Shown here piece by piece: positions 1 through 64,000 of a stretch of DNA of 64,000 nucleotides (positions are counted from its first letter, which is position 1; each line of letters begins with the position of its first letter). The notes beneath the pieces were generated by a model, which worked only from the letters and a program-made list of their open reading frames with translations, did no database searches and was not told the DNA's origin. The stretch comes from Celeribacter naphthalenivorans (GTDB lineage Bacteria > Pseudomonadota > Alphaproteobacteria > Rhodobacterales > Rhodobacteraceae): positions 372,001-436,000 of the forward strand of contig NZ_JAIVLK010000003.1 of the NCBI RefSeq assembly GCF_020524585.1. The letters run 5' to 3'. Position numbers and translations under genes: made by a program.

Positions 1-831
1 GCGCAGGCGAAGGTCGAAGGCCGCAACTTCGACATCCGCAAACAGCTTTTGAAATTCGACGATGTGATGAACGACCAGCGGAAAGTGGTGTTCTCGCAAC
101 GCCGCGACATCATGGAGTCCGAGAACGTCAATGAGATCGTCGAGGATATGCGCCATGAGGTGATCGAGGACCTCGTCGGAGAGGCCATTCCGCCGAAATC
201 CTATCCGGATCAGTGGGATGTCGAAAAGCTGCATCGTGAGTTGGCTGACGCGCTGAACATGGATCTTCCGGTCAAGGATTGGGCGGAGGAAGAGGGGGTC
301 GATGACGAAGCGATTATCGAACGTATCTCCGAGGCCTCCGATCGCATGATGGCGGAAAAAGAAGAGTCCTTCGGGGCCGACCAGATGCGCCAGATCGAAA
401 AGCAATTCCTGTTGAATACCATCGATGCGAAATGGCGTGAGCATCTTTTGACGCTTGAGCATCTGCGGTCCGTCGTGGGCTTCCGCGGCTATGCGCAGCG
501 CGATCCGCTCAACGAGTACAAAAACGAAAGCTTCCAGCTTTTTGAAAGCATGCTCGACAGCCTGCGCAGCGAAGTAACGCAGAAACTGTCCCGCGTGCGC
601 CCGATGACCGAAGAAGAGCGCAATGCCATGTTGCAGCAGCTTGCCGAACAACAGGCCGCCGCTGTCGCCGGTGCACAACCGCAGCCCGTTGGGGAACCCG
701 AAGAGGGTCATCCGAATGAGGTTCCGGGGTTCGACGAAAACGATCCGTCGACCTGGGGCAATCCGGGGCGCAACGATCTCTGTCCGTGCGGTTCTGGTAA
801 AAAATTCAAACATTGCCACGGCGCTGTTTGA
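1..831 (+). CDS. secA: Protein translocase ATPase SecA, C-terminal part (5' end outside window)
   Basis: SecA is the motor ATPase that drives unfolded preproteins through SecYEG. Only the last 276 codons are present; the frame is open from base 1. Visible are the end of the second nucleotide-binding fold ([10 protein letters not shown]), the helical scaffold/wing region and a proline/glutamine-rich linker. The C-terminal zinc-binding SEC-C motif ([13 protein letters not shown], about 780-825) normally contacts SecB and phospholipids. A strong hairpin terminator follows. Identity is sure; the ATPase core is not in the window. Confidence 0.97.
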
Positions 832-842
832 TTTTACCAATG

Positions 843-876
843 CGACCCGTGTTCGATTTTCGACACGGGTCGTTTT
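843..876 (+). terminator. Rho-independent terminator of secA
   Basis: A perfect 10-bp inverted repeat (843-852 with 863-872, arms CGACCCGTGT and ACACGGGTCG) with a 10-nt loop is followed by TTTT at 873-876. It lies 11 bases after the secA stop and before the next start at 953. Confidence 0.85.
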
Positions 877-952
877 GCTCTTTGCGGTTGAAACTCTGAC
901 GGCCACATCGGACACTCCTGCAAAATTTCATATTCTTTGAGGGCGCTGAGCC

Positions 953-2524
953 ATGTTGAAATCTCTGTGGGCTCTCGCTGCGACTTTGACCGTTCTGGTC
1001 GCGCCGACTGTGGCGAAGGCTCAGGATGTGAACCTGCTGTCGCGTGATGGCTCCATTTCGATCATCGGCAATTTCCTGAGCTTTGATGGTGAGTTTTACC
1101 GGGTCGAGACCGATCTCGGTGTGCTCACGGTGGACAGCTCCGGCGTGCGTTGCGAAGGGCCGGGGTGTCCCGCTCTCGACGGTTATTATGCGCAGATTCG
1201 CCTGTCGGGCGACGCCAAGGGCACGCGCACGCTCTTGCCCGCGTTGATCACCGCCTTTGCGATCAGAAATGGCTATACCGTCGCGACGAGCCCTTTGAGC
1301 GAAACCCAGCGCTCGATGATTCTGACCGATGCGGAAAACGACATTACGGTCGGGGAATTCCTGCTCTTCGATACGTCCAGTGCCGAAGGATTTGCCGATC
1401 TCATCTCCGAGAACACCGACATGGTCCTGTCGCTGCGCAAGGTCGCGCCCAAGGAAATGGCGCTGGCTTATGAGGCCGGTGTCGGCGATCTGTCCGATCC
1501 GCTGCGCGCTCGCGTCGTGGCGCTTGATGGTTTGGTCCCTGTCGTGTCGCGGTCGAATATCGTGCACGGGCTGTCGCTCTCTGAGCTTTCGGCAATTTAC
1601 CGCGGCCAAGTGACGAATTGGCAAGAGATCGGGGGGGCAGATGCGCCGATTGTGGCCCATCTCATGCGGGACGATTTGCAGGACGGGAGCGAATTTCGTC
1701 GGATGATCCTCGGCCATGGCGTCCAGATCGCGGAAGGGGCTGTGACGCTTCATGACCGCTACGACAGCCTGGTCGCCGCGATTGAACAGGACCCCTATGC
1801 TTTGGGTCTTGGTCGTATGTCGGAGGGCGGAACGGTGAAGCCGGTCGGCCTAAGCGGCGCCTGCGGGTTCGAGGCGCGCGCAGCGGCGTCGGACATCAAG
1901 AGCGAGGATTACCCGCTGACCCGCCCGGTTTTCCTCTACACGCCCGCGCATCGTTTGCCGAAACTGGCGCGGGAGTTCCTGTCCTTCGTGGTGTCGCCTG
2001 CGGCGCAGATCGTGGTCGCGCGGACGGATTTTGTCGATCAGGGCGTGGATGAACTGTCTTTCCGCGATCAGGGATGGCGGTTTGCCAATGCGATCCGCCA
2101 TGCGGGCGAAGACATCACACTCGAAGATTTGCAATCCGTGACAGGCACGCTTCAAGGCGCCAAACGCTTGACGCTCGGCTTCCGGTTCGAAGGCGGGTCA
2201 ACCACACTCGATGCGCAGTCGCGCTCGAACGTGCATCTTTTGGCAGAGCTTTTGGAGGCGGGCGTTTATGACGGCCAGTCCCTGACCTTTGCCGGGTTCT
2301 CGGACGGCCAAGGGCGCGCCTCGATCAATGCGGCCCTGTCCAAGCGCCGGGCTGAGGCGGTTTTGAAAGCGGTCCGACAAGCGATGGGCGAGGCGTTCGA
2401 AGCGGATCGTGTGACCTTGAGCGCCGAAGGGTTTGGTGAGGCCATGCCTTTGGCCTGCGATGACGTCGAATGGGGCCGATCTCTGAACCGACGTGTTGAG
2501 GTTTGGGTTAAATCTTCGAGTTAA
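953..2524 (+). CDS. Periplasmic PstS-like substrate-binding/OmpA fusion protein
   Basis: A 523-residue exported protein. Residues 1-23 form a Sec signal peptide ending AKA-QD. Roughly residues 85-355 resemble the phosphate-binding PstS type of periplasmic binding protein, including the stretch LSAIYRGQVTNWQEIGG. Residues about 400-520 form an OmpA/MotB-type peptidoglycan-binding domain (FSDGQG, then LSKRRAEAV, then NRRVEVWV). No transporter genes are adjacent, so a role in uptake is not supported; a wall-anchored ligand-binding or sensing protein is more likely. The start at 953 follows GAGG at 940-943. The domain assignment is good, the ligand unknown. Confidence 0.85.
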   Translation: MLKSLWALAATLTVLVAPTVAKAQDVNLLSRDGSISIIGNFLSFDGEFYRVETDLGVLTVDSSGVRCEGPGCPALDGYYAQIRLSGDAKGTRTLLPALITAFAIRNGYTVATSPLSETQRSMILTDAENDITVGEFLLFDTSSAEGFADLISENTDMVLSLRKVAPKEMALAYEAGVGDLSDPLRARVVALDGLVPVVSRSNIVHGLSLSELSAIYRGQVTNWQEIGGADAPIVAHLMRDDLQDGSEFRRMILGHGVQIAEGAVTLHDRYDSLVAAIEQDPYALGLGRMSEGGTVKPVGLSGACGFEARAAASDIKSEDYPLTRPVFLYTPAHRLPKLAREFLSFVVSPAAQIVVARTDFVDQGVDELSFRDQGWRFANAIRHAGEDITLEDLQSVTGTLQGAKRLTLGFRFEGGSTTLDAQSRSNVHLLAELLEAGVYDGQSLTFAGFSDGQGRASINAALSKRRAEAVLKAVRQAMGEAFEADRVTLSAEGFGEAMPLACDDVEWGRSLNRRVEVWVKSSS

Positions 2525-2525
2525 A

Positions 2526-3305
2526 TCAAAGATAACCCGATCCACGGAAGCTCAGCTCCGTCGATTTTCCGATGATCAGATGATCGTGCAACTGGATGTC
2601 CAGCGCTTCGGCTGCGTCCCTGATCTGGTTCGTCATGCTGATGTCCGCGTCCGAGGGCGTCGGATCACCCGACGGATGATTGTGCACAAGGATCAGCGCC
2701 GAGGCGTTCAGCTCCAGCGCGCGTTTTACCACCTCGCGCGGGTAGACCGGGACGTGATCGACCGTACCGCGGGCTTGTTCCTCATCGGCGATCAGGATGT
2801 TTTTGCGGTCGAGATAGAGCACGCGGAACTGTTCGGTTTCGCGATGCGCCATGGTGGTATGGCAATAGTCCAGAACCGCGTCCCAGCTCGAAATCACGGG
2901 CCGCTGCATCACGCGGGCGCGGGCCAGACGGTGCGCGGCGGCCTCGACGATCTTGAGGTCTTGGGCGGCGGCAATATCCATCCCCTCGACCTCCAGAAGG
3001 CGCGGGATCGGGGCGGAGATGACCCGATTGTAATCGCCGAAGGCCTCGATCAAGGCGGCGGCAATCGGTTTCACATCGGCGCGGGGCAGGGCGCGGTAGA
3101 GCACGAGTTCCAACAGCTCATAATCCGGCATCGCCTGCGCGCCGCCGTCGATGAAACGGTCCTGCAAATGCTTGCGATGATTGCGCAGATAGCTTGGCGG
3201 GCGCGAGGGGAGGACGACCGGGCGGGCCTCGTCGAGATCGAAGAGCCAGTCGGGCATTTCCCGAAATGCGGAGGGGGTCGAGGGCGTGTTCATGGAATAA
3301 TCCAT
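2526..3305 (-). CDS. radC: RadC/JAB-domain (MPN+) protein
   Basis: A 259-residue RadC-family protein. The N-terminal part has the helix-hairpin-helix-like region around residues 60-120 (YELLELVLY and LLEVEGMDIAAAQDL). The C-terminal MPN domain carries the zinc metalloprotease-like JAMM signature: Glu158, His208 and His210 in HNHPSGD, and Asp221. Despite the old name, a role in DNA repair is not established for the family. It is transcribed away from dnaJ behind a hairpin. The start is uncertain: ATG at 3305 and ATG at 3293 are both possible, neither with a clear ribosome-binding site. Confidence 0.9.
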   Translation of the reverse strand: MDYSMNTPSTPSAFREMPDWLFDLDEARPVVLPSRPPSYLRNHRKHLQDRFIDGGAQAMPDYELLELVLYRALPRADVKPIAAALIEAFGDYNRVISAPIPRLLEVEGMDIAAAQDLKIVEAAAHRLARARVMQRPVISSWDAVLDYCHTTMAHRETEQFRVLYLDRKNILIADEEQARGTVDHVPVYPREVVKRALELNASALILVHNHPSGDPTPSDADISMTNQIRDAAEALDIQLHDHLIIGKSTELSFRGSGYL

Positions 3306-3343
3306 GGCCCGATTCGCTGAAAAAGTAGTTAACGCAAATTAAG

Positions 3344-3365
3344 AGAGGGCGCCGAAGCGCCCTCT
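3344..3365 (-). terminator. Hairpin downstream of dnaJ
   Basis: On the minus strand a 9-bp stem (arms 3357-3365 and 3344-3352) closes a TTCG tetraloop, directly after the dnaJ stop. The U-tract behind it is poor (CTTAATTT), so it may act as a weak terminator or as a 3'-end stabiliser between dnaJ and radC. Confidence 0.6.
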
Positions 3366-3373
3366 TACATCAC

Positions 3374-4534
3374 TCAGGAATGTTTCATCCCATCCCAGAA
3401 GCTTTTGACTTTCTTAAAGAAAGTTGAGCTTTCCGGGTTGTTGTTGTCTTCGCCCAGCTTGTCGAACTCCTGGAGAAGTTCCTTTTGCTTGGCCGTCAAG
3501 TTCACAGGCGTTTCCACCGCGAGCTCAATGAACATATCGCCCTGACCGCCCCCTCTGAGCGCTGGCATGCCTTTGGCGCGCAGGCGCATTTGGCGGCCGG
3601 ATTGGCTGCCTGCGGGGATTTTCACCCGCGAGCGGCCACCGTCGATGGTCGGCACTTCGATGTCGCCGCCGAGCGCCGCCGTTGCCATGGAGACAGGCAC
3701 GGAGCAATGCAGGTTCACACCTTCGCGTTCGAAAATCGCGTGAGGACGGACCTCGATGAAGATGTACAAATCGCCGGTCGGCCCACCACGAAGCCCCGCT
3801 TCACCTTCGCCAGCAAGACGAATGCGCGTGCCGGTTTCGACGCCCGCAGGGATGTTGACGGAGAGCGAGCGCTCTTTTTCAACACGGCCCGCACCGTGAC
3901 AATCGTGGCAGGGATCCTTGATCGTTTGACCAAGGCCGCCACAGGCCGGACAGGTGCGTTCGACCGTGAAGAACCCCTGTTGCGCGCGGACTTTGCCCAT
4001 GCCGGAGCACGACGGGCAGGTTTGCGGTTCCGCGCCGTTGGCCGCGCCCGTGCCGCTACAGCTGGTGCAGGCGACGGAGGTGGGGACGTTGATGGTTTTC
4101 TGCGCGCCTTTGTAGGCTTCTTCGAGGGTGACGCGCATGTCGTAGCGCAAATCCGAGCCGCGTTGCGCCCGAGACCGGCCGCCGCCACCGCGTTGACCGC
4201 CCATGAAGTCGCCGAACAGGTCGTCGAAGACATCGGAGAAGGCCGAGGCAAAGTCGCCCTGACCCGCGCCGCCGCCGAAGCCACCACGCCCGCCGCCCAT
4301 GCCGCCTTGCTCGAAAGCAGCGTGACCAAAGCGGTCATAGGCGGCTTTCTTGTCGGCGTCCTTGAGCGTGTCATAGGCCTCGTTCACTTCCTTGAACTTG
4401 GCCTCCGCATCGGGGTTGTCCTTGTTGCGGTCGGGGTGAAACTCCATCGCTTTCTTGCGATAAGCTTTTTTGAGCTCCGCGGCATCCGCGCCTTTTTCGA
4501 CGCCAAGCACTTCGTAATAATCGCGTTTTGCCAT
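3374..4534 (-). CDS. dnaJ: Chaperone DnaJ
   Basis: Hsp40 co-chaperone that delivers unfolded clients to DnaK and stimulates its ATPase. The 386-residue product has the full class I layout: J domain at residues 1-70 with the HPD motif (FHPDRN), a Gly/Phe-rich stretch around 75-120, and a zinc-finger region with four repeats ([32 protein letters not shown]). The C-terminal substrate-binding beta domains follow. A good Shine-Dalgarno AAGGA precedes the ATG. It lies 75 bases behind dnaK on the same strand and is probably co-transcribed from the dnaK promoter. Confidence 0.98.
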
Positions 4535-4568
4535 GGATCTATTCCTTTAACAGAACCGCAAAATCGAA

Positions 4569-4587
4569 CCGGCCCAAAACGGGCCGG
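4569..4587 (-). other. Intergenic hairpin between dnaK and dnaJ
   Basis: A 7-bp perfect stem (4569-4575 with 4581-4587, CCGGCCC/GGGCCGG) with a 5-nt loop sits in the dnaK-dnaJ gap. On the minus strand it is followed by TTCGATTTT, not a clean U-run. It could lower dnaJ expression relative to dnaK by partial termination, or mark an mRNA processing site. Confidence 0.5.
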
Positions 4588-4609
4588 CTCAAACGGTCCT
4601 TACATGCGC

Positions 4610-6535
4610 TTAGGAGCGCTTGTTGTCGTCAAGATCCTCAAAGTCGGCATCGACGATGTCGTCATCGACGGAGGACGGACCTTCGTCCACATCGACGTCA
4701 TCGGCCTGACCCGAAGAGGCTTGTTCGGCCTTATAGATGGCCTCGCCCAGTTTCATGGCCGCATCGGTCACGTTCTGGATGCCGGAGCGGATTTTGTCCG
4801 GGTTCTCGGTTTCCAGCTGATCCTTGAGCGCAGCGATGGCCAGTTCGATGGCTTCGATCGTGGTCGGATCGACCTTGTCGCCGTGCTCTTCCATGGATTT
4901 CTCCGTGGAGTGGATGAGGCTCTCGGCCTGATTCTTGGCTTCGACGAGATCTTTGCGGGCCTTGTCGGCTTCGGCGTTCGCCTCGGCGTCCTTGACCATT
5001 TTCTCGATGTCCTCATCGGACAGACCGCCGGAGGCTTGGATCGTGATCTTTTGCTCTTTACCGGTGCCTTTGTCCTTCGCACCCACTTCGACGATACCGT
5101 CGGCGTTGATGTCGAAGGTCACTTCGATCTGCGGCATGCCGCGCGGTGCCGGCGGGATGCCTTCGAGGTTGAATTGACCGAGCATCTTGTTGTCAGCGGC
5201 CATTTCGCGCTCGCCTTGGAAGACACGCAGCGTCACGGCGGACTGGTTGTCCTCAGCCGTCGAGAAGATCTGCGACTTCTTGGTCGGGATCGTCGTGTTG
5301 CGGTCGATCAGGCGAGTGAACACGCCACCCAGCGTTTCGATGCCGATGGACAGCGGGGTCACGTCGAGCAGGAGAACGTCTTTGACGTCGCCTTGCAGAA
5401 CGCCGGCCTGAATGGCGGCACCCATGGCAACCACTTCGTCCGGGTTCACACCCTTATGCGCTTCTTTACCGAAGAATTTGGTCACTTCTTCAATGACTTT
5501 CGGCATACGGGTCATACCGCCAACGAGCACAACTTCGTCGATGTCGGAGGTGGAGAGACCTGCGTCTTTCAGGGCCGCTTTACACGGGTCCATCGAGCGT
5601 TTGATCAGATCGGACACGAGGCTTTCGAGCTTTGCACGGGTCAGTTTGACCACGAGGTGCAACGGCGTGCCGGAGGACGGGTCCATGGAGATGAACGGCT
5701 GGTTGATCTCGGTCTGAGTGGACGACGACAGTTCGATCTTGGCTTTCTCGGCGGCTTCTTTGAGACGCTGGAGGGCCATTTTGTCTTTGGTCAGATCGAC
5801 GCCATGCTCTTTTTTGAACTCCTCGGCGAGGTAGTTCACGATGCGCATGTCGAAGTCTTCACCACCGAGGAAGGTGTCGCCGTTGGTGGCTTGCACCTCA
5901 AAAACGCCATCGCCGAGTTCGAGGATGGTCACGTCGAAGGTCCCGCCGCCAAGGTCATAGACCGCGATGGTTTTGGTGTCGTCTTTGTCGAGGCCGTAAG
6001 CCAGAGCCGCAGCGGTCGGTTCGTTGATGATCCGCAGCACTTCGAGACCGGCGATTTTGCCGGCGTCTTTGGTGGCCTGACGCTGAGCGTCGTTGAAGTA
6101 GGCCGGAACGGTGATCACCGCTTGGGTCACTTCTTCGCCGAGGTAGGACTCAGCGGTTTCTTTCATCTTGCCCAGGATGAAGGCGGAGATTTGCGAAGGC
6201 GAATATTTGTCGCCGCGCACTTCGACCCACGCATCACCATTGCCACCGTCGACGATGGAGTAGGGCACGAGTTTCTTATCTTTTTCCACGGCTTCGTCGC
6301 CCATGCGACGGCCGATCAGGCGTTTCACGGCGAAAACCGTGTTCTCGGGGTTGGTCACAGCCTGACGTTTGGCTGCCTGACCCACGAGGCGTTCACTGTC
6401 GGTGAAACCGACGATGGAGGGCGTGGTACGCGCCCCTTCGGAGTTCTCGATCACACGCGGCTGCGACCCATCCATGATGGCAACGCAGGAGTTGGTGGTC
6501 CCGAGGTCGATACCGATGACTTTGGCCATGCTCAA
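4610..6535 (-). CDS. dnaK: Chaperone DnaK (Hsp70)
   Basis: Cytoplasmic Hsp70 ATP-dependent chaperone, 641 residues, normal length. The nucleotide-binding domain (about 1-385) starts with [12 protein letters not shown] and contains [14 protein letters not shown] and the [12 protein letters not shown] motif. The linker [15 protein letters not shown] leads into the substrate-binding domain. The C-terminal lid ends with an acidic tail. The Shine-Dalgarno GAGGA precedes ATG 6535. The first gene of dnaK-dnaJ; grpE is not next to it. A candidate promoter lies about 120 bases upstream. Confidence 0.99.
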
Positions 6536-6654
6536 AATCCTCTCTTAGGCGATGTTGTGACGTTGGACCCATTGCGGCGTCCGCCGTCGATCCCAATGTT
6601 ACTGACCGACCTGAAATCCAGTTTGAAGTTCAGGCCAATCAAAGCTTCTGGGCG

Positions 6655-6683
6655 TATATAAGGAGCGGTTTTGGCCCCTGCAA
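6655..6683 (-). promoter_or_regulatory. Candidate dnaK promoter
   Basis: On the minus strand CTTGCAG, with TTGCAG at 6683-6678, is followed after 17 bases by TATATA at 6660-6655. The CTTG start of the -35 box is compatible with RpoH-type heat-shock promoters in alphaproteobacteria, but the sequence also fits sigma-70. No CIRCE inverted repeat was seen in the leader. Confidence 0.5.
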
Positions 6684-6753
6684 GTTGTGCGAGGGGGTCT
6701 ATGCGTGGAAAAATGGAGTCATTTCCGTAAGAAAACGTCAGAGGATGTTAAAA

Positions 6754-7365
6754 ATGCAGAAATCTGTGCCGTTGGATTTGCGGGGCATGCAGGTGTTCAG
6801 GGGGCTTTTGGACCTTGAGGAGCAAAAACGCATGGTCGCGGCACTGCGCGATGTGGTGCGCGAGGTGCCTTTGTTTCACCCGATGACGCCGTCGGGCAAG
6901 CGGATGTCGGTGCGAATGACTTCTGCGGGGCGCTTCGGTTGGATCACGGATGCGAAGGGCTATCGCTACAGTCCGACCCATCCCGAGGGGCAGACATGGC
7001 CTGAGATACCGGAGATCGTGTTGAAGGTCTGGTTGGAGGTGTCGGGCGCCACGCGCGCGCCAGAGTCCTGTCTGATCAATTTCTATGATGCGGAGGCCAA
7101 GATGGGTCTGCACCAGGATCGCGACGAACAGGATTTCTCGCAACCTGTGGTGTCTATTTCTCTGGGCGACGAGGCACTGTTTCGGGTCGGCAACGAGACG
7201 CGGGGCGGCAAGACGGAGAGTCTGTGGCTCAGCTCTGGCGATGTCGTCGTGATGGGCGGCGCCTCTCGGCTTTTGTATCACGGCATAGACCGGGTGAAGC
7301 CGGGGAGCAGCAGTCTTTTGCCGAAAGGCGGGCGGATCAATGTCACGCTCAGGGTCGTGACCTGA
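6754..7365 (+). CDS. alkB: AlkB-type alpha-ketoglutarate/Fe(II) DNA-repair dioxygenase
   Basis: Oxidative demethylase that removes alkyl lesions such as 1-methyladenine and 3-methylcytosine from nucleic acids. The 203-residue product shows the iron triad His120-x-Asp122 (HQD) and His176 (LYHG), and the 2-oxoglutarate-binding R-x-N-x-T-x-R motif as RINVTLR near the C-terminus. I chose ATG 6754 because AGAGG at 6740-6744 is correctly spaced for it; ATG 6745 and a longer upstream frame are less likely. No ada or methyltransferase gene is adjacent. It ends 3 bases before the convergent permease gene. Confidence 0.93.
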   Translation: MQKSVPLDLRGMQVFRGLLDLEEQKRMVAALRDVVREVPLFHPMTPSGKRMSVRMTSAGRFGWITDAKGYRYSPTHPEGQTWPEIPEIVLKVWLEVSGATRAPESCLINFYDAEAKMGLHQDRDEQDFSQPVVSISLGDEALFRVGNETRGGKTESLWLSSGDVVVMGGASRLLYHGIDRVKPGSSSLLPKGGRINVTLRVVT

Positions 7366-7368
7366 GGC

Positions 7369-8187
7369 TTAGCGCGCGCCCCAGCTCAGCGACACGCGTT
7401 TGCGGGTGAAAAACTCGGCCAAAAGCCCGATGGTCAGGCACACGAGCGTGAAGACGACCGGATACATAATTGAGCTTTTGTGCGGATTGTAATTCACGAA
7501 GGTAAAGCCACGGGCCTGATCGATGGTGTGGAACAACGGGTTCCATGTGAACATGGCGATCATGAAGGCCGGGGTCTGGTTGGCCACGAACATCTTGCCG
7601 GAGGTGAACAGATTTGCCCGCGTATAGATGAGCTGAAGAATCCGAACGAACCCCGGCGCCCAGGGTTTCGCCGCCAAAAACACCATGCCGATCGAGGAGC
7701 CTGAGGCCCAGGCCAGAAGGAACATGCCAAAGGCACCGGTCAGGTTTTGAAAATGCACGGTGCCCCAGCCCAGAGAGTAGCCGAACAGGATCACGGTCAC
7801 GGAGAGTGTCTGGATATACAGCGTGCTGAGCGCCGAAGAGGTGATAGCGATGGCCGTGTTCATCGGCGCGTGCTGCATCATCGGCGAGGCGGCGGTTTCC
7901 GAGGAGGCGACGGCGGAGAGGGATTTATTGTGCGTGAGGAACAGGAAAATCCCCGACATGATATAGAGAATGAAATCGCCCCGGATCGCCGTGCCGCGCA
8001 CGCCGATGATCGAATACATAAAGCTGAAGACCGCGACGAGGATCAGGGTCTGCGAGATGCTGATCAAAAGCCCGATGATCGGATTGCCGTTCGTCTTGCG
8101 GACATGGCGCACAGTGTTGACGAAAATCAACCTTAGGACAGTCAGGGCTGCCGACAGGCCGCTCTGGGTTCTGGTGTAATGGAACAT
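7369..8187 (-). CDS. ABC-2 type polysaccharide-export permease (KpsM-like)
   Basis: A 272-residue inner-membrane protein with about six hydrophobic segments, of the ABC-2/KpsM-RfbA family that exports capsular polysaccharide or O-antigen with a KpsT-type ATPase. Supporting features are the length, the N-terminal amphipathic region before the first membrane segment, and the FTWNPLFHTIDQAR stretch before the last segment, typical of the family. No ATPase, KpsE/Wza or KpsC/S gene is next to it, so its partner must be encoded elsewhere. Genes for Kdo activation (kdsB) and surface-sugar synthesis are close by. Confidence 0.8.
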   Translation of the reverse strand: MFHYTRTQSGLSAALTVLRLIFVNTVRHVRKTNGNPIIGLLISISQTLILVAVFSFMYSIIGVRGTAIRGDFILYIMSGIFLFLTHNKSLSAVASSETAASPMMQHAPMNTAIAITSSALSTLYIQTLSVTVILFGYSLGWGTVHFQNLTGAFGMFLLAWASGSSIGMVFLAAKPWAPGFVRILQLIYTRANLFTSGKMFVANQTPAFMIAMFTWNPLFHTIDQARGFTFVNYNPHKSSIMYPVVFTLVCLTIGLLAEFFTRKRVSLSWGAR

Positions 8188-8333
8188 CCTGTGGGTCCTG
8201 TCCTGAGAATATTGCCTGCCGATATGGGATTCGGGCGAGGGATTTCTTGCTGTTCCCTGTGAGCCGTAGCATAAGGTTGTTGAGGTTTTCTTTCAACGAA
8301 AACGCATCGATGTAGCGATTTAGGAGCGTAGTA

Positions 8334-9131
8334 ATGGATTTTGATCAACTCATCCCGGTGATGCGGCGCCTTGCGATCGAGGCCGGGGAGAAGATCCTCG
8401 AGATCTATAATGCAGATGATTTCGAGGTCAAAACAAAGTCTGACGAAAGCCCGGTGACCGAAGCGGATGAGGCGGCGGATGCGCTGATCTCCGCAGGTCT
8501 TCGCGCGGCGTTCCCGGATGTGACCTTGATCACCGAAGAACAGGCGGAGTCGCACGGCCTGAAATCCGACACTTTCCTGATCGTGGACCCGCTGGACGGG
8601 ACGAAGGAATTCGTCAAGCGTCGTGGCGATTTCACCGTCAACATCGCCTATGTCGAAAAAGGCGTGCCGCTGCGTGGTGTGGTCTATGCGCCCGCCAAGG
8701 ACCGGCTGTTCATCACCGATGCGTCTGGTCAGTCCTATGAGGAGCTTGGCCCCTTCGATGCCACCACCCCGGGCGAGATGAAGAAGATCTCGGTCTCTAA
8801 ACCGGACAATGAGGCTCTGATGATCGTCGCCTCGAAATCCCACCGCGATCAGGCGACCGAGGATTACCTCGCGAAATACAAAGCCAAGGACAGCAAATCG
8901 GCGGGGTCTTCGCTGAAATTCTGTCTCGTGGCGACGGGCGAGGCCGATCTTTACCCGCGCGTTGGGCGCACCATGGAGTGGGACACGGCGGCGGGTCATG
9001 CCGTTCTTTTGGGCGCCGGTGGCGAAGTTGTGCGTTTCGACGATCACAGCCCGCTGACCTATGGCAAAGAAGACTACGCCAACCCGTTCTTCATCGCCTA
9101 TGCGCCGGGCGTCGAGCTTAAAGACGCTTGA
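8334..9131 (+). CDS. cysQ: 3'(2'),5'-bisphosphate nucleotidase CysQ
   Basis: Inositol-monophosphatase-fold enzyme that hydrolyses 3'-phosphoadenosine-5'-phosphate (PAP), the by-product of PAPS use in sulfate assimilation and sulfotransfer, to AMP. The 265-residue product carries the metal-binding motif DPLDGT (Asp85, Asp88) with EE at about 68-69, and a second motif around WDTAAGHAVL near residue 220. The Shine-Dalgarno is GGAG in TAGGAGCG. It overlaps kdsB by one base (TGATG). A sulfotransferase gene 7 kb downstream would produce PAP as by-product. Confidence 0.93.
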   Translation: MDFDQLIPVMRRLAIEAGEKILEIYNADDFEVKTKSDESPVTEADEAADALISAGLRAAFPDVTLITEEQAESHGLKSDTFLIVDPLDGTKEFVKRRGDFTVNIAYVEKGVPLRGVVYAPAKDRLFITDASGQSYEELGPFDATTPGEMKKISVSKPDNEALMIVASKSHRDQATEDYLAKYKAKDSKSAGSSLKFCLVATGEADLYPRVGRTMEWDTAAGHAVLLGAGGEVVRFDDHSPLTYGKEDYANPFFIAYAPGVELKDA

Positions 9132-9931
9132 TGCCTGTTCTGATCGTTATTCCGGCCCGGTTCGCCTCGACGCGCTATCCGGGCAAGCCGCTTGTGGAGC
9201 TGACCGGGGCCATGGGCGAGAAAAAATCCCTGATTCACCGCAGTTGGGAGGCCGCTATGGCCGCCAAGGAGGTGGACCGCGTGGTTGTGGCCACCGATGA
9301 CGACCGCATTCGTGCGGTGTCGGAGGCTTTTGGGGCGGAGGTCGTGATGACATCCGAGACCTGTGCCAACGGGACCGAACGCTGTGCCGAGGCGTTAGAG
9401 GCGCTGGGCGGCGGTTACGACATCATCGTCAACCTGCAAGGCGACGCGCCTTTGACGCCCGCCTGGTTTGTTGAAGAGCTGGTGGCCGGTCTGCGCGCGC
9501 ATCCGACTGCCGAAGTGGCCACGCCGGTTCTGCGCTGTGACGGGCGGGCTCTGAACGGGTTTCTCGAAGATCGCAAAGCGGGTCGCGTGGGCGGCACCAC
9601 CGCCGTCTTCGGGTCGGACCACAAAGGGCTCTACTTTTCCAAAGAAGTGATTCCCTACACCGCGGAAACCTATGCCGATACGGATGAGACTCCGGTGTTT
9701 CACCATGTTGGGGTTTACGCTTATCGCCCCTCCGCGCTGGGCGCATATCCAAAGTGGCCCATGGGGCCTCTGGAGCGTCTCGAAGGCCTTGAGCAACTGC
9801 GATTCCTCGAACAGGAACGCCCTGTGCTTTGCGTCGAGGTCGAATCTCGGGGGCGGCAGTTTTGGGAGCTCAACAACCCCGAAGACGTGCCCCGGATTGA
9901 GTCGATGTTGGCGGAAATGCGCGTAGAATAG
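9131..9931 (+). CDS. kdsB: 3-deoxy-manno-octulosonate (Kdo) cytidylyltransferase
   Basis: Activates Kdo with CTP to CMP-Kdo for LPS inner core or capsule synthesis. The 266-residue product begins VLIVIPARFASTRYPGKPL, the nucleotide-binding signature, and contains NLQGDAP with the metal-binding Asp. It ends with the PEDV(P)RIE region typical of KdsB. Length is close to the family norm. I chose ATG 9131, which overlaps the cysQ stop as TGATG; a TTG three bases earlier is possible but unnecessary. Coupled translation with cysQ is likely. Confidence 0.95.
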   Translation: MPVLIVIPARFASTRYPGKPLVELTGAMGEKKSLIHRSWEAAMAAKEVDRVVVATDDDRIRAVSEAFGAEVVMTSETCANGTERCAEALEALGGGYDIIVNLQGDAPLTPAWFVEELVAGLRAHPTAEVATPVLRCDGRALNGFLEDRKAGRVGGTTAVFGSDHKGLYFSKEVIPYTAETYADTDETPVFHHVGVYAYRPSALGAYPKWPMGPLERLEGLEQLRFLEQERPVLCVEVESRGRQFWELNNPEDVPRIESMLAEMRVE

Positions 9932-10117
9932 CGCTAACTTTTTGTCTTTTTGCTTATTTCTTGTGCGGGTGCTAGGGCAGAGAGTACAGAGTTGTAAAAC
10001 TGTGCCTTTCCTATGTGAATAGATACAGGTGATCCTGACCTTCCGACGTATTGTGCGTAAGGTCGGGGCAAGCGTATGCAATTAATGGGCTCATGAGTGC
10101 GAGCCGAAGGAGTGAAG

Positions 10118-11017
10118 ATGAAAAAAGTCACCAAAGCGATTTTCCCAGTGGCGGGTCTTGGCACGCGGTTCTTGCCCGCAACCAAATCCATCCCGAAAGA
10201 GATCATGACCTTGGTCGACCGCCCGCTGATCCAATATGCCATCGACGAGGCACGGGCCGCAGGCATCAAAGAGTTCATCTTCGTGACCTCGCGCGGCAAA
10301 GGCGCGCTTGAGGACTACTTCGATCACTCGCCGGTCCTCGAACAAGAGCTTCGCAAGAAGGGCAAGGACAAGCTTCTCGAAGTTCTGAAAACCACCAACA
10401 TGGACAGCGGCGCCATCGCGTATATCCGCCAGCACAAGGCCCTAGGTCTTGGTCACGCCGTATGGTGTGCGCGTCGTCTTCTCGATCCGAAAGAACCTTT
10501 TGCCGTAATCCTGCCGGATGACGTGATCGCGGCAGAGAAACCCTGTCTGCAACAGATGGTCGAAGCCTACGAAGAGCTCGGCGCCACGGGTTCCATGGTT
10601 GCCTCCATGGAAGTACCGGCGGACAAAGTGTCGGCTTATGGCGTTCTCGATGTGAAGGACGACATGGGCAGCACCGTGTCGGTCAAAGGCATGGTGGAGA
10701 AACCGGCGCCGGGGACCGAGCCGTCGAACCTCGCTGTGATTGGTCGTTACATCCTCGATCCCGCCGTGATGAAGAACCTGAACCAGATGAAATCTGGCGC
10801 CGGTGGTGAAATTCAGCTCACCGATGCGATCGCGGATGAGATCGGCACGGAGCGTGGCGTTTATGGTTACCGTTTTGCCGGTCAGCGTTTCGATTGCGGC
10901 TCGAAAGCGGGCTTCCTTCAGGCGACGATTTCCTTTGGTTTGTCGCGCGAGGATCTTCGCGATGAGCTTCAGGAATATCTGGATGAACTGTCCGCAGTTC
11001 GTGCTGCCGCTCAGTAA
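10118..11017 (+). CDS. galU: UTP-glucose-1-phosphate uridylyltransferase GalU
   Basis: Makes UDP-glucose from UTP and glucose-1-phosphate, the precursor for surface glycans. The 299-residue product has the N-terminal nucleotidyltransferase signature AIFPVAGLGTRFLPATKS and EIMTLVDRPLIQYA, then the VEKP motif and the FDCGSKAGF segment near the C-terminus. ATG 10118 follows a strong AAGGAG at 10107-10112; in-frame upstream codons lack such a site. It lies directly upstream of galE with a 9-base gap, and the two form an operon. Confidence 0.96.
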   Translation: MKKVTKAIFPVAGLGTRFLPATKSIPKEIMTLVDRPLIQYAIDEARAAGIKEFIFVTSRGKGALEDYFDHSPVLEQELRKKGKDKLLEVLKTTNMDSGAIAYIRQHKALGLGHAVWCARRLLDPKEPFAVILPDDVIAAEKPCLQQMVEAYEELGATGSMVASMEVPADKVSAYGVLDVKDDMGSTVSVKGMVEKPAPGTEPSNLAVIGRYILDPAVMKNLNQMKSGAGGEIQLTDAIADEIGTERGVYGYRFAGQRFDCGSKAGFLQATISFGLSREDLRDELQEYLDELSAVRAAAQ

Positions 11018-11026
11018 GGAATTTAC

Positions 11027-12013
11027 ATGACAAACTCCGTCATTGTGACTGGGGGTGCGGGCTATATTGGCTCGCACGCCTGTAAAGCCCTGCGCGCGGC
11101 GGGCTATGAACCCGTCACCTTCGACAACCTGTCCACGGGGTGGGAAGATGCGGTGAAATTCGGTCCCTTCGAGAAGGGCGATCTTTTGGATCGCGCCCGC
11201 CTTGATGAGGTTTTCGCCAAATACGACCCGGTTGCCGTGATGCATTTCGCGGCCTTCTCTCAGGTCGGCGAAAGCATGAAGGACCCCGGAAAATACTGGC
11301 GCAACAATGTCATCGGATCTTTGACTTTGATCGAGGCGGCTGTTGCGGCGGGTTGCATGAATTTCGTGTTTTCCTCGACCTGCGCGACCTATGGCGATCA
11401 GGACAACGTGGTTCTGGACGAGGACTCGGTGCAACTGCCGATCAACTCCTACGGCGCCTCGAAGCGTGCGATCGAAGACATCCTTGAGAATTTCGAACAG
11501 GGGTTTGGCCTGAACTCCGTGATCTTCCGTTATTTCAACGTCGCGGGCGGTGACCCCGATGCGGAAGTGGGCGAGTTCCACCAGCCGGAAACCCATCTCA
11601 TTCCGCTGATGCTCGACGCGATTGCGGGCAAGCGCGACGCTTTGACCATTTTCGGCACGGATTACGACACGCCCGACGGGACCTGCATCCGCGACTATGT
11701 GCATGTCTGCGATCTGGTCGATGCGCATGTTTTGGGTCTGAAATGGCTCGAAGAGGGCAAAGGCAGCCGGGTGTTCAACCTTGGCACCGGCAAGGGCTTT
11801 TCCGTCCGCGAGGTGATCGACCATTCGCGTGCCGTGACCAATATGGATGTGCCTTACGTCGAGGGAGATCGTCGTCCCGGAGATTGCACCAAACTGGTGT
11901 CCGGCTCTGAGCGTGCGATTCAGGAACTGGGCTGGTCGCCAGATCGCTCGAACCTGTCTGAGATGATCGGTGACGCATGGAAATGGCATCAGACCGGGCA
12001 TTACGACAAGTGA
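11027..12013 (+). CDS. galE: UDP-glucose 4-epimerase GalE
   Basis: Interconverts UDP-glucose and UDP-galactose using bound NAD. It is a 328-residue extended short-chain dehydrogenase fold: the Rossmann motif GGAGYIGSHACKAL at the N-terminus, the catalytic Ser/Tyr-x3-Lys (STCATYG, then SYGASK), the family motif RYFNVAGGD and the substrate-site segment DGTCIRDYVHV. The Shine-Dalgarno AAGGA precedes ATG 11027. With galU it supplies UDP-Glc and UDP-Gal to the glycosyltransferases that follow. Confidence 0.96.
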   Translation: MTNSVIVTGGAGYIGSHACKALRAAGYEPVTFDNLSTGWEDAVKFGPFEKGDLLDRARLDEVFAKYDPVAVMHFAAFSQVGESMKDPGKYWRNNVIGSLTLIEAAVAAGCMNFVFSSTCATYGDQDNVVLDEDSVQLPINSYGASKRAIEDILENFEQGFGLNSVIFRYFNVAGGDPDAEVGEFHQPETHLIPLMLDAIAGKRDALTIFGTDYDTPDGTCIRDYVHVCDLVDAHVLGLKWLEEGKGSRVFNLGTGKGFSVREVIDHSRAVTNMDVPYVEGDRRPGDCTKLVSGSERAIQELGWSPDRSNLSEMIGDAWKWHQTGHYDK

Positions 12014-12091
12014 GGCGCCCGCCGCTAAATCTGTGATTCAGCTTTAGTGTGAAACGCTTTAATCTGGCCCAACACGTAGAAGGGGACCGGT

Positions 12092-13108
12092 TTGGGCCAG
12101 CTCTGGCAGAAGTATAAGCTGCGGGTTTTGCGACGGCATTTATTGTGGCGGGCCTTTCGCGCGCGTCACAAGCTCCATCTTATCCAAGACCGCACCTCAG
12201 GGATGGACGAGACGTCGATTCTCTGTGTTGCCTGCCTGCGCAACGAAGCGCTGCGTTTGCCCTATTTTCTGGACTACCATCGCCGCCTCGGTGTGACTCA
12301 TTTCCTCTTTGTCGACAACGACAGCGATGACGGCACGGTGGCGCTTTTGTCCGGTCAGCCGGACGTGTCGCTCTGGTCTACTTCTGCGAGCTACAAGGAT
12401 GCGCGCTTCGGGCTCGACTGGACCACATGGCTTCAGATGAAATATGCGCGCGGCAAATGGTGTCTGACTTTGGATGCGGATGAGCTGTTGGTCTTTCCGC
12501 ACAATAAGACCCAAACCCTGCGGGATTTGACCCTTTTCATGGAGAAATCGGGCCAAAGCGCGCTGGGTGCCTTGATGCTCGATCTCTATCCGAAAGGGCC
12601 GATTGATCAGGTGACCTATCACGCCGGGGATGATCCGCGTGCGGTCATGCCCTATTTCGATCCGGCGCCCTATCGCGCGGTGCGTCAGGCGCCGAAAGAC
12701 AATCTTTGGGTGCAGGGCGGTGTGCGCGAGCGCGTATTTTTTGCCGATGCCCCACGGCGAGGCCCGACATTGAACAAGCTGCCGCTGGTGAAATGGCATT
12801 GGCGTTATGTCTATACCAACTCGACACATGCTATGCTGCCGCGCGAGATGAATCATGCCTATGATGGGCCGGGGGAGAGCCGTCTTTGCGGGGTCTTATT
12901 GCACACGAAATTTCTGCCTGTGGCGATTGAGAAATCCCAAGAGGAAAAGACCCGAAAGCAGCATTTTGCCCAGCCTGACGCTTTTGGCGACTATTACGAT
13001 GCTGTGATCCAGGCGCCCGATCTTTGGCACGAGGGAGCGGTGGCCTATGAGGGCTGGGAACAGTTGGAAGAACTGGGCCTGATGAGTCGGGGAGATTGGC
13101 GGGTTTAA
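12092..13108 (+). CDS. Family-2 glycosyltransferase (Glyco_tranf_2_4 type), copy 1
   Basis: A 338-residue predicted cytoplasmic glycosyltransferase with a GT-A fold. Residues about 40-160 show LRNE and DNDSDDGT (nucleotide-sugar region) and DADELLVFP (metal-binding D-x-D). LYPKGPID follows further on. The start is taken as TTG 12092, preceded by AAGGGG; this gives an N-terminus that aligns with the next gene (both reach FRAR..LHLIQD at the same distance). It is clearly paralogous to the product of 13273-14283 over its full length. The donor and acceptor sugars cannot be read from the sequence. Confidence 0.85.
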   Translation: MGQLWQKYKLRVLRRHLLWRAFRARHKLHLIQDRTSGMDETSILCVACLRNEALRLPYFLDYHRRLGVTHFLFVDNDSDDGTVALLSGQPDVSLWSTSASYKDARFGLDWTTWLQMKYARGKWCLTLDADELLVFPHNKTQTLRDLTLFMEKSGQSALGALMLDLYPKGPIDQVTYHAGDDPRAVMPYFDPAPYRAVRQAPKDNLWVQGGVRERVFFADAPRRGPTLNKLPLVKWHWRYVYTNSTHAMLPREMNHAYDGPGESRLCGVLLHTKFLPVAIEKSQEEKTRKQHFAQPDAFGDYYDAVIQAPDLWHEGAVAYEGWEQLEELGLMSRGDWRV

Positions 13109-13272
13109 AGAGCAAAGCTGTGGGCTTTGGTAAGCACAATTAAACAATTTTGCTATTTAATCTGAATTGTTTACGTTTAGATCGAGAATCCGTAGATAGT
13201 AGCGCAAAGGGTTCGGAGCCGGATGTCATAAACATCTGACGTTCCAATCCAGGGGGATACGAAGGCAGACTG

Positions 13273-14283
13273 GTGAGCAGGCTCGGGCAATATAAGATGC
13301 GGCTGAGGCGCAAGCGCGCGCTCTGGCAGGCCTTTCGGGCACGCCGGGAGCTTCATCTTATTCAGGACAACACATCCGAGATTCGCCCCGACGACATTCT
13401 GTTGGTCTGCACCCTGCGCAACGAATATGTGCGTCTGCCGTATTTCCTGAAATACTATCGGGACATGGGCGTGCGCCATTTCCTGTTCATCGACAATGAC
13501 AGCGATGACGGCTCGCGTGAGTATCTGTTGGGGCAGGACGACGTGTCGATCTGGCACACGTCCGCGAGCTATCGCAAATCGCTGTTCGGTGTGCATTGGA
13601 TGAACTGGATTTCGCGCAAATATTGCCATGGGCACTGGACGCTCACGGTCGATGTGGACGAATTCCTGGTCTTTCCGTTTTGTGACACCCGCCCGATTCC
13701 GGCGCTCACCGATTGGCTCGATAATTCCGGAATTCGAAGCTTTTCGGCGATGTTGATCGACATGTACCCCAAGGGGCCGATCGATGCGCAGCTTTACCGC
13801 GAGGGGCAAAACCCCTTTGAGATCGCGGAGTGGTTCGACAGCGGCAACTATATGATTTCCATGAACCCGGAGTATTACAATCTCTGGATTCAGGGCGGTC
13901 CCCGCGCGCGGCTGTTTTTCAAGGACGAGCCCAAAAGCGCGCCGTCTTTGAACAAAATCCCGCTGGTGAAATGGCATCGCGATTACGCTTATATGCAATC
14001 GACACATATGCTTTTGCCGCGTGGCCTGAACCTCGTCTATGAGACCGAGGGGGGCGAAAAGGCCTCTGGCGCGTTGCTGCATGCCAAATTCCTCAACACT
14101 TTCGTGGAAAAGACCCGCGAAGAGTTGGAGCGGCGTCAGCATTACGCCGGTTCGCGCGAATATCTCGCCTATCACAGCCGGATCGAGGATGATCCGGACC
14201 TGTGGTGCAACTGGTCTGAGAAATACATCAACTGGCGTCAGCTTGAGATTCTGGGCCTTATGTCCAAGGGGAACTGGGCATGA
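13273..14283 (+). CDS. Family-2 glycosyltransferase (Glyco_tranf_2_4 type), copy 2
   Basis: A 336-residue paralogue of the preceding gene product. It shares LRNEYVRLPYF, FIDNDSDDGS, DVDEFLVFP and MYPKGPIDAQ at equivalent positions. The start is GTG 13273, chosen by alignment with copy 1. It is separated from copy 1 by 164 AT-rich bases that may hold its own promoter. It overlaps the next gene by 4 bases (ATGA), so it is probably translated together with the family-14-like transferase and the sulfotransferase. Specificity is unknown. Confidence 0.86.
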   Translation: MSRLGQYKMRLRRKRALWQAFRARRELHLIQDNTSEIRPDDILLVCTLRNEYVRLPYFLKYYRDMGVRHFLFIDNDSDDGSREYLLGQDDVSIWHTSASYRKSLFGVHWMNWISRKYCHGHWTLTVDVDEFLVFPFCDTRPIPALTDWLDNSGIRSFSAMLIDMYPKGPIDAQLYREGQNPFEIAEWFDSGNYMISMNPEYYNLWIQGGPRARLFFKDEPKSAPSLNKIPLVKWHRDYAYMQSTHMLLPRGLNLVYETEGGEKASGALLHAKFLNTFVEKTREELERRQHYAGSREYLAYHSRIEDDPDLWCNWSEKYINWRQLEILGLMSKGNWA

Positions 14284-15977
14284 CGGTCGGTTTCGTGATG
14301 TTGGTCCACACCGCGCTGCATCGGGCCGAACAGGTGGCGCGTCATTGGGCGACCCATGGCTGTCCGGTGGTGATCCATGTCGACCGGCGGGTGAAGAAAG
14401 AGGCCTACCAGCCCTTTGTCGACAGCCTGTCCGATCTTGATAATGTGCTGTTCTCGAAACGCCATGCCTGTGACTGGGGCACGTGGTCCTTGGTGGCCGC
14501 CTCTCAGGATGCCTCCGAGTTGATGTTGTCGCGCTTCCCGGAGGCGCGGCATGTCTATCTGGCCTCTGGCTCCTGCCTGCCACTGAGGCCCGTAGAGGAT
14601 CTGAAACAATATCTCGCGGCACGGCCGATGACGAATTTCATCGAAAGCGTGACGACGGAGGATGTGCCCTGGACCGTGGGCGGGCTGGATTCGGAACGTT
14701 TCACCCTGCGATTCCCGTTCTCTTGGAAAAAACAGCGACGCCTGTTTGATCGCTATGTCCATCTGCAACGCAAGATCGGGTACAAACGCAAAATCCCCGA
14801 CGGGCTTGTGCCGCATCTGGGGTCGCAATGGTGGTGCCTGACGCGTCAGACCCTATCGGCCATTCTTGAGGATCCGGATCGCAAGGCCTATGACGCCTAT
14901 TTCAAGCGTGTCTGGATTCCGGACGAGAGCTATTATCAAACCCTTGTGCGGCTCTATTCCAACAATATCGAAAGCCGCTCTCTGACCCTGTCGAAATTCG
15001 ACTATCAGGGCAAACCGCATATTTTCTACGACGATCACCTTCAGCTCTTGCGGCGCTCCGACTGTTTCGTCGCGCGTAAAATATGGCCGAAGGCGGAGCG
15101 ACTTTACGCGACCTTCCTCAATCCGGACGTCAATCCGATGAAGGGAACAGAGCCTAATCCCGGCAAAATCGACCGTATTTTTGCCAAGGCGGTCGAGCGG
15201 CGCATCATGGGGCGCGAAGGCCTATACATGCAAAGCCGTTTGCCCGGGCACGGCAAGGGTCACGGCAAAACCAGTGCGCCCTATTCGATTTTCGAAGGCT
15301 TCTCTGATCTTTTCGAGGATTTCGACGAATGGCTGTCGCGGGCTGTGGGGGCGCGGGTGCATGGCCATCTTTTCGCGCCGGAACGGGTTGAGTTTTCGGG
15401 TGGGCAAAAGGTGTTCTCGGGGGCTCTGTCGGATCAGGCGGAGTTGCGGGACTACAACCCCTGCGGTTTTCTTACTTCGCTGATCTGGAACACCCGCGGG
15501 GAGCGGCAATGTTTCATGTTCGGCCCGCGCGACAATCAGGACATCAACTGGCTGGTGGCGACCGACCCGAATGCGCAAATCTCGGTGATCTCCGGGGCCT
15601 GGGCTGTGACACTGTTCCGCTCGAACCTGAGCTTTTCCGAAATTCGCCGCGAGGCTGCGCGTCTGCAAAAAATCGAGTCGCAGCACATCGAGATTTTACG
15701 TTCACAACACATCAAGGCACGGATCAGAATCTGGACCATGGCGGATTTCATCGAGAGCCAGATGGAGCCTTTGCAGGCCATTATAGACGAGATTGGCCCG
15801 CGCAATATCCGCCGCCTGACCGAAGCGCCGCGGATGCGAGACCTCACCGGGTTTGGACAATTCCTGCAAAACCTGAAAAACCAAGGTATGAAACCTCATC
15901 TCATGGGCGATTTTCCCATGGGCAACGAACCCGACACGCGTCCGCGCTCCAACAAGCGGCCTTACTTGGTAAAATAA
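14280..15977 (+). CDS. Beta-1,6-N-acetylglucosaminyltransferase-like (GT14, core-2/I-branching) protein with extra C-terminal region
   Basis: A 565-residue protein. Residues 1 to about 280 match the core-2/I-branching glycosyltransferase family: GFVMLVHTALHRAEQV start, IHVDRR, LASGSCLPLRP, GSQWWCLTR and WIPDESYYQTLV. No signal peptide or membrane span is seen, so it probably acts in the cytoplasm. The remaining residues (about 335-565) belong to no domain I can place with certainty; a DUF5928-type region is my best recollection. The start overlaps the previous gene as ATGA. It lies 3 bases before the sulfotransferase gene. Confidence 0.8.
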   Translation: MTVGFVMLVHTALHRAEQVARHWATHGCPVVIHVDRRVKKEAYQPFVDSLSDLDNVLFSKRHACDWGTWSLVAASQDASELMLSRFPEARHVYLASGSCLPLRPVEDLKQYLAARPMTNFIESVTTEDVPWTVGGLDSERFTLRFPFSWKKQRRLFDRYVHLQRKIGYKRKIPDGLVPHLGSQWWCLTRQTLSAILEDPDRKAYDAYFKRVWIPDESYYQTLVRLYSNNIESRSLTLSKFDYQGKPHIFYDDHLQLLRRSDCFVARKIWPKAERLYATFLNPDVNPMKGTEPNPGKIDRIFAKAVERRIMGREGLYMQSRLPGHGKGHGKTSAPYSIFEGFSDLFEDFDEWLSRAVGARVHGHLFAPERVEFSGGQKVFSGALSDQAELRDYNPCGFLTSLIWNTRGERQCFMFGPRDNQDINWLVATDPNAQISVISGAWAVTLFRSNLSFSEIRREAARLQKIESQHIEILRSQHIKARIRIWTMADFIESQMEPLQAIIDEIGPRNIRRLTEAPRMRDLTGFGQFLQNLKNQGMKPHLMGDFPMGNEPDTRPRSNKRPYLVK

Positions 15978-15980
15978 CCC

Positions 15981-17405
15981 ATGTCTCAGCCCTTCGACTA
16001 TTTCGTGATTTTTGCAGAGATGCGGACCGGCTCCAATTTTCTGGAAGAAAATGTCAACGCCTATCCGGGGCTGAAATGTTGGGGCGAGGTGTTCAATCCT
16101 GCCTTTATCGGCAAGTCGCAGCAAAAAGAGATGTTGGGCATCTCCATGCTGCAACGCGAGGCCGATCCCAGGGGGCTTTTGAAAAAGCTGCGCCAATCGA
16201 CGGAGGGGTTGGCCGGGTTTCGGTTTTTCCACGATCACGACCCGCGCATTTTGGCCCATGTCCTTGAGGATCGGAAGTGCGCCAAGATCATCCTGACGCG
16301 CAATCCTCTGGACAGCTACGTGTCGCGTAAGATTGCCGGCGTGACGGGGCAATGGCGTCTGGGCGATCTCAAGGATGCGAAATCTGCGAAGATCGCTTTT
16401 GAGAAACGCGAATTCCAAACCATGCTGGATGAGTTGAAGGACTTTCAGATTTTCCTCCAGCGTCAGCTCCAGATGTCCGGCCAGACGGCGTTTTACATCA
16501 ATTACGAGGACATTCAGGACGTCGAGGTTCTGAACGGTCTGGCGCGCTTCCTTGGTGTCATCGCAGAGCGCAACAAGACCTCGCAAAAGACCAAGGTGCA
16601 GAACCCGTCGCGTCTTGAGGATAAGGTTTTGAACTACGCGGAAATGGTGTCCGACCTGTCGAGTGTGGATCACTTTAACCTGTCGAACACCCCGAATTTC
16701 GAGCCGCGCCGCAAACCCGCTGTGCCGACCTATGTGGCGGCCGCTGAGACGTCCTTGCTCTACATGCCGGTGCGGGGCGGGCCAGAGGCCGCTGTGGCCG
16801 AATGGATGTCTGCGCTGGACAAGGTGGACCCTGAGGCCTTGCAGCGCGGGTTTTCGCAAAAGACCCTGCGGCAGTGGAAGCGTCAGCATAAGGGCCACCG
16901 CTGCTTTACGGTGATATCCCATCCTGCGCAGCGGTTGCATCGGGTGTTCTGCGATTACATCCTGAACATCAGCGGCAAGACCTACGGAGAGATCCGCGAG
17001 ACGCTGCGCACGACCTACAAGCTGCCGCTGCCGCCGGGTGAGCCGACAGAGAGCTACACCCGCGACCAGCATCGCGAGGCGTTTCTGAAATTCGCGGGCT
17101 TTGTGCAGGGCAATCTGAATGGCCAGACCTCGGTGCGGGTCGATGGCACTTGGGCCTCGCAATCGGAAGTGATCAAAGGCTTTGCCGATTTCTCCCTGCC
17201 GGACATCGTGATCCGGGAAGAGAGCTTGGCGGAGGACCTGTCACATCTGGCCGCGAGCCTCGGGATCAAGCCCGCGCTTGTGGTGGATGAGCCCGAAGAC
17301 GCGCCCTACACGCTCGCCGAGATTTACGATGCAGAGGTCGAAGAGGCCGTGAAAGCGGCCTATCAGCGCGATTACATGATGTTCGGGTTCAAGCCCTGGG
17401 CATAA
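15981..17405 (+). CDS. Two-domain sulfotransferase-like protein
   Basis: A 474-residue protein. The N-terminal half (1 to about 245) has the PAPS-dependent sulfotransferase 5'-phosphosulfate loop RTGSNFL (residues 15-21) and the 3'-phosphate-binding segment LTRNPLDSYVSRK near 104-116, as in NodH/Stf0 enzymes. The C-terminal half looks like a second sulfotransferase fold: MPVRGG at 262-267 in the place of the usual IPKTGG, ISHPAQRLHRVF near 312, then the helix and PDIVIREESLAEDL typical of Sulfotransfer_2. The second loop lacks the Lys and Thr/Ser, so that half may be inactive. It probably sulfates the glycan built by its neighbours (inference). Confidence 0.8.
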   Translation: MSQPFDYFVIFAEMRTGSNFLEENVNAYPGLKCWGEVFNPAFIGKSQQKEMLGISMLQREADPRGLLKKLRQSTEGLAGFRFFHDHDPRILAHVLEDRKCAKIILTRNPLDSYVSRKIAGVTGQWRLGDLKDAKSAKIAFEKREFQTMLDELKDFQIFLQRQLQMSGQTAFYINYEDIQDVEVLNGLARFLGVIAERNKTSQKTKVQNPSRLEDKVLNYAEMVSDLSSVDHFNLSNTPNFEPRRKPAVPTYVAAAETSLLYMPVRGGPEAAVAEWMSALDKVDPEALQRGFSQKTLRQWKRQHKGHRCFTVISHPAQRLHRVFCDYILNISGKTYGEIRETLRTTYKLPLPPGEPTESYTRDQHREAFLKFAGFVQGNLNGQTSVRVDGTWASQSEVIKGFADFSLPDIVIREESLAEDLSHLAASLGIKPALVVDEPEDAPYTLAEIYDAEVEEAVKAAYQRDYMMFGFKPWA

Positions 17406-17419
17406 AACAGGGCTAGGGG

Positions 17420-17884
17420 TCAGGCGGCTTTGGTCGCCGGACCTTCGGTCAGGATCGCATGCAGTGTGGCGGGCTCAATGTTTGCGCGCAGCTTGGCGCA
17501 GATGTCGCTGTTGCGCATGGTGCGGGACACCAGTGCCAGCGCCTTGAGGTGATCGACACCGGATTCGGCGGGGGCGAAGAGCGCAAAGACCAGATCGACC
17601 GGCTGACGGTCGACCGCATCGAAATCCATCGGGCTTTCAAGACGCAGGAAGGTGCCGACCACGCGGTCGAGCCCCTCGATCCGGGCATGCGGCAAGGCGA
17701 CGCCGTGGCCCACACCTGTGGGGCCAAGGCTTTCGCGTTCTTGAAGCGCATCGACAGTGTCGTTCAAAGTCAGACCATAGACGCTTGCCGCGATCTCACC
17801 GAGATCTTGAAACAAACGCTTCTTGCTGGTCATTTTGCCCACGACCTTGACGGCCTGTGGATCCAAAATCTTTGAGATATCCAT
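17420..17884 (-). CDS. ptsN: PTS-Ntr regulatory enzyme IIA (PtsN)
   Basis: A 154-residue EIIA-Ntr phosphocarrier of the regulatory PTS. It contains the phosphorylated histidine in GVALPHARIEGLDR and the preceding RESLGPTGVGHG stretch, with typical length. I chose ATG 17884 (MDISKIL), which aligns with family starts; a longer in-frame extension upstream would be out of character. It lies 43 bases downstream of hpf on the same strand, the usual hpf-ptsN pairing. It ends 14 bases from the convergent sulfotransferase gene. Confidence 0.95.
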   Translation of the reverse strand: MDISKILDPQAVKVVGKMTSKKRLFQDLGEIAASVYGLTLNDTVDALQERESLGPTGVGHGVALPHARIEGLDRVVGTFLRLESPMDFDAVDRQPVDLVFALFAPAESGVDHLKALALVSRTMRNSDICAKLRANIEPATLHAILTEGPATKAA

Positions 17885-17927
17885 CTGAAAACTACCCGCC
17901 CCGACCCGTCGAGGCGGGCCGGTTTCA

Positions 17928-18503
17928 TTATGTCGCGTTGTTGGGGTCAATCCAGCCGATGTTCCCATCCGGGCGGCGGTAGACCACGTTTACACCAGTT
18001 TTCCCTTCCTTGTGGAACACAAGGACCGGAGCTCCGGCAAGTTCCATCTGCATCACAGCCTCACCCACCGTCAGCGTCGGAATCGACGCCTCCATTTCGG
18101 CGATGATCATCGGCTGCAAGCTTTCGGGTTCCTGATCCTCGTCATGCTCCGATGCGGCGAGGATATACTGGGAACCGCCGAAGAGTTCAACAGGCTCTGC
18201 GCGCTCCTTATGGTGATCTTTCAACCGGCGCTTGTAGCGACGCAGTTGCTTGTCCATTTTTTCCGCGCAGGCGTCAAAAGCGGCGTAAATCTCATGCGCG
18301 CGGGCGCTGGCCTGAGCCGTCAGGCCGGTCGACAGGTGCACCACGGCCTCGCAAACATACTCTGCCCCACTTTTGGAGAACACGACATTCGCATCGGTCG
18401 GACGTTGTGCGTATTTTTCAAGCACAGAGCCGAGCTCGGTTTTGACATGCGTCTGAAGCGCTGCACCGATGTCGATTTGTTTGCCGCTGATTTGGTACCG
18501 CAT
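17928..18503 (-). CDS. hpf: Ribosome hibernation promoting factor, long form
   Basis: A 191-residue long-form HPF. The N-terminal S30AE/RaiA domain (1-100) binds the 30S decoding region. An acidic linker leads into a C-terminal dimerisation domain (about 130-190, ending GVNVVYRRPDGNIGWIDP) that joins 70S ribosomes into 100S dimers. A very strong AAGGAGG precedes ATG 18503. Its position between lptB and ptsN is conserved. Expression probably rises in stationary phase, but no confident promoter was assigned. Confidence 0.95.
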   Translation of the reverse strand: MRYQISGKQIDIGAALQTHVKTELGSVLEKYAQRPTDANVVFSKSGAEYVCEAVVHLSTGLTAQASARAHEIYAAFDACAEKMDKQLRRYKRRLKDHHKERAEPVELFGGSQYILAASEHDEDQEPESLQPMIIAEMEASIPTLTVGEAVMQMELAGAPVLVFHKEGKTGVNVVYRRPDGNIGWIDPNNAT

Positions 18504-18746
18504 AGATACCTCCTTCTTAATTTGACCTATGCCCGAACGCCCTTGGGCGTGTCTTCGAGGTCGTGGGTTTTTGTCGAAAGCGGGAATTCAATGCATGCGA
18601 CGGAGACAAAACCGGCACGCTGTGTCGGGGTTTGGTCTGGCGCTCTTTGGCTCCGTTGTGCCATGGCGCATCCTGTCATTCGTACGTCACACATTGGATA
18701 CATATAAGGCGCCAGAATGCGGTGAATTGTCAATCAAAACCCGTCT
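18504..18746. other. Non-coding gap between lptB and hpf
   Basis: 243 bases without a credible gene. Many proteobacteria carry rpoN at this place; here no trace of it is visible. On the minus strand TTGACA (18733-18728) and TTATAT (18707-18702) occur, but 20 bases apart, too far for a good promoter. Confidence 0.6.
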
Positions 18747-19478
18747 TCAAATGCGGAAATTGTCACCAAGATAAACACGCCGCACGGTCTCATCGGCAAC
18801 GATGTCTTCTTTGGTCCCTGACATCAGGACGTGACCATCGTGAAGGATGTAGGCACGGTCAATAATTCCCAATGTTTCCTGTACGTTATGGTCTGTGATC
18901 AAAACGCCGATGCCGCGGGTTTTGAGATCGGAAACCAACCCGCGGATTTCCGCCACAGCAATCGGATCGACGCCTGCGAAAGGCTCGTCGAGCAGCACGT
19001 AGGACGGATCAGATGCGAGGCATCGCGCGATTTCGACTCGCCGACGTTCCCCGCCGGACAGAGACAGGGCGGGCGCGCGCCGCAGGTGCGAAATGGAGAA
19101 TTCGGACAGCAGATCTTCGAGCTTTTCTCGGCGCAAAAGCGGGTCGCTTTCCGAGACTTCGAGGATGGCAAGAATGTTGTCTTCGACACAGAGGCCACGG
19201 AAGACAGAGGCCTCCTGCGGCAGGTAGCCGACCCCCAATTTGGCACGGCGATACATCGGCAATAGCGTGATGTCGCGCCCATCCACAATGACCTCGCCGC
19301 CTTCGGGCATGACGAGGCCCGCTATGGAATAGAAACAGGTGGTCTTGCCGGAGCCGTTAGGGCCAAGGAGCGCCACGACTTCGCCGCGCTCAAGATCAAG
19401 GGACACGTCCCGGATCACGGTGCGTTTGCGATAGCCTTTGCGCAGGTTGCGGACTCTGAGCCCGGTCGTGTCGCTCAT
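18747..19478 (-). CDS. lptB: LPS export ABC transporter ATPase LptB
   Basis: Cytoplasmic ATPase of LptB2FGC, which powers LPS extraction from the inner membrane. The 243-residue product has Walker [10 protein letters not shown], the signature [13 protein letters not shown], Walker [14 protein letters not shown] and the His of the H-loop in [12 protein letters not shown] take ATG 19478, which overlaps the lptA stop (TGATG); a GTG one codon earlier is also open. The gene order lptC-lptA-lptB supports the assignment over other ABC ATPases. Confidence 0.97.
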
Positions 19479-19978
19479 CACTCGTTCCCAGATTGCAGGA
19501 TGGTTTTCACCCGACCGTCCATCCGCCCGGTGCCAGTGTCCAGATCAATCACCATCCGTTCGCCCGACAATGCGCTGTTGGCCTGAGTCAAAAGCACATT
19601 TCCGGTGAGCACAACAGTCGCTGATTCGAGGTCATATTCCGCGCGCTGGGCCTCGGCAGCTTCGCCTGCGTTGGTCATGGTCACACCGCCTGAGGCCAAA
19701 AGCCGGGCAATTTTGCCGCCTTCGCTGGCGTAGATGACCTCGACGGTTTGTGCGGTCAGGCGCATCGGACCTTGTCCGATCACCACATTGCCGGAAAACA
19801 GGGCTTTGCCGGTGCCCTGATCGACGCTGAGCTGGTCGGAGGTGACCTCGATCGGCAGGCTGCTGTCGTGTTTGAGGCCACCGAAGGCGATCTGTGTGCC
19901 CTGTGCATGTGCGGGCTGGCTCAGGCCAAGCGTGAAGATCAGCGCGGTTGTCAGAGAAAGGGTTCGGATGATCGTCAC
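19478..19978 (-). CDS. lptA: LPS transport periplasmic protein LptA
   Basis: Periplasmic bridge protein (OstA/LptA beta-jellyroll family) that conducts LPS from LptC to LptD. It has 166 residues with a Sec signal peptide (about 1-25, ending AHAQG). Features are [25 protein letters not shown] and repeated short beta-strand blocks, with [17 protein letters not shown] near the end. It sits between lptC (17-base gap) and lptB (1-base overlap), so the three are one translation unit. Confidence 0.94.
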
Positions 19979-19995
19979 GGCAAAGTCCTCAAATG

Positions 19996-20595
19996 TCAGG
20001 GCTGATATACCAGCTTTACGCCGCCCTTGAAAACCAGAAGGTAGTCCTCTGTCTCGGCATCTTGCGAAATCACCATGGACCCCGCCGTCAGATCGCCAGC
20101 GGGCCCCGTGGCATCGACATTGCCGGGGCTTTCGATGCGTGAGACGTCCAACATGGTGGCGATCCGGTTCGAGGTGATCGTGTAGCCGGTGGAAGTTTCG
20201 ATCTCGACATGACCGGACAGCTCGGCGATCTGGCTGGGGCCGTCGATGACACCATCATCGGCCTTGAGGCTCACGGAGCCATTGTCCGGCATCCTAAGCG
20301 CGCCACGCACCGCGTTGGAGTTGAGGACATCCTGTGTCGAGAGATCCGGACGCACCAGATCGGCGGAGATTTCCAATTCGGAACCATCGCGGGTCACGGT
20401 TGCAAAGGAGGGGCCTTCGACCCGCTGCTCGCGCGCCAGTGTTTCGATGTCGACTTCGGCATAGGGAATCGACAGGCCGACATCGCGGTCGCGGGCAAAC
20501 AGAAAGAGCGTGGCCAAAAGCACGAGGCTGGCCAGGGGCAGGGCAATCTTCGCGAAGGCCACGAATTTGGAATAAGGGTTGTCGAACCGCGCCAT
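19996..20595 (-). CDS. lptC: LPS export protein LptC
   Basis: A 199-residue protein with one N-terminal membrane anchor (about residues 16-33) and a periplasmic beta-jellyroll (LptC/YrbK family) that receives LPS from the LptBFG complex. The sequence is weakly conserved, as is usual for LptC, but the anchor, the beta-rich periplasmic part (TGYTITSNRIATML) and the place just before lptA make the call safe. It begins 9 bases after the kdsD stop. Confidence 0.88.
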   Translation of the reverse strand: MARFDNPYSKFVAFAKIALPLASLVLLATLFLFARDRDVGLSIPYAEVDIETLAREQRVEGPSFATVTRDGSELEISADLVRPDLSTQDVLNSNAVRGALRMPDNGSVSLKADDGVIDGPSQIAELSGHVEIETSTGYTITSNRIATMLDVSRIESPGNVDATGPAGDLTAGSMVISQDAETEDYLLVFKGGVKLVYQP

Positions 20596-20604
20596 AAGGA
20601 CGTC

Positions 20605-21567
20605 TTACACGACACCGGCGCGAAGGCAGTCCTGAATTTTCAAAATCCCGCAAGGTCGCCCATCTTCGGCAGAATCCCGCACAAAAAGACAGGTGATCGC
20701 GCGCTCATCCATGCGCGCGACGGCTTTTTCGGCCAGCGCATCCGAGGAGATCGTCATCGGGTTCCGGGTCATGATGTCACCGGCGGTCTTGTCCAACAGC
20801 CCGTCGATATGACGCCGCAGGTCACCGTCGGTGATGATGCCGCTCAGCTGGCCGTCTGCGTCGATCACGCCCACAACGCCAAAGCCTTTGTCGGAAATCA
20901 CGGACAAGGCCTCGCGCATGGGGGTTGCGGCGCTGACCAGAGGCATATCCACATGCATGAGATCGCGCACTTTGGTGAGGCGGGAGCCAAGCTTGCCGCC
21001 CGGATGCAGCACGCGGAAATTGTCGGCGGTAAACGCGCGGTGTTCCATGAGCGCGACAGCCAAGGCATCGCCCAGAGCCAAAGTCATCGTGGTCGAGGTG
21101 GTCGGCACAATGCCATGACCACAGGCCTCAGCGGCTTTCGGCAGGATCAGAGCCACATCGCAGGCGCGGATGAGCGAGCTTTCGGGGTTCGAGGCCACGC
21201 CGATCATCGGAATTTTAAACCGCCGCGTATAGGCGATCACATCGGCCAGTTCCGGGGTTTCGCCGGAGTTGGACAGCACGAGGCAGACATCGTCCTCGCC
21301 GATCATGCCCAGATCGCCATGGCTCGCTTCGGCCGGGTGCACGAAATGTGCAGGCGTGCCGGTGGAGGCCAGCGTCGCCGCAATCTTGCGCGCGATATGG
21401 CCGGATTTGCCCATGCCCGTCACAATCGTGCGGCCCTTGGCGCGTAGAATGGTTTCCACGGCGGTGGTGAATTCGGTCCCGAGGCTGTCGGACAAAAGCC
21501 CGAGTGCCTCGGCTTCTTGTGCGATCACACGTTTGGCGGTGGACAGGAAAGCGTCGGATTGGGTCAT
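20605..21567 (-). CDS. kdsD: Arabinose-5-phosphate isomerase KdsD (KpsF/GutQ family)
   Basis: Converts ribulose-5-phosphate to arabinose-5-phosphate, the first committed precursor of Kdo. The 320-residue product has an N-terminal SIS sugar-isomerase domain (about 30-185, with VTGMGKSGHIARKIAATLASTGT and the SNSGET motif) and two C-terminal CBS domains (about 205-320). I chose ATG 21567 because GAGG lies 9 bases upstream; a longer in-frame N-terminus is unlikely. With kdsB in the window it accounts for two Kdo-supply steps. Confidence 0.95.
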   Translation of the reverse strand: MTQSDAFLSTAKRVIAQEAEALGLLSDSLGTEFTTAVETILRAKGRTIVTGMGKSGHIARKIAATLASTGTPAHFVHPAEASHGDLGMIGEDDVCLVLSNSGETPELADVIAYTRRFKIPMIGVASNPESSLIRACDVALILPKAAEACGHGIVPTTSTTMTLALGDALAVALMEHRAFTADNFRVLHPGGKLGSRLTKVRDLMHVDMPLVSAATPMREALSVISDKGFGVVGVIDADGQLSGIITDGDLRRHIDGLLDKTAGDIMTRNPMTISSDALAEKAVARMDERAITCLFVRDSAEDGRPCGILKIQDCLRAGVV

Positions 21568-21589
21568 GTGCCGAACCTCGAAAGAGATG

Positions 21590-22201
21590 TCAGTGGGAGA
21601 AAATGTCGATCTCGGGCCAGCCTTCGAGATCGAGCTGTGCACGGGTCGGCAGGAAGTCGAAACAGGATTGCGCAAGCTCCATCCGGCCTTCGCGCTTTAG
21701 CATTTCGTTCAGCTTGTCGCGCAGCTGGTGCAGGTAAAGCACGTCGGAGGCGGCGTAATCGAGCTGCGCGTTGGTCAGGTCGCGCGCGCCCCAGTCGCTC
21801 ATCTGCTGATATTTTGAAATGTCCACTTTCAGCAGCTGATCCAGCAGGTTCCTAAGCCCATGGCGATCCGTGAAGGTGCGCACGAGTTTCGAGGCGATCT
21901 TGGTGCAATAGACCGGCGCCGCCAGCGTGCCAAAGGTGTTATGCATCGCGGCAATGTCGAAGCGGCCAAAGTGGAACAGCTTCAACACATTCGGGTCCGC
22001 AAGCATTTTGCACAGGTTCGGTGCCTCGGTCTGGCCGCGTTCGACCTGAACCAGATGCGCGTTGCCGTCGCCGCCGGACATTTGCACGAGGCAAAGACGA
22101 TCGCGGTGCGGGTTCAACCCCATGGTCTCGCAGTCGATGGCGACGACCGGCCCAAGGTCAAGATCGTCCGGCAGGTCGTTTTTATAGAGAAAATTCGCCA
22201 T
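21590..22201 (-). CDS. rnd: RNase D-type 3'-5' exoribonuclease, short form
   Basis: A 203-residue DEDD-family 3'-5' exonuclease. Exo I is AIDCETMGL, Exo II lies around LFHFGRFDIAAMHN, and Exo III is YAASDVLYL with the Tyr and Asp of DEDDy enzymes. It lacks the HRDC domains of E. coli RNase D, which is normal for the short alphaproteobacterial form. I chose ATG 22201 (MANFLYKNDLP); the longer upstream frame is not conserved in character. It lies 22 bases before kdsD and may be first in the envelope string. Confidence 0.92.
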   Translation of the reverse strand: MANFLYKNDLPDDLDLGPVVAIDCETMGLNPHRDRLCLVQMSGGDGNAHLVQVERGQTEAPNLCKMLADPNVLKLFHFGRFDIAAMHNTFGTLAAPVYCTKIASKLVRTFTDRHGLRNLLDQLLKVDISKYQQMSDWGARDLTNAQLDYAASDVLYLHQLRDKLNEMLKREGRMELAQSCFDFLPTRAQLDLEGWPEIDIFSH

Positions 22202-22484
22202 CGTCGTGCCTTTGCGCTGTCCAATGATTTGAAACAGGGTCTTACGGCTTTGCGCGAGTTGGGGCAAGAGAGCAGGCCGATCAGAGCCAGATGTTAGGGC
22301 GTTCCAACTGTGCAGAAGATGCTGTTTGAGCGGCAAATATGCCCCCATACGCAAAAAATTGAACAGCATCGGAAAACTTTATGCTTTTTGTCAGTTAAAT
22401 CTATTGCTAACAACGCCGGGCAAATGTGACCGCGCTCCCAGCCGCCGCCAGTGGCCGGTCTTCACAGAGATAAAGAGATCCGCC
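22202..22484. other. Divergent non-coding region between rnd and the siderophore importer
   Basis: 283 bases without a credible gene. They should hold the rnd/kdsD promoter and the promoter of the iron importer. Only an imperfect dyad (GTTA..TAAC, 22394-22411) was seen; no textbook Fur box was found. Confidence 0.5.
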
Positions 22485-23387
22485 ATGTTCGCACATTTCA
22501 TGAGGGGCGCCGCCCTCGTTCTTACGTTTTCGACCGCTGCCAGTGCCGCCGAACTCACCACATTCTCGGGGCCGGTGACCATTGATGAGACGCCTGAAAC
22601 CGTCATCAGCTATGATGTCGGCGCGCTCGATACCCTCACCGCGCTGGGCGTCGATGTGGCGGGGATCACCCAGCCGATGCTGGTTCCGGCTCTCGCCGGT
22701 CTGGATGACGGCTCGCGCGCCAATATCGGCACGCTGTTCGAGCCCGATTTCGAACAGGTCTTTGCCCTGAAACCCGACCTGATCATCGCCGGGCCGCGGG
22801 CCCGCGATCAAATCGGTGCCCTGTCGAAAATCGCCCCCACCGTCGATCTAAGCCCTTTCTCCGAGGAGATCGGCGAGGTGGTCCTGACCCAGACGCGTGA
22901 ATTGGGCGAGCTGTTCGGCAAACAAGACAAAGCGGCGGAATTGGTCGCGCATCTGGAGGCGTCCCTCGAAGAGGTCCGGGGCCTGACTGAGGGTGCGGGC
23001 AAAGGGCTTGTCGTGATGACGAACGGGCCGAAGCTTTCGGTCTTTGGTCCGGGGTCGCGCTTTGGCTGGGTGCATGACACTTTGGGGATCGAGCCGCTCA
23101 TGGAGAATGTCGAAGAGCAAACCCATGGCGAAGCCGTCAGCTTTGAGTTCCTGCATGAGGCAAACCCCGATTGGATGATCGTTTTCGATCGCACGCGTGC
23201 GACGAATGGCGATGGGCCGAAAGCCGAAGAAACGCTCGATAACGAATTGATCGCGCAGACCACGGCCTGGCAAAAAGGTCAGGTGATCTACGTCCACCCG
23301 GCCGATTTCTACATCGCGACCACCGGTGTGCGCTCGCTTCAGGACACGGTCGATCAATTCATCGCGGCCTATAAGGGCGCTCAGTAA
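22485..23387 (+). CDS. Siderophore ABC transporter, periplasmic binding protein (FatB/YclQ-like)
   Basis: A 300-residue class III periplasmic binding protein (TroA/FecB fold) for a ferric chelate. It has a signal peptide at about 1-20 (ending ASAAEL) and the single long helix between two lobes. The family pattern VISYDVGALDTLTALGV..VAGI and FALKPDLIIAGPRARDQ marks it as the FatB/CeuE group. I chose ATG 22485; the upstream in-frame codons would place charged residues before the signal. First gene of the four-gene operon. The exact siderophore is unknown. Confidence 0.88.
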   Translation: MFAHFMRGAALVLTFSTAASAAELTTFSGPVTIDETPETVISYDVGALDTLTALGVDVAGITQPMLVPALAGLDDGSRANIGTLFEPDFEQVFALKPDLIIAGPRARDQIGALSKIAPTVDLSPFSEEIGEVVLTQTRELGELFGKQDKAAELVAHLEASLEEVRGLTEGAGKGLVVMTNGPKLSVFGPGSRFGWVHDTLGIEPLMENVEEQTHGEAVSFEFLHEANPDWMIVFDRTRATNGDGPKAEETLDNELIAQTTAWQKGQVIYVHPADFYIATTGVRSLQDTVDQFIAAYKGAQ

Positions 23388-23393
23388 ACTCCA

Positions 23394-24365
23394 ATGAAAT
23401 CGCCAGCACTTCATATGTTGCTAGCCTTGGCGAGTCTGGTCGTAATGGCCGGGCTCAGCCTCATGATCGGAGCCTCCGACATGAACCTCGGTGCGGTGTT
23501 CCGAGGCGAGGGTGATGATGCGCTGATCCTTTTGGCAAGTCGCATCCCGCGCACGCTGGCGATCATTCTCACCGGGGCGTCGATGGCGATTTCCGGGCTG
23601 ATTTTTCAGATGCTCACGCGCAACAAATTCGTCGAACCCGCCACGGCGGGGACGGCGGAAAGCGCGGGGCTTGGGCTTTTGATCGCGGTCGCCCTGTTTC
23701 CGACCACCTCTTTGATGGTCAAGATGGTGATCGCCGCCCTCTGTGCCATTGCAGGTACGCTTTTGTTTCTCAAAATTCTCGACCGGCTGCCGCCGCGCGA
23801 GCCTTTGTTGGTGCCTCTGGTGGGGCTGATGCTGGGCGGGGTGATTGGCGCCATCGGGACGTTCTTCGCCTATCAGCTCGATCTGTTGCAATATCTCGGC
23901 ATCTGGACGACGGGCGAGTTTTCCGGCGTGCTGCGTGGCCGTTATGAGCTTTTGTGGCTCACGGGCGGCTTGGCTGTGATCGGCTATCTCTTTGCAGATC
24001 GGTTTTCCATCATGGGGATGGGCCGCGATGTCTCGATCACCTTGGGGCTCAATTATCGCACCGTGATGTGGACGGGGCTGATCATTGTCTCTGTCACCAC
24101 GGCTGTCGTCGTGGTCACCGTGGGCGCGATCCCGTTTCTGGGGCTGATCGTGCCCAATATTGTCAGCCGGATCATGGGCGACAACCTGCGTGCGGCGGTG
24201 CCTTGGGCGGCGAGCCTTGGGGCAGGGGCGCTTTTGCTCTGTGACATCATCGGGCGGGTCATTCGTCAGCCCTATGAGATTCCCATCGGCACGATCTTTG
24301 GTGTGATCGGCTCGATGATCTTCCTCTATCTTTTGCTGGGGCGTCAGAGCCATGCCGTCCGATAG
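23394..24365 (+). CDS. Siderophore ABC transporter permease 1 (FecCD family)
   Basis: A 323-residue inner-membrane permease with about nine to ten membrane segments, of the FecCD/BtuC family. Visible features are GASMAISGLIFQMLTRNKFVEPATAGT near residue 70 and the cytoplasmic GAIPFLGLIVPNIVSRIMG coupling segment near 245. It starts 6 bases after the binding-protein gene and overlaps the second permease by 14 bases. It forms a heterodimeric channel with the next product. Confidence 0.92.
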   Translation: MKSPALHMLLALASLVVMAGLSLMIGASDMNLGAVFRGEGDDALILLASRIPRTLAIILTGASMAISGLIFQMLTRNKFVEPATAGTAESAGLGLLIAVALFPTTSLMVKMVIAALCAIAGTLLFLKILDRLPPREPLLVPLVGLMLGGVIGAIGTFFAYQLDLLQYLGIWTTGEFSGVLRGRYELLWLTGGLAVIGYLFADRFSIMGMGRDVSITLGLNYRTVMWTGLIIVSVTTAVVVVTVGAIPFLGLIVPNIVSRIMGDNLRAAVPWAASLGAGALLLCDIIGRVIRQPYEIPIGTIFGVIGSMIFLYLLLGRQSHAVR

Positions 24366-25347
24366 TACCGCGTCCCTCCCTTTCCCCTCGCAGCGCGCCA
24401 TGCAGGTCAAACCACTGGTCATTCTGGCTGTGCTGGCCTTGGTTGCGGTGGCTTTGTTCCTGACGTTGGGCGTGCCTGCGGGCGCGTGGGAGTTCGCGCT
24501 TAGCTTTCGCGCTGGAAAGCTTGCCGGGCTTATTCTCGTGGCTTTTGCCATCGCCACTTCGACCCAGCTTTTCCATGCGGCCACGCGAAATCAAATCCTG
24601 ACTCCCTCTATCATGGGCTTTGATGCGCTCTATCTGATGATCCAGACCAGTCTGGTGTTTGGCATGGGGGCCATGGCCACGCTCGACATTGATCCGATGG
24701 TGAAATTCGCCTCTGAGGTTCTGGTCATGATGGGGTTCTCGACCGCGCTTTTCCTGTGGCTTTTCACTGCCCGGTCCCGCGATCTGCATCTCCTCGTTCT
24801 GGTCGGTATCATTTTCGGCACGCTGTTTCGCAGCCTGTCGAATTTCATCTCCCGCATGATCGACCCGAATGAATTCGTCGTCGTGCAGGGCGCCATGTTC
24901 GCGCGATTCAATGCGGTGAATATCGACCTCTTGTGGATCTCGATCGGTCTTACGGCGCTGACCCTGCCGGTGCTCTGGCATATGCGGCATCAATTCGATG
25001 TGTTGGCGTTGGGCCGCGAAACCGCGATTGGATTGGGGCTTCGCTATCGGCGCGTGATGTTTGCGGCCTTTGGCATGATCGGCCTTTTGGTGTCGGTCTC
25101 CACCGCGCTTGTGGGGCCTGTGACGTTCTTTGGCTTGTTGGTCGTTCATCTGGCCTATCGCATCCTGCCCGGCGCGCGATTTGCGCCGACGCTTTTGGCC
25201 AGTTCCCTGATCGCCATCATCACCCTGGTGGGTGGGCAGGCGATCTATGAGCATGTGCTGGGCCTCCAAGGCACGCTTTCCGTGGTGATCGACGCGCTGG
25301 GCGGCATCACCTTTCTTTACCTGCTTCTCAAAGGGGTCAGACGATGA
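24352..25347 (+). CDS. Siderophore ABC transporter permease 2 (FecCD family)
   Basis: A 331-residue second FecCD-type permease, hydrophobic throughout. It has the ATRNQILTPSIMGFDALY motif near residue 83 and the coupling segment VGPVTFFGLLVVHLAYRI near 260. The start at 24352 lies inside the previous gene. It overlaps the ATPase gene by 4 bases (ATGA), so the three membrane-complex genes are translationally linked. Confidence 0.92.
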   Translation: MPSDSTASLPFPSQRAMQVKPLVILAVLALVAVALFLTLGVPAGAWEFALSFRAGKLAGLILVAFAIATSTQLFHAATRNQILTPSIMGFDALYLMIQTSLVFGMGAMATLDIDPMVKFASEVLVMMGFSTALFLWLFTARSRDLHLLVLVGIIFGTLFRSLSNFISRMIDPNEFVVVQGAMFARFNAVNIDLLWISIGLTALTLPVLWHMRHQFDVLALGRETAIGLGLRYRRVMFAAFGMIGLLVSVSTALVGPVTFFGLLVVHLAYRILPGARFAPTLLASSLIAIITLVGGQAIYEHVLGLQGTLSVVIDALGGITFLYLLLKGVRR

Positions 25348-26126
25348 TCGAGATTTCGCATGTGAGCCATCAGATTGCCGGCGCGTCGATCCTGAACGAT
25401 GTGTCTTTGACGATTCCTCGCGGGGGCATTACGGCCTTGATCGGGCCGAATGGGGCGGGGAAATCCACGCTTTTGTCCCTGATTGCGCGTTTGACGCCGC
25501 TGCAAGGCGGGCAGATTACGGTGGATGGGGCGGATGTGACGACGACGCCGACTGATGCACTGGCGCGACGCCTGTCGATTCTGCGTCAGGACAATTCCGT
25601 GGCCGCGCGTTTGACGGTCGCCGATCTGGTGGGCTTTGGCCGCTACCCGCATCACAAAGGACGCCCGAGCCCCGAGGATCACGCGTATGTGGAGCAAGCC
25701 TTGGAGATGATGGGGCTGCACCCTCTGAGTGGGCGATTCCTCGATGAGCTGTCCGGTGGGCAGCGTCAGAGGGCCTTTGTCGCCATGGTCTTGGCGCAGG
25801 ACACGGATTACGTGCTTTTGGATGAGCCGCTCAACAACCTCGACATGAAGCACGCGCGCCAGATGATGGAGCGGCTGAAAGAGGCGGCGCGGGTGAGTGG
25901 CAAGAGCTTTGTGATTGTCGTCCATGACATCAATTTCGCCGCGGCCTATGCCGATCTGATCGTGGCGCTCAAAGACGGGCGGCTGCATTCCCTCGGCACG
26001 CCTGAGGAAATCGTCAATAGACCCTGCCTGCGCGACGTGTTCGAGTTGGACATTGCGGTGGAGACCGTGGGCGGACATCCCTTTGCCCTGCACCAGATCG
26101 CGCCGGAGCCTTTGGTGGAGTCGTAG
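25344..26126 (+). CDS. Siderophore ABC transporter ATPase (FepC-like)
   Basis: A 260-residue ABC ATPase: Walker A GPNGAGKST, signature LSGGQRQRAF, Walker B DYVLLDEPLNNLD and H-loop VVHDINFAAAYADL. It energises uptake of the ferric chelate through the two permeases encoded just upstream. It closes the operon; a hairpin that may terminate the transcript lies about 75 bases downstream. No TonB-dependent receptor or siderophore-reductase gene is in the window. Confidence 0.93.
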   Translation: MIEISHVSHQIAGASILNDVSLTIPRGGITALIGPNGAGKSTLLSLIARLTPLQGGQITVDGADVTTTPTDALARRLSILRQDNSVAARLTVADLVGFGRYPHHKGRPSPEDHAYVEQALEMMGLHPLSGRFLDELSGGQRQRAFVAMVLAQDTDYVLLDEPLNNLDMKHARQMMERLKEAARVSGKSFVIVVHDINFAAAYADLIVALKDGRLHSLGTPEEIVNRPCLRDVFELDIAVETVGGHPFALHQIAPEPLVES

Positions 26127-26200
26127 GGCTTAAGGACAAAGTCTCTCATCGTTTTTGTGCCAAAAACGACTGCCGCCTGAGATGTTTGGGGATGCGATCA

Positions 26201-26226
26201 AACATTTTCCTTTGGAAAATGTTTTT
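26201..26226. terminator. Bidirectional hairpin between the siderophore operon and tRNA-Leu
   Basis: A 10-bp perfect inverted repeat (26201-26210 with 26214-26223, AACATTTTCC/GGAAAATGTT) has a 3-nt loop. On the plus strand it is followed by TTT; on the minus strand it begins 3 bases after the tRNA CCA end. It could serve both transcripts. Confidence 0.6.
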
Positions 26227-26312
26227 GGTGCCCAGAAGAGGACTCGAACCTCCACGTCCATACGGACACTAGCACCTGAAGCTAGCGCGTCTACCAATTC
26301 CGCCATCTGGGC
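26226..26312 (-). tRNA. tRNA-Leu (anticodon CAG)
   Basis: An 87-nt class II tRNA read on the minus strand. The acceptor stem is GCCCAGA paired with TCTGGGC, followed by the discriminator A and an encoded CCA (26228-26226). The anticodon stem CTAGC/GCTAG encloses the loop TTCAGGT, giving anticodon CAG for leucine CUG codons. A long variable arm (about TGTCCGTATGGACG) and the T-loop GGTTCGAGTCC are present. D-loop residues AATTGGTAGACGC match tRNA-Leu. Confidence 0.96.
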
Positions 26313-26456
26313 ACAGATGTCGTGAGGCCGCGATGTAATGGGGTTGCGCGGCAGTGTCAACGGCCATTTGAAAGGTTTTTTATAGCAGCAATAGCGTCTT
26401 GTTCATTTCCGCGCTAAAAGCTAAGCAAAAGCGACAATTTGGCATTGGAGATGCAG

Positions 26457-27443
26457 ATGACGAAACTGGTCACCATCTATGGCGGCGCTGGCTTTGTTGG
26501 GCGGTATATCGCCCGGCGTATGGCAAAGGAGGGCTGGCGTGTCCGCGTTGCAGTGCGTCGCCCGAATGAGTCGCTTCATGTGAAACCCTACGGCGCGGTC
26601 GGTCAGGTCGAGCCGGTGTTCTGCAACATTCGCGACGATGAGTCGGTGCGCGCGGCGATGATGGGCGCGGATGCTGTCGTGAACTGTGTGGGTGTTTTGA
26701 CCGAGCGCGGCAAGAATTCCTTTTCTGCCGTTCAGTCCGAGGGCGCGGCCCGGATTGCCCGGATTGCCGAGGCACAAGGCATCGCACGTCTGGTGCATCT
26801 CTCCGCTCTGGGCGCCGACGCGAATTCCGCCTCTGAGTATTCCCGCACCAAAGCGGAAGGCGAGGCCAAGGTGCTCGAGGCTTTCCCGAACGCGATGATC
26901 CTGCGTCCGTCCGTGATTTTCGGTCAGGAAGACGAGTTCTTCAATCGCTTCGGCAAGATGGCGGAAAAGAACGTGGTCCTGCCGCTCGTAGGGGGCAACA
27001 CGAAATTCCAGCCGGTTTATGTCGATGATGTCGCGCAGGCGGCTGTCAGTGGTATTCTGGGCCATGCTGAGCCGGGCATCTATGAGCTGGGCGGTCCGGA
27101 TGTGGACACGCTGAAAGGTCTCATGGGCGATATGCTTGAGGCGATTCACCGCAACCGTCTGATCGCGAACCTGCCGTTCTGGGTCGGTAATCTGATGGCG
27201 AGCGGCTTCTCCGTCGCGCAATTCCTCACCGCTGGCCTGTTCCACAACGGCATCCTGACCCGCGATCAGGTGAAGAACCTGAAAGTGGACAATGTCGTCT
27301 CTGACGATGCGAAAAGCTTTGCCGATCTCGGCATCAAGCCGACAGCACTTCAGGCGGTTTTGCCGGATTACATGTGGGTTTATCGCCCGTCGGGTCAGTA
27401 TGACGCGATTCGCGAAAGCGCGAAGAACCTGCGTAAAATCTGA
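26457..27443 (+). CDS. Complex I NDUFA9-like NAD(P)-binding protein
   Basis: A 328-residue atypical short-chain dehydrogenase with the N-terminal Rossmann motif IYGGAGFVGRYIARRM. HLSALGADANSASEYSRTKAEGE gives a Tyr-x3-Lys, and ILRPSVIFGQEDEFFNRF follows. The group is usually annotated as complex I NDUFA9 subunit family protein. In alphaproteobacteria such proteins are related to the mitochondrial accessory subunit, but enzymatic activity is not established. I chose ATG 26457 because GGAG lies 6 bases upstream; in-frame ATG 26451 and TTG 26439 are alternatives. Confidence 0.82.
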   Translation: MTKLVTIYGGAGFVGRYIARRMAKEGWRVRVAVRRPNESLHVKPYGAVGQVEPVFCNIRDDESVRAAMMGADAVVNCVGVLTERGKNSFSAVQSEGAARIARIAEAQGIARLVHLSALGADANSASEYSRTKAEGEAKVLEAFPNAMILRPSVIFGQEDEFFNRFGKMAEKNVVLPLVGGNTKFQPVYVDDVAQAAVSGILGHAEPGIYELGGPDVDTLKGLMGDMLEAIHRNRLIANLPFWVGNLMASGFSVAQFLTAGLFHNGILTRDQVKNLKVDNVVSDDAKSFADLGIKPTALQAVLPDYMWVYRPSGQYDAIRESAKNLRKI

Positions 27444-27466
27444 TTTCACGCAGAGTTTGAAATTTC

Positions 27467-27496
27467 AAAGCGCGTCCTCACCGGGCGCGCTTTTTT
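27467..27496 (+). terminator. Rho-independent terminator between the NDUFA9-like gene and uppP
   Basis: An 8-bp stem (27467-27474 AAAGCGCG with 27486-27493 CGCGCTTT) is followed by a run of six T (27491-27496). It serves the plus-strand gene and abuts the uppP stop of the opposite strand. Confidence 0.85.
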
Positions 27497-28299
27497 CATG
27501 TGTAGGAAATCACCAGAAGTACGACGCCCAGGATCACACGGTAGATCACATAGGGCGTAAAGCTGACCGATTTGAGCAGGCGCATCATCAGGGTTAGCGC
27601 CAGAAGGGCTGCGACAAAGGCAAAGACGGCGCCGATGGCCGCGTCCTTGAGCATCGCCCAATCGGCATCGCCGACCACTTCGGCGCCCAAGAGAACGCCA
27701 GAGGCCATGATCGTCGGGATCGACATCAGCATGGCAATCTTGGCGCCGTCTTGGCGGGTATAGCCCATGGCGCGCGCGCCGGTGATGGTGATGCCCGAAC
27801 GCGATGTGCCGGGGATGAGAGCGACGGCCTGCCAAAGGCCTAGTTTGACCGCGTCTTTCAGAGACCAATCGCCTTCAGTTTTCACCTCGGCACCCTTTTG
27901 GTCGAACCAATAGAGCACGAGGCCGAAGATCAACATGGTCCAGCCGATCACGGTCGGGCTGCGCATAAGATCGGACAGACCGGTGACTTTCAGGACAAGA
28001 CCTAGAATCACCACGGGAATTGTGGCGATCAGCAAAAGAAACGCCAGTTTCGAGCCGGGCGTGTCGATTTTGCCGGTCAACATGCGCGGCACACCGGCCA
28101 GACCGACACCGACATCACGCCAGAAATAAATCATGACTGCGCCGAGGGTGCCGACATGGACGGCGACGTCGATGGCCTGACCTTGGTCTTGGGTGCCCAT
28201 GAAAAAGGGCAGGAGAATCAGGTGGCCTGAGGAGGAAACCGGCAGAAATTCGGTGATCCCCTGCACGATCGCGACGACAAGTAGATAGAAAAGACTCAT
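27496..28299 (-). CDS. uppP: Undecaprenyl-diphosphatase UppP (BacA)
   Basis: Integral membrane phosphatase that recycles undecaprenyl pyrophosphate to the monophosphate carrier for peptidoglycan and glycan synthesis; loss or overproduction affects bacitracin sensitivity. It has 267 residues and about eight membrane segments. Catalytic motifs visible are ITEFLPVSSSGHL (residues about 15-28) and PGTSRSGITITGAR (about 163-176). It is transcribed alone, with a terminator hairpin at its 3' end shared with the convergent gene. Confidence 0.96.
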   Translation of the reverse strand: MSLFYLLVVAIVQGITEFLPVSSSGHLILLPFFMGTQDQGQAIDVAVHVGTLGAVMIYFWRDVGVGLAGVPRMLTGKIDTPGSKLAFLLLIATIPVVILGLVLKVTGLSDLMRSPTVIGWTMLIFGLVLYWFDQKGAEVKTEGDWSLKDAVKLGLWQAVALIPGTSRSGITITGARAMGYTRQDGAKIAMLMSIPTIMASGVLLGAEVVGDADWAMLKDAAIGAVFAFVAALLALTLMMRLLKSVSFTPYVIYRVILGVVLLVISYT

Positions 28300-28365
28300 A
28301 GCGACTCCGTGGCGATCCTGCGTGTAAAAAGCATAAACCTACATGGAATCAATAAGAAGACAATT

Positions 28366-28388
28366 TATAGGTCAGTATAGGTTACCTA
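28366..28388. promoter_or_regulatory. Repeat/dyad in the uppP-gltD divergent region
   Basis: TATAGGT occurs twice exactly 10 bases apart (28366-28372, 28376-28382). The second copy is part of TAGGT-T-ACCTA (28378-28388), a perfect dyad around one central base. Helical spacing suggests a regulator site for gltD-gltB or uppP, but no regulator can be named. Confidence 0.35.
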
Positions 28389-28527
28389 AATTTGGGGCGT
28401 CTGGTCCAATATCCTGCGCTGCGGCGACAGAAAAACGAAAAATAAGACAGCACTTCTGACTTTTCTTTTTCTCAGAGTCCTTATAATGAGACAGCAACTC
28501 ACAACCAACCTTCGGAGATGTGGTGTC

Positions 28528-29961
28528 ATGGCGAAAGAGCCGATGCTCAAATTCGTGACGGTAGGCAGGGACATGCCAACCAAACGCGACGCGGAAGATC
28601 GTAAAGACGATTTTCTGGAAATCTATGGCGAGTTCGTCGAAGCGAAAGCGGAAGAGCAAGCCTCGCGCTGTTCGCAGTGCGGTGTGCCCTATTGCCAATC
28701 GCATTGCCCGTTGCACAACAACATTCCTGACTGGCTGCGTCTGACCGCAACGGGTCGGTTGAAAGAAGCCTATGAGATTTCTCAGGCGACCAACACCTTT
28801 CCGGAAATCTGTGGCCGCATCTGTCCGCAGGACCGTCTTTGCGAAGGCAACTGTGTCATCGAGAACTCTGGCCACGGCACGGTGACAATCGGTTCTGTTG
28901 AGAAATACATCACCGATACGGCTTGGGAAAACGGCTGGGTCGAGACGATCACCCCTGTCGTTGAGCGCGAAGAAAGCGTCGGCATCATAGGCTCCGGCCC
29001 GGGTGGTCTGGCGGCCGCCGACCGTCTGCGTCGCGCGGGGATCAAGGTCACCGTTTACGAACGGTCCGACCGCGCCGGCGGGTTGATGATGTACGGCATT
29101 CCAGGCTTCAAGCTTGAGAAAGACATCGTGTTGCGCCGTGTCGAACAGCTCGAAAAATCGGGCGTCGAGTTTGTGCTCAACTGCAATGTGGGCGAAGACA
29201 TTTCCTTTGACGCGATCCGTGGCAAACACGATGCCGTGCTGATCGCGACAGGTGTGTACAAATCCCGCGATCTCAAAGGCCCCGGTTCGGGTGCCGATGG
29301 CATCGTGAAGGCGATTGATTACCTCACCGCCTCGAACAAGGTCTCCTTTGGTGACGAGGTCGAGGAATATGAAAGCGGTGAGCTGAACGCGAACGGCAAA
29401 AAGGTTGTCGTGATCGGCGGCGGGGATACCGCGATGGACTGTGTCCGCACCGCGATCCGCCAAGGCGCGACCTCGGTCAAATGTCTCTATCGCCGCGACC
29501 GCGCCAACATGCCGGGCTCGCAGCGTGAGACCCAAAACGCCGAGGAAGAAGGCGTCGATTTCGTCTGGCTCTCCGCGCCGAAAGGTTTCGCGGGCGATCC
29601 GGTCTCTGGCGTGATGGTGCAGAAAATGCGCCTCGGCGCGCCGGATGCCTCCGGTCGTCAGTCGCCTGAGGTGATCGAGGGTGCCGACTATGTCGAAGAG
29701 GCCGATCTGGTGATCAAGGCGCTTGGGTTCGAGCCGGAAGAGCTGCCGAAGCTTTGGGGCGTGGACGGATTGGAAGTGACCCGTTGGGGCACGGTTCTGG
29801 CCGATTTCAAAACCCACGCCAGCTCGCTTGAGGGTGTCTATGCCTGTGGCGACATCCAGCGTGGCGCGTCTCTGGTCGTCTGGGCGATCCGCGATGGCCG
29901 CGAAGCCGCCGATGCGATGATCGACTATATCGATCAAACCGCCGCAGTGGCCGCCGAGTAA
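28528..29961 (+). CDS. gltD: Glutamate synthase (NADPH) small subunit
   Basis: The 477-residue small subunit that takes electrons from NADPH through FAD and passes them by iron-sulfur clusters to GltB. The N-terminal cysteine clusters CSQCGVPYCQSHCPLHNNIP and CGRICPQDRLCEGNC (about residues 45-110) hold 4Fe-4S centres. Then come the FAD-binding GIIGSGPGGLAAADRLRRAG (about 150) and the NADPH-binding VVVIGGGDTAMDC (about 292). I chose ATG 28528, preceded by GGAG, over a longer frame. gltB follows after 57 bases, in reverse of the commoner gltB-gltD order. Confidence 0.96.
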   Translation: MAKEPMLKFVTVGRDMPTKRDAEDRKDDFLEIYGEFVEAKAEEQASRCSQCGVPYCQSHCPLHNNIPDWLRLTATGRLKEAYEISQATNTFPEICGRICPQDRLCEGNCVIENSGHGTVTIGSVEKYITDTAWENGWVETITPVVEREESVGIIGSGPGGLAAADRLRRAGIKVTVYERSDRAGGLMMYGIPGFKLEKDIVLRRVEQLEKSGVEFVLNCNVGEDISFDAIRGKHDAVLIATGVYKSRDLKGPGSGADGIVKAIDYLTASNKVSFGDEVEEYESGELNANGKKVVVIGGGDTAMDCVRTAIRQGATSVKCLYRRDRANMPGSQRETQNAEEEGVDFVWLSAPKGFAGDPVSGVMVQKMRLGAPDASGRQSPEVIEGADYVEEADLVIKALGFEPEELPKLWGVDGLEVTRWGTVLADFKTHASSLEGVYACGDIQRGASLVVWAIRDGREAADAMIDYIDQTAAVAAE

Positions 29962-29974
29962 TCCGAATTATAAA

Positions 29975-29994
29975 GGAGGGGAGAGGTCCCCTCC
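29975..29994 (+). other. Intergenic hairpin between gltD and gltB
   Basis: A 7-bp GC stem (29975-29981 GGAGGGG with 29988-29994 CCCCTCC) lies in the 57-base gltD-gltB gap. It has no U-run behind it, so it is more likely an mRNA stability or processing element than a full terminator. Confidence 0.5.
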
Positions 29995-30018
29995 GCCTTT
30001 GATCTGAAAGGTACTGAT

Positions 30019-33000
30019 ATGACCAAGTTTGACCAAAGCTGGGCGGTTCAAGAGGCCGCAAAACGCGAATGGATGGCGGAAAACTCCCTGTTCCGTGAGG
30101 ATGACGAACATTCCTCCTGCGGCGTGGGTCTTGTCGTCTCCGTCGATGGGTCGAAATCCCGCAAAGTCGTGGAAAACGGCATTTCCGCGCTGAAAGCGAT
30201 CTGGCACCGCGGTGCTGTGGACGCCGATGGCAAAACCGGCGACGGCGCCGGCATTCACGTGCAAATCCCGCACCATTTCTTCGGCGATCAAATCCGCCGC
30301 ACGGGTCACGAGGCCCGTCATGGCGAATTGCTGGCCGTGGGTCAGGTGTTCCTGCCGCGCACGGATTTCTCCGCGCAAGAGACCTGCCGGACCATCGTGG
30401 AGACCGAAGTCCTGCGCATGGGATATTACATCTACGGCTGGCGCCACGTTCCGGTGGACACGTCTTGCTTGGGTGAAAAAGCCAATGCGACGCGCCCCGA
30501 GATCGAGCAAATCCTGATCTCCAACTCCAAAGGCGTGGACGAAGAGACTTTTGAGCGTGAGCTTTACGTCATCCGTCGTCGCATCGAGAAAGCCGCTTCG
30601 GCCGCCGGTGTGCGTGAACTTTACATCTGCTCGCTGTCCTGCCGGTCGATCATCTACAAAGGCATGATGCTCGCCGAACAGGTTGCCGTGTTCTACCCGG
30701 ACCTGATGGACGAGCGCTTTGAATCCGCTTTTGCGATCTATCACCAGCGCTATTCCACCAACACTTTCCCGCAGTGGTGGCTGGCTCAGCCGTTCCGCAT
30801 GCTGGCGCATAACGGTGAGATCAACACGATCAAAGGCAACACCAACTGGATGAAATCGCACGAGATCCGTATGGCCTCGTCGACCTTTGGGGATATGGCC
30901 GAGGACATCAAGCCGATCATCCCGCAAGGCTCGTCGGACTCCGCGGCCCTCGATTCCGTGTTCGAGGTGCTGGTGCGGGCCGGTCGTTCTGCGCCGATGG
31001 CGAAAACCATGCTGGTGCCCGAAGCCTGGTCGAAAAACGCCGAAGAGCTGCCGAAAGCCTGGCGCGACATGTATTCCTATGTGAACTCCGTGATGGAGCC
31101 CTGGGACGGTCCGGCCGCTTTGGCGATGACCGACGGTCGCTGGGTTTGTGCCGGTCTCGACCGCAACGGTCTGCGTCCGATGCGCTATGTTGTCACCGGC
31201 GATGGCCTTGTCATCGCGGGCTCCGAGGTGGGCATGGTGCCGACCGATGAGGCCACTGTGGTGGAAAAAGGCGCTCTGGGGCCGGGGCAGTTGCTGGCGG
31301 TCGATATGGCCGAGGGCAAGCTCTACCACGACGTCGACATCAAAGACCGTCTGGCGAATTCCCAGCCGTTTGGCGAATGGGTCGGCAAGATCGTCGATCT
31401 CGAAGAAGAGCTGGCTGGCCTGAATGAGACCGCGATCTTTAGCGGTGCTGAACTGAAAAAGCGTCAGATCGCAGCGGGTTACACCATTGAAGAGCTGGAA
31501 CAGGTCCTCGCGCCGATGGGCGAGGATGGCAAAGAGGCGCTGGCCTCTATGGGCGACGACACGCCCTCTGCCGTGCTGTCGAACAAATATCGCCCGCTCA
31601 GCCACTTCTTCCGCCAGAACTTCTCTCAGGTGACCAACCCGCCGATCGACAGTTTGCGCGAATTCCGTGTGATGTCGCTCAAAACGCGGTTCGGCAACCT
31701 CAAGAACGTGCTCGATGAAGACAGCTCCCAGACCGAGATTCTCGTGCTGGAAAGCCCCTTTGTCGGCAACGCGCAATTCGAGGCGTTGAAAGGTCATTTC
31801 AACGCGCCGATGACCGAGATCGACTGTACCTTCCCGGTCGATGGCGGCCCCAATGCGCTGCGCAAAGGTCTGGATCGCATCCGTGCCGAGGCCGAAGAGG
31901 CCGTGCGCTCGGGTGGTGGTCACATCATCCTGACCGATCAGGCGCAGGGTGAAGACAAAATCGCCATGCCGATGATCCTCGCGACCTCTGCTGTGCACAG
32001 CTGGCTGACGCGCAAAGGTCTTCGGACCTTCTGTTCGCTGGGCGTGCGCTCTGCGGAATGTATCGACCCGCATTACTTCGCGGTGCTGATCGCCTGTGGC
32101 GCGACCATCGTGAACGCCTATCTGGCCGAGGATTCGCTGGCCGACCGGATCGAACGTGGCCTGTTGGATTGCACCCTGACCGAAGCCGTGGCGCGCTATC
32201 GTGCCGCTGTGGATGCCGGTTTGCTCAAGATCATGGCGAAGATGGGCATTTCGGTGATCTCGTCCTATCGCGGTGGTCTGAACTTCGAGGCCGTGGGCCT
32301 GTCCCGCGCGATGGTCAACGAGTTCTTCCCGGGCATGCATTCGCGCATCTCCGGCATCGGGGTCGGTGGTATCCAGCACAAGTTGGAAGCCGTGCACAAA
32401 CAGGGCTGGCTGGGTGGCAACACGCTCCCCATCGGGGGCTTCTACAAGTCCCGCAAATCCGGCGAGACCCACGCGTGGGAAGCGCAGTCGATGCACATGC
32501 TGCAATCGGCCTGTGATCGTGCGTCTTATGAGATGTGGAAACAATATTCCGCCAAGATGCAGGCCATGCCGCCGATCCATCTGCGCGATCTGTTGGACTT
32601 TAAACCGCTGGGCAAACCTGTGCCGATCGAAGAGGTGGAATCGATCACTTCGATCCGCAAACGCTTTGTGACGCCGGGCATGTCCTTGGGGGCTCTGTCG
32701 CCTGAGGCGCACCGCACGCTGTCCATCGCGATGAACCGCATCGGCGCGAAATCCGACTCCGGTGAGGGGGGTGAATCGCCTGACGATTTCACGCCGGAAC
32801 CCAATGGTGACAATGCGTCCGCAAAGATCAAACAGGTGGCCTCCGGTCGCTTTGGCGTGACGGCGGAATATCTGCTGCACTGTGAAGAGCTGGAGATCAA
32901 AGTCGCTCAGGGCGCGAAGCCGGGCGAGGGTGGTCAGCTGCCGGGGATGAAGGTCACTGACCTGATCGCCAAGCTGCGTCACTCGACCAAAGGCGTGACC

Positions 33001-34554
33001 CTGATCTCGCCGCCGCCGCACCACGACATCTACTCCATCGAGGATCTCGCTCAGCTCATCTACGACCTGAAACAGATCAACCCGAAGGCCAAGGTGACGG
33101 TGAAACTCGTGGCCTCCTCCGGTGTCGGCACCATCGCCGCCGGTGTGGCGAAAGCGAAAGCGGACATCATCCTGATCTCCGGTCACAACGGTGGCACGGG
33201 TGCGTCTCCGGCGACCTCGATCAAATTCGCTGGCCTGCCGTGGGAAATGGGTCTGACCGAGGCACACCAAGTGCTCGCGATGAACAACCTGCGCGACCGC
33301 GTGACGCTGCGCACGGACGGTGGTTTGCGCACCGGGCGTGACATCGTCATGGCCGCGATGCTGGGCGCCGAGGAATACGGTATCGGCACCGCCGCCTTGA
33401 TCGCGATGGGCTGTATCATGGTGCGTCAGTGTCAGTCGAACACCTGTCCGGTGGGCGTCTGTACCCAAGACGAAATGCTGCGTGGCAAGTTCACCGGCAA
33501 CGCCGATAAGGTCGTCAACCTGATCACCTTCTACGCACAGGAAGTCCGCGAATTGCTGGCCTCTCTGGGCGCGCGCTCTCTGGACGAGGTGATCGGTCGT
33601 GCCGATCTTTTGGCCCAGACCTCGCGTGGTTCGGCGCATCTCGACGACCTCGATCTGAACCCGCTTCTGATCTCTGTCGATGGCTCTGACCGCATCGTCT
33701 ACGACCGCTCCAAACCGCGCAACGCGGTGCCGGATACGCTCGATGCGCAAATCGTGTCGGATGCCGCGCGTTTCCTCAACGATGGCGAAAAGATGCAGCT
33801 CTCCTACGCGGTGCAGAACACGCTCCGCACCATCGGGACGCGCACCTCGTCGCATATCGTGTCGAAATTCGGCATGCGCAACAATCTTCAGCCGGACCAT
33901 TTGACCGTGAAGCTCACGGGCTCGGCCGGTCAGTCCCTCGGGGCCTTTGCGGCGCCGGGTCTGAAGATCGAAGTGTCGGGCGACGCCAACGACTATGTGG
34001 CAAAAGGCCTCTCGGGTGGCACCGTTGTGGTGCGTCCGCCGATGCATTCGCCGCTGGTGGCCGATCAGAACACGATCATCGGCAACACCGTGCTTTACGG
34101 TGCGACGGACGGCTACCTCTTTGCCGCCGGTCGTGCGGGCGAGCGTTTCGCGGTGCGTAACTCCGGTGCAAGCGTGGTGATCGAGGGCTGTGGTTCCAAC
34201 GGTTGTGAATATATGACCGGCGGGATCGCCGTGATCCTTGGCACGATTGGCGCGAACTTTGGGGCCGGGATGACGGGCGGTATGGCCTATCTCTACGATC
34301 CGGAGGGCACGGCGCTTGATCTGATGAACCTTGAAACGCTTGTGACCTGTCCGGTCTCTGTGGATCACTGGGAAGATCAGTTGAAAGGCCTCGTGGAGCG
34401 TCACGCGAAAGAGACCCATTCGTTGAAAGCCAAGGCGATCCTTGATCATTGGGATGAAGAGAAAGCCAACTTCCTTCAGGTTTGCCCGAAAGAGATGCTG
34501 GTGCACCTTCCGGTGCCGCTGACCTTGGAGCAGGGCGCGATCCCGGCCGAGTAA
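30019..34554 (+). CDS. gltB: Glutamate synthase (NADPH) large subunit
   Basis: A 1511-residue ferredoxin-like-fold amidotransferase/synthase that makes two glutamates from glutamine and 2-oxoglutarate. A 33-residue propeptide precedes the catalytic Cys34 (HSSCGVGLV), exposed on processing. The glutaminase domain (34 to about 430) is followed by the central and FMN-binding synthase domains (GHNGGTGASPATSIKFAG). The 3Fe-4S cysteines lie in MGCIMVRQCQSNTCPVGVC, and the C-terminal GXGXG beta-helix contains GCGSNGCEYMTGG. Normal full length. A strong terminator follows. Confidence 0.99.
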   Translation: MTKFDQSWAVQEAAKREWMAENSLFREDDEHSSCGVGLVVSVDGSKSRKVVENGISALKAIWHRGAVDADGKTGDGAGIHVQIPHHFFGDQIRRTGHEARHGELLAVGQVFLPRTDFSAQETCRTIVETEVLRMGYYIYGWRHVPVDTSCLGEKANATRPEIEQILISNSKGVDEETFERELYVIRRRIEKAASAAGVRELYICSLSCRSIIYKGMMLAEQVAVFYPDLMDERFESAFAIYHQRYSTNTFPQWWLAQPFRMLAHNGEINTIKGNTNWMKSHEIRMASSTFGDMAEDIKPIIPQGSSDSAALDSVFEVLVRAGRSAPMAKTMLVPEAWSKNAEELPKAWRDMYSYVNSVMEPWDGPAALAMTDGRWVCAGLDRNGLRPMRYVVTGDGLVIAGSEVGMVPTDEATVVEKGALGPGQLLAVDMAEGKLYHDVDIKDRLANSQPFGEWVGKIVDLEEELAGLNETAIFSGAELKKRQIAAGYTIEELEQVLAPMGEDGKEALASMGDDTPSAVLSNKYRPLSHFFRQNFSQVTNPPIDSLREFRVMSLKTRFGNLKNVLDEDSSQTEILVLESPFVGNAQFEALKGHFNAPMTEIDCTFPVDGGPNALRKGLDRIRAEAEEAVRSGGGHIILTDQAQGEDKIAMPMILATSAVHSWLTRKGLRTFCSLGVRSAECIDPHYFAVLIACGATIVNAYLAEDSLADRIERGLLDCTLTEAVARYRAAVDAGLLKIMAKMGISVISSYRGGLNFEAVGLSRAMVNEFFPGMHSRISGIGVGGIQHKLEAVHKQGWLGGNTLPIGGFYKSRKSGETHAWEAQSMHMLQSACDRASYEMWKQYSAKMQAMPPIHLRDLLDFKPLGKPVPIEEVESITSIRKRFVTPGMSLGALSPEAHRTLSIAMNRIGAKSDSGEGGESPDDFTPEPNGDNASAKIKQVASGRFGVTAEYLLHCEELEIKVAQGAKPGEGGQLPGMKVTDLIAKLRHSTKGVTLISPPPHHDIYSIEDLAQLIYDLKQINPKAKVTVKLVASSGVGTIAAGVAKAKADIILISGHNGGTGASPATSIKFAGLPWEMGLTEAHQVLAMNNLRDRVTLRTDGGLRTGRDIVMAAMLGAEEYGIGTAALIAMGCIMVRQCQSNTCPVGVCTQDEMLRGKFTGNADKVVNLITFYAQEVRELLASLGARSLDEVIGRADLLAQTSRGSAHLDDLDLNPLLISVDGSDRIVYDRSKPRNAVPDTLDAQIVSDAARFLNDGEKMQLSYAVQNTLRTIGTRTSSHIVSKFGMRNNLQPDHLTVKLTGSAGQSLGAFAAPGLKIEVSGDANDYVAKGLSGGTVVVRPPMHSPLVADQNTIIGNTVLYGATDGYLFAAGRAGERFAVRNSGASVVIEGCGSNGCEYMTGGIAVILGTIGANFGAGMTGGMAYLYDPEGTALDLMNLETLVTCPVSVDHWEDQLKGLVERHAKETHSLKAKAILDHWDEEKANFLQVCPKEMLVHLPVPLTLEQGAIPAE

Positions 34555-34584
34555 GTCGAGCGTAGATCGACCCGAATGCAGCTT

Positions 34585-34610
34585 AAAAGCCCCCTTTTCG
34601 GGGGCTTTTT
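34585..34610 (+). terminator. Rho-independent terminator of gltD-gltB
   Basis: A 10-bp perfect stem (34585-34594 AAAAGCCCCC with 34600-34609 GGGGGCTTTT), a 5-nt loop and a T-run at 34606-34610, 31 bases after the gltB stop. Confidence 0.92.
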
Positions 34611-34665
34611 CTTTGCGGTGAGAGTTGGGCTTGACCTCGGATCACCCGCCATGCTTTTTCAGACC

Positions 34666-35394
34666 ATGGCACGAAAGAGCAAGAAAAAGACAAAATCCAA
34701 AGGGCAGAGCACAGGCCCCGGTTTTTTCCGGCGTCTGCGGCGGCGTGTCCTTCGCGGTGTTTTGGCCGTTTTTGCACTCTTTCTGATTTGGATTCTGGCC
34801 TATTCGGTCCTGCCGGTGCCCGGCACCTTCTACATGATGGCCGAAAGCGGTCGCCAAGGGGAGCGGGTCGATTACCAATGGGTGCCGATGAAGCGCATGT
34901 CGCCGCACCTCGCACGGGCCGTGGTGGCCGCTGAGGATGCGAATTTTTGTGAACATTGGGGGTTCGACCTTACCGCGATCCGCTCCGCGATTGCCGAGGG
35001 CGGCAACCGCGGCGCCTCGACCATCAGCCAGCAGACGGTCAAGAACACCTTCCTCTGGCATGGTCGGAGCTGGCCGCGCAAAGCTTTGGAGGCGATGATC
35101 ACGCCGGTGGTCGAACTGACCTGGAGCAAGCAGCGCATTCTTGAGGTCTATTTGAACATTGCCGAATTCGACAGGGGGATTTTCGGCGTTGAAGCCGCCT
35201 CTCGGCATTACTTCGGCGTCGGTCCGGAAAACATCACCGCCCAGCAAGCGGCGCAGCTTGCGGCTGTTTTGCCGGCCCCGAAAGACCGCAATGCCGGGAA
35301 TCCCGGGCCCTTTGTTCGGCGAAGAGCCGCGCAGATCGTCGATGGGGCGGCCACAATCGCGCGAGATGGCCGCGCAGCCTGTTTCGAGGATTGA
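34666..35394 (+). CDS. mtgA: Monofunctional biosynthetic peptidoglycan transglycosylase
   Basis: A glycosyltransferase family 51 enzyme that polymerises lipid II into glycan strands without a transpeptidase domain. The product is 242 residues from ATG 34666: a basic N-terminus, one membrane anchor (about residues 30-52), and GT51 motifs AVVAAEDANFCEHWGFD (with the catalytic Glu), GASTISQQTVKN and the KQRILEVYLNIAEFDRGIFGVEAASRHYF region. ATG 34651 is an equally possible start; neither has a strong ribosome-binding site. Confidence 0.93.
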   Translation: MARKSKKKTKSKGQSTGPGFFRRLRRRVLRGVLAVFALFLIWILAYSVLPVPGTFYMMAESGRQGERVDYQWVPMKRMSPHLARAVVAAEDANFCEHWGFDLTAIRSAIAEGGNRGASTISQQTVKNTFLWHGRSWPRKALEAMITPVVELTWSKQRILEVYLNIAEFDRGIFGVEAASRHYFGVGPENITAQQAAQLAAVLPAPKDRNAGNPGPFVRRRAAQIVDGAATIARDGRAACFED

Positions 35395-35442
35395 ACTGCC
35401 TTCTGTCCTGCGGCAAGTAGGGAAAAAACGCGAGTAGAAATT

Positions 35443-36108
35443 ATGATCCGTCTGTATCACGTCCCCCTTTCACCCTTTTGTCGCAAAGTCCGTTTGGTGC
35501 TTGCGGAAAAGAAGCTTGAGGTGGAGTTGATCGAGGAGCGCTACTGGGAGCAGGATCCGGATTTCATGCGCCGCAACCCGGCGGGCAAGGTGCCGGTGCT
35601 GCGGATCGACGATATGAACCTGTCGGAAAGCACGCCGATTTGCGAGTATCTCGAAGAGCGCTACCCGAACCCGGTTTTGATGCCGAAAGATGCCGAAGGT
35701 CGCTACGAAGTGCGGCGTCTGGTGTCGTGGTTCGATGACAAATTCCACAACGAAGTGACGTCGAAACTTTTGTACGAGCGGGTCAATCGCAAGCTGATGA
35801 AGTCGGGTTATCCGGTCGCGGCCAACGTCAAGTCAGGCTCGAAGGCGATCAAATATCACCTCGATTATATGGCTTGGTTATTGGACCGCCGGCGGTGGTT
35901 GGCGGGCGATTCGATGACGCTGGCGGATTTCGCGGCGGCGGCGCATCTGTCCTCTCTGGACTATATTTCGGATGTGGATTGGAACCGGCATGACGTCGTG
36001 AAGGATTGGTACGCAAAGATCAAATCGCGTCCGGCATTCCGGTCTTTGCTGGCCGATCAGGTGTCGAGTTTCCCGCCTCCGGCGCATTACACCGATCTCG
36101 ATTTCTGA
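35443..36108 (+). CDS. Glutathione S-transferase family protein
   Basis: A 221-residue protein with an N-terminal thioredoxin-fold GST domain (1-80: YHVPLSPFCRKVRLVLAEKKL, then GKVPVL and LSESTPICEYLEERYP). An all-helical C-terminal domain (about 90-215) contains WLAGDSMTLADFAAAAHL. Substrate unknown. The SPFC at the usual catalytic place suggests a Ser/Cys type. It stands alone between mtgA and queG. Confidence 0.88.
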   Translation: MIRLYHVPLSPFCRKVRLVLAEKKLEVELIEERYWEQDPDFMRRNPAGKVPVLRIDDMNLSESTPICEYLEERYPNPVLMPKDAEGRYEVRRLVSWFDDKFHNEVTSKLLYERVNRKLMKSGYPVAANVKSGSKAIKYHLDYMAWLLDRRRWLAGDSMTLADFAAAAHLSSLDYISDVDWNRHDVVKDWYAKIKSRPAFRSLLADQVSSFPPPAHYTDLDF

Positions 36109-36118
36109 ACGCTGTTTT

Positions 36119-36180
36119 GGGGGCTGTCTGCCCCCCTTGCCCTTTGGGCAATTCCCCCCGAGGATATTTCCGGACAAAAG
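36119..36180 (+). repeat. GC-rich intergenic element with hairpins (possible dispersed repeat)
   Basis: Just after the GST stop lie two small hairpins: GGGGGC/GCCCCC (36119-36124 with 36130-36135) and GCCC-TTT-GGGC. They are followed by a run of six C and GAGGATATTT. From memory, similar C-run/GAGGATATTT blocks recur between genes in Rhodobacteraceae, so this may be a dispersed repeat as well as a weak terminator. Only one copy is seen here. Confidence 0.4.
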
Positions 36181-36192
36181 AAGGCGTGATCT

Positions 36193-37233
36193 GTGCCCAG
36201 TTTGGATAAGGAAATCGTGCGCGCGCGGGCTCTGGAGGAAGGCTTCTCCAAAGCTGCTTTCGGACGCCCGGATATTCCAGAAGCCATGGAGCGGCTCAAG
36301 GCCTTTGTCGCCGAAGGGCGGCATGGGCAGATGGGCTGGATGGAAGAGCGGATGAACTGGCGCGGAGACCCTGCGGCGCTCTGGCCAGAGGCGCAATCCG
36401 TGATCATGTTGGCGGAAGCCTACACGCCGGAAGAAGATCCTTTGGCGCTCATAAATAGACCTAAATCCGGCGCAATTTCGGTTTATGCGCGCAATCGTGA
36501 CTATCATGATATCGTCAAGAAACGCCTCAAGCGGCTGGGACGCTGGTTGATCGAACAGGCGGGGCCAGAGACAGAAATCAAAGTGTTCGTCGACACGGCG
36601 CCAGTGATGGAAAAGCCATTGGGGCAAAAGGCTGGGCTCGGTTGGCAGGGAAAACACACCAATCTTTTGTCGCGCGATCTGGGCAATTGGTTCTTCCTTG
36701 GGGCGATTTTCACGACCCATGAGTTCGACCCTGATCCAGCGGAAAAAGACCATTGTGGGTCATGTCGTGCCTGTCTCGATGCTTGTCCGACAGACGCGTT
36801 TCCGGCGCCGTTTCAGATCGATGCACGCCGTTGCGTGTCCTACCTGACCATCGAGCATCACGGTCCCGTGGATGAGGAACTGCGCGGCAAACTTGGCAAT
36901 CGGATTTACGGCTGTGACGATTGTCTGGCGGCCTGTCCTTGGAACAAATTCGCAGTGGCTGCGAAAGATATTCGGTTCGCGGCTCGAGAAGAGTTGATCG
37001 CGCCGCCGCTTGCGGAGCTGGCGCAGTTGGATGATGCGACGTTTCGGGAGAAGTTTTCAGGCTCGCCGATCAAGCGCATTGGACGTGACCGATTTGTGCG
37101 AAATGTCCTCTATGCCATTGGAAATTCAGGGGCGCTCGAATTGCGGTCAGTGGCCGCGCGCCTGTGCGAGGATGCCGACCCCACGGTGCGCGATGCAGCC
37201 CAATGGGCCGTTGCGCGACTGACCGACACGTGA
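36193..37233 (+). CDS. queG: Epoxyqueuosine reductase QueG
   Basis: A cobalamin- and iron-sulfur-dependent enzyme that reduces epoxyqueuosine to queuosine in the wobble base of tRNAs with GUN anticodons. The 346-residue product has the N-terminal cobalamin-binding domain ([21 protein letters not shown] near 140) and two 4Fe-4S motifs, [16 protein letters not shown] and [15 protein letters not shown]-terminal HEAT-like tail is present ([22 protein letters not shown]). The start is GTG 36193, the only start that fits the family N-terminus. Confidence 0.95.
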
Positions 37234-37271
37234 GATTTTAAGCGGGTTCCCAGTCGATTAGGAGATACACA

Positions 37272-38189
37272 ATGGACCCGTTTCGGGGCATTGCCCTCAA
37301 GCTTGCGTCCGTCATCTGTTTTGTGGTGATGGCGGCACTGATCAAGGCGGCGAGTTCAGAGGTTCCTCCCGGTGAGGCAGTGTTCTTTCGATCTCTGTTC
37401 GCACTTCCCGTAATCTTCATTTGGTTGGTTGGGCGTGGGGAAATTCTTGCGGGCCTGAAGGTGAAATCGCCGATGGGCCATGTCTGGCGCGGGATGATTG
37501 GGGCCAGCGCGATGTTTTTGAACTTTTATGCGCTTGGTCTGTTGCCGCTGCCGGAAGCGACGGTCATCGGCTATGCCTCTCCGCTGTTGTTGGTGGTGTT
37601 TGCGGCCATGTTCGCGGGCGAAGATGTGCGATTGTTCCGATTTTCGGCGGTGTTTGCGGGGCTTGTCGGCGTTGTGATCGTGATGATGCCGCGAATCACC
37701 GTGTTCAATGGGACACCTGATCCTCTGGAACAGCTCGGGGCTATGGTGGCCCTCGGCGGGGCATGTTTGGCGGCCATCGTGCAATTGCATGTGCGGAACA
37801 TGGTGAAAAGCGAGAGCACGACGTCGATCGTGTTCTGGTTCTCGATGTCCTGTACCGTGGCGGCGTTGATGACCTTGCCGTTCTCGCAATGGGTTGTTCC
37901 GAGTGCGTTGGCCTGCGTTTTCCTCATTCTGTCCGGGTTGATCGGTGGTCTGGCGCAGGTGTGCCTGACGTCATGCTATCGCTATGGCGATGCCTCGATG
38001 CTTGCACCCTTCGACTATGCGTCGATGGTCTTCGCGTTGATCATTGGCTATGTCTTTTTCGACGAAGTGCCGACGATGGCAATGTTGGCCGGTGCCTTGA
38101 TCGTGATCGCAGCGGGTGTTGCGATCATCTGGCGCGAGAGAGCGCTTGGCCTCAGTGCCTCGCGTCGGAAAAAGGCGGATGCGCTTTAG
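37272..38189 (+). CDS. DMT-superfamily transporter (EamA domains)
   Basis: A 305-residue inner-membrane protein with ten predicted membrane segments in two EamA repeats (about 5-140 and 155-290). Features are the EVPPGEAVFFRSLFALP segment of repeat 1 and PFDYASMVFALIIGYVFFDEVPTMAML of repeat 2, common in roseobacter DMT transporters. It is presumably a metabolite exporter or importer; substrate unknown. GGAG precedes ATG 37272. Its 3' end overlaps the convergent hypothetical gene by 4 bases. Confidence 0.87.
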   Translation: MDPFRGIALKLASVICFVVMAALIKAASSEVPPGEAVFFRSLFALPVIFIWLVGRGEILAGLKVKSPMGHVWRGMIGASAMFLNFYALGLLPLPEATVIGYASPLLLVVFAAMFAGEDVRLFRFSAVFAGLVGVVIVMMPRITVFNGTPDPLEQLGAMVALGGACLAAIVQLHVRNMVKSESTTSIVFWFSMSCTVAALMTLPFSQWVVPSALACVFLILSGLIGGLAQVCLTSCYRYGDASMLAPFDYASMVFALIIGYVFFDEVPTMAMLAGALIVIAAGVAIIWRERALGLSASRRKKADAL

Positions 38190-38686
38190 TCCAGGACCCG
38201 GTTCCAAAATCCGTTTTGGCCAAGCCTGTCACGACGTTCCTGTTCTTTCGCGACCGCTTTGCGTTGTGCGATGACAAGTCGCGCCGCCTGTGTTGCAGGA
38301 AGCACGCCCTCGGCGGCTCTGTTCTCCGGAAATGGCCCGATCTGACTTTCACCGACAAGATAGGTGATATGGACCTCTGAACTGCCGGGAATGCTGCGAA
38401 ATTTCACCTGAACATCGGTTTCAAGGCGCGCAAAAGCGGTTTCCAGACTGGATTGGTATTGTGCTTTTTTGGTGGAATTCTTGGCGAGAGTTCCAATATC
38501 GACCACCGCCAGAATGAGGCTTTTGTTTTCAATCTGCCCTGCTGCGGTCAGCCGTTCGACGGTGATGCCCAGAGGGCGCAGGGAGGGGTTTTTTGTGATC
38601 ATGTAAGCGGTCAAGGCAAGGACCGCCGGGGTCACGATGAAGACCGTGATGAGAACGATAACAATACTGTCTTTGCGGCTGACCAC
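38186..38686 (-). CDS. Hypothetical membrane-anchored protein
   Basis: A 166-residue protein of unknown function. It has one N-terminal hydrophobic segment (about 8-32) with a short basic-acidic cytoplasmic start (MVSRKDS), so the rest is probably periplasmic. That part is alpha/beta in character with a lysine/arginine-rich C-terminal helix (AARLVIAQRKAVAKEQERR). I recognise no family. It is monocistronic, convergent with the DMT transporter and upstream of ilvE's 3' end. Confidence 0.65.
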   Translation of the reverse strand: MVSRKDSIVIVLITVFIVTPAVLALTAYMITKNPSLRPLGITVERLTAAGQIENKSLILAVVDIGTLAKNSTKKAQYQSSLETAFARLETDVQVKFRSIPGSSEVHITYLVGESQIGPFPENRAAEGVLPATQAARLVIAQRKAVAKEQERRDRLGQNGFWNRVLD

Positions 38687-38751
38687 GTCATGCCTCCTGC
38701 CAATCTGATCGTACCAGACTGGCAGAAAGCTCTTATTTTAAGGTTAAAGCC

Positions 38752-39621
38752 TTAGCTGCGAACCAGTTTTTCGTAGTCTTCGGAGATCTCACGCGTCAGT
38801 GCGCCGACCTCGAACATATAGTCCCCGATTTGGCCCACAGGGGTCACTTCGGCGGCGGTGCCGGTGAGGAAGCATTGCTCGAACCCGTCGAGTTCCTCGG
38901 GCATGATGCGGCGTTCATGCACCGTGATGCCCTTGTCTTTGAGCATGCCGATCACCGTCTGGCGGGTGATGCCATTCAGGATCGCGTCTGGGATCGGGGT
39001 GTGCACTTCGCCGTCTTTGACGAAAAAGATATTCGCACCGGTCGCCTCGGCCACATAGCCGCGATAATCCATGAACAAAGCGTCGGAACAGCCTTTGGCC
39101 TCAGCGGCATGTTTCGACATGGTGCAGATCATGTAGAGACCGGCGGCTTTCGCGGCGGTCGGGATGGTTTCAGGCGAGGGGCGTTTCCACTTCGCGATGT
39201 CGAGCTTGGCGCCCTGCATTTTCGCGTCGCCATAATAGGCGCCCCATTCCCAGGCGGCGACCGCCATGCGCACAGGGTTTCTGTTGGCCGCAACCCCCAT
39301 ATCGTCGCCTGCGCCACGCCAGGCCACGACACGGACATAGGCGTTGTCCCAACCGTTGGCCTTGAGCACCTCGTATTTTGCCTTCTCGATTTCTTCGACC
39401 GTGTAGGGGATCGGCATGTCGAGCGCTTTGCCGGACGCCAGAAGACGTTCGGAGTGTTCGACGGATTTGAAAATCTTGCCGTTGTAGCAGCGCTCGCCCT
39501 CAAAGACGGAGGAGGCGTAATGCATGGCGTGGGTCAGGATATGCACCTTCGCGTCACGCCAATCGACAAGGGCGCCGTCCATCCAGATATATCCGTCGCG
39601 ATCTTCGTAGCTGCCCGCCAT
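38752..39621 (-). CDS. ilvE: Branched-chain amino acid aminotransferase IlvE
   Basis: A PLP-dependent class IV aminotransferase for the last step of Leu/Ile/Val synthesis. The 289-residue product contains YIWMDGALVDWRDAKVHILTHAMHY near the N-terminus and PTAAKAAGLY with the PLP-binding Lys (about 160). YVAEATGANIFFVKDG and GITRQTVIGMLKDKG follow, all typical for IlvE. I chose ATG 39621 (MAGSYEDRDGY); an 11-codon longer frame exists. It is adjacent to the divergent MarR gene. Confidence 0.95.
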   Translation of the reverse strand: MAGSYEDRDGYIWMDGALVDWRDAKVHILTHAMHYASSVFEGERCYNGKIFKSVEHSERLLASGKALDMPIPYTVEEIEKAKYEVLKANGWDNAYVRVVAWRGAGDDMGVAANRNPVRMAVAAWEWGAYYGDAKMQGAKLDIAKWKRPSPETIPTAAKAAGLYMICTMSKHAAEAKGCSDALFMDYRGYVAEATGANIFFVKDGEVHTPIPDAILNGITRQTVIGMLKDKGITVHERRIMPEELDGFEQCFLTGTAAEVTPVGQIGDYMFEVGALTREISEDYEKLVRS

Positions 39622-39799
39622 GGGTCTCTCCTTTTCGTGTCTCTGCCGCATCACTCGCTTTCGTGAAGTTGCGTGATGCGCTTCATTTTGGGATTATTAT
39701 TGCGCCAAATCCCGATTTCGCTATCAATTCGATCTTGGAATGTCAACAACGCTGACTTAAAGTGAGCGGAAATTATGCGATTTGAGAACGAGGCAGACT

Positions 39800-40324
39800 A
39801 TGGCGGACGGTAAGGCTGGCGGTACGCAAAGCGGTGAGGCTCTTCTGTTCCTGACGGACGAACAGCTCCGCAAGGGGATCGAGGCCATGTTCTTTGCCTA
39901 CCGCGGTTTTACGGCGGACCCGGATCGCATTTTGGAGAAATACGGCTACGGCCGGGCGCATCACAGGGCGGTTCATTTCATTGCGCGCGCGCCGGGGACG
40001 AATGTGAACAATCTTCTGGCCATTCTGGGCGTGACGAAACAGTCTCTGAACCGGGTGCTTAGGACCCTGATCGAAGACGGGCTGGTCGAAAGCCGTGTCG
40101 GTGTACAGGACAAACGCGAGCGTCATCTGTATCTTACAGAAACCGGCCAATCGCTTGAGGCGGAATTGTCGGAGGCGCAACGGGCCAGAATGCGGGTCGC
40201 TTATCGCGATGCGGGGCACGAGGCCGTTGCGGGATTTCGTCGGGTGCTTGAGGCTATGATGGACCCGGATCAGGCGGCCTATTTCAACGCTATGTCGAAA
40301 ACCGGGTCGAAAAAGGAGGAGTGA
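39800..40324 (+). CDS. petP: MarR-family regulator, PetP-like
   Basis: A 174-residue winged-helix regulator of the MarR type: helix-turn-helix at about 55-110 (NVNNLLAILGVTKQSLNRVLRTL, then the wing with DGLVESRVGVQDKRERHLYLTETG). Followed one base later by an OmpR-type response regulator gene, matching the petP-petR pair known from Rhodobacter. I chose ATG 39800 with AGG 6-7 bases upstream. The gene symbol rests on the pairing and is moderately sure. Confidence 0.8.
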   Translation: MADGKAGGTQSGEALLFLTDEQLRKGIEAMFFAYRGFTADPDRILEKYGYGRAHHRAVHFIARAPGTNVNNLLAILGVTKQSLNRVLRTLIEDGLVESRVGVQDKRERHLYLTETGQSLEAELSEAQRARMRVAYRDAGHEAVAGFRRVLEAMMDPDQAAYFNAMSKTGSKKEE

Positions 40325-40325
40325 A

Positions 40326-41024
40326 GTGAGCGGGGAAATTCACCTTCTGATCGTTGACGATGACGAGCGCATTCGCGGCTTGTTGCAAAAATTTCTGATC
40401 CGTCACGGGTTTTGCGTGACGGCGGCCCGTGATGCAGCCCATGCGCGACGCCTTTTGGCGGGGTTGGAATTCGATCTCATCGTGCTCGATGTCATGATGC
40501 CGGGCGAAGATGGGATTAGCTTGACGCGCGATCTACGCCAGTCGATCAGCACGCCGATCATGTTGCTGACGGCCAAGGGCGAGACAGAGGATCGCATCGC
40601 CGGGCTCGAAGCGGGCGCTGATGATTATCTCGCAAAGCCCTTTGAGCCCAAAGAGCTTTTGCTGCGCATCAATGCGGTTCTGCGCCGGATGCCGCAGATG
40701 GAAGAGGCCGAAGCCGGGCCGAAATACCTGCATTTGGGTCGATTCCGCTATGATGTGGAGCGGGGCGAGCTTTGGGAGGGCGATCAGATTGTGCGTCTGA
40801 CTGGCACCGAAGCGCAGCTGATGAAAATCTTTGTGGCCTCGACGGGCGAACCTGTGACGCGCACCGAATTGGTCGAACGCCTCGGGCGCGATGGTGGACA
40901 GGCGCAGGAGCGTGCTGTGGATGTGCAAATCACCCGTCTGCGGCGCAAGCTCGAAGACGACCCGCGCCAACCGCGTTACCTGCAAACCGTGCGCGGTGCT
41001 GGCTATATGCTGACGCCTGAGTAA
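40326..41024 (+). CDS. petR: OmpR-family response regulator, PetR-like
   Basis: A 232-residue response regulator. The receiver domain (1 to about 118) has the acidic pair DDD, the phosphoacceptor Asp in LIVLDVMMPGEDG (about 53) and Lys in DYLAKPFEPKEL (about 105). The winged-helix output domain occupies about 135-230 (VDVQITRLRRKLEDDP, TVRGAGYML). The start is GTG 40326 with AAGGAGGA just upstream, inside the petP 3' end. No histidine kinase gene is adjacent. In R. capsulatus petR lies upstream of the cytochrome bc1 genes; those are not here. Confidence 0.85.
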   Translation: MSGEIHLLIVDDDERIRGLLQKFLIRHGFCVTAARDAAHARRLLAGLEFDLIVLDVMMPGEDGISLTRDLRQSISTPIMLLTAKGETEDRIAGLEAGADDYLAKPFEPKELLLRINAVLRRMPQMEEAEAGPKYLHLGRFRYDVERGELWEGDQIVRLTGTEAQLMKIFVASTGEPVTRTELVERLGRDGGQAQERAVDVQITRLRRKLEDDPRQPRYLQTVRGAGYMLTPE

Positions 41025-41117
41025 GCGCCCCAAACAACGGGCCGGAATGCAAAACTCAAACTGGCCTTCCCCGGCGGTTTTCCTATATGCAGTGGGGGAA
41101 ACATTCGGGAGAGTCCA

Positions 41118-41360
41118 ATGAGCGATACGCCGGTCAGCGAAATGTCCTTTGAAACCGCCATGGCGGAGTTGAACGAGGTTGTGAGCAAGCTCGAACGCGG
41201 CGATGTGGCCTTGGAAGACAGCATTGCGCTGTATGAACGTGGTGCCGCGCTCAAGGCGCATTGCGAGGCCAAGCTCAAGGATGCCGAAGAGAAGGTCGAA
41301 AAGATCACTGTGGGGCCGGATGGCACAGCCACCGGGACGAGTAAGGCCGAAGGTGTCTGA
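41118..41360 (+). CDS. xseB: Exodeoxyribonuclease VII small subunit
   Basis: An 80-residue protein forming the small coiled-coil subunit of ExoVII, which degrades single-stranded DNA to oligonucleotides. Motif: SFETAMAELNEVVSKLERGDVALEDSIALYERG, followed by a helix rich in Lys/Glu. GGGAGAG precedes the ATG. It overlaps ispA by one base (TGATG). The large subunit xseA is not in the window. Confidence 0.95.
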   Translation: MSDTPVSEMSFETAMAELNEVVSKLERGDVALEDSIALYERGAALKAHCEAKLKDAEEKVEKITVGPDGTATGTSKAEGV

Positions 41361-42226
41361 TGCAAGACGGGTTGGCGCGGTGTAAGGCGGCCGTTTCCGC
41401 CTGTTTCGACACGGTTTTGGCGCCTCTGGGGACCATGCCGGTCGAGGAGGGGATGCGCTATGCCCTCAATGGTGGCAAGCGCCTGCGGGCTTACCTCGTG
41501 ATGGAGGGTGCCGCGCTTCATGGCGTGCCAGCTGAACACTCCGTCTGGGCCGCCGCCGCGATCGAGGCGGTGCATGCCTATAGCCTCGTGCATGACGATC
41601 TACCCTGTATGGATGACGACGATCTGCGTCGCGGCCAGCCGACCGTTCACAAACGCTGGGACGAGGCCACGGCTGTGCTCGTAGGGGACGCGCTTCAGAC
41701 CCTTGCTTTTGAACTTTTGACGCGTCCCGAAATGGGTGTTTCGAGCCAGATTAGGGTCGATTTGATCGCCTCTCTGGCGAAAGCCTCCGGCGCGCAAGGC
41801 ATGGTCTTGGGGCAGGCACAGGACATCGCGGCGGAAACCTCCGCGACCCCGCTCGATCTGCAAGAGATCACCGTCCTACAAGGCAACAAAACCGGCGCGC
41901 TGATCGAATGGTCCGCCCGCGCAGGCGCCATTTTGGGCGGTGGCGATCCCACCCATCTGGGCACCTATGCCAAGGCGCTGGGCCTCGCGTTCCAAATTCA
42001 AGACGACATTCTCGACGTCGAAGGCGATGTCGAGAAAACCGGCAAGGCCGTGGGCAAGGATGCGGAGGCGGGCAAGGCGACTTTCGTGTCGCTTCTGGGG
42101 CTTGAGGGCGCCAAGGCCCGCGCTAGCTCATTGGTCGATGAGGCCTGTGCGGCATTGAGCCCCTATGGATCGCGGGCCGAGCCCTTGCGAGACGTCGCCC
42201 GCTTCGTTATTTCGCGGGAAACCTGA
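41360..42226 (+). CDS. ispA: Polyprenyl synthetase (geranyl/farnesyl diphosphate synthase)
   Basis: Condenses IPP with DMAPP/GPP to farnesyl diphosphate. The 288-residue product has the first aspartate-rich motif [22 protein letters not shown] (about 75-95) and the second, [13 protein letters not shown] (about 213-225), with GGKRLRAYL near 34. Translation is coupled to xseB and dxs follows after 14 bases, so the operon links IPP supply and use. Confidence 0.95.
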
Positions 42227-42240
42227 GAAAGCGAGACGCC

Positions 42241-44169
42241 ATGTCCGACCGCCCAGCCACTCCGACCCTCGATCGCGTGAATGTCCCCGCCGATCTGAAA
42301 TCGCTCTCTGATGCAGAGCTCAAGCGCGTGGCGCATGAGTTGCGGCAGGAAACCATTTCTGCGGTATCTGTGACGGGTGGGCATCTGGGCGCGGGTCTTG
42401 GGGTTGTTGAGCTGACCGTGGCGCTGCATGCCGTGTTCGATACGCCGAAAGATCGCCTGATCTGGGACGTGTCGCACCAATGCTATCCGCATAAAATCCT
42501 CACTGGGCGTCGCGACCGTATCCGCACCCTGCGGACCGAGGGCGGCCTCTCGGGCTTCACCAAACGCTCCGAAAGCCCCTATGACCCCTTTGGCGCGGCG
42601 CATAGTTCGACCTCGATCTCTGCCGCTCTGGGCTTTGCCGTGGCGCGCGATCTGGGCGGCGCGCCGGAGTATGGCATCGGCGATGCGATTGCGGTGATCG
42701 GCGACGGGTCGATGTCCGCTGGCATGGCCTTTGAGGCGATGAACAACGCGGGCCATTTGGGCAAACGCTTGATCGTGATCTTGAACGACAACGAAATGTC
42801 CATCGCACCGCCCACCGGTGCGCTCTCGTCCTATTTGACCCGTCTCTATGCGGGTGAGCCGTTCCAGGATCTCAAAGCCGCTGCCAAAGGCGCTGTGTCC
42901 CTTCTGCCGCATCCGTTCCAAGAGGGCGCCAAACGCGCCAAGGAAATGCTCAAGGGCATGACCATCGGTGGCACGCTGTTCGAAGAGCTTGGGTTCTCCT
43001 ACATCGGTCCGGTCGATGGCCACGATATGGACCAGCTTTTGAGCGTTTTGCGCACGGTCAAAACCCGCGCGACGGGGCCGATCCTGATCCATGCGATCAC
43101 GAAAAAGGGCAAAGGCTACGCCCCCGCCGAAGGTCGCCCGGACAAAGGCCACGCGACCGCCAAATTCGACGTGGTCACCGGCGAGCAGAAGAAAGCCAAA
43201 TCCAACGCGCCGTCCTACACAAAGGTTTTCGCCGATGCGCTGCTGCAAGAGGCTGCGCAGGATGACAAGATCGTCGCCGTGACCGCCGCCATGCCGGATG
43301 GAACGGGCCTTGATCTCTTTGCCGAACGCTACCCGAGCCGTTGTTTTGATGTCGGCATTGCGGAGCAGCATGGCGTGACCTTCGCGGCAGGTCTTGCCGC
43401 CGGTGGGATGAAACCCTTTTGTGCGATGTATTCGACCTTCCTGCAACGCGGCTACGATCAGGTCGTGCATGACGTGGCGATTCAGCGTTTGCCGGTGCGT
43501 TTTGCGATTGACCGTGCAGGTCTCGTTGGCGCCGATGGGGCGACGCATGCCGGGTCTTTCGATATTGCCTTTATGGCCAATCTGCCGGGCATGGTGGTGA
43601 TGGCCGCCGCCGATGAGGCGGAGTTGAAACATATGGTTGCCACGGCCGTGGCGCATGATGAGGGGCCCATCGCCTTCCGTTATCCGCGCGGTGAAGGTGT
43701 CGGCGTTCAGATGCCGGAACGTGGCGAAGTGCTTCAGATCGGCAAAGGCCGCATCGTGCGCGAAGGCACGCGGGTGGCGCTTTTGTCCTTTGGCACACGT
43801 TTGGAGCCTGCCTTGAAAGCCGCTGAGAACCTCGCGGCCAAAGGCATTTCCTGCACCGTCGCAGACGCGCGTTTCGCCAAGCCTCTGGATCACGCTTTGA
43901 TCCGTGATCTTGCGGGGAATCACGAGGCACTGATCACGCTCGAAGAGGGCGCTATCGGGGGATTTGGGTCACATGTCGCCGATTTCCTCGCAGAGGAAGG
44001 CGTGTTTGATCGGGGCTTTAAATTCCGCTCGATGACGCTTCCGGACACTTTCATCGATCAGGCCAGCCCGGAGGCGATGTATGCCATTGCCGGGCTGAAC
44101 ACGCCGGACATTGAGGCCAAGGTGCTCTCTGTGCTTGGCATTGCGGATCTGTCGAGCAAGCGAGCCTAA
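42241..44169 (+). CDS. dxs: 1-deoxy-D-xylulose-5-phosphate synthase
   Basis: A TPP-dependent enzyme for the first step of the MEP pathway, joining pyruvate and glyceraldehyde-3-phosphate. The 642-residue product has the N-terminal TPP-binding motif [18 protein letters not shown] and [20 protein letters not shown]. The central transketolase domain contains [17 protein letters not shown] with the catalytic Glu, and the C-terminal domain is normal. Family-typical length. Last gene of xseB-ispA-dxs. It depends on thiamine diphosphate, whose salvage genes are at 58-60 kb. Confidence 0.98.
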
Positions 44170-44280
44170 GGCCATGCACGTTTGTGCAAAGCGGGTATGA
44201 TCACAGTGGGTTGCTCGCAGCCTTGATCCCTGTGCGAGAATAGGGGAAGTCTCACGTGACTTCCTTTCAAGGTATATCCG

Positions 44281-45474
44281 ATGGTTTCCACCACCTCTGT
44301 CTCGCCCGGCACCCGTCCGGGGATCGTCCTTTTTGCGCTCGCCATGGGTGGGTTTGCGATTGGCACAAGCGAGTTTGCCAGTATGAGCCTTTTGCCCTTC
44401 ATGGCAGAAGGTCTGAGTATTGATGAGGCGACGGCCAGTCGTTTGATTTCCGCCTATGCTCTGGGGGTTGTTGTCGGCGCGCCTTTGATTGCGGTGGCGG
44501 CGGCACGGATCGAGCGGCGGGTTTTGCTCATTGGTTTGATGGTGATGTTTTGCCTCACCCATATCCTCTCCGCTCTGGCGCCGACCTACCCGATCATGCT
44601 TTTGGCACGCTTTTTGAGCGGCATGCCCCATGGCGCCTATTTTGGTGTTGCCGCTCTGATGGCCGCCTCTCTCGCGGGGCCGAACCAGCGCGGCAAGGCG
44701 GTGGCGCGTTTGATGCTTGGTCTCACCATTGCGACTATTGTCGGCGTGCCCGTCGCCAATGTGTTGGGACAGACCATCGGGTGGCGTTGGGCCTTTGCTT
44801 TGGTGGGGGCTTTGGCGGCTTTGACGGCGACCATGATCCTGATGTTCGCGCCTGAAACCGCGCGTGATACCAATTCGAACGCGTTGCGTGAGCTTGGCGC
44901 ACTGAAGAACCGGCAGGTGTTGTTGACGCTGTTGAGCGGGGCCATCGGGTTTGGCGGATTTTTCGCCTTTTACACCTATCTCGCCTCGACCCTGATCGAG
45001 GTGACGCAGGTCAACGATGCTTCGATTCCGCTGTATTTGGGTCTCATGGGCTTTGGTATGACGCTTGGTACTCTCGTTGCCGGATGGGCCGCTGACCGGG
45101 CGTTGAACTTTGCGGTTTTCGCAACGCTTTTCTTGAATATTGCCTTGCTGTCTCTGTTCCCGCAGATCGCTGGGCTGCCCTATGCCATGGTCGCGCTCGT
45201 CTTCGCTTTGGGCTTGGCGAATGGCTATCCGCTTCTTTTGCAAACCCGGCTTATGGATGTCGCCCGCGATTCTCAGGCGCTGGCCGCGACGCTGCATCAT
45301 GCGGCGTTCAATGCAGCCAATGCTTTGGGGCCTTATGTTGCTTCGATCTATATCGCCAAGGGCTATGGATTTCCCTCGGCGGGCTATGTTGGGGCGGCTT
45401 TGACCTTTGGCGGTGTGGTGATCTACGCCATCACGGTTCTGGATCATCGGCGATCCTGGCAGGACAGCCGCTGA
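44281..45474 (+). CDS. MFS transporter (DHA1, AraJ/YdhP type)
   Basis: A 397-residue membrane protein with twelve predicted segments. The N-terminal segment has GGFAIGTSEFASMSLLPFMAEGLSI, typical of the AraJ/YdhP/PbuE branch of drug:H+ antiporters. RFLSGMPHGAYFGVAALMAA (segment 4) and GRKAVARL-like loop residues follow. Probably an efflux pump for a small metabolite; substrate unknown. AAGG precedes the ATG. It ends 5 bases from the convergent epimerase gene. Confidence 0.88.
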   Translation: MVSTTSVSPGTRPGIVLFALAMGGFAIGTSEFASMSLLPFMAEGLSIDEATASRLISAYALGVVVGAPLIAVAAARIERRVLLIGLMVMFCLTHILSALAPTYPIMLLARFLSGMPHGAYFGVAALMAASLAGPNQRGKAVARLMLGLTIATIVGVPVANVLGQTIGWRWAFALVGALAALTATMILMFAPETARDTNSNALRELGALKNRQVLLTLLSGAIGFGGFFAFYTYLASTLIEVTQVNDASIPLYLGLMGFGMTLGTLVAGWAADRALNFAVFATLFLNIALLSLFPQIAGLPYAMVALVFALGLANGYPLLLQTRLMDVARDSQALAATLHHAAFNAANALGPYVASIYIAKGYGFPSAGYVGAALTFGGVVIYAITVLDHRRSWQDSR

Positions 45475-45479
45475 TTCAG

Positions 45480-46346
45480 CTATTCATCCTGCGCCAGAAG
45501 CGCCTTTAGCCCGGTTTTATAGTCCGGATAAATGAGCTGAACGCCCAGCTCCTGTTTCATCCGGTCGTTTCGCACCTTTTTGCTTTCGGCATAAAAACTG
45601 CGGGCCATGGGGGTCATCTCTGCGGTCTCAAAGTCTTCCTCTGGCGGCAGTGGCAGACCCAAAAGTTCGGCAGCATAGCCGATGACCTCTTGCGGCGGCA
45701 CGGGGAGATCGTCGCAGACGTTATAAATTCCGCTGGATTGGGGTCTGTTTATCGAGGCCTCAAGAACCTGTGCGATGTCTTCGACATGGATGCGTGAGAA
45801 AATCTGACCTTGTTTGACGATCCGACGCGCGGTGCCGTTGCGGACCTTGGCGAAAGGGCCGCGGCCCGGACCATAGATGCCCGCGAGGCGAAAGATGGAC
45901 AGGTTTAGACCCAAATCCTGCGCAATCGCCTGCCAATCGGCCTCGGCTCGCATCCGCGCTTTGCCACGTTTGGTGCCGGGCGTGAGCGGCGTGGTCTCGT
46001 CGACCCAATCGCCGCCGTGATCGCCATAGACGCCGGTGGTCGACAGGTAGCCAACCCACTGTAGATTGGGCGCGGCTTCAATCAGCTGTTCACGATAGTC
46101 ACGCAGGAACGGATCGCCCTCGGCATCGGGGCCCGCAGACATCAAAAGATGGGTCGCGTGACCGAGTTGGGCGGGAATAGGGTCTGATTCAAGCAAAAGT
46201 GGCTCGACGCCGTCAGTGTCAAATTGCTGTGCCTTTGCCGGGTTACGCGTGGTGCCAATGATGTCCCAGCCTTGCGGGATCAACCGCCGTGCAAGCGCCT
46301 GCGCGCTATAACCATGGCCAAAGGAAAACAGTTTGGGACGTGTCAT
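45480..46346 (-). CDS. NAD(P)-dependent epimerase/dehydratase-like protein (YeeZ-like)
   Basis: A 288-residue extended SDR fold. The N-terminal nucleotide site is FSFGHGYSAQALARRL, a YeeZ-type variant of the glycine motif. LSTTGVYGDHGGDWVDE carries the Ser/Tyr region, FRLAGIYGPGRGPF follows, and IHVEDIAQVL is the conserved C-terminal element. The exact substrate is unknown. Monocistronic; divergent from amn. Confidence 0.82.
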   Translation of the reverse strand: MTRPKLFSFGHGYSAQALARRLIPQGWDIIGTTRNPAKAQQFDTDGVEPLLLESDPIPAQLGHATHLLMSAGPDAEGDPFLRDYREQLIEAAPNLQWVGYLSTTGVYGDHGGDWVDETTPLTPGTKRGKARMRAEADWQAIAQDLGLNLSIFRLAGIYGPGRGPFAKVRNGTARRIVKQGQIFSRIHVEDIAQVLEASINRPQSSGIYNVCDDLPVPPQEVIGYAAELLGLPLPPEEDFETAEMTPMARSFYAESKKVRNDRMKQELGVQLIYPDYKTGLKALLAQDE

Positions 46347-46493
46347 GTGATCTCTTTCTCGGCCTTATGCCGGGCCTTGCGTCTCTGTCGCATCTGGTCT
46401 CAAGTGACGGGGCTGACACAAGATTGCAAGCGGAAGGCGATGAGTGGGTCGTCTGGGGCGTTGAGCACCGTTTGTTGCGAAAAGGATATAAAA

Positions 46494-47978
46494 ATGAACA
46501 GCAGTTTGAAAAGCCTGATCCTCGAAACAGCGCCCGCGCGTGAGACCCGGAGCTTTGCTGATCCGGCGGCGGCGGTGGATTATCTTGAGGCGCTATATTC
46601 AGAGGCCTGTTCTTTTTTGACAGAGAAATTTTCGCTCATCGCAAGCGGGGAGGAGCCCGAGGCGCGCTATCGGGCCTATTACCCGGAAATTCGCGTGGTC
46701 ACGACATCCTATGCGACGATGGACAGCCGCCTGTCTTTCGGGCATGTGGCCAAGCCGGGCGAATATTCGACGACGATCACGCGGCCTGATCTGTTTCGCA
46801 ATTACCTGAAACAGCAGATTTCCCAAATCCTGCGCAACCACGGCGTGATGGTGCAAATCGGCATTTCCGACACGCCGATGCCGGTGCATTTCGCTGTCGC
46901 CAATGACGAGAACATCACCGTGCCGCAGGAAGGTGCCATGGCCTATCCGCTGCGCGATATTTTCGATGTGCCGGATTTGACGACGACCCACGATGATATT
47001 GTGAATGGCTTCGACTACACCCATGCGGATGGCTCTGGCGCCTTGGCGCCGTTCATGGCGCAGCGCATCGATTATTCGCTGGCCCGCCTGTCGCATTACA
47101 CCGCGACGGATGCCTGTCATTTCCAGAACCACGTATTGTTCACCAACTACCAGTTCTATGTCTCCGAATTCGAAGCCTATGCACGCAGCCAATTGGCCGA
47201 TCCTGAGAGCGGCTACACCAGCTTTGTCTCCACCGGGAATGTCGAGATCACTTCGGCAGACGAAGACATCCCGCCGACCGCGAAGATGCCACAGATGCCG
47301 ACCTATCACCTGAAACGCGCGGACGGATCGGGGATCACGCTTGTGAACATTGGTGTCGGGCCGTCGAATGCGAAAACCGCGACGGATCACATCGCCGTTT
47401 TGCGGCCGCATGCCTGGATCATGGTCGGCCATTGCGCCGGGCTGCGCAATTCGCAGCGGCTCGGGGATTTCGTCCTCGCGCATGCGTATCTGCGTGAGGA
47501 TCATGTGTTGGATGACGACCTGCCGGTCTGGGTGCCAATCCCGGCTTTGGCGGAAATTCAGACCTCTCTCGAAGACGCGGTCGAGCAGGTGACTGAACTC
47601 GAAGGTTATGAGCTCAAGCGCATCATGCGGACGGGGACGGTGGCGACGATTGACAACCGCAACTGGGAGCTGCGCGATCAATCCGGTCCGGTGCAGCGCC
47701 TGTCGCAATCGCGGGCCATTGCGCTCGATATGGAAAGCGCGACCATCGCGGCGAACGGGTTTCGGTTCCGCGTGCCCTATGGGACGCTCCTTTGTGTGTC
47801 GGATAAACCGCTCCATGGTGAGTTGAAATTGCCGGGCATGGCGTCGGATTTCTACAAATCACAGGTCTCTCGTCACCTGTTGATTGGTATTCGGTCGATG
47901 GAATTGCTGCGCGATATGCCGATTGAACGTATCCATAGCCGGAAATTGCGCTCTTTCGAGGAGACGGCCTTCCTGTAA
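46494..47978 (+). CDS. amn: AMP nucleosidase
   Basis: Cleaves AMP to adenine and ribose-5-phosphate, which helps control the adenylate pool. The 494-residue product has an N-terminal AMP-nucleosidase-specific domain (1 to about 190) and a C-terminal nucleoside-phosphorylase fold (about 240-490: GVGPSNAKTATDHIAVLRPHAWIMVGHCAGL, then ALDMESATIAANGFRFRVPYGTLLCVSDKP). I chose ATG 46494 with AAAGGA upstream; a longer frame into the divergent region is not credible. The close match over the whole length makes this one sure. Confidence 0.95.
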   Translation: MNSSLKSLILETAPARETRSFADPAAAVDYLEALYSEACSFLTEKFSLIASGEEPEARYRAYYPEIRVVTTSYATMDSRLSFGHVAKPGEYSTTITRPDLFRNYLKQQISQILRNHGVMVQIGISDTPMPVHFAVANDENITVPQEGAMAYPLRDIFDVPDLTTTHDDIVNGFDYTHADGSGALAPFMAQRIDYSLARLSHYTATDACHFQNHVLFTNYQFYVSEFEAYARSQLADPESGYTSFVSTGNVEITSADEDIPPTAKMPQMPTYHLKRADGSGITLVNIGVGPSNAKTATDHIAVLRPHAWIMVGHCAGLRNSQRLGDFVLAHAYLREDHVLDDDLPVWVPIPALAEIQTSLEDAVEQVTELEGYELKRIMRTGTVATIDNRNWELRDQSGPVQRLSQSRAIALDMESATIAANGFRFRVPYGTLLCVSDKPLHGELKLPGMASDFYKSQVSRHLLIGIRSMELLRDMPIERIHSRKLRSFEETAFL

Positions 47979-48112
47979 TGAGGGTTTTTTCGCTCAAAAT
48001 GCGGGAAAAAGCTTCGGATTGGTACACTAGGCGTTGTGCGCCCCCTCAATATTCGCTTAGAAATGCGCGATAACCCCCAAATCGAAGGGGGGCGTACGAG
48101 GAGTATACAGAC

Positions 48113-48400
48113 ATGACGAAACCGATGACCAAAACCCAGCTCGTGGCTGCACTCGCCGAAGAAATGGGTTCTGACAAGAAATCCGCTGGCGCGGCGCTCG
48201 AGGCGATCACCTCCCTCATCACCAAAGAAGTCTCCGCCGGTGGCGCTGTGACTCTTCCCGGCGTTGGCAAAATCTATTGCCGTGAGCGTCCGGAGCGCAT
48301 GGTGCGTAACCCGCAGACCGGTGCGCAGATGAAGAAAGAAGCCGACAAGGTCGTGAAAATGACCATCGCAAAAGCGCTGAAAGACAGCGTGAACGGCTAA
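48113..48400 (+). CDS. hup: HU-family DNA-binding protein
   Basis: A 95-residue nucleoid protein that bends DNA. It starts with the helix MTKTQLVAALAEEMGSDKK and has the beta-arm region GVGKIYCRERPERMVRNPQTGAQMKK, where the arm signature resembles R-x-x-R-x-G-R-N-P-x-T-G. It ends with a Lys-rich helix. GAGGAG precedes the ATG and a strong terminator follows. A single-gene transcript. The arm Cys (IYC) is unusual for classical HU. Confidence 0.94.
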   Translation: MTKPMTKTQLVAALAEEMGSDKKSAGAALEAITSLITKEVSAGGAVTLPGVGKIYCRERPERMVRNPQTGAQMKKEADKVVKMTIAKALKDSVNG

Positions 48401-48420
48401 GTCTTTCTGACTGATTATCG

Positions 48421-48450
48421 AAAAGGGTCGCGCGGGGCGCGGCCCTTTTT
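48421..48450 (+). terminator. Rho-independent terminator of the HU gene
   Basis: A 13-bp stem with one G-T pair (48421-48433 with 48437-48449, beginning AAAAGGG and ending CCCTTTT), with TTTTT at 48446-48450. Confidence 0.92.
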
Positions 48451-48486
48451 CGTTTTTGGCGGGTCCTGTGTTCCGGGAAACAGACC

Positions 48487-49440
48487 CTAAACCACCAGAA
48501 ATAGCACGATATTGAGCGTGATAAAGGCCGCAAGCGTGTTCACGAGGATCGACAGAGAGGCCAGAGCCCCACGCCCGACTTCTTGGGCAAACAGGGCGGC
48601 GATGGCCATGGTCGGAAGCGCTGCGGAAAGCAGCACGGCCGTTCGCAGGTCCGGGTCCAGAGTGACACCAAAACGCGCGACCAGAAAGATCACAAGCGCC
48701 GTGCACAGGGGCATGACGACCAGCTTGCCGACGGCGGCCTGACCGGCCAGCCGCAGGTTACCTTCAAAAGACAGTCCGACAAGAGAGCCACCAATCACGA
48801 AAAGCGCAACGGCGGAGGCAGAGCCCGCCACCAGATCGATGAGTTTGTGAACCGGGCCGGGCAGGGACAGGCCAAGGGCGGAAATGACAAAGCCGAGGAT
48901 AATGGCGATGATCAGCGGGCGTTTGATCAGGTTTCTCAGGACTTGCCCGAATTGTTGAAGGGCGTTGCCTTTGCGATCTTCACGCGGCTTGCCGGCTTCG
49001 ATGGCCATCAACGCAAGCGGGACGAAGATGATGTTTTCGACGAGGAAGTTCATCGCCAGAATGATCCCGGCATGGTCGGGGACCAGCATGAGAAACATCG
49101 GATAGCCGATAAAACCTGTGTTCGGGCAATAAGAAATCATCATCACCACACCGCGCCGTCCCGGATCGGTCGCGATGGAGAACCAGAGAAACATCAGCCC
49201 TGCGGTCAACAGGCCGGAAAACAGGTAGACGGTGATGTAGTCGAAGTGGACGACTTCTGAAATCGGACGCGAGGCTATGGCGCCGAGCACCAAGGCCGGC
49301 AGAGCAAAATTCATCACCCAGCCGCCGAGAATGCTCATGTCTTGCGGACGGAACACGCCTTTGGTGACCGATGCATAGCCGATGGCGACCATGGCAAAGA
49401 TCGGGAAGGTGATGCCTAAAATTGTGAGAAGTTCAGCCAA
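48487..49440 (-). CDS. AEC-family transporter
   Basis: A 317-residue inner-membrane protein with ten predicted segments, of the auxin efflux carrier/malonate-transporter family. Features are [26 protein letters not shown] at the N-terminus and [14 protein letters not shown] in the first repeat. [18 protein letters not shown] is the conserved half-helix region before the second repeat. The start is TTG 49440, inside the aroC 3' end (8-base overlap); it aligns with the family N-terminus. Substrate unknown. Confidence 0.85.
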
Positions 49441-50533
49441 TGTGACCGCGAAGCCCCTCGCCGACTTGACCGCGATGCAAGAGCAGATGATCGAGGAGCA
49501 CGCAGGCCATCATCGCCTCGCCCACGGGCACGGCGCGGATGCCGACGCAAGGATCGTGGCGGCCTTTTGTGATCAGATCGGTGTCTTCGCCCGCTTTTGT
49601 CACGGTCTTGCGCGGGGTCAGAATAGAAGACGTCGGTTTCACGGCAAAGCGCACGACGACGTCCTGCCCGGTGGAAATCCCGCCAAGGATCCCGCCCGCA
49701 TGATTAGACCCGAACTCAGGCCCATTCGGCCCCATACGGATTTCATCGGCATTTTCTTCGCCGGTGAGACAGGCGGAATTCATGCCTTCGCCAATCTCGA
49801 CCCCTTTGACGGCGTTGATGGACATCATCGCAGCGGCCAAATCCGTGTCTAACTTGGCATAAATCGGTGCGCCGAGGCCTGCGGGCAGGCCTTTCGCGAC
49901 CACTTCGATCACGGCGCCAACAGAAGACCCATTCTTGCGAATGTCGCCCAAGTAGTCGGCCCATGTGTCGGCGGTCGCGGCAGAGGGCACCCAGAACGGG
50001 TTGTTGTCGATCTCGGCCATGTCGCGCGGACCTTCGATGCCATGCGGGCCGATCTGGGTCATATAGCCTTTGATCTCGAGATCAGGCACCAATGCAGCCA
50101 AAACCGCGCGTGCGATCCCGCCTGCGGCCACGCGCGCGGCGGTTTCCCGTGCCGAAGACCGCCCGCCGCCGCGATAATCGCGGATGCCGTACTTCTGGAA
50201 ATAGGTGATGTCGGCGTGACCGGGACGAAACGCCTGCGCGATCTCGCCGTAATCCTTCGAGCGCTGGTCCGTGTTGCGGATCATCAACTGAATCGGCGTG
50301 CCGGTGGTCTTGCCCTCGAACACACCAGAGAGGATTTCCACCTGATCGGGCTCGCGCCGTTGGGTGGTGAACTTCGACGTGCCGGGTTTGCGTTTGTCGA
50401 GCCAGACCTGAAGCATCTCTTCGTTGATCTCGATCCCCGGAGGGCATCCATCGACCGTGGCGCCCAAAGCGGGTCCGTGGCTTTCACCCCAGGTGGTGAA
50501 GCGGAAAAGATGTCCGAATGTATTCATGCTCAT
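49433..50533 (-). CDS. aroC: Chorismate synthase
   Basis: Converts EPSP to chorismate, the last shikimate-pathway step, with reduced FMN. The 366-residue product has the signature [18 protein letters not shown] near residue 17, RYRG-equivalent [20 protein letters not shown] near 130 and [20 protein letters not shown] near 290. GGAG precedes ATG 50533; ATG 50527 would also fit. Overlaps the AEC transporter gene by 8 bases. Confidence 0.97.
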
Positions 50534-50632
50534 GGCGGGCTCCTCGCGTTGGATTTGCTTTAACCGATGTCACTTCTTTGGGCAATCAATGCGATGAGGG
50601 GGATGTCGATCGAATTTTCCCTGTGAGGGTCT

Positions 50633-51400
50633 TTAAACGTGAATGATCTGGCACTGATGCGCGTCGCAGGCCTGCTTCACATCCTCCGGAATCTGGGCGC
50701 CGGTCACGACGATGTCGTGGTCCCAGAGGCTCCCGTGCTGACAGGCCAAATCCAGATCATATTTTTCGCGATCCATCACCAGAATCGTCGTTTTGGCGCA
50801 TTTGGATATGGCTTTACGGGCGGTCACTTCCTCGGAGTTGTAATCCATCACGGCGCCGCTGGAGGACAGCCCGCCACAGCTGAAAATCGCGTAATCGACG
50901 CGATAGTTCGCAAAGAACTCAAGCGAGGCCACACCGATCAAATCGAGATCGCGCATCCGCACCGTGCCGCCCGCCATTTCCACCGAAACCCCCGGCGCAG
51001 ATTGCAGGGCGCAGACGGCGTGGATGCTATTGGTGGCGACGAAAAGGTTTTCACGAGACGCCAACAGGCGCGCGCAATGTTCGACCGTCGTCCCGGTGCC
51101 CAAGGCCACGCGGCTGCCATTCGGGATCAGGTTTTTGACGGCGAGGGCGATCCGTTGTTTTTCTTGCCGTGAAAGGCTTTCACGCGGCAGGTAGCCGATG
51201 TTTTCGCTTTGCTGTCTGAGGCGCGCGGCGCCATTGCGCCGTTGGACCAATCCTGCCTCATCCAGATCGCGCAAATCCGTGCGAATGGTTTGAACCGACA
51301 CGCCCAGTCGCTCAGACAGCTCCGCCGCAGAGAGCTCTCCGTGTTCCGACAAAAGCGCGATGATGCGATCGCGCCGCTCCCCCAAATCCAAACGCCTCAT
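50633..51400 (-). CDS. DeoR-family transcriptional regulator
   Basis: A 255-residue regulator. The N-terminal DeoR helix-turn-helix (5-60: RRDRIIALLSEHGELSAAELSERLGVSVQTIRTDLRDL) is followed by the DeoR C-terminal sensor domain, a sugar-phosphate-isomerase-like fold (LGTGTTVEHCARLL, then VDYAIFSCGGLSSSGAVMDYNSEEV). Proteins of this group usually sense a phosphorylated sugar or related metabolite. ATG 51400 has AAGGA upstream. It is divergent from the ABC importer at 51581 and is therefore its probable regulator. Confidence 0.9.
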   Translation of the reverse strand: MRRLDLGERRDRIIALLSEHGELSAAELSERLGVSVQTIRTDLRDLDEAGLVQRRNGAARLRQQSENIGYLPRESLSRQEKQRIALAVKNLIPNGSRVALGTGTTVEHCARLLASRENLFVATNSIHAVCALQSAPGVSVEMAGGTVRMRDLDLIGVASLEFFANYRVDYAIFSCGGLSSSGAVMDYNSEEVTARKAISKCAKTTILVMDREKYDLDLACQHGSLWDHDIVVTGAQIPEDVKQACDAHQCQIIHV

Positions 51401-51532
51401 GATTTTCCTTCGAAAATGACTTTGAGTTTCGGCAAGGTTAGGCCGCTTCGTTTTTTCGCGCAATATCATTAAAAAAGTTACGTTTTTGTCACAAAATTGT
51501 TGCGCGGCGCGGAAATAAGACCCCTGTCCAAT

Positions 51533-51548
51533 GCTTTCGAACGAAAGC
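51533..51548. promoter_or_regulatory. Candidate DeoR-family operator
   Basis: GCTTTCG-AA-CGAAAGC is a perfect 7+7 dyad around AA, located 32 bases before the ABC importer start. TTCG repeats also occur at 51447-51457. TTTCG/CGAAA half-sites are typical of DeoR-family operators. The position fits repression of the importer operon. Confidence 0.55.
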
Positions 51549-51580
51549 GAAATCTTCAGGCCAAACCGCAGGAGAGCCCC

Positions 51581-52549
51581 ATGAAGACCGTCCTCACCAC
51601 AACCGCATTTGCCCTCATGGCCAGCACCGCCATGGCAGACACGATCACCATCTATACCTCGCAACCGAATGCCGATGCACAGCAGACGGTGGATGCGTTC
51701 ATGGCCGCCAATCCCGGCACGGAAGTCGAGTGGGTGCGCGACGGCACCACCAAATTGATGGCCCGCCTGCGCGCCGAAATCGAAGCGGGCAACCCGCAGC
51801 CCGACGTGCTTTTGATCGCCGACACCGTGACGCTCGAAGGCATGGCGCAAGAGGGTCTGTTGCACGCCTATCAATCGCCCGAAGCCACCAACTATGACGC
51901 GGCGCTCTATTCGCCGGAGGGCTACTATTACTCCACCAAGCTGATCACCACCGGCATCGTGTACAACACCGGTATTGAGACTGCGCCGACCTCGTGGAAA
52001 GACCTCGAAGACGCGTCGATCAAAGGTCAGATCGCCATGCCGTCGCCGCTCTATTCCGGTGCTGCGCTGATCCATCTTGCTACGCTCACGGGCGATCAGG
52101 ATCTTGGTTGGGACTACTACGGCAAACTCGCCGCGAATGAGGCCCGCGCTCAGGGCGGCAATGGTGGCACTTTCAAAGCCGTCGCCTCCGGTGAGAAACC
52201 CTACGGCATGGTTGTCGACTACCTCGCGATCCGCAACAAAGCGGACGGCTCTCCTGTCGACTTCGTCTTCCCCGAGGAAGGCGTGTCCTATGTGACCGAA
52301 CCGGTCGCGATCCTGTCCTCTGCCAAAAATGTCGAAGGCGCCGAGAAATTCGTCGACTTCGTGCTGAGCCAGGATGGTCAGGAATTGGTTCTCGACATGG
52401 GCTACATCCCGGCGCGTGACGGCATGGGCGTCCCCGCCGGCTTCCCCGCACGCGAAGACATCAAGCTGATGGCCTTCGACCCGGCTGATGCGCTTGCCAA
52501 TGCTGACGAGAACAAGGCGAAATTCACCGAATTGTTCGGCGTAGAATAA
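51581..52549 (+). CDS. ABC importer periplasmic binding protein (AfuA/FbpA family)
   Basis: A 322-residue exported binding protein. The signal peptide (1-19) ends MAMAD. ITIYTSQPNADAQQTVDAF opens the mature part, and LLIADTVTLEG, GQIAMPSPLYSGAAL and the hinge pattern of the iron/AfuA family follow. The adjacent tyrosine pair that binds ferric iron in FbpA is not present at the expected place (GMVVDYLAIRNK). AfuA of Actinobacillus binds hexose phosphates, so a phosphorylated ligand is plausible. AGGAG precedes the ATG. Followed by the permease with a 1-base overlap. Confidence 0.88.
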   Translation: MKTVLTTTAFALMASTAMADTITIYTSQPNADAQQTVDAFMAANPGTEVEWVRDGTTKLMARLRAEIEAGNPQPDVLLIADTVTLEGMAQEGLLHAYQSPEATNYDAALYSPEGYYYSTKLITTGIVYNTGIETAPTSWKDLEDASIKGQIAMPSPLYSGAALIHLATLTGDQDLGWDYYGKLAANEARAQGGNGGTFKAVASGEKPYGMVVDYLAIRNKADGSPVDFVFPEEGVSYVTEPVAILSSAKNVEGAEKFVDFVLSQDGQELVLDMGYIPARDGMGVPAGFPAREDIKLMAFDPADALANADENKAKFTELFGVE

Positions 52550-54252
52550 TGCAATCCGCCCTGCAAAAAGGAGGCAGCCGGTCCGAATCCCGGCTGCTCT
52601 CCGTCATTCTGATCCTCGCGCTTTGCCTGACACTCGCACCCGTTTTGCGGCTTTTCATCGAGGGCGTCACGGATCAGGGTGTGCCCTCTCTGTCGCTTGC
52701 AAAATCCGTTCTTGCACAGGGTTCGACCCTAAATGCACTCAAACATTCGCTGATCACAGCGGGTCTGGGCACCTTGGTCTCCGTGGTTTTGGGAGCGGCT
52801 TTTGCCTTTCTCGTCGCGCTCACCGATTTGCGCGCCAAGGCGGCTTTGGTCTTTTGCCTGATGATCCCGATGATGATCCCGCCACAGATCACGGCGCTGT
52901 CCTGGACACAAATCATGGGTCCGTCTTCGGTCCTCTTGAAGACCCTCGGCATCGCCCCGCCGCTTGGCGCGCCGCAGCCGCTTTATTCGCCCGAAGGCAT
53001 CATTCTGCTGCTCGGCATTCAGCATATGTCGATCATCTTTCTGACGCTTCGTGCGGGGCTGCGCGCCATTCCGCAAGAGGTGGTCGAAGCCGCTCGGATC
53101 AGCGGCGCGCGGGGCTTTCGGACGTGGTGGCAGGTGGTGATGCCACTGACGTTGCCGAGTCTCGCCGCGGGCACCGCCATCACCTTTGTCACAGCGCTTG
53201 GCAATTTCGGCATCCCTGCGATGCTGGGCATTCCGGCGGGCTATGTGACGCTGCCGACGCTGGTCTATCAAAAGCTCGCGGGCATGGGCACGACAGTGCT
53301 GGCTGAGGTTTCCGTGCTGGCGATGCTGATCGGCGCGGTGGCGATTGTCGGCATTCTCCTGCAACGATTTTTCCAAGGGCGGCAGAACGTGTATCTCGTC
53401 GGCTCGACCTCCCGCCCGCTGGCTATTCCGCTGGGTTCGGCACGTTTGCCGGTCGAAATCCTGCTCTGGGCTGTGGTCTTCGTGATCCTCGTCCTGCCGA
53501 TGTTTGGTCTCTTGGCGACCTCTTTGGTGCCTGCCTATGGCGTGCCTTTGCGCTTTGACACGATGACGTTTGTCTCATGGGGCGAAGTTCTGTTTCGCCA
53601 ACCCGTGACGGCGCGCGCCTTTGCCAATTCGTTCAGCCTCGCGCTGGGGGCCGCTGTCGTTTTGATGATCATCTGCCTGCCGCTGGCGTGGCTCATGGAG
53701 CGCCATCCCACGCGCCTTTCGCGCCTTTTCGACAGTTTGCTCGACCTGCCTTATGCGCTTCCCGGCGTGGTCCTCTCGATCGCGATGATCCTTCTGTTGA
53801 TCAAGCTGCCTTTCACCGACGCGACACTCTACGGCACAATCTGGATCATCTTCCTTGCCTATCTCGCCCGTTTCTTCGCGGTGATGTTCCGCCCGGTTCA
53901 GGCCAGCCTGAAACAGCTCGACCCGGCCATGGCCGAGGCCGCGCAATCGGTGGGAGCGGGTCTGTTTCAGCGCCTGCGTGATGTGATCCTGCCGCTGTCC
54001 GCTCCGGCGGCAGCAGCCGGAGCAATCCTCGTCTTTCTCACCGCGTTCAACGAACTCACCGTCTCCGCGCTGTTGTGGTCTTCGGGCACCGAGACCCTTG
54101 GCGTGGTGATTTTCAATCTCGACGACAGCGGCGAAACCGCGATGGCGAGCGCTCTGGCGATGACCATCGTCTTCGTGGTCATGGCGCTTATGACCCTAAT
54201 CCAGCTGTTTTCGCGTCGTTTCCCGAAAGGAGTGGTCCCATGGCAGACATAA
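52549..54252 (+). CDS. ABC importer permease (AfuB/FbpB-like, two fused halves)
   Basis: A 567-residue inner-membrane permease with about twelve segments in two homologous halves, each with a BPD_transp_1 EAA coupling loop: EAARISGARGFRTWWQVVMPLTLPS (about 183-208) and EAAQSVGAGLFQRLRDVILPLSAPA (about 464-489). A single such chain forms the whole channel, as in FbpB. ATG 52549 overlaps the binding-protein stop (TAATG), and its 3' end overlaps the ATPase gene by 13 bases. Confidence 0.93.
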   Translation: MQSALQKGGSRSESRLLSVILILALCLTLAPVLRLFIEGVTDQGVPSLSLAKSVLAQGSTLNALKHSLITAGLGTLVSVVLGAAFAFLVALTDLRAKAALVFCLMIPMMIPPQITALSWTQIMGPSSVLLKTLGIAPPLGAPQPLYSPEGIILLLGIQHMSIIFLTLRAGLRAIPQEVVEAARISGARGFRTWWQVVMPLTLPSLAAGTAITFVTALGNFGIPAMLGIPAGYVTLPTLVYQKLAGMGTTVLAEVSVLAMLIGAVAIVGILLQRFFQGRQNVYLVGSTSRPLAIPLGSARLPVEILLWAVVFVILVLPMFGLLATSLVPAYGVPLRFDTMTFVSWGEVLFRQPVTARAFANSFSLALGAAVVLMIICLPLAWLMERHPTRLSRLFDSLLDLPYALPGVVLSIAMILLLIKLPFTDATLYGTIWIIFLAYLARFFAVMFRPVQASLKQLDPAMAEAAQSVGAGLFQRLRDVILPLSAPAAAAGAILVFLTAFNELTVSALLWSSGTETLGVVIFNLDDSGETAMASALAMTIVFVVMALMTLIQLFSRRFPKGVVPWQT

Positions 54253-55280
54253 ACATCACGTCTTTGGGCAAAGTTTTCGCAGGCACCCCTGCGCTTCAGG
54301 ACATCACAACCCGGTTCGAAGACGGCGAATTCATCGCGCTTCTTGGCCCGTCGGGATGCGGCAAGACCACACTTTTGCGTCTGCTTGCGGGCTTTGACAT
54401 GCCCAGTTCGGGCACGATCCGTATCGGTGCGCGGGACGTGGCGACGGCGACCAATATGGTCCCGCCCGAAGAGCGCAACATCGGCTTTGTGTTCCAAAGC
54501 TACGCGCTCTGGCCGCATATGTCGGTGCGTCGTAACGTGTCCTATCCACTCGAAATCCGCAAACTGACGAAACCTGAGATCGCCGCGCAAACGGACGCCG
54601 CATTGGCCGCCACCGGCCTGACCGAGTACGCAGATCGCATGCCCTCCGATCTGTCGGGCGGTCAGCGCCAAAGGGTGGCGTTGGCACGCTGTCTGGTCTC
54701 TGCACCGGACGCGGTGTTGCTGGATGAGCCGCTCGCCAATCTCGACGTCGCGCTGCGCGCGTCGATGCAGGCGGTGTTCACCGATTTCCACAAACGCACC
54801 GGTGCGACCATGGTTTATGTGACCCATGATCAGGCCGAAGCCATGGCGATGGCGGATCGCATCGCGGTGATGAATCAGGGTCTAATCCAGCAGTTTGATA
54901 CGCCACAGACGCTTTACGAACGTCCCAAAAACCGCTTTGTCGCCGAATTTGTCGGGCGTGGCACGGTGGTGCCTGTGAAGGCGGTTGAGCAAGGTGAAAA
55001 CCAGCTGCACGCACATGTTCTGGGCGCTCGCATCGCCGTTGAAAGCGAAGCGCAGTCCCAAGTCAGCCATGTCTGTCTTCGTCCTGAAAACCTAGCGATT
55101 TCCGAGACCGGTGATCTGCGCGCCAAGGTGGCGCGAGTCACCTATCTGGGTGGCAAATACCTCCTCGAAACCGTGTCCTCCTGCGGCACCCGTTTGCTGG
55201 CGGAGACGCGGGCGAAATTCGACGTGGGTGCGCAGCTTGGGCTTACCATCACCACCCCCTGGGCGTTTTCCGAGGATTAA
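54240..55280 (+). CDS. ABC importer ATPase (AfuC/FbpC-like)
   Basis: A 346-residue ATPase. Walker A is GPSGCGKTT, Q-loop FVFQSYALWPHMSV, signature LSGGQRQRVALAR, Walker B LLDEPLANLD and H-loop VTHDQAEAM. A C-terminal TOBE/OB regulatory part (about 240-346) follows. I chose ATG 54240, with AAAGGAG upstream, over in-frame starts further inside the permease gene. The next gene starts at the base after its stop. Confidence 0.94.
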   Translation: MADINITSLGKVFAGTPALQDITTRFEDGEFIALLGPSGCGKTTLLRLLAGFDMPSSGTIRIGARDVATATNMVPPEERNIGFVFQSYALWPHMSVRRNVSYPLEIRKLTKPEIAAQTDAALAATGLTEYADRMPSDLSGGQRQRVALARCLVSAPDAVLLDEPLANLDVALRASMQAVFTDFHKRTGATMVYVTHDQAEAMAMADRIAVMNQGLIQQFDTPQTLYERPKNRFVAEFVGRGTVVPVKAVEQGENQLHAHVLGARIAVESEAQSQVSHVCLRPENLAISETGDLRAKVARVTYLGGKYLLETVSSCGTRLLAETRAKFDVGAQLGLTITTPWAFSED

Positions 55281-56348
55281 ATGCAAAGCGTAAGACTTCT
55301 TTCCGGCATCGGGGACAAGGGCCCCGCTTGCATGCAACTCACTATCGATGACCGCATCTGGCTTTTGGATTGCGGGTTCGGCCCCGAGGCCAATGCGCAT
55401 TTCAATCCGGAGTGGCTCAAGGGCGCCGAGGCCGTGTTCATCACCCATGACCATATCGACCATATCGGGGGGGCGTCCTATGCGGTGGAGGCGGGTTTGC
55501 CGATTTATGCGACGGCACAGACCGCCAAGTCCCTGCCGCCCGCCGCCAAGGTGCATCTGCTGCCCGAACAAGGTGACAGCCACATCCATGGCGTCAAGCT
55601 TACCACCGGGCGCAACGGTCATGCGATGGGCGGGGTTTGGATGCATTTCGATCTGGGCGAGGGTCTGTTCTATTCCGGCGATTGGTCAGAGGAATCGGAT
55701 TGGTTCCCGCTCGATCTGCCGCCGCCTGCCGCGACGGCCATTTTGGATTGCTCCTATCACCTCGACGATGTGCCTCAATCCGAGCGTTTCGCGGCGTTGG
55801 ATGCTTTGCTTGATGGGCTGCATGGCCAAGTGCTTTTGCCTGTGCCGCCATCCGGACGCGCCGGTGAAATGGCGCTCCATTTGATCCGGCGCTACGGCAT
55901 GGAAAGTGTCATGCTCGACCCGGAGTGTCAGTCCGCTTTACGTGCCGCGCTGGCCAGTCAGACCCTGAGCCCGGAGGTGCAAGAGATCGCGCCGCTTCTG
56001 AACCGTGGCCCGATGGAACAGGCGCGGTTTCTCATTTGCGACACGCCGAATGCAGATGGAGGTGCGGCTTGGGGCTATGTGCGGGCGTGGAATGAAAGCG
56101 GGCGTTTGGGTCGTGACGCGCATGTCGTTTTCACCGGTCATATGACCGCCCATGCCCGAGGAATTTGCGCGGTGCCCGGCGGGTATTTCCAGCGCTGGAA
56201 CGTGCATCCGCCGCTGCGCGATCAGATCAAAATGCTTGACCGATTGGGTGCAAAACGCTTTGCGCCGGCCTTTTGTACCCAGCCAGAGGACTATCTGGTC
56301 GAGAAACTTGGCGTGGAGATTTTCCTCCACGATCCGGTGCGGCTATGA
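55281..56348 (+). CDS. Metallo-beta-lactamase-fold hydrolase, beta-CASP-like
   Basis: A 355-residue MBL-fold protein. Metal motifs: ITHDHIDHIGG (H-x-H-x-D-H), HAMGG and FYSGDWSEES. The second half resembles the beta-CASP nuclease arrangement: AILDCSYHLDD, LPVPPSGRAGEMALHLIRR, VVFTGHMTAHARG and WNVHPPLRDQIKMLDRLGA. Beta-CASP enzymes mostly cut RNA or DNA. No signal peptide, so it acts in the cytoplasm. It starts directly after the ATPase stop and overlaps the next gene as ATGA. Function in the operon is inferred: phosphodiester hydrolysis. Confidence 0.82.
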   Translation: MQSVRLLSGIGDKGPACMQLTIDDRIWLLDCGFGPEANAHFNPEWLKGAEAVFITHDHIDHIGGASYAVEAGLPIYATAQTAKSLPPAAKVHLLPEQGDSHIHGVKLTTGRNGHAMGGVWMHFDLGEGLFYSGDWSEESDWFPLDLPPPAATAILDCSYHLDDVPQSERFAALDALLDGLHGQVLLPVPPSGRAGEMALHLIRRYGMESVMLDPECQSALRAALASQTLSPEVQEIAPLLNRGPMEQARFLICDTPNADGGAAWGYVRAWNESGRLGRDAHVVFTGHMTAHARGICAVPGGYFQRWNVHPPLRDQIKMLDRLGAKRFAPAFCTQPEDYLVEKLGVEIFLHDPVRL

Positions 56349-56884
56349 ATGGTCTGCCTGTCAGAAGTTTTTGCCTCATCCGTCATGGCGAGACCACGGC
56401 CAATGCCGATGAGATCATCGCCGGGCGCACGGATGTGTTGCTGACAGAACGGGGGCGAGATCAGGCGCGTGACCTGTCCAAACGCATGTGGCCGGAGCGC
56501 ATCGTACTCTACGCCAGTCCGATGTCGCGGGCGCGCGAGACCTGTGAATTGGCCTTTCCCAACCAGCCTTATGATCTGCATGATGGCTTGCGTGAGCGGG
56601 ATTGGGGTCTTTTTGAGGGGCGGCCCTTGAGCGAGCAGCCTGATCGCGAGGCCACGCCAGAAGAGGGCGAAAGCTGGTCCGATATGCTGTCGCGTGTGGC
56701 GCAGGCGATTGTCGAGATTTGTAACACAAGCGAGGACGCCTTGCCCGTTTTGGTCTGTCATTCCGGCGTCATCCGCGCCGCGCGGGTGCTTTGGACCACA
56801 GGGCATGTCGGCTCGCGCCCCCCAAATGCCACGCCGCTGATGTTCACGCGGTCGGGTCAAATTTTCAAGGAGACAGAGCTATGA
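56345..56884 (+). CDS. Histidine phosphatase family protein
   Basis: A 179-residue phosphatase with the catalytic RHGE motif (FCLIRHGETTANA, residues 9-21), the LTERGRDQA segment, and the second catalytic His in LVCHSGVIRAA (about 138-148). Family members remove phosphate from sugar phosphates, nucleotides or similar compounds. Start ATG 56345 overlaps the MBL stop; its own stop overlaps the HAD gene (ATGA). The coupling suggests action on the same substrate stream. Confidence 0.88.
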   Translation: MNGLPVRSFCLIRHGETTANADEIIAGRTDVLLTERGRDQARDLSKRMWPERIVLYASPMSRARETCELAFPNQPYDLHDGLRERDWGLFEGRPLSEQPDREATPEEGESWSDMLSRVAQAIVEICNTSEDALPVLVCHSGVIRAARVLWTTGHVGSRPPNATPLMFTRSGQIFKETEL

Positions 56885-57342
56885 CGAACTTCGGCAAACC
56901 CTGTGTGGTTTTCGATGTGGATGGGACTTTGGCGGAGTTCGATGCCGGGAAACTCGGGCATCTCGTGCATGGGATTGAAAAGCAATGGGATGAGTTTCAT
57001 CACGCCATGGCTGACGCGCCCTTGATTGCGCCTGTCGCCAAGCTGTTGCGCCGGTTGAAAGACAGCGGCGAGACCATCGTGATCTGTTCCGGTCGACCGG
57101 CGGGCTGGGCCGTGCATACGATGGCCTGGCTGCGTAAACATGACCTGCCGTTTGATGGCATCTATCTGCGGGCCGAGGATCAGGACGCGGCCAGTGATCC
57201 GGAGGTCAAGCGCCGGGCTCTGGCGGAGATGAAAGCCGATGGTTTGGCCCCCTGGCTCGTCATTGATGACCGCAGTTCCGTGGTGGAGGCCTGGCGCGCA
57301 GAGGGTCTTGTCTGTCTACAATGCGCGCCGGGCGATTTTTAA
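56881..57342 (+). CDS. HAD phosphatase resembling the PNKP 3'-phosphatase domain
   Basis: A 153-residue stand-alone HAD protein. Motif I is VFDVDGTLA (nucleophile Asp and Asp+2), motif II ICSGRPAGW, and motif IV LVIDDRSSVVEAWR with two Asp. The end ..GLVCLQCAPGDF closely follows the C-terminal pattern of the phosphatase domain of T4 polynucleotide kinase/phosphatase (IDDR..VVE.WR..G..C.Q.A.GDF). It lacks a kinase domain. It is last in the DeoR-linked operon and ends 3 bases before the convergent tenA. Confidence 0.85.
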   Translation: MTNFGKPCVVFDVDGTLAEFDAGKLGHLVHGIEKQWDEFHHAMADAPLIAPVAKLLRRLKDSGETIVICSGRPAGWAVHTMAWLRKHDLPFDGIYLRAEDQDAASDPEVKRRALAEMKADGLAPWLVIDDRSSVVEAWRAEGLVCLQCAPGDF

Positions 57343-57345
57343 GGT

Positions 57346-58026
57346 TTAAGCCGGATTAGACTCTATTTTCTTCCAGCCTTCGCCATTGTAGGCACTGTCC
57401 CAAAAGCGCCATTCATGCCAGCAGCTGCGCTTGAACGCATGATGCATCCGGGCGCGTGTCTCGGAACTCGCCCCGGCTGCAACGCGGTCGGTCAGCGCCA
57501 ACATGCGCGTGACGCTCTCGTCGAAGGCCTCGCCGGAATAGGTGGCGATCCACTCGGCATAGGGGTTCTCTGGGCGGCTGGTTTCAGCGATTTCCTTGCC
57601 GACATCGCGGTAAATCCAGAAGCAGGGCAAAAGCGCCGCCACGGCTTCGGGGAATTCCCCGATCGCGGCGGTGCGCAACAGGAAAGACACGTAGTGATCG
57701 CAGGCGGCTGAGACATCTGTTGCTTCAAAGCTGGCGGTCGTGATGCCGAAAAGGCCCATGTAATGGCCGTGCAACCCACGTTCGACGGCGATGGCCCCTG
57801 CGGCGGATCCGGCAAGTTGTGCCACGGCCTGTGCATCGGGGGCTTTGGCGGCGGCAAGGGACAGGGCGCGGGCGAAGCCTTCGAGGTAATGGGCGTCCTG
57901 AATGATGTAGCCTTGGAAGGTTTCCGACGGCAAACTGCCCGACGCCAATTCGCGGTTGAACGCCATGGCGTGGATTTGATCGCGCAGGGTTTGGGTCTCT
58001 TGCGCCAGCTCTTGGGTGAAAGTCAT
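57346..58026 (-). CDS. tenA: TenA-family aminopyrimidine aminohydrolase (thiaminase II)
   Basis: A 226-residue all-helical TenA protein that hydrolyses thiamine breakdown products to HMP. It has the active-site Cys in LLPCFWIYRDVG (about 133-144) and the aromatic/Glu residues of QDAHYLEGFARAL (about 43-55) and HHAFKRSCWHEWRFWDSAY near the C-terminus. The Cys marks the classical TenA_C group. Start overlaps the thiD stop (ATGA). Last gene of the riboswitch-controlled thiamine salvage operon. Confidence 0.94.
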   Translation of the reverse strand: MTFTQELAQETQTLRDQIHAMAFNRELASGSLPSETFQGYIIQDAHYLEGFARALSLAAAKAPDAQAVAQLAGSAAGAIAVERGLHGHYMGLFGITTASFEATDVSAACDHYVSFLLRTAAIGEFPEAVAALLPCFWIYRDVGKEIAETSRPENPYAEWIATYSGEAFDESVTRMLALTDRVAAGASSETRARMHHAFKRSCWHEWRFWDSAYNGEGWKKIESNPA

Positions 58027-58826
58027 GTTTGACGTCCTTGTAGGGAATAGAAGTGATGCACCGGGCCATGGCCCGCGCCGACAGACAGCTCGTCCGCGTG
58101 GGTAATGGCGGCTGTGATGTAGGATTTGGCACGTTTCGCGGCCTCAGGCAGACTCAGCCCGGCGCCAAGCCACGTGGCCAGCGCAGAGGCATAGGTGCAG
58201 CCGGTGCCATGGGTGTTTTTCGTCGCGATCCGCGTGCTTTCGAGCCAGGTTTCTCCGGCGTCCGTGACGAGCAGATCGGGGCTTTCAGCACCGCTCAAAT
58301 GTCCGCCTTTGAGCAAAACCGCCTTTGGACCAAGCGCGCGCAGGGCCTGAGCCTGTTCCCGCATGTCGTCCACAGTCTTGGCCTCGGAACAGTCGAGAAG
58401 ATCGGCGGCCTCGGGGAGGTTCGGGGTGATCACAAAGACCTGCGGAAGAAAATCGCGCAGGGCTGAGACGGCGCTCTGTTGCAACAACCGATCCCCGCCT
58501 TTCGCAACCATCACCGGGTCGAGCACCACGGGGCAGTCGATATCAGAGATGGCACCTGCCACGGTTTGCGTGATCGCGGCATCGCCCAGCATGCCGATCT
58601 TGATCGCATCAATGCGAATGTCGTCGCGAATGGCTTTGATCTGTGCTGCGATAAAGTCGGTGGGGCAAAGCTGGACGCCGGTCACACCACGGGTGTTTTG
58701 CGCGGTGAGCGCGGTGATGACGGACATCGCATAGCCGCCATTGGCGGAAATCGATTTGATGTCGGCCTGAATGCCAGCGCCGCCGGAGCAATCGGAGCCA
58801 GCGATGGTGAGAATATTCGGGATCAT
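58023..58826 (-). CDS. thiD: HMP kinase/HMP-phosphate kinase
   Basis: A 267-residue ribokinase-fold enzyme that phosphorylates HMP twice to HMP-PP. Motifs: TIAGSDCSGGAGIQADIKS at the N-terminus, VLDPVMVAKGGDRLL (about 105-120) and the catalytic region THGTGCTYASALATWLGAG (about 208-226). I chose ATG 58826, overlapping the thiE stop as ATGA; a start four codons earlier is possible. Together with ThiM and ThiE it makes thiamine phosphate from salvaged precursors. Confidence 0.96.
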   Translation of the reverse strand: MIPNILTIAGSDCSGGAGIQADIKSISANGGYAMSVITALTAQNTRGVTGVQLCPTDFIAAQIKAIRDDIRIDAIKIGMLGDAAITQTVAGAISDIDCPVVLDPVMVAKGGDRLLQQSAVSALRDFLPQVFVITPNLPEAADLLDCSEAKTVDDMREQAQALRALGPKAVLLKGGHLSGAESPDLLVTDAGETWLESTRIATKNTHGTGCTYASALATWLGAGLSLPEAAKRAKSYITAAITHADELSVGAGHGPVHHFYSLQGRQT

Positions 58827-59446
58827 GCGTCCCTCCATGCGTTGAGGAGATCGCGGCTTGCGGCCTCCATGTTGTCGGCTCGCGAGATGGCGGAAATCAC
58901 CGCCAATCCCGCGCCGCCGGAGTGTTTGATCGCTGCGGCGTCGTGATGGGTCACGCCGCCGATGGCGAGACAGGGCAGCGACGTTAGCGATACAATGCCA
59001 GCGAACCCATCGAGGCCGATGGGGGCGGCGTGATCGGGTTTCGATCCGGTCGCCCGGATCGGACCAACGCCGAGGTAGTCGACACCGGGGGGAATGGCCG
59101 CGAGCTGATCCTTGGTTTCGACCGAGAGGCCGAGGATCATGTCCGGGCCGATCCGACGCCGGATGTCGGCGGGGTTTCCGTCACTTTGACCGACGTGCAG
59201 AACCGGCGCTTTGACGGCGAGGGCCACCTCCACGCGATCATTGATCACGAGCTTGGCGCCAAGCGGCTCCAAGGCGGTCATCAAGGTCCGGGCGAGATCG
59301 GCAAACTCTGCGTCTGGCAAGGTCTTATGTCGCAGTTGCACCCATCCGGCGCCCCCTTTGGCGGCGGCGATGCTTTGGTCGATCATCGCCTCGGGCGTGG
59401 CCGGTTCGGTGATGAAACAGAGCTTCGGTATATCGAGAGCGCTCAT
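58823..59446 (-). CDS. thiE: Thiamine-phosphate synthase
   Basis: A 207-residue TIM-barrel enzyme that joins HMP-PP and thiazole phosphate. Features are AKGGAGWVQLRHKTLPDAEF near residue 30, LVINDRVEVALAVKAPVLHVGQSD (about 65-90) and YLGVGPIRATGSKPDHAAPIG (about 124-144) with the pyrophosphate-binding loop. ATG 59446 overlaps the thiM stop. The second gene of the operon. Confidence 0.95.
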   Translation of the reverse strand: MSALDIPKLCFITEPATPEAMIDQSIAAAKGGAGWVQLRHKTLPDAEFADLARTLMTALEPLGAKLVINDRVEVALAVKAPVLHVGQSDGNPADIRRRIGPDMILGLSVETKDQLAAIPPGVDYLGVGPIRATGSKPDHAAPIGLDGFAGIVSLTSLPCLAIGGVTHHDAAAIKHSGGAGLAVISAISRADNMEAASRDLLNAWRDA

Positions 59447-60234
59447 GACAGGGTGATCCTTGCGCCGTCGTTGGGCGCCTCGGGGCTCATGCCATAAAGC
59501 GCGTCGATGAAGGCGGTTTGGAAAGAGGCGGGGCCTTTGGCGTCACGGCCTGCCATCTCTCCGGCCAGCGCATAATAGGCGAGGGCGGCGACAGTGGCCT
59601 CGAACGGATCTTGGTCAACCAGAAAGGCGGCGACGATCCCGGTCAAGGAGCATCCCAGAACGGTGACGCGGGGCATCATCGGGTGGCCATTGGCAATTTC
59701 CGCGATGCGCGCACCATCGGTGACGATATCAACCGGCCCCGTGACCGCAACAACCGCACCGGTTTGGCGGGCCAGATCGCGGGCGGCGTCCTTGGCGGCC
59801 TCGACACTATCGGCGGCATCGGCGCCTTTGCCCGCTGTTTGCATCCCCGCCAGCGCCAGAATCTCAGAGGCATTGCCGCGAATGACCGTGGGTTTGCAGG
59901 CCAAAAGACGCACGCCAAGGTCGCGACGATAGCCGGTCGCACCAACGGCGACAGGATCAAAGACCCAAGGCTTCCCCAGCCGATGCGCGGTGCGCGCGGT
60001 TTCCACCATCGCCTCGGCCCAGGCGGGGGAGGGGGTGCCGATGTTGATCGTCAGGGCCTGTGCGAGGGCGGTGAATTCGGCGGCTTCCTCGCGCGCATGG
60101 ACCATGGCGGGAGAGGCGCCTGCGGCCAGCATGATATTGGCCATGACATTCATGGCGACGTAATTGGTGATGTTTTGCACCAAGGGCGCGGTTGCGCGCA
60201 TTTTGGCAAGGCTTTGACCCGGTTGGTCCATCAT
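59443..60234 (-). CDS. thiM: Hydroxyethylthiazole kinase
   Basis: A 263-residue ribokinase-like trimeric kinase that phosphorylates hydroxyethylthiazole for thiamine salvage. It has PLVQNITNYVAMNVMANIMLAAGASPAM (about 22-48), PWVFDPVAVGATGYR (about 90-105) and the catalytic-site segment VTVLGCSLTGIVAAFL (about 193-208). I chose ATG 60234, spaced from GGAGGAG; ATG 60231 and 60246 are alternatives. First gene after the TPP riboswitch. Confidence 0.95.
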   Translation of the reverse strand: MMDQPGQSLAKMRATAPLVQNITNYVAMNVMANIMLAAGASPAMVHAREEAAEFTALAQALTINIGTPSPAWAEAMVETARTAHRLGKPWVFDPVAVGATGYRRDLGVRLLACKPTVIRGNASEILALAGMQTAGKGADAADSVEAAKDAARDLARQTGAVVAVTGPVDIVTDGARIAEIANGHPMMPRVTVLGCSLTGIVAAFLVDQDPFEATVAALAYYALAGEMAGRDAKGPASFQTAFIDALYGMSPEAPNDGARITLS

Positions 60235-60299
60235 GATCTCCTCCATCGCTGGCGGGGAGATCGAAAGAGACGGCGGGTTTGGCGCTGGTGTCTCTCACG

Positions 60300-60375
60300 C
60301 GCCTCCCTCCGCCGGCATTACCCGGTTCAGGTTCTAAGGGTTCGTCTCAGCCCGGGTGTCCCCGAGCGCCCCTGT
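60300..60375 (-). promoter_or_regulatory. TPP (THI-box) riboswitch
   Basis: On the minus strand the conserved THI core is read: CGGGGACACCCGGGCTGAGA, then ACCCTTAGAACCTGAACCGG, then GTAATGCCGGCGGAGGGAG. It lies 65 bases before thiM and should turn the thiM-thiE-thiD-tenA operon off when thiamine diphosphate is bound, most likely by hiding the thiM ribosome-binding site (no terminator hairpin was seen between it and thiM). Confidence 0.94.
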
Positions 60376-60496
60376 CGCTCACTCCGTGAGTGCTCGCATT
60401 CTTGGGCGGAGACGTCAAGTGGAGAGGTCGCGGGCCTGAAAAAGACCCGCCGAACGCGGAGGGTTCGACGCGCGGGCATGTGGCGGGCTTTTGGTC

Positions 60497-61018
60497 TCAG
60501 CCGACAATCAACTGTTTGAGCTTCAACGCCTCATATTCCAGCGCGGTCAGGCGGTAATTCACCACATCGCCGATGGAAATCAGCCCGATCAGAGCCTCTC
60601 CCTCCATCACCGGAAGATGACGAAACCGCCCGTCGGTCATGCGGCGCAACACGGTGACGAGTGTTTCGTCCATCGTGGTCGTTTTTAGCTCTGTCGTCAT
60701 CAGCGCATCGACGGTTTTGGGCAGGGTTTGCCCCGGTGTCTGCGCCAATTGCCGCACGATGTCGCGTTCGGACAGAATGCCGCAAAGCGCGCCTTGGGCG
60801 TCTTTGACCAGAACGACACCGATGCGATTTTCACTCATGATCTCAACGGCATGTTGCACGGTGTCCTGAGGGCGAATGGCGATGATGTCGCCGCCTTTGG
60901 TCGCCAAAACATCGCCGACGGTCGCCTGCGCTGCGGACATGTTGGTCTCGATGGTTTGGCTATGGCTGTGCTCGTCTGCCATGGCGCCTCGGGTCTTTGG
61001 GGTATAAGAAGCTGGCAT
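60497..61018 (-). CDS. CBS-domain protein
   Basis: A 173-residue soluble protein made of two CBS domains (about 40-95 and 103-160: TVQHAVEIMSENRIGVVLV.., GILSERDIVRQLA, and the paired GRFRHLPVMEGEALIGLISIGDVVN). CBS pairs bind adenine nucleotides such as AMP, ATP or NADH and act as energy sensors; the partner is unknown. I chose ATG 61018 because GGAGG lies 6-7 bases upstream; ATG 61024 would sit on the ribosome-binding site. Confidence 0.88.
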   Translation of the reverse strand: MPASYTPKTRGAMADEHSHSQTIETNMSAAQATVGDVLATKGGDIIAIRPQDTVQHAVEIMSENRIGVVLVKDAQGALCGILSERDIVRQLAQTPGQTLPKTVDALMTTELKTTTMDETLVTVLRRMTDGRFRHLPVMEGEALIGLISIGDVVNYRLTALEYEALKLKQLIVG

Positions 61019-61096
61019 GTTCATTCCTCCCTGAACTGTCTTTCAGGGTAGAGGAATTCGCGCTCAAGTAAACTTTTTCCGACCGGGAGACCCGTC

Positions 61097-61294
61097 TTGA
61101 TTGAAAACCTGACCGGATCGCCGCTGGCGCTTTCGCCTTTGATGGCCACGTCTTTGTTCGTGATCGCCTGTCTGGCGGGCTATCGCTATCGTTCCGTCTG
61201 GAAAGCCGAAGGGCCGCGGGGTCAGCTTTGGATTTTCGGGCTGATCGCGGCGGTGATTTTGCTGGTTCTGGGGCTGGTGCCGATTAAGGCGTAA
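61097..61294 (+). CDS. Small two-helix membrane protein
   Basis: A 65-residue predicted protein with two hydrophobic segments (about 15-28 and 45-62) joined by a basic loop (YRYRSVWKAEGPRGQ). The start is TTG 61097, preceded by GGGAGA. No family recognised. It lies between the divergent CBS gene and the convergent nqrM gene. Codon use agrees with the neighbours, so I keep it as a likely gene of unknown function. Confidence 0.55.
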   Translation: MIENLTGSPLALSPLMATSLFVIACLAGYRYRSVWKAEGPRGQLWIFGLIAAVILLVLGLVPIKA

Positions 61295-61313
61295 GAACCG
61301 AAAAAAAGACGCC

Positions 61314-61553
61314 TCAGGCGGCGTCTTCTTCCATCTCATCGAGCATTTTGCGCGCGCGCGGGCAGGCAAGGCGTTCGCGCAGCGGGCTGTTTGGGTCGAT
61401 CTCTTTCTTGCAGACCAGACAATGATCCGCGCCCTCGACCGCGTTCAAGCCGCCGCAGCTGCCTTTGATGGTGCGCCCGCTGAACATCACGCCAAGCGCC
61501 ATGCCAGCCATCACAATCAAAAGAAGCCCAAAGGCGAGGATGAACGTCGACAT
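61314..61553 (-). CDS. nqrM: Na+-NQR maturation protein NqrM
   Basis: A 79-residue membrane protein with one N-terminal segment (5-24) followed by a cysteine cluster: GSCGGLN, then CLVCKK and one more Cys near the end (LACPRARK). This is the DUF539/NqrM pattern, a factor needed to insert the iron centre between NqrD and NqrE. It lies 31 bases behind apbE and near nqrA, which confirms the assignment. Confidence 0.92.
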   Translation of the reverse strand: MSTFILAFGLLLIVMAGMALGVMFSGRTIKGSCGGLNAVEGADHCLVCKKEIDPNSPLRERLACPRARKMLDEMEEDAA

Positions 61554-61584
61554 GGATCGACCCCTGTTCGATTAATCCGTCAGA

Positions 61585-62616
61585 TCACGCGGTCAGCGCG
61601 GTGAACTTGTCCGAGGCATAGCTCACGCGGCCATGCTCGCCGTCTTTCACGACATGGTCAATGAACAGAACCGCGAGATCACGTTGATTTGCGATCTCGA
61701 GACCACGTTCGCGACCCAGAACCAAAAGTGCTGTGGCCCATGCATCCGCCAGCATCGCGTTCTCGGTCATCACGGTGACGGAGGCGGTGTTGTGGGTGAC
61801 CGGACGGCCGGTGGTGGCGTCGATGATGTGGGAATAGCGCTGGCCGTCCACTTCGAAGAAGTTGCGGTAATCGCCAGAGGTCGCCATGCCCATGTCGGAG
61901 ATGCCGACAACCTGTGCCACGCCGCGATCGAAGGCTTCGGGCGTCTCGATGCCGATCTGCCAGGCTTTGCCTTCCGGGTTACGACCCGCGGTGTAGAGAT
62001 CGCCGCCGATCTCGACCATGTAATCGGTGATGCCAAAGCTCTTGAGCGTGCGCGCGACCTGATCGACGCCGAAACCTTTGCCGATGGCGGAGAGGTACAC
62101 TTCTGCGCCGTCGTTCATCTTGGTGAGGGCACCGTTTTCCACTTTCAGCGAACGCGACTGACCGCTGCGCGCCATGGCGTCGGCGATTTGTGCGTCGCTG
62201 GGGGTGTCCATGCGGGTGCCATTCGCGCCAAAGCCCCAGAGATCGATGAGCGAGCCGACGGTCACGTCAAAACGACCCTCGGTGGCGTCATGCACATGAC
62301 CTGCGGCCAGCATCACATGTTCCAACTCGGGGGAGACGGTCAGCGTGTCGCCTGCGGAGGCAGCGTTGAAGCGGGAAATCTCAGAGGACGCATCCCAGTT
62401 CGACATCTGGGTGTTGACCTTGGCCAGCGCCAGATCGACGGCTTTCTGCACCTCGGCCTTGTTCACGTCTTTGGTGTGATCGACGGCGACGATGGAATAG
62501 CTGGTGCCCATCGTGAGACCGGTGAGTTCCAGAACGGACCACCCTTTCTTGCAGGCGGCCAGACAGATCGGCATGACCATGAAGCTACGGCGAGAAAGGA
62601 GGAAAGAGTCGGACAC
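61585..62616 (-). CDS. apbE: FAD:protein FMN transferase ApbE
   Basis: Attaches FMN covalently to Thr residues of NqrB and NqrC. The 343-residue product has an RR-containing signal (SRRSFMVM) leading into a lipobox (CLAAC), so it is probably a periplasmic lipoprotein. The ApbE domain contains TGLTMGTSYSIV near 33, EVYLSAIGKGFGVDQVA (about 171-187), MVEIGGDLYTAGRNPEG and the YSHIIDATTGRPV segment. The start is GTG 62616 with GGAG upstream. Divergent from nqrA. Confidence 0.94.
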   Translation of the reverse strand: MSDSFLLSRRSFMVMPICLAACKKGWSVLELTGLTMGTSYSIVAVDHTKDVNKAEVQKAVDLALAKVNTQMSNWDASSEISRFNAASAGDTLTVSPELEHVMLAAGHVHDATEGRFDVTVGSLIDLWGFGANGTRMDTPSDAQIADAMARSGQSRSLKVENGALTKMNDGAEVYLSAIGKGFGVDQVARTLKSFGITDYMVEIGGDLYTAGRNPEGKAWQIGIETPEAFDRGVAQVVGISDMGMATSGDYRNFFEVDGQRYSHIIDATTGRPVTHNTASVTVMTENAMLADAWATALLVLGRERGLEIANQRDLAVLFIDHVVKDGEHGRVSYASDKFTALTA

Positions 62617-62785
62617 GAGGCTGCTCCACTAAGCTGCGATGTTTCAATCTGCGATGTTCTGCATGCTTCTGCGGCAGAATGACATTGGGTTCAACACTAA
62701 AGTAAAAGAACTGCCCTCGGAAGCCTTCCAAACCGTGGCTCATTATCGCATAAGGTAGCCGGAAAATGGACAGGGCTTAAAAGAC
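62617..62785. promoter_or_regulatory. Divergent apbE/nqrA intergenic region
   Basis: 169 bases that must carry the promoters of apbE-nqrM (minus) and nqrA (plus). I see no strong matched -35/-10 pair or clear operator. Open frames here are short and without family character. Confidence 0.5.
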
Positions 62786-64000
62786 GTGCAGCAACATGTG
62801 TTGAAGAAGGGTCTCGACGTTCCGGTGCTGGGTGCACCTGACGCCAGGATCGAAGATGCAGCAGCGGTCCGGACCGTCGCCGTGCTTGGGCAGGATTATC
62901 TCGGTCTGAAACCGCGTTTGGCGGTGGAAGAAGGGGATGTGATTGCCGCTGGTGCACCGGTTCTGGCGCATAAGGATACGCCGGAGGTTCAGGTCACGGC
63001 ACCTGTGTCCGGTCGAATCAAGGCGATCAATCGCGGCGCGCGTCGCGTGTTGGTTTCTGTCGAGATCGAAGTGGATCCGACGGCCGCCGAGCCGGTCGAC
63101 TTTTCACAAATTGGTGATGACAGCACGGCCGAGGGCGTGACGCAGAAACTCTGCGCCTCCGGGCTTTGGACCTCGCTGCGCACGCGGCCCTATTCTAAAG
63201 TGCCTGCGCCCGATACCAAACCCGCCGCGATCTATGTGACCGCGATGGACAGCGAGCCGCTTTGTGGCGATGCCGCGCTGATCATTGGGCAGGACGCCGA
63301 GGCCTTCGCGCGCGGACTTCAGGCCGTGGCTTTGTTGACCGAGGGCAAGACTTATCTTTGCCAAGAGATCGGTGCGGATATTCCGGGGGCTGATCTCGCG
63401 GGCATCACGGCGGTCGGGTTCTCCGGCCCGCACCCTTCGGGGCTTGCTGGCACGCATATGCATTTCCTCGAGCCGCCGTCGGCGTCGAAAATCGTCTGGA
63501 CCATCGGCTATCATGATGTGATTTCCATCGGAAAGTTGATGCTGACCGGGAAACTCGACGCGAGCCGCATCATCGCGCTCTCCGGTCCCATGTGTTCGAA
63601 CCCGCGCCTTGTGCGCACGGTGATGGGCGCGTCGATGGAGGACCTCTGTGCCGAGGATCTGAACACCGACACGCCGATCCGTGTGATTTCCGGCTCGATC
63701 CTGAGCGGGCGCGCTGGTGTGGGGCAAAACGGCTATCTGGGCCGTTATGCGCGTCAGATCACCCTGATCGAAGAAGATCGCAAACAGATTCCGATGGGCT
63801 GGATTCGTCCGATGCCGTCGAAATATGCGTTCCAGCCGGTGTTGGGCTCTGCGTTCTCCAAAAAGCTTTATGCTTTGACCTCGAATTTGAACGGCGGGCG
63901 TCGGGCCATGGTGCCGCTTGGTACGTTTGAGGCGCTGATGCCGCAGGATTTCCTGCCGACGCAGCTTTTGCGCGCGCTTCTCGTGATGGACACGGACCTA
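62786..64000 (+). CDS. nqrA: Na+-translocating NADH:quinone reductase subunit A, N-terminal part (3' end outside window)
   Basis: The frame is open from here to the window edge (405 codons). It reads LKKGLDVPVLGAPD at the N-terminus, then TAPVSGRIKAINRGARRVLVS (a lipoyl/barrel-sandwich-like part) and SGLWTSLRTRPYSKVPAPD near 120. FSGPHPSGLAGTHMHFL and GKLDASRIIALSGPMCSNPRLVRT follow. All are typical for NqrA, the cytoplasmic quinone-contacting subunit. The start is uncertain: GTG 62786, GTG 62798 or TTG 62801; none has a strong ribosome-binding site. Confidence 0.95.
   Translation, partial: MQQHVLKKGLDVPVLGAPDARIEDAAAVRTVAVLGQDYLGLKPRLAVEEGDVIAAGAPVLAHKDTPEVQVTAPVSGRIKAINRGARRVLVSVEIEVDPTAAEPVDFSQIGDDSTAEGVTQKLCASGLWTSLRTRPYSKVPAPDTKPAAIYVTAMDSEPLCGDAALIIGQDAEAFARGLQAVALLTEGKTYLCQEIGADIPGADLAGITAVGFSGPHPSGLAGTHMHFLEPPSASKIVWTIGYHDVISIGKLMLTGKLDASRIIALSGPMCSNPRLVRTVMGASMEDLCAEDLNTDTPIRVISGSILSGRAGVGQNGYLGRYARQITLIEEDRKQIPMGWIRPMPSKYAFQPVLGSAFSKKLYALTSNLNGGRRAMVPLGTFEALMPQDFLPTQLLRALLVMDTDL

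What the first reader, a model, noticed from the sequence alone, without database searches (positions are those of the whole stretch)
50633..57342. DeoR-regulated ABC importer coupled to three hydrolases: candidate organophosphate/nucleic-acid-fragment scavenging system
Seen: a DeoR regulator divergent from binding protein, fused permease and ATPase, then MBL, histidine phosphatase and PNKP-like HAD genes, each starting within or directly at the end of the previous one. Known: AfuA-type proteins can bind sugar phosphates; DeoR sensors bind phosphorylated metabolites; the three enzyme families break phosphodiesters and phosphomonoesters. Inference: a pathway importing a phosphorylated compound (sugar phosphate, nucleotide, cyclic or short oligonucleotide) and stripping its phosphate inside the cell. 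I know no named system with exactly this set.
Basis: partly seen in the sequence, partly recalled or inferred. Interest (0 to 1): 0.78.

Follow-up and report, generated by a model that had tools for sequence, protein, structure and literature searches.

The report
Importer with matched phosphate-removing enzymes
A seven-gene unit in a marine bacterium appears to pull a phosphate-containing nutrient into the cell and cut the phosphate off; the unit is kept together in many bacteria, but what it imports is still unknown.

Summary
In detail: a DeoR gene divergent from binding protein, fused permease, ATPase, metallo-beta-lactamase-fold enzyme (MBL), histidine phosphatase and PNKP-like HAD, each junction overlapping or abutting. 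It is a real unit: the six structural genes recur together in 31 of 33 named loci, the other two lacking only the HAD. Of 80 MBL loci, 74 have importer genes and a phosphatase beside them, but the phosphatase differs by clade: histidine phosphatase with or without HAD, HAD alone, SurE, or a Cx5R phosphatase, which suggests that phosphate removal is the selected step. The MBL is a minimal beta-CASP fold, as in RNase J and CPSF73. The binding protein's nearest solved relatives bind sugar phosphates and pyridoxal phosphate; their phosphate-side residues are partly kept, AfuA's sugar-side ones not. A palindrome lies in 46 of 50 deoR-sbp gaps. Best reading: a phosphodiester is imported, cut by the MBL, then dephosphorylated, as in Agrobacterium's acc operon but with other families. 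The ligand is unproven; 12 related importers lack the MBL, and 4 importer-linked MBL loci show no phosphatase.

The parts
50633..51400 (-). DeoR/GlpR-type repressor, divergent from the operon
   Evidence: Pfam HTH_DeoR and DeoRC; 32 of 33 named loci
51534..51547 (.). Palindrome CTTTCGAACGAAAG, presumed DeoR operator, upstream of the sbp start codon
   Evidence: TTTCGNNCGAAA in 46 of 50 deoR-sbp gaps; position. Binding not tested
51581..52549 (+). Periplasmic binding protein, AfuA/P5PA-like
   Evidence: Best PDB sequence match 4r72-4r75 (AfuA), 5.8e-24; P5PA 6wce 1.1e-19
52549..54252 (+). Fused two-domain ABC permease
   Evidence: BPD_transp_1, two stretches
54240..55280 (+). ABC ATPase with TOBE domain
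   Evidence: ABC_tran, TOBE_2
55281..56348 (+). Minimal beta-CASP metallo-beta-lactamase-fold hydrolase, proposed phosphodiesterase
56345..56884 (+). Histidine phosphatase (branch 1), alpha-ribazole-phosphatase-like
   Evidence: His_Phos_1 8.7e-33; RHGET
56881..57342 (+). HAD phosphatase of the PNKP type
   Evidence: HAD_PNKP 7.6e-23; PDB matches Pnkp1 4xrp and polynucleotide kinase 1ltq

Best explanation
A catabolic import unit for a small phosphodiester. The binding protein captures it, in part through phosphate-side residues shared with AfuA; the permease and ATPase import it whole; the beta-CASP enzyme cuts the diester in the cytoplasm to a phosphomonoester; the histidine phosphatase and HAD (elsewhere SurE or a Cx5R phosphatase) remove the phosphate; the DeoR repressor, sitting on the palindrome before sbp, is released by the phosphorylated intermediate. 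Shown: gene order, conservation, folds, motifs, different phosphatase folds in different clades, conserved palindrome. Inferred: ligand class, order of reactions, repressor site and inducer. A sugar- or polyol-containing diester is somewhat likelier to me than a nucleotide.
For: Importer genes plus a phosphatase at 74 of 80 MBL loci. On the MBL tree the partner labels need 11 changes; several are gains or losses of the HAD or loci without a phosphatase, but the SurE, Cx5R and HAD-only partners mark separate lineages while MBL and importer stay. MBL and binding-protein identities track each other, r = 0.94 over 800 sampled pairs, which common descent alone could also give. The MBL is a full-length beta-CASP fold, a fold with many solved nucleases. 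The binding protein is closest to two binders of phosphorylated ligands; T56, S159, G160 (AfuA S37, S148, G149) in 78 of 78 MBL-linked proteins. Palindrome in 46 of 50 gaps. Regulators: DeoR-type at 50 and SorC-type at 4 of 80 loci, the SorC with a Sugar-bind domain; LacI and ROK types by eye at L075 and L142. Two cassettes adjoin UgpB-like importers with their own phosphoesterase-family genes (L076, L083). The acc operon shows the same logic experimentally (PMC4526662, passages).
Against: No ligand or activity measured. Four loci with an intact MBL and importer genes have no phosphatase found (L119, L120, L142, L152). Twelve genomes have a related binding protein (56-62% identical) and permease without the MBL, yet the same residues at the compared pocket columns, so the ligand may not need the MBL. 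Of seven AfuA phosphate-side residues only S148 and G149 are identical and S37 becomes Thr; G38, T150 and G185 are changed (Thr/Ser, Ala, Asn) and T60 is ambiguous. The binding-protein model failed (pLDDT 39). The SurE-partnered MBLs sit on a very long branch and read THP instead of W-x-V-H-P at the last motif; L139 and L140 read WNVHL. For 26 of 80 loci neither a DeoR nor a SorC gene was found.
Confidence: 0.45

Rival explanations
1. The import ligand is a nucleic-acid fragment in the strict sense: a 2',3'-cyclic nucleotide, a dinucleotide or short oligonucleotide, cut by the beta-CASP enzyme as a ribonuclease and cleaned by nucleotidase-type phosphatases. A special case of the best explanation.
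For: Beta-CASP fold of RNase J and CPSF73; HAD of the polynucleotide-kinase phosphatase family, with matches near the cut-off to the RNA-repair model HAD_SAK_2 at L118 and L139; SurE partner, a 5'/3'-nucleotidase family, at 4 of 80 loci.
Against: The two characterised relatives bind hexose/heptose phosphates and pyridoxal phosphate (PMC4546632, PMC8427247, passages); regulators are of sugar-sensing types; no nucleoside gene recognised in the cassette itself; SurE and histidine phosphatases are promiscuous (recalled).
Confidence: 0.2
2. The ligand is a phosphomonoester (sugar phosphate or similar) that only needs the phosphatases; the MBL does a different step, such as opening a lactone or trimming another bond.
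For: AfuA and P5PA bind monoesters; sister importers have no MBL.
Against: The MBL persists where the phosphatase differs, though loci were chosen by the MBL; it has the whole beta-CASP fold, and the 50 entries listed in the structure comparison are of that kind.
Confidence: 0.22
3. Import of iron or phosphonate, with hydrolases of unrelated function carried along.
For: Automatic names: iron permease, Fe(3+)-binding protein, 2-aminoethylphosphonate permease; PhnS2/PhnU2/PhnT2 matches below cut-off.
Against: PhnS2, PhnU2 and PhnT2 scores lie far below their curated cut-offs (138 vs 393, 174 vs 593, 309 vs 458 bits); no C-P cleavage gene in the unit; 74 of 80 MBL loci keep a phosphatase.
Confidence: 0.06
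4. A gate used mainly against or by antimetabolites (nucleotide-like Trojan-horse compounds), hydrolases acting in detoxification.
For: AccA imports agrocin 84 as well as its nutrient (PMC4526662, passages); the MBL is also found on 71 plasmid records.
Against: An importer dedicated to a toxin makes little sense without a nutrient role; DeoR control fits catabolism (both inference).
Confidence: 0.05

Closest known systems
acc operon (agrocinopine/agrocin 84) of Agrobacterium
   Same: Repressor whose effector is the sugar phosphate made by the operon's own enzyme, ABC importer for a phosphodiester, phosphodiesterase AccF, putative phosphatase AccG (PMC4526662, passages)
   Different: Here a beta-CASP enzyme, histidine/HAD/SurE/Cx5R phosphatases and an AfuA-type importer with fused permease; from recall, Acc uses an oligopeptide-type importer, a GDPD-like AccF and an inositol-phosphatase-like AccG
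AfuABC hexose/heptose-phosphate importer
   Same: Nearest solved binding proteins; part of the phosphate-side residues kept
   Different: Sugar-coordinating H205 and E229 not kept; the passages read mention no hydrolase genes
P5PAB pyridoxal-phosphate importer
   Same: AfuA-type binding protein for a small phosphorylated ligand (PMC8427247, passages)
   Different: Only distantly alike (1.1e-19); its ring contacts were not compared here; no ATPase gene directly downstream in that operon
Ugp glycerol-3-phosphate/glycerophosphodiester importer with UgpQ (recalled)
   Same: ABC importer coupled to a diester hydrolase
   Different: Different families throughout; two UgpB-like operons lie beside the cassette at L076 and L083

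Membership tests
AfuA sugar-phosphate binders | Sugar-coordinating H205, D206, E229 | tested here: not met
   MAFFT columns Y214, L215, V238 in the window; over 78 linked proteins the H205 column is F/Y/A/S, the E229 column V/I, the D206 column L/M/T with D in 5. The phmmer pairing places D206 at D213, so D206 alone is uncertain; H205 and E229 fail in both
AfuA sugar-phosphate binders | Phosphate-side residues S37, G38, T60, S148, G149, T150, G185 | tested here: inconclusive
   S148 and G149 identical and S37 to Thr in 78 of 78; G38 to Thr/Ser, T150 to Ala, G185 to Asn; T60 ambiguous between D81 and T82
2-aminoethylphosphonate importer (PhnS2/PhnU2/PhnT2) | NCBIfam equivalog cut-offs | tested here: not met
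   138 vs 393, 174 vs 593, 309 vs 458 bits
Beta-CASP nucleases | MBL plus beta-CASP fold over the full length | tested here: met
Beta-CASP nucleases | HxHxDH and later motif residues (D30, H114, D134, D156, H287, H309) | tested here: met
   Invariant in 19 aligned members, which do not include the SurE-partnered group; HxHxDH in 79 of 80, W-x-V-H-P in 73 of 80 loci. That these are the beta-CASP motif residues is recalled
Beta-CASP nucleases | Nuclease activity | not testable with these tools
   needs enzyme assay
PNKP-type HAD phosphatases | Pfam HAD_PNKP above cut-off, DxDGT | tested here: met
   81.7 vs 27.6 bits; motif in 46 of 46 HADs
acc operon | AccF/AccG family homologues | not tested
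   compared by logic only; families of AccF and AccG recalled

The most novel reading that the evidence does not exclude
A beta-CASP enzyme, from a family known for RNA and DNA cutting, has been turned into a catabolic phosphodiesterase for an imported small molecule, and defines a widespread, mobile family of organophosphate-scavenging units in which four unrelated phosphatase folds take turns at the last step.
Probability: 0.38. Interest if true: 0.75.

Novelty: new variant of a known kind. Interest (0 to 1): 0.6.

Why it matters
If true, it adds an unrecognised route by which bacteria, many of them marine, take up organic phosphorus compounds whole rather than cleaving them outside, and gives the minimal beta-CASP fold a metabolic role. 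In the two annotated plasmid stretches with such names the genes are called iron, spermidine or phosphonate importers and ribonuclease or MBL, which hides the unit. The conserved palindrome and the clade-specific phosphatases make it directly testable.

Tried and rejected
AlphaFold model of the binding protein: pLDDT 39, not used; pocket claims rest on sequence alignment only. Operator regulon in the own genome: CTTTCGNNCGAAAG occurs at two places; the second lies between the end of one long ORF and the end of another that faces it, so no second target was found; the shorter 12-mer is not above its control (11 vs 15). Sigma-70 promoters: 3 found against 1.7 expected, not informative. The small opposite-strand ORFs were ignored as overlapping noise. 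Apparent 700-residue fusions at L119/L120 were read as out-of-gene frame extensions (by eye). Dropped before counting: the 70 order genomes with only short MBL matches of E 1.5e-5 or worse; G566 and G643 (profile 15-86 only). 'No phosphatase found' means no hit over 100 bits to my four profiles on the same strand within 2.5 kb, plus a look at neighbouring ORFs at L119, L142 and L152 and Pfam for two L119 genes (LepA and a glycosyltransferase); other phosphatase families could be missed. The SurE and Cx5R profiles were built from 3 and 2 sequences. In one search the 16 proteins labelled sister include L080, L115, L116 and L117, which are a truncated-MBL locus, an importer whose genome has a decayed MBL elsewhere, a contig end, and a displaced binding protein; only L103-L114 (12) are importers without MBL. 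Literature: in searches (1 of 1 listed; 20 of 28; 1 of 1; 10 of 10; 8 of 27) no listed title or abstract opening describes this gene set; the library is partial and the unlisted papers were not seen. PMC4546632, PMC8427247 and PMC4526662 were seen as passages only. Searches gave nothing used.
Full report
What is there. Searches confirm the cassette at 50633-57342 with the stated families and tight junctions. The genome is Celeribacter-like: by MBL identity (98%) the nearest named loci are Celeribacter sp. HF31 and PS-C1. Matches to the window's flanking genes aroC and tenA within the fetched flanks (up to 8 kb) occur in only three of the 33 named loci, all Celeribacter (L031, L059, L060), so the cassette seems to sit at different places elsewhere. 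One search finds the MBL on 71 plasmid records, 27 of them Phaeobacter at 84-85% identity; the one I opened (L149) carries the full unit.

Is it a unit? In the 33 named loci returned by an MBL query importer genes, MBL and histidine phosphatase are together in 33, deoR is there in 32, HAD in 31; in two of them (L037, L045) the permease match is in two pieces. In a draw of 292 genomes of the order, 112 match at E 1e-3, but 70 of these are short hits around HxHxDH (E 1.5e-5 or worse) and were set aside; 42 have a family-level match (E 1.5e-14 or better). Of the 42: 24 close ones all have permease, ATPase and histidine phosphatase in the 4-kb locus, 21 the HAD; by the coordinates the binding protein lies about 4 kb away in 23 and on another contig in one, G247. 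Thirteen more distant ones all have the whole importer, with histidine phosphatase in 12 and a Cx5R phosphatase in 1. Of the last five, three have importer and SurE; one (L080) has a truncated MBL beside an importer; one (L077) is an orphan that has lost HxHxDH. So each of the 40 intact MBLs in that draw comes with importer genes and a phosphatase. Outside the order, 16 loci were fetched: 15 have binding protein and permease, one ends at a contig edge (L123); 12 have a phosphatase, three with importer genes have none found (L119, L120, L142). The query was the MBL, so these counts say what goes with the MBL, not the reverse.

The reverse direction. A search with the binding protein in the same 292 genomes finds 56 at E 1e-60: 40 are those above; 12 (L103-L114) have a binding protein 56-62% identical and a permease, with no MBL, and no hit to my phosphatase profiles, in the 13-19.5 kb fetched, and no family-level MBL in the genome; 4 are cut, decayed or displaced cases (G185, G205, G246, G264). 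The sister importers are the main result against a strict coupling.

Phosphatase partners. The 80 distinct MBL loci are the 33 named ones, 27 from the order draw, the 16 outside it and 4 plasmid stretches. Partners: HAD+histidine phosphatase 44, histidine phosphatase 19 (one, L086, without a binding protein nearby), HAD alone 2, SurE 4, Cx5R phosphatase 5, none 6 (L077, L119, L120, L123, L142, L152). On a tree of 78 MBLs (L077 and L123 left out) the labels need 11 changes; the SurE and HAD-only groups are each one side of a branch, the Cx5R group needs 2. Some of the 11 are gain or loss of the HAD, or loci without a phosphatase, so true changes of phosphatase fold are fewer. Several joins involve long branches, flagged by the program. 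Catalytic motifs: HAD 46 of 46, SurE 4 of 4, Cx5R 5 of 5, histidine phosphatase RHG[EQ]T 58 of 63; the other five read RHGAT, RHGRT (three) and RHAQS. Pfam supports SurE clearly (6.2e-47) and the Cx5R family only below its curated cut-offs.

The binding protein. Nearest solved sequences are 4r72-4r75 (AfuA), 8x1a and P5PA 6wce. From passages of PMC4546632 and PMC8427247, S37, G38, T60, S148, G149, T150 and G185 surround the phosphate in AfuA, and H205, D206 and E229 hold the sugar. In 78 MBL-linked proteins and 16 others, T56, S159, G160, A161 and N194 are invariant at the S37, S148, G149, T150 and G185 columns, whereas the sugar residues are replaced. Reading: the phosphate end is partly kept, the other end is different. 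Two alignments disagree by two residues near D206 and by one near T60.

Regulation. TTTCGNNCGAAA occurs in 46 of 50 deoR-sbp gaps, including three loci of another family in the class; L122, L139 and L140 lack it and L141 has a three-base spacer. It ends about 20-35 bases before the sbp start in most, 34 in the window; five loci have a second copy nearer deoR. This position suits a repressor of the operon. In the own genome the 14-base form is at only one other place, not promoter-like, so control looks local. No binding data.

Which ligand? For a nucleotide-like ligand: beta-CASP fold, PNKP-type HAD, SurE. For a sugar-type ligand: AfuA kinship, regulators of the DeoR and SorC types and by eye LacI and ROK, and by eye a glycosidase-like ORF near the L142 cassette. 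For diesters in general: two cassettes adjoin UgpB-like importers carrying a CpdA/SpdA-like phosphoesterase (L076) or an Exo_endo_phos-family gene (L083), two loci only and all below the NCBIfam cut-offs. I commit to a phosphodiester at 0.45, with the strict nucleic-acid-fragment version listed as a rival at 0.2.

Comparison. The acc operon of Agrobacterium (PMC4526662, passages) works by the same steps: importer of a sugar phosphodiester, phosphodiesterase releasing a sugar phosphate that is the repressor's effector, and a putative phosphatase. The window's unit may work like acc; I do not file it as a member, since the families differ (those of AccF and AccG from recall, not compared here). 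Membership in AfuA as a hexose-phosphate importer fails on the sugar residues; membership in the phosphonate importer families fails on NCBIfam cut-offs.

Verdict. The finding is sound, and its conservation test came out in its favour from the MBL side; its ligand claim stays open. New variant of a known kind, interest 0.6.

Noticed in passing
L103-L114: Twelve genomes carry a sister importer (binding protein 56-62% identical to the window's) without MBL or recognised phosphatase beside it, the nearest ATPase gene on the opposite strand; its own role is unknown.
   Followed up: partly
L077:9044-10141 and L080:9172-9489: Decayed MBL copies: one an orphan without HxHxDH, one truncated next to an intact importer.
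   Followed up: partly
L150 (Enterobacter cloacae plasmid P2): A five-gene form (importer, MBL, histidine phosphatase) on an IncF plasmid from a hospital isolate, annotated as iron, phosphonate and spermidine transport plus ribonuclease.
   Followed up: no
L076:12831-16894 and L083:10274-15550: UgpB-like ABC operons with a phosphoesterase-family gene directly beside the cassette.
   Followed up: partly
L037:5262-6960 and L045:5263-6960: The permease match falls into two reading-frame pieces in two otherwise complete cassettes; broken gene or assembly error.
   Followed up: no
window 57346-60246 (-): TenA with neighbouring ORFs that look by eye like thiD, thiE and thiM: a thiamine salvage cluster next door.
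   Followed up: no
window about 46500-47978 (+): An ORF that looks by eye like AMP nucleosidase, a few genes before the cassette.
   Followed up: no
L087:10166-16512: By eye, mevalonate-pathway genes follow the HAD in one genome, seemingly unrelated.
   Followed up: no
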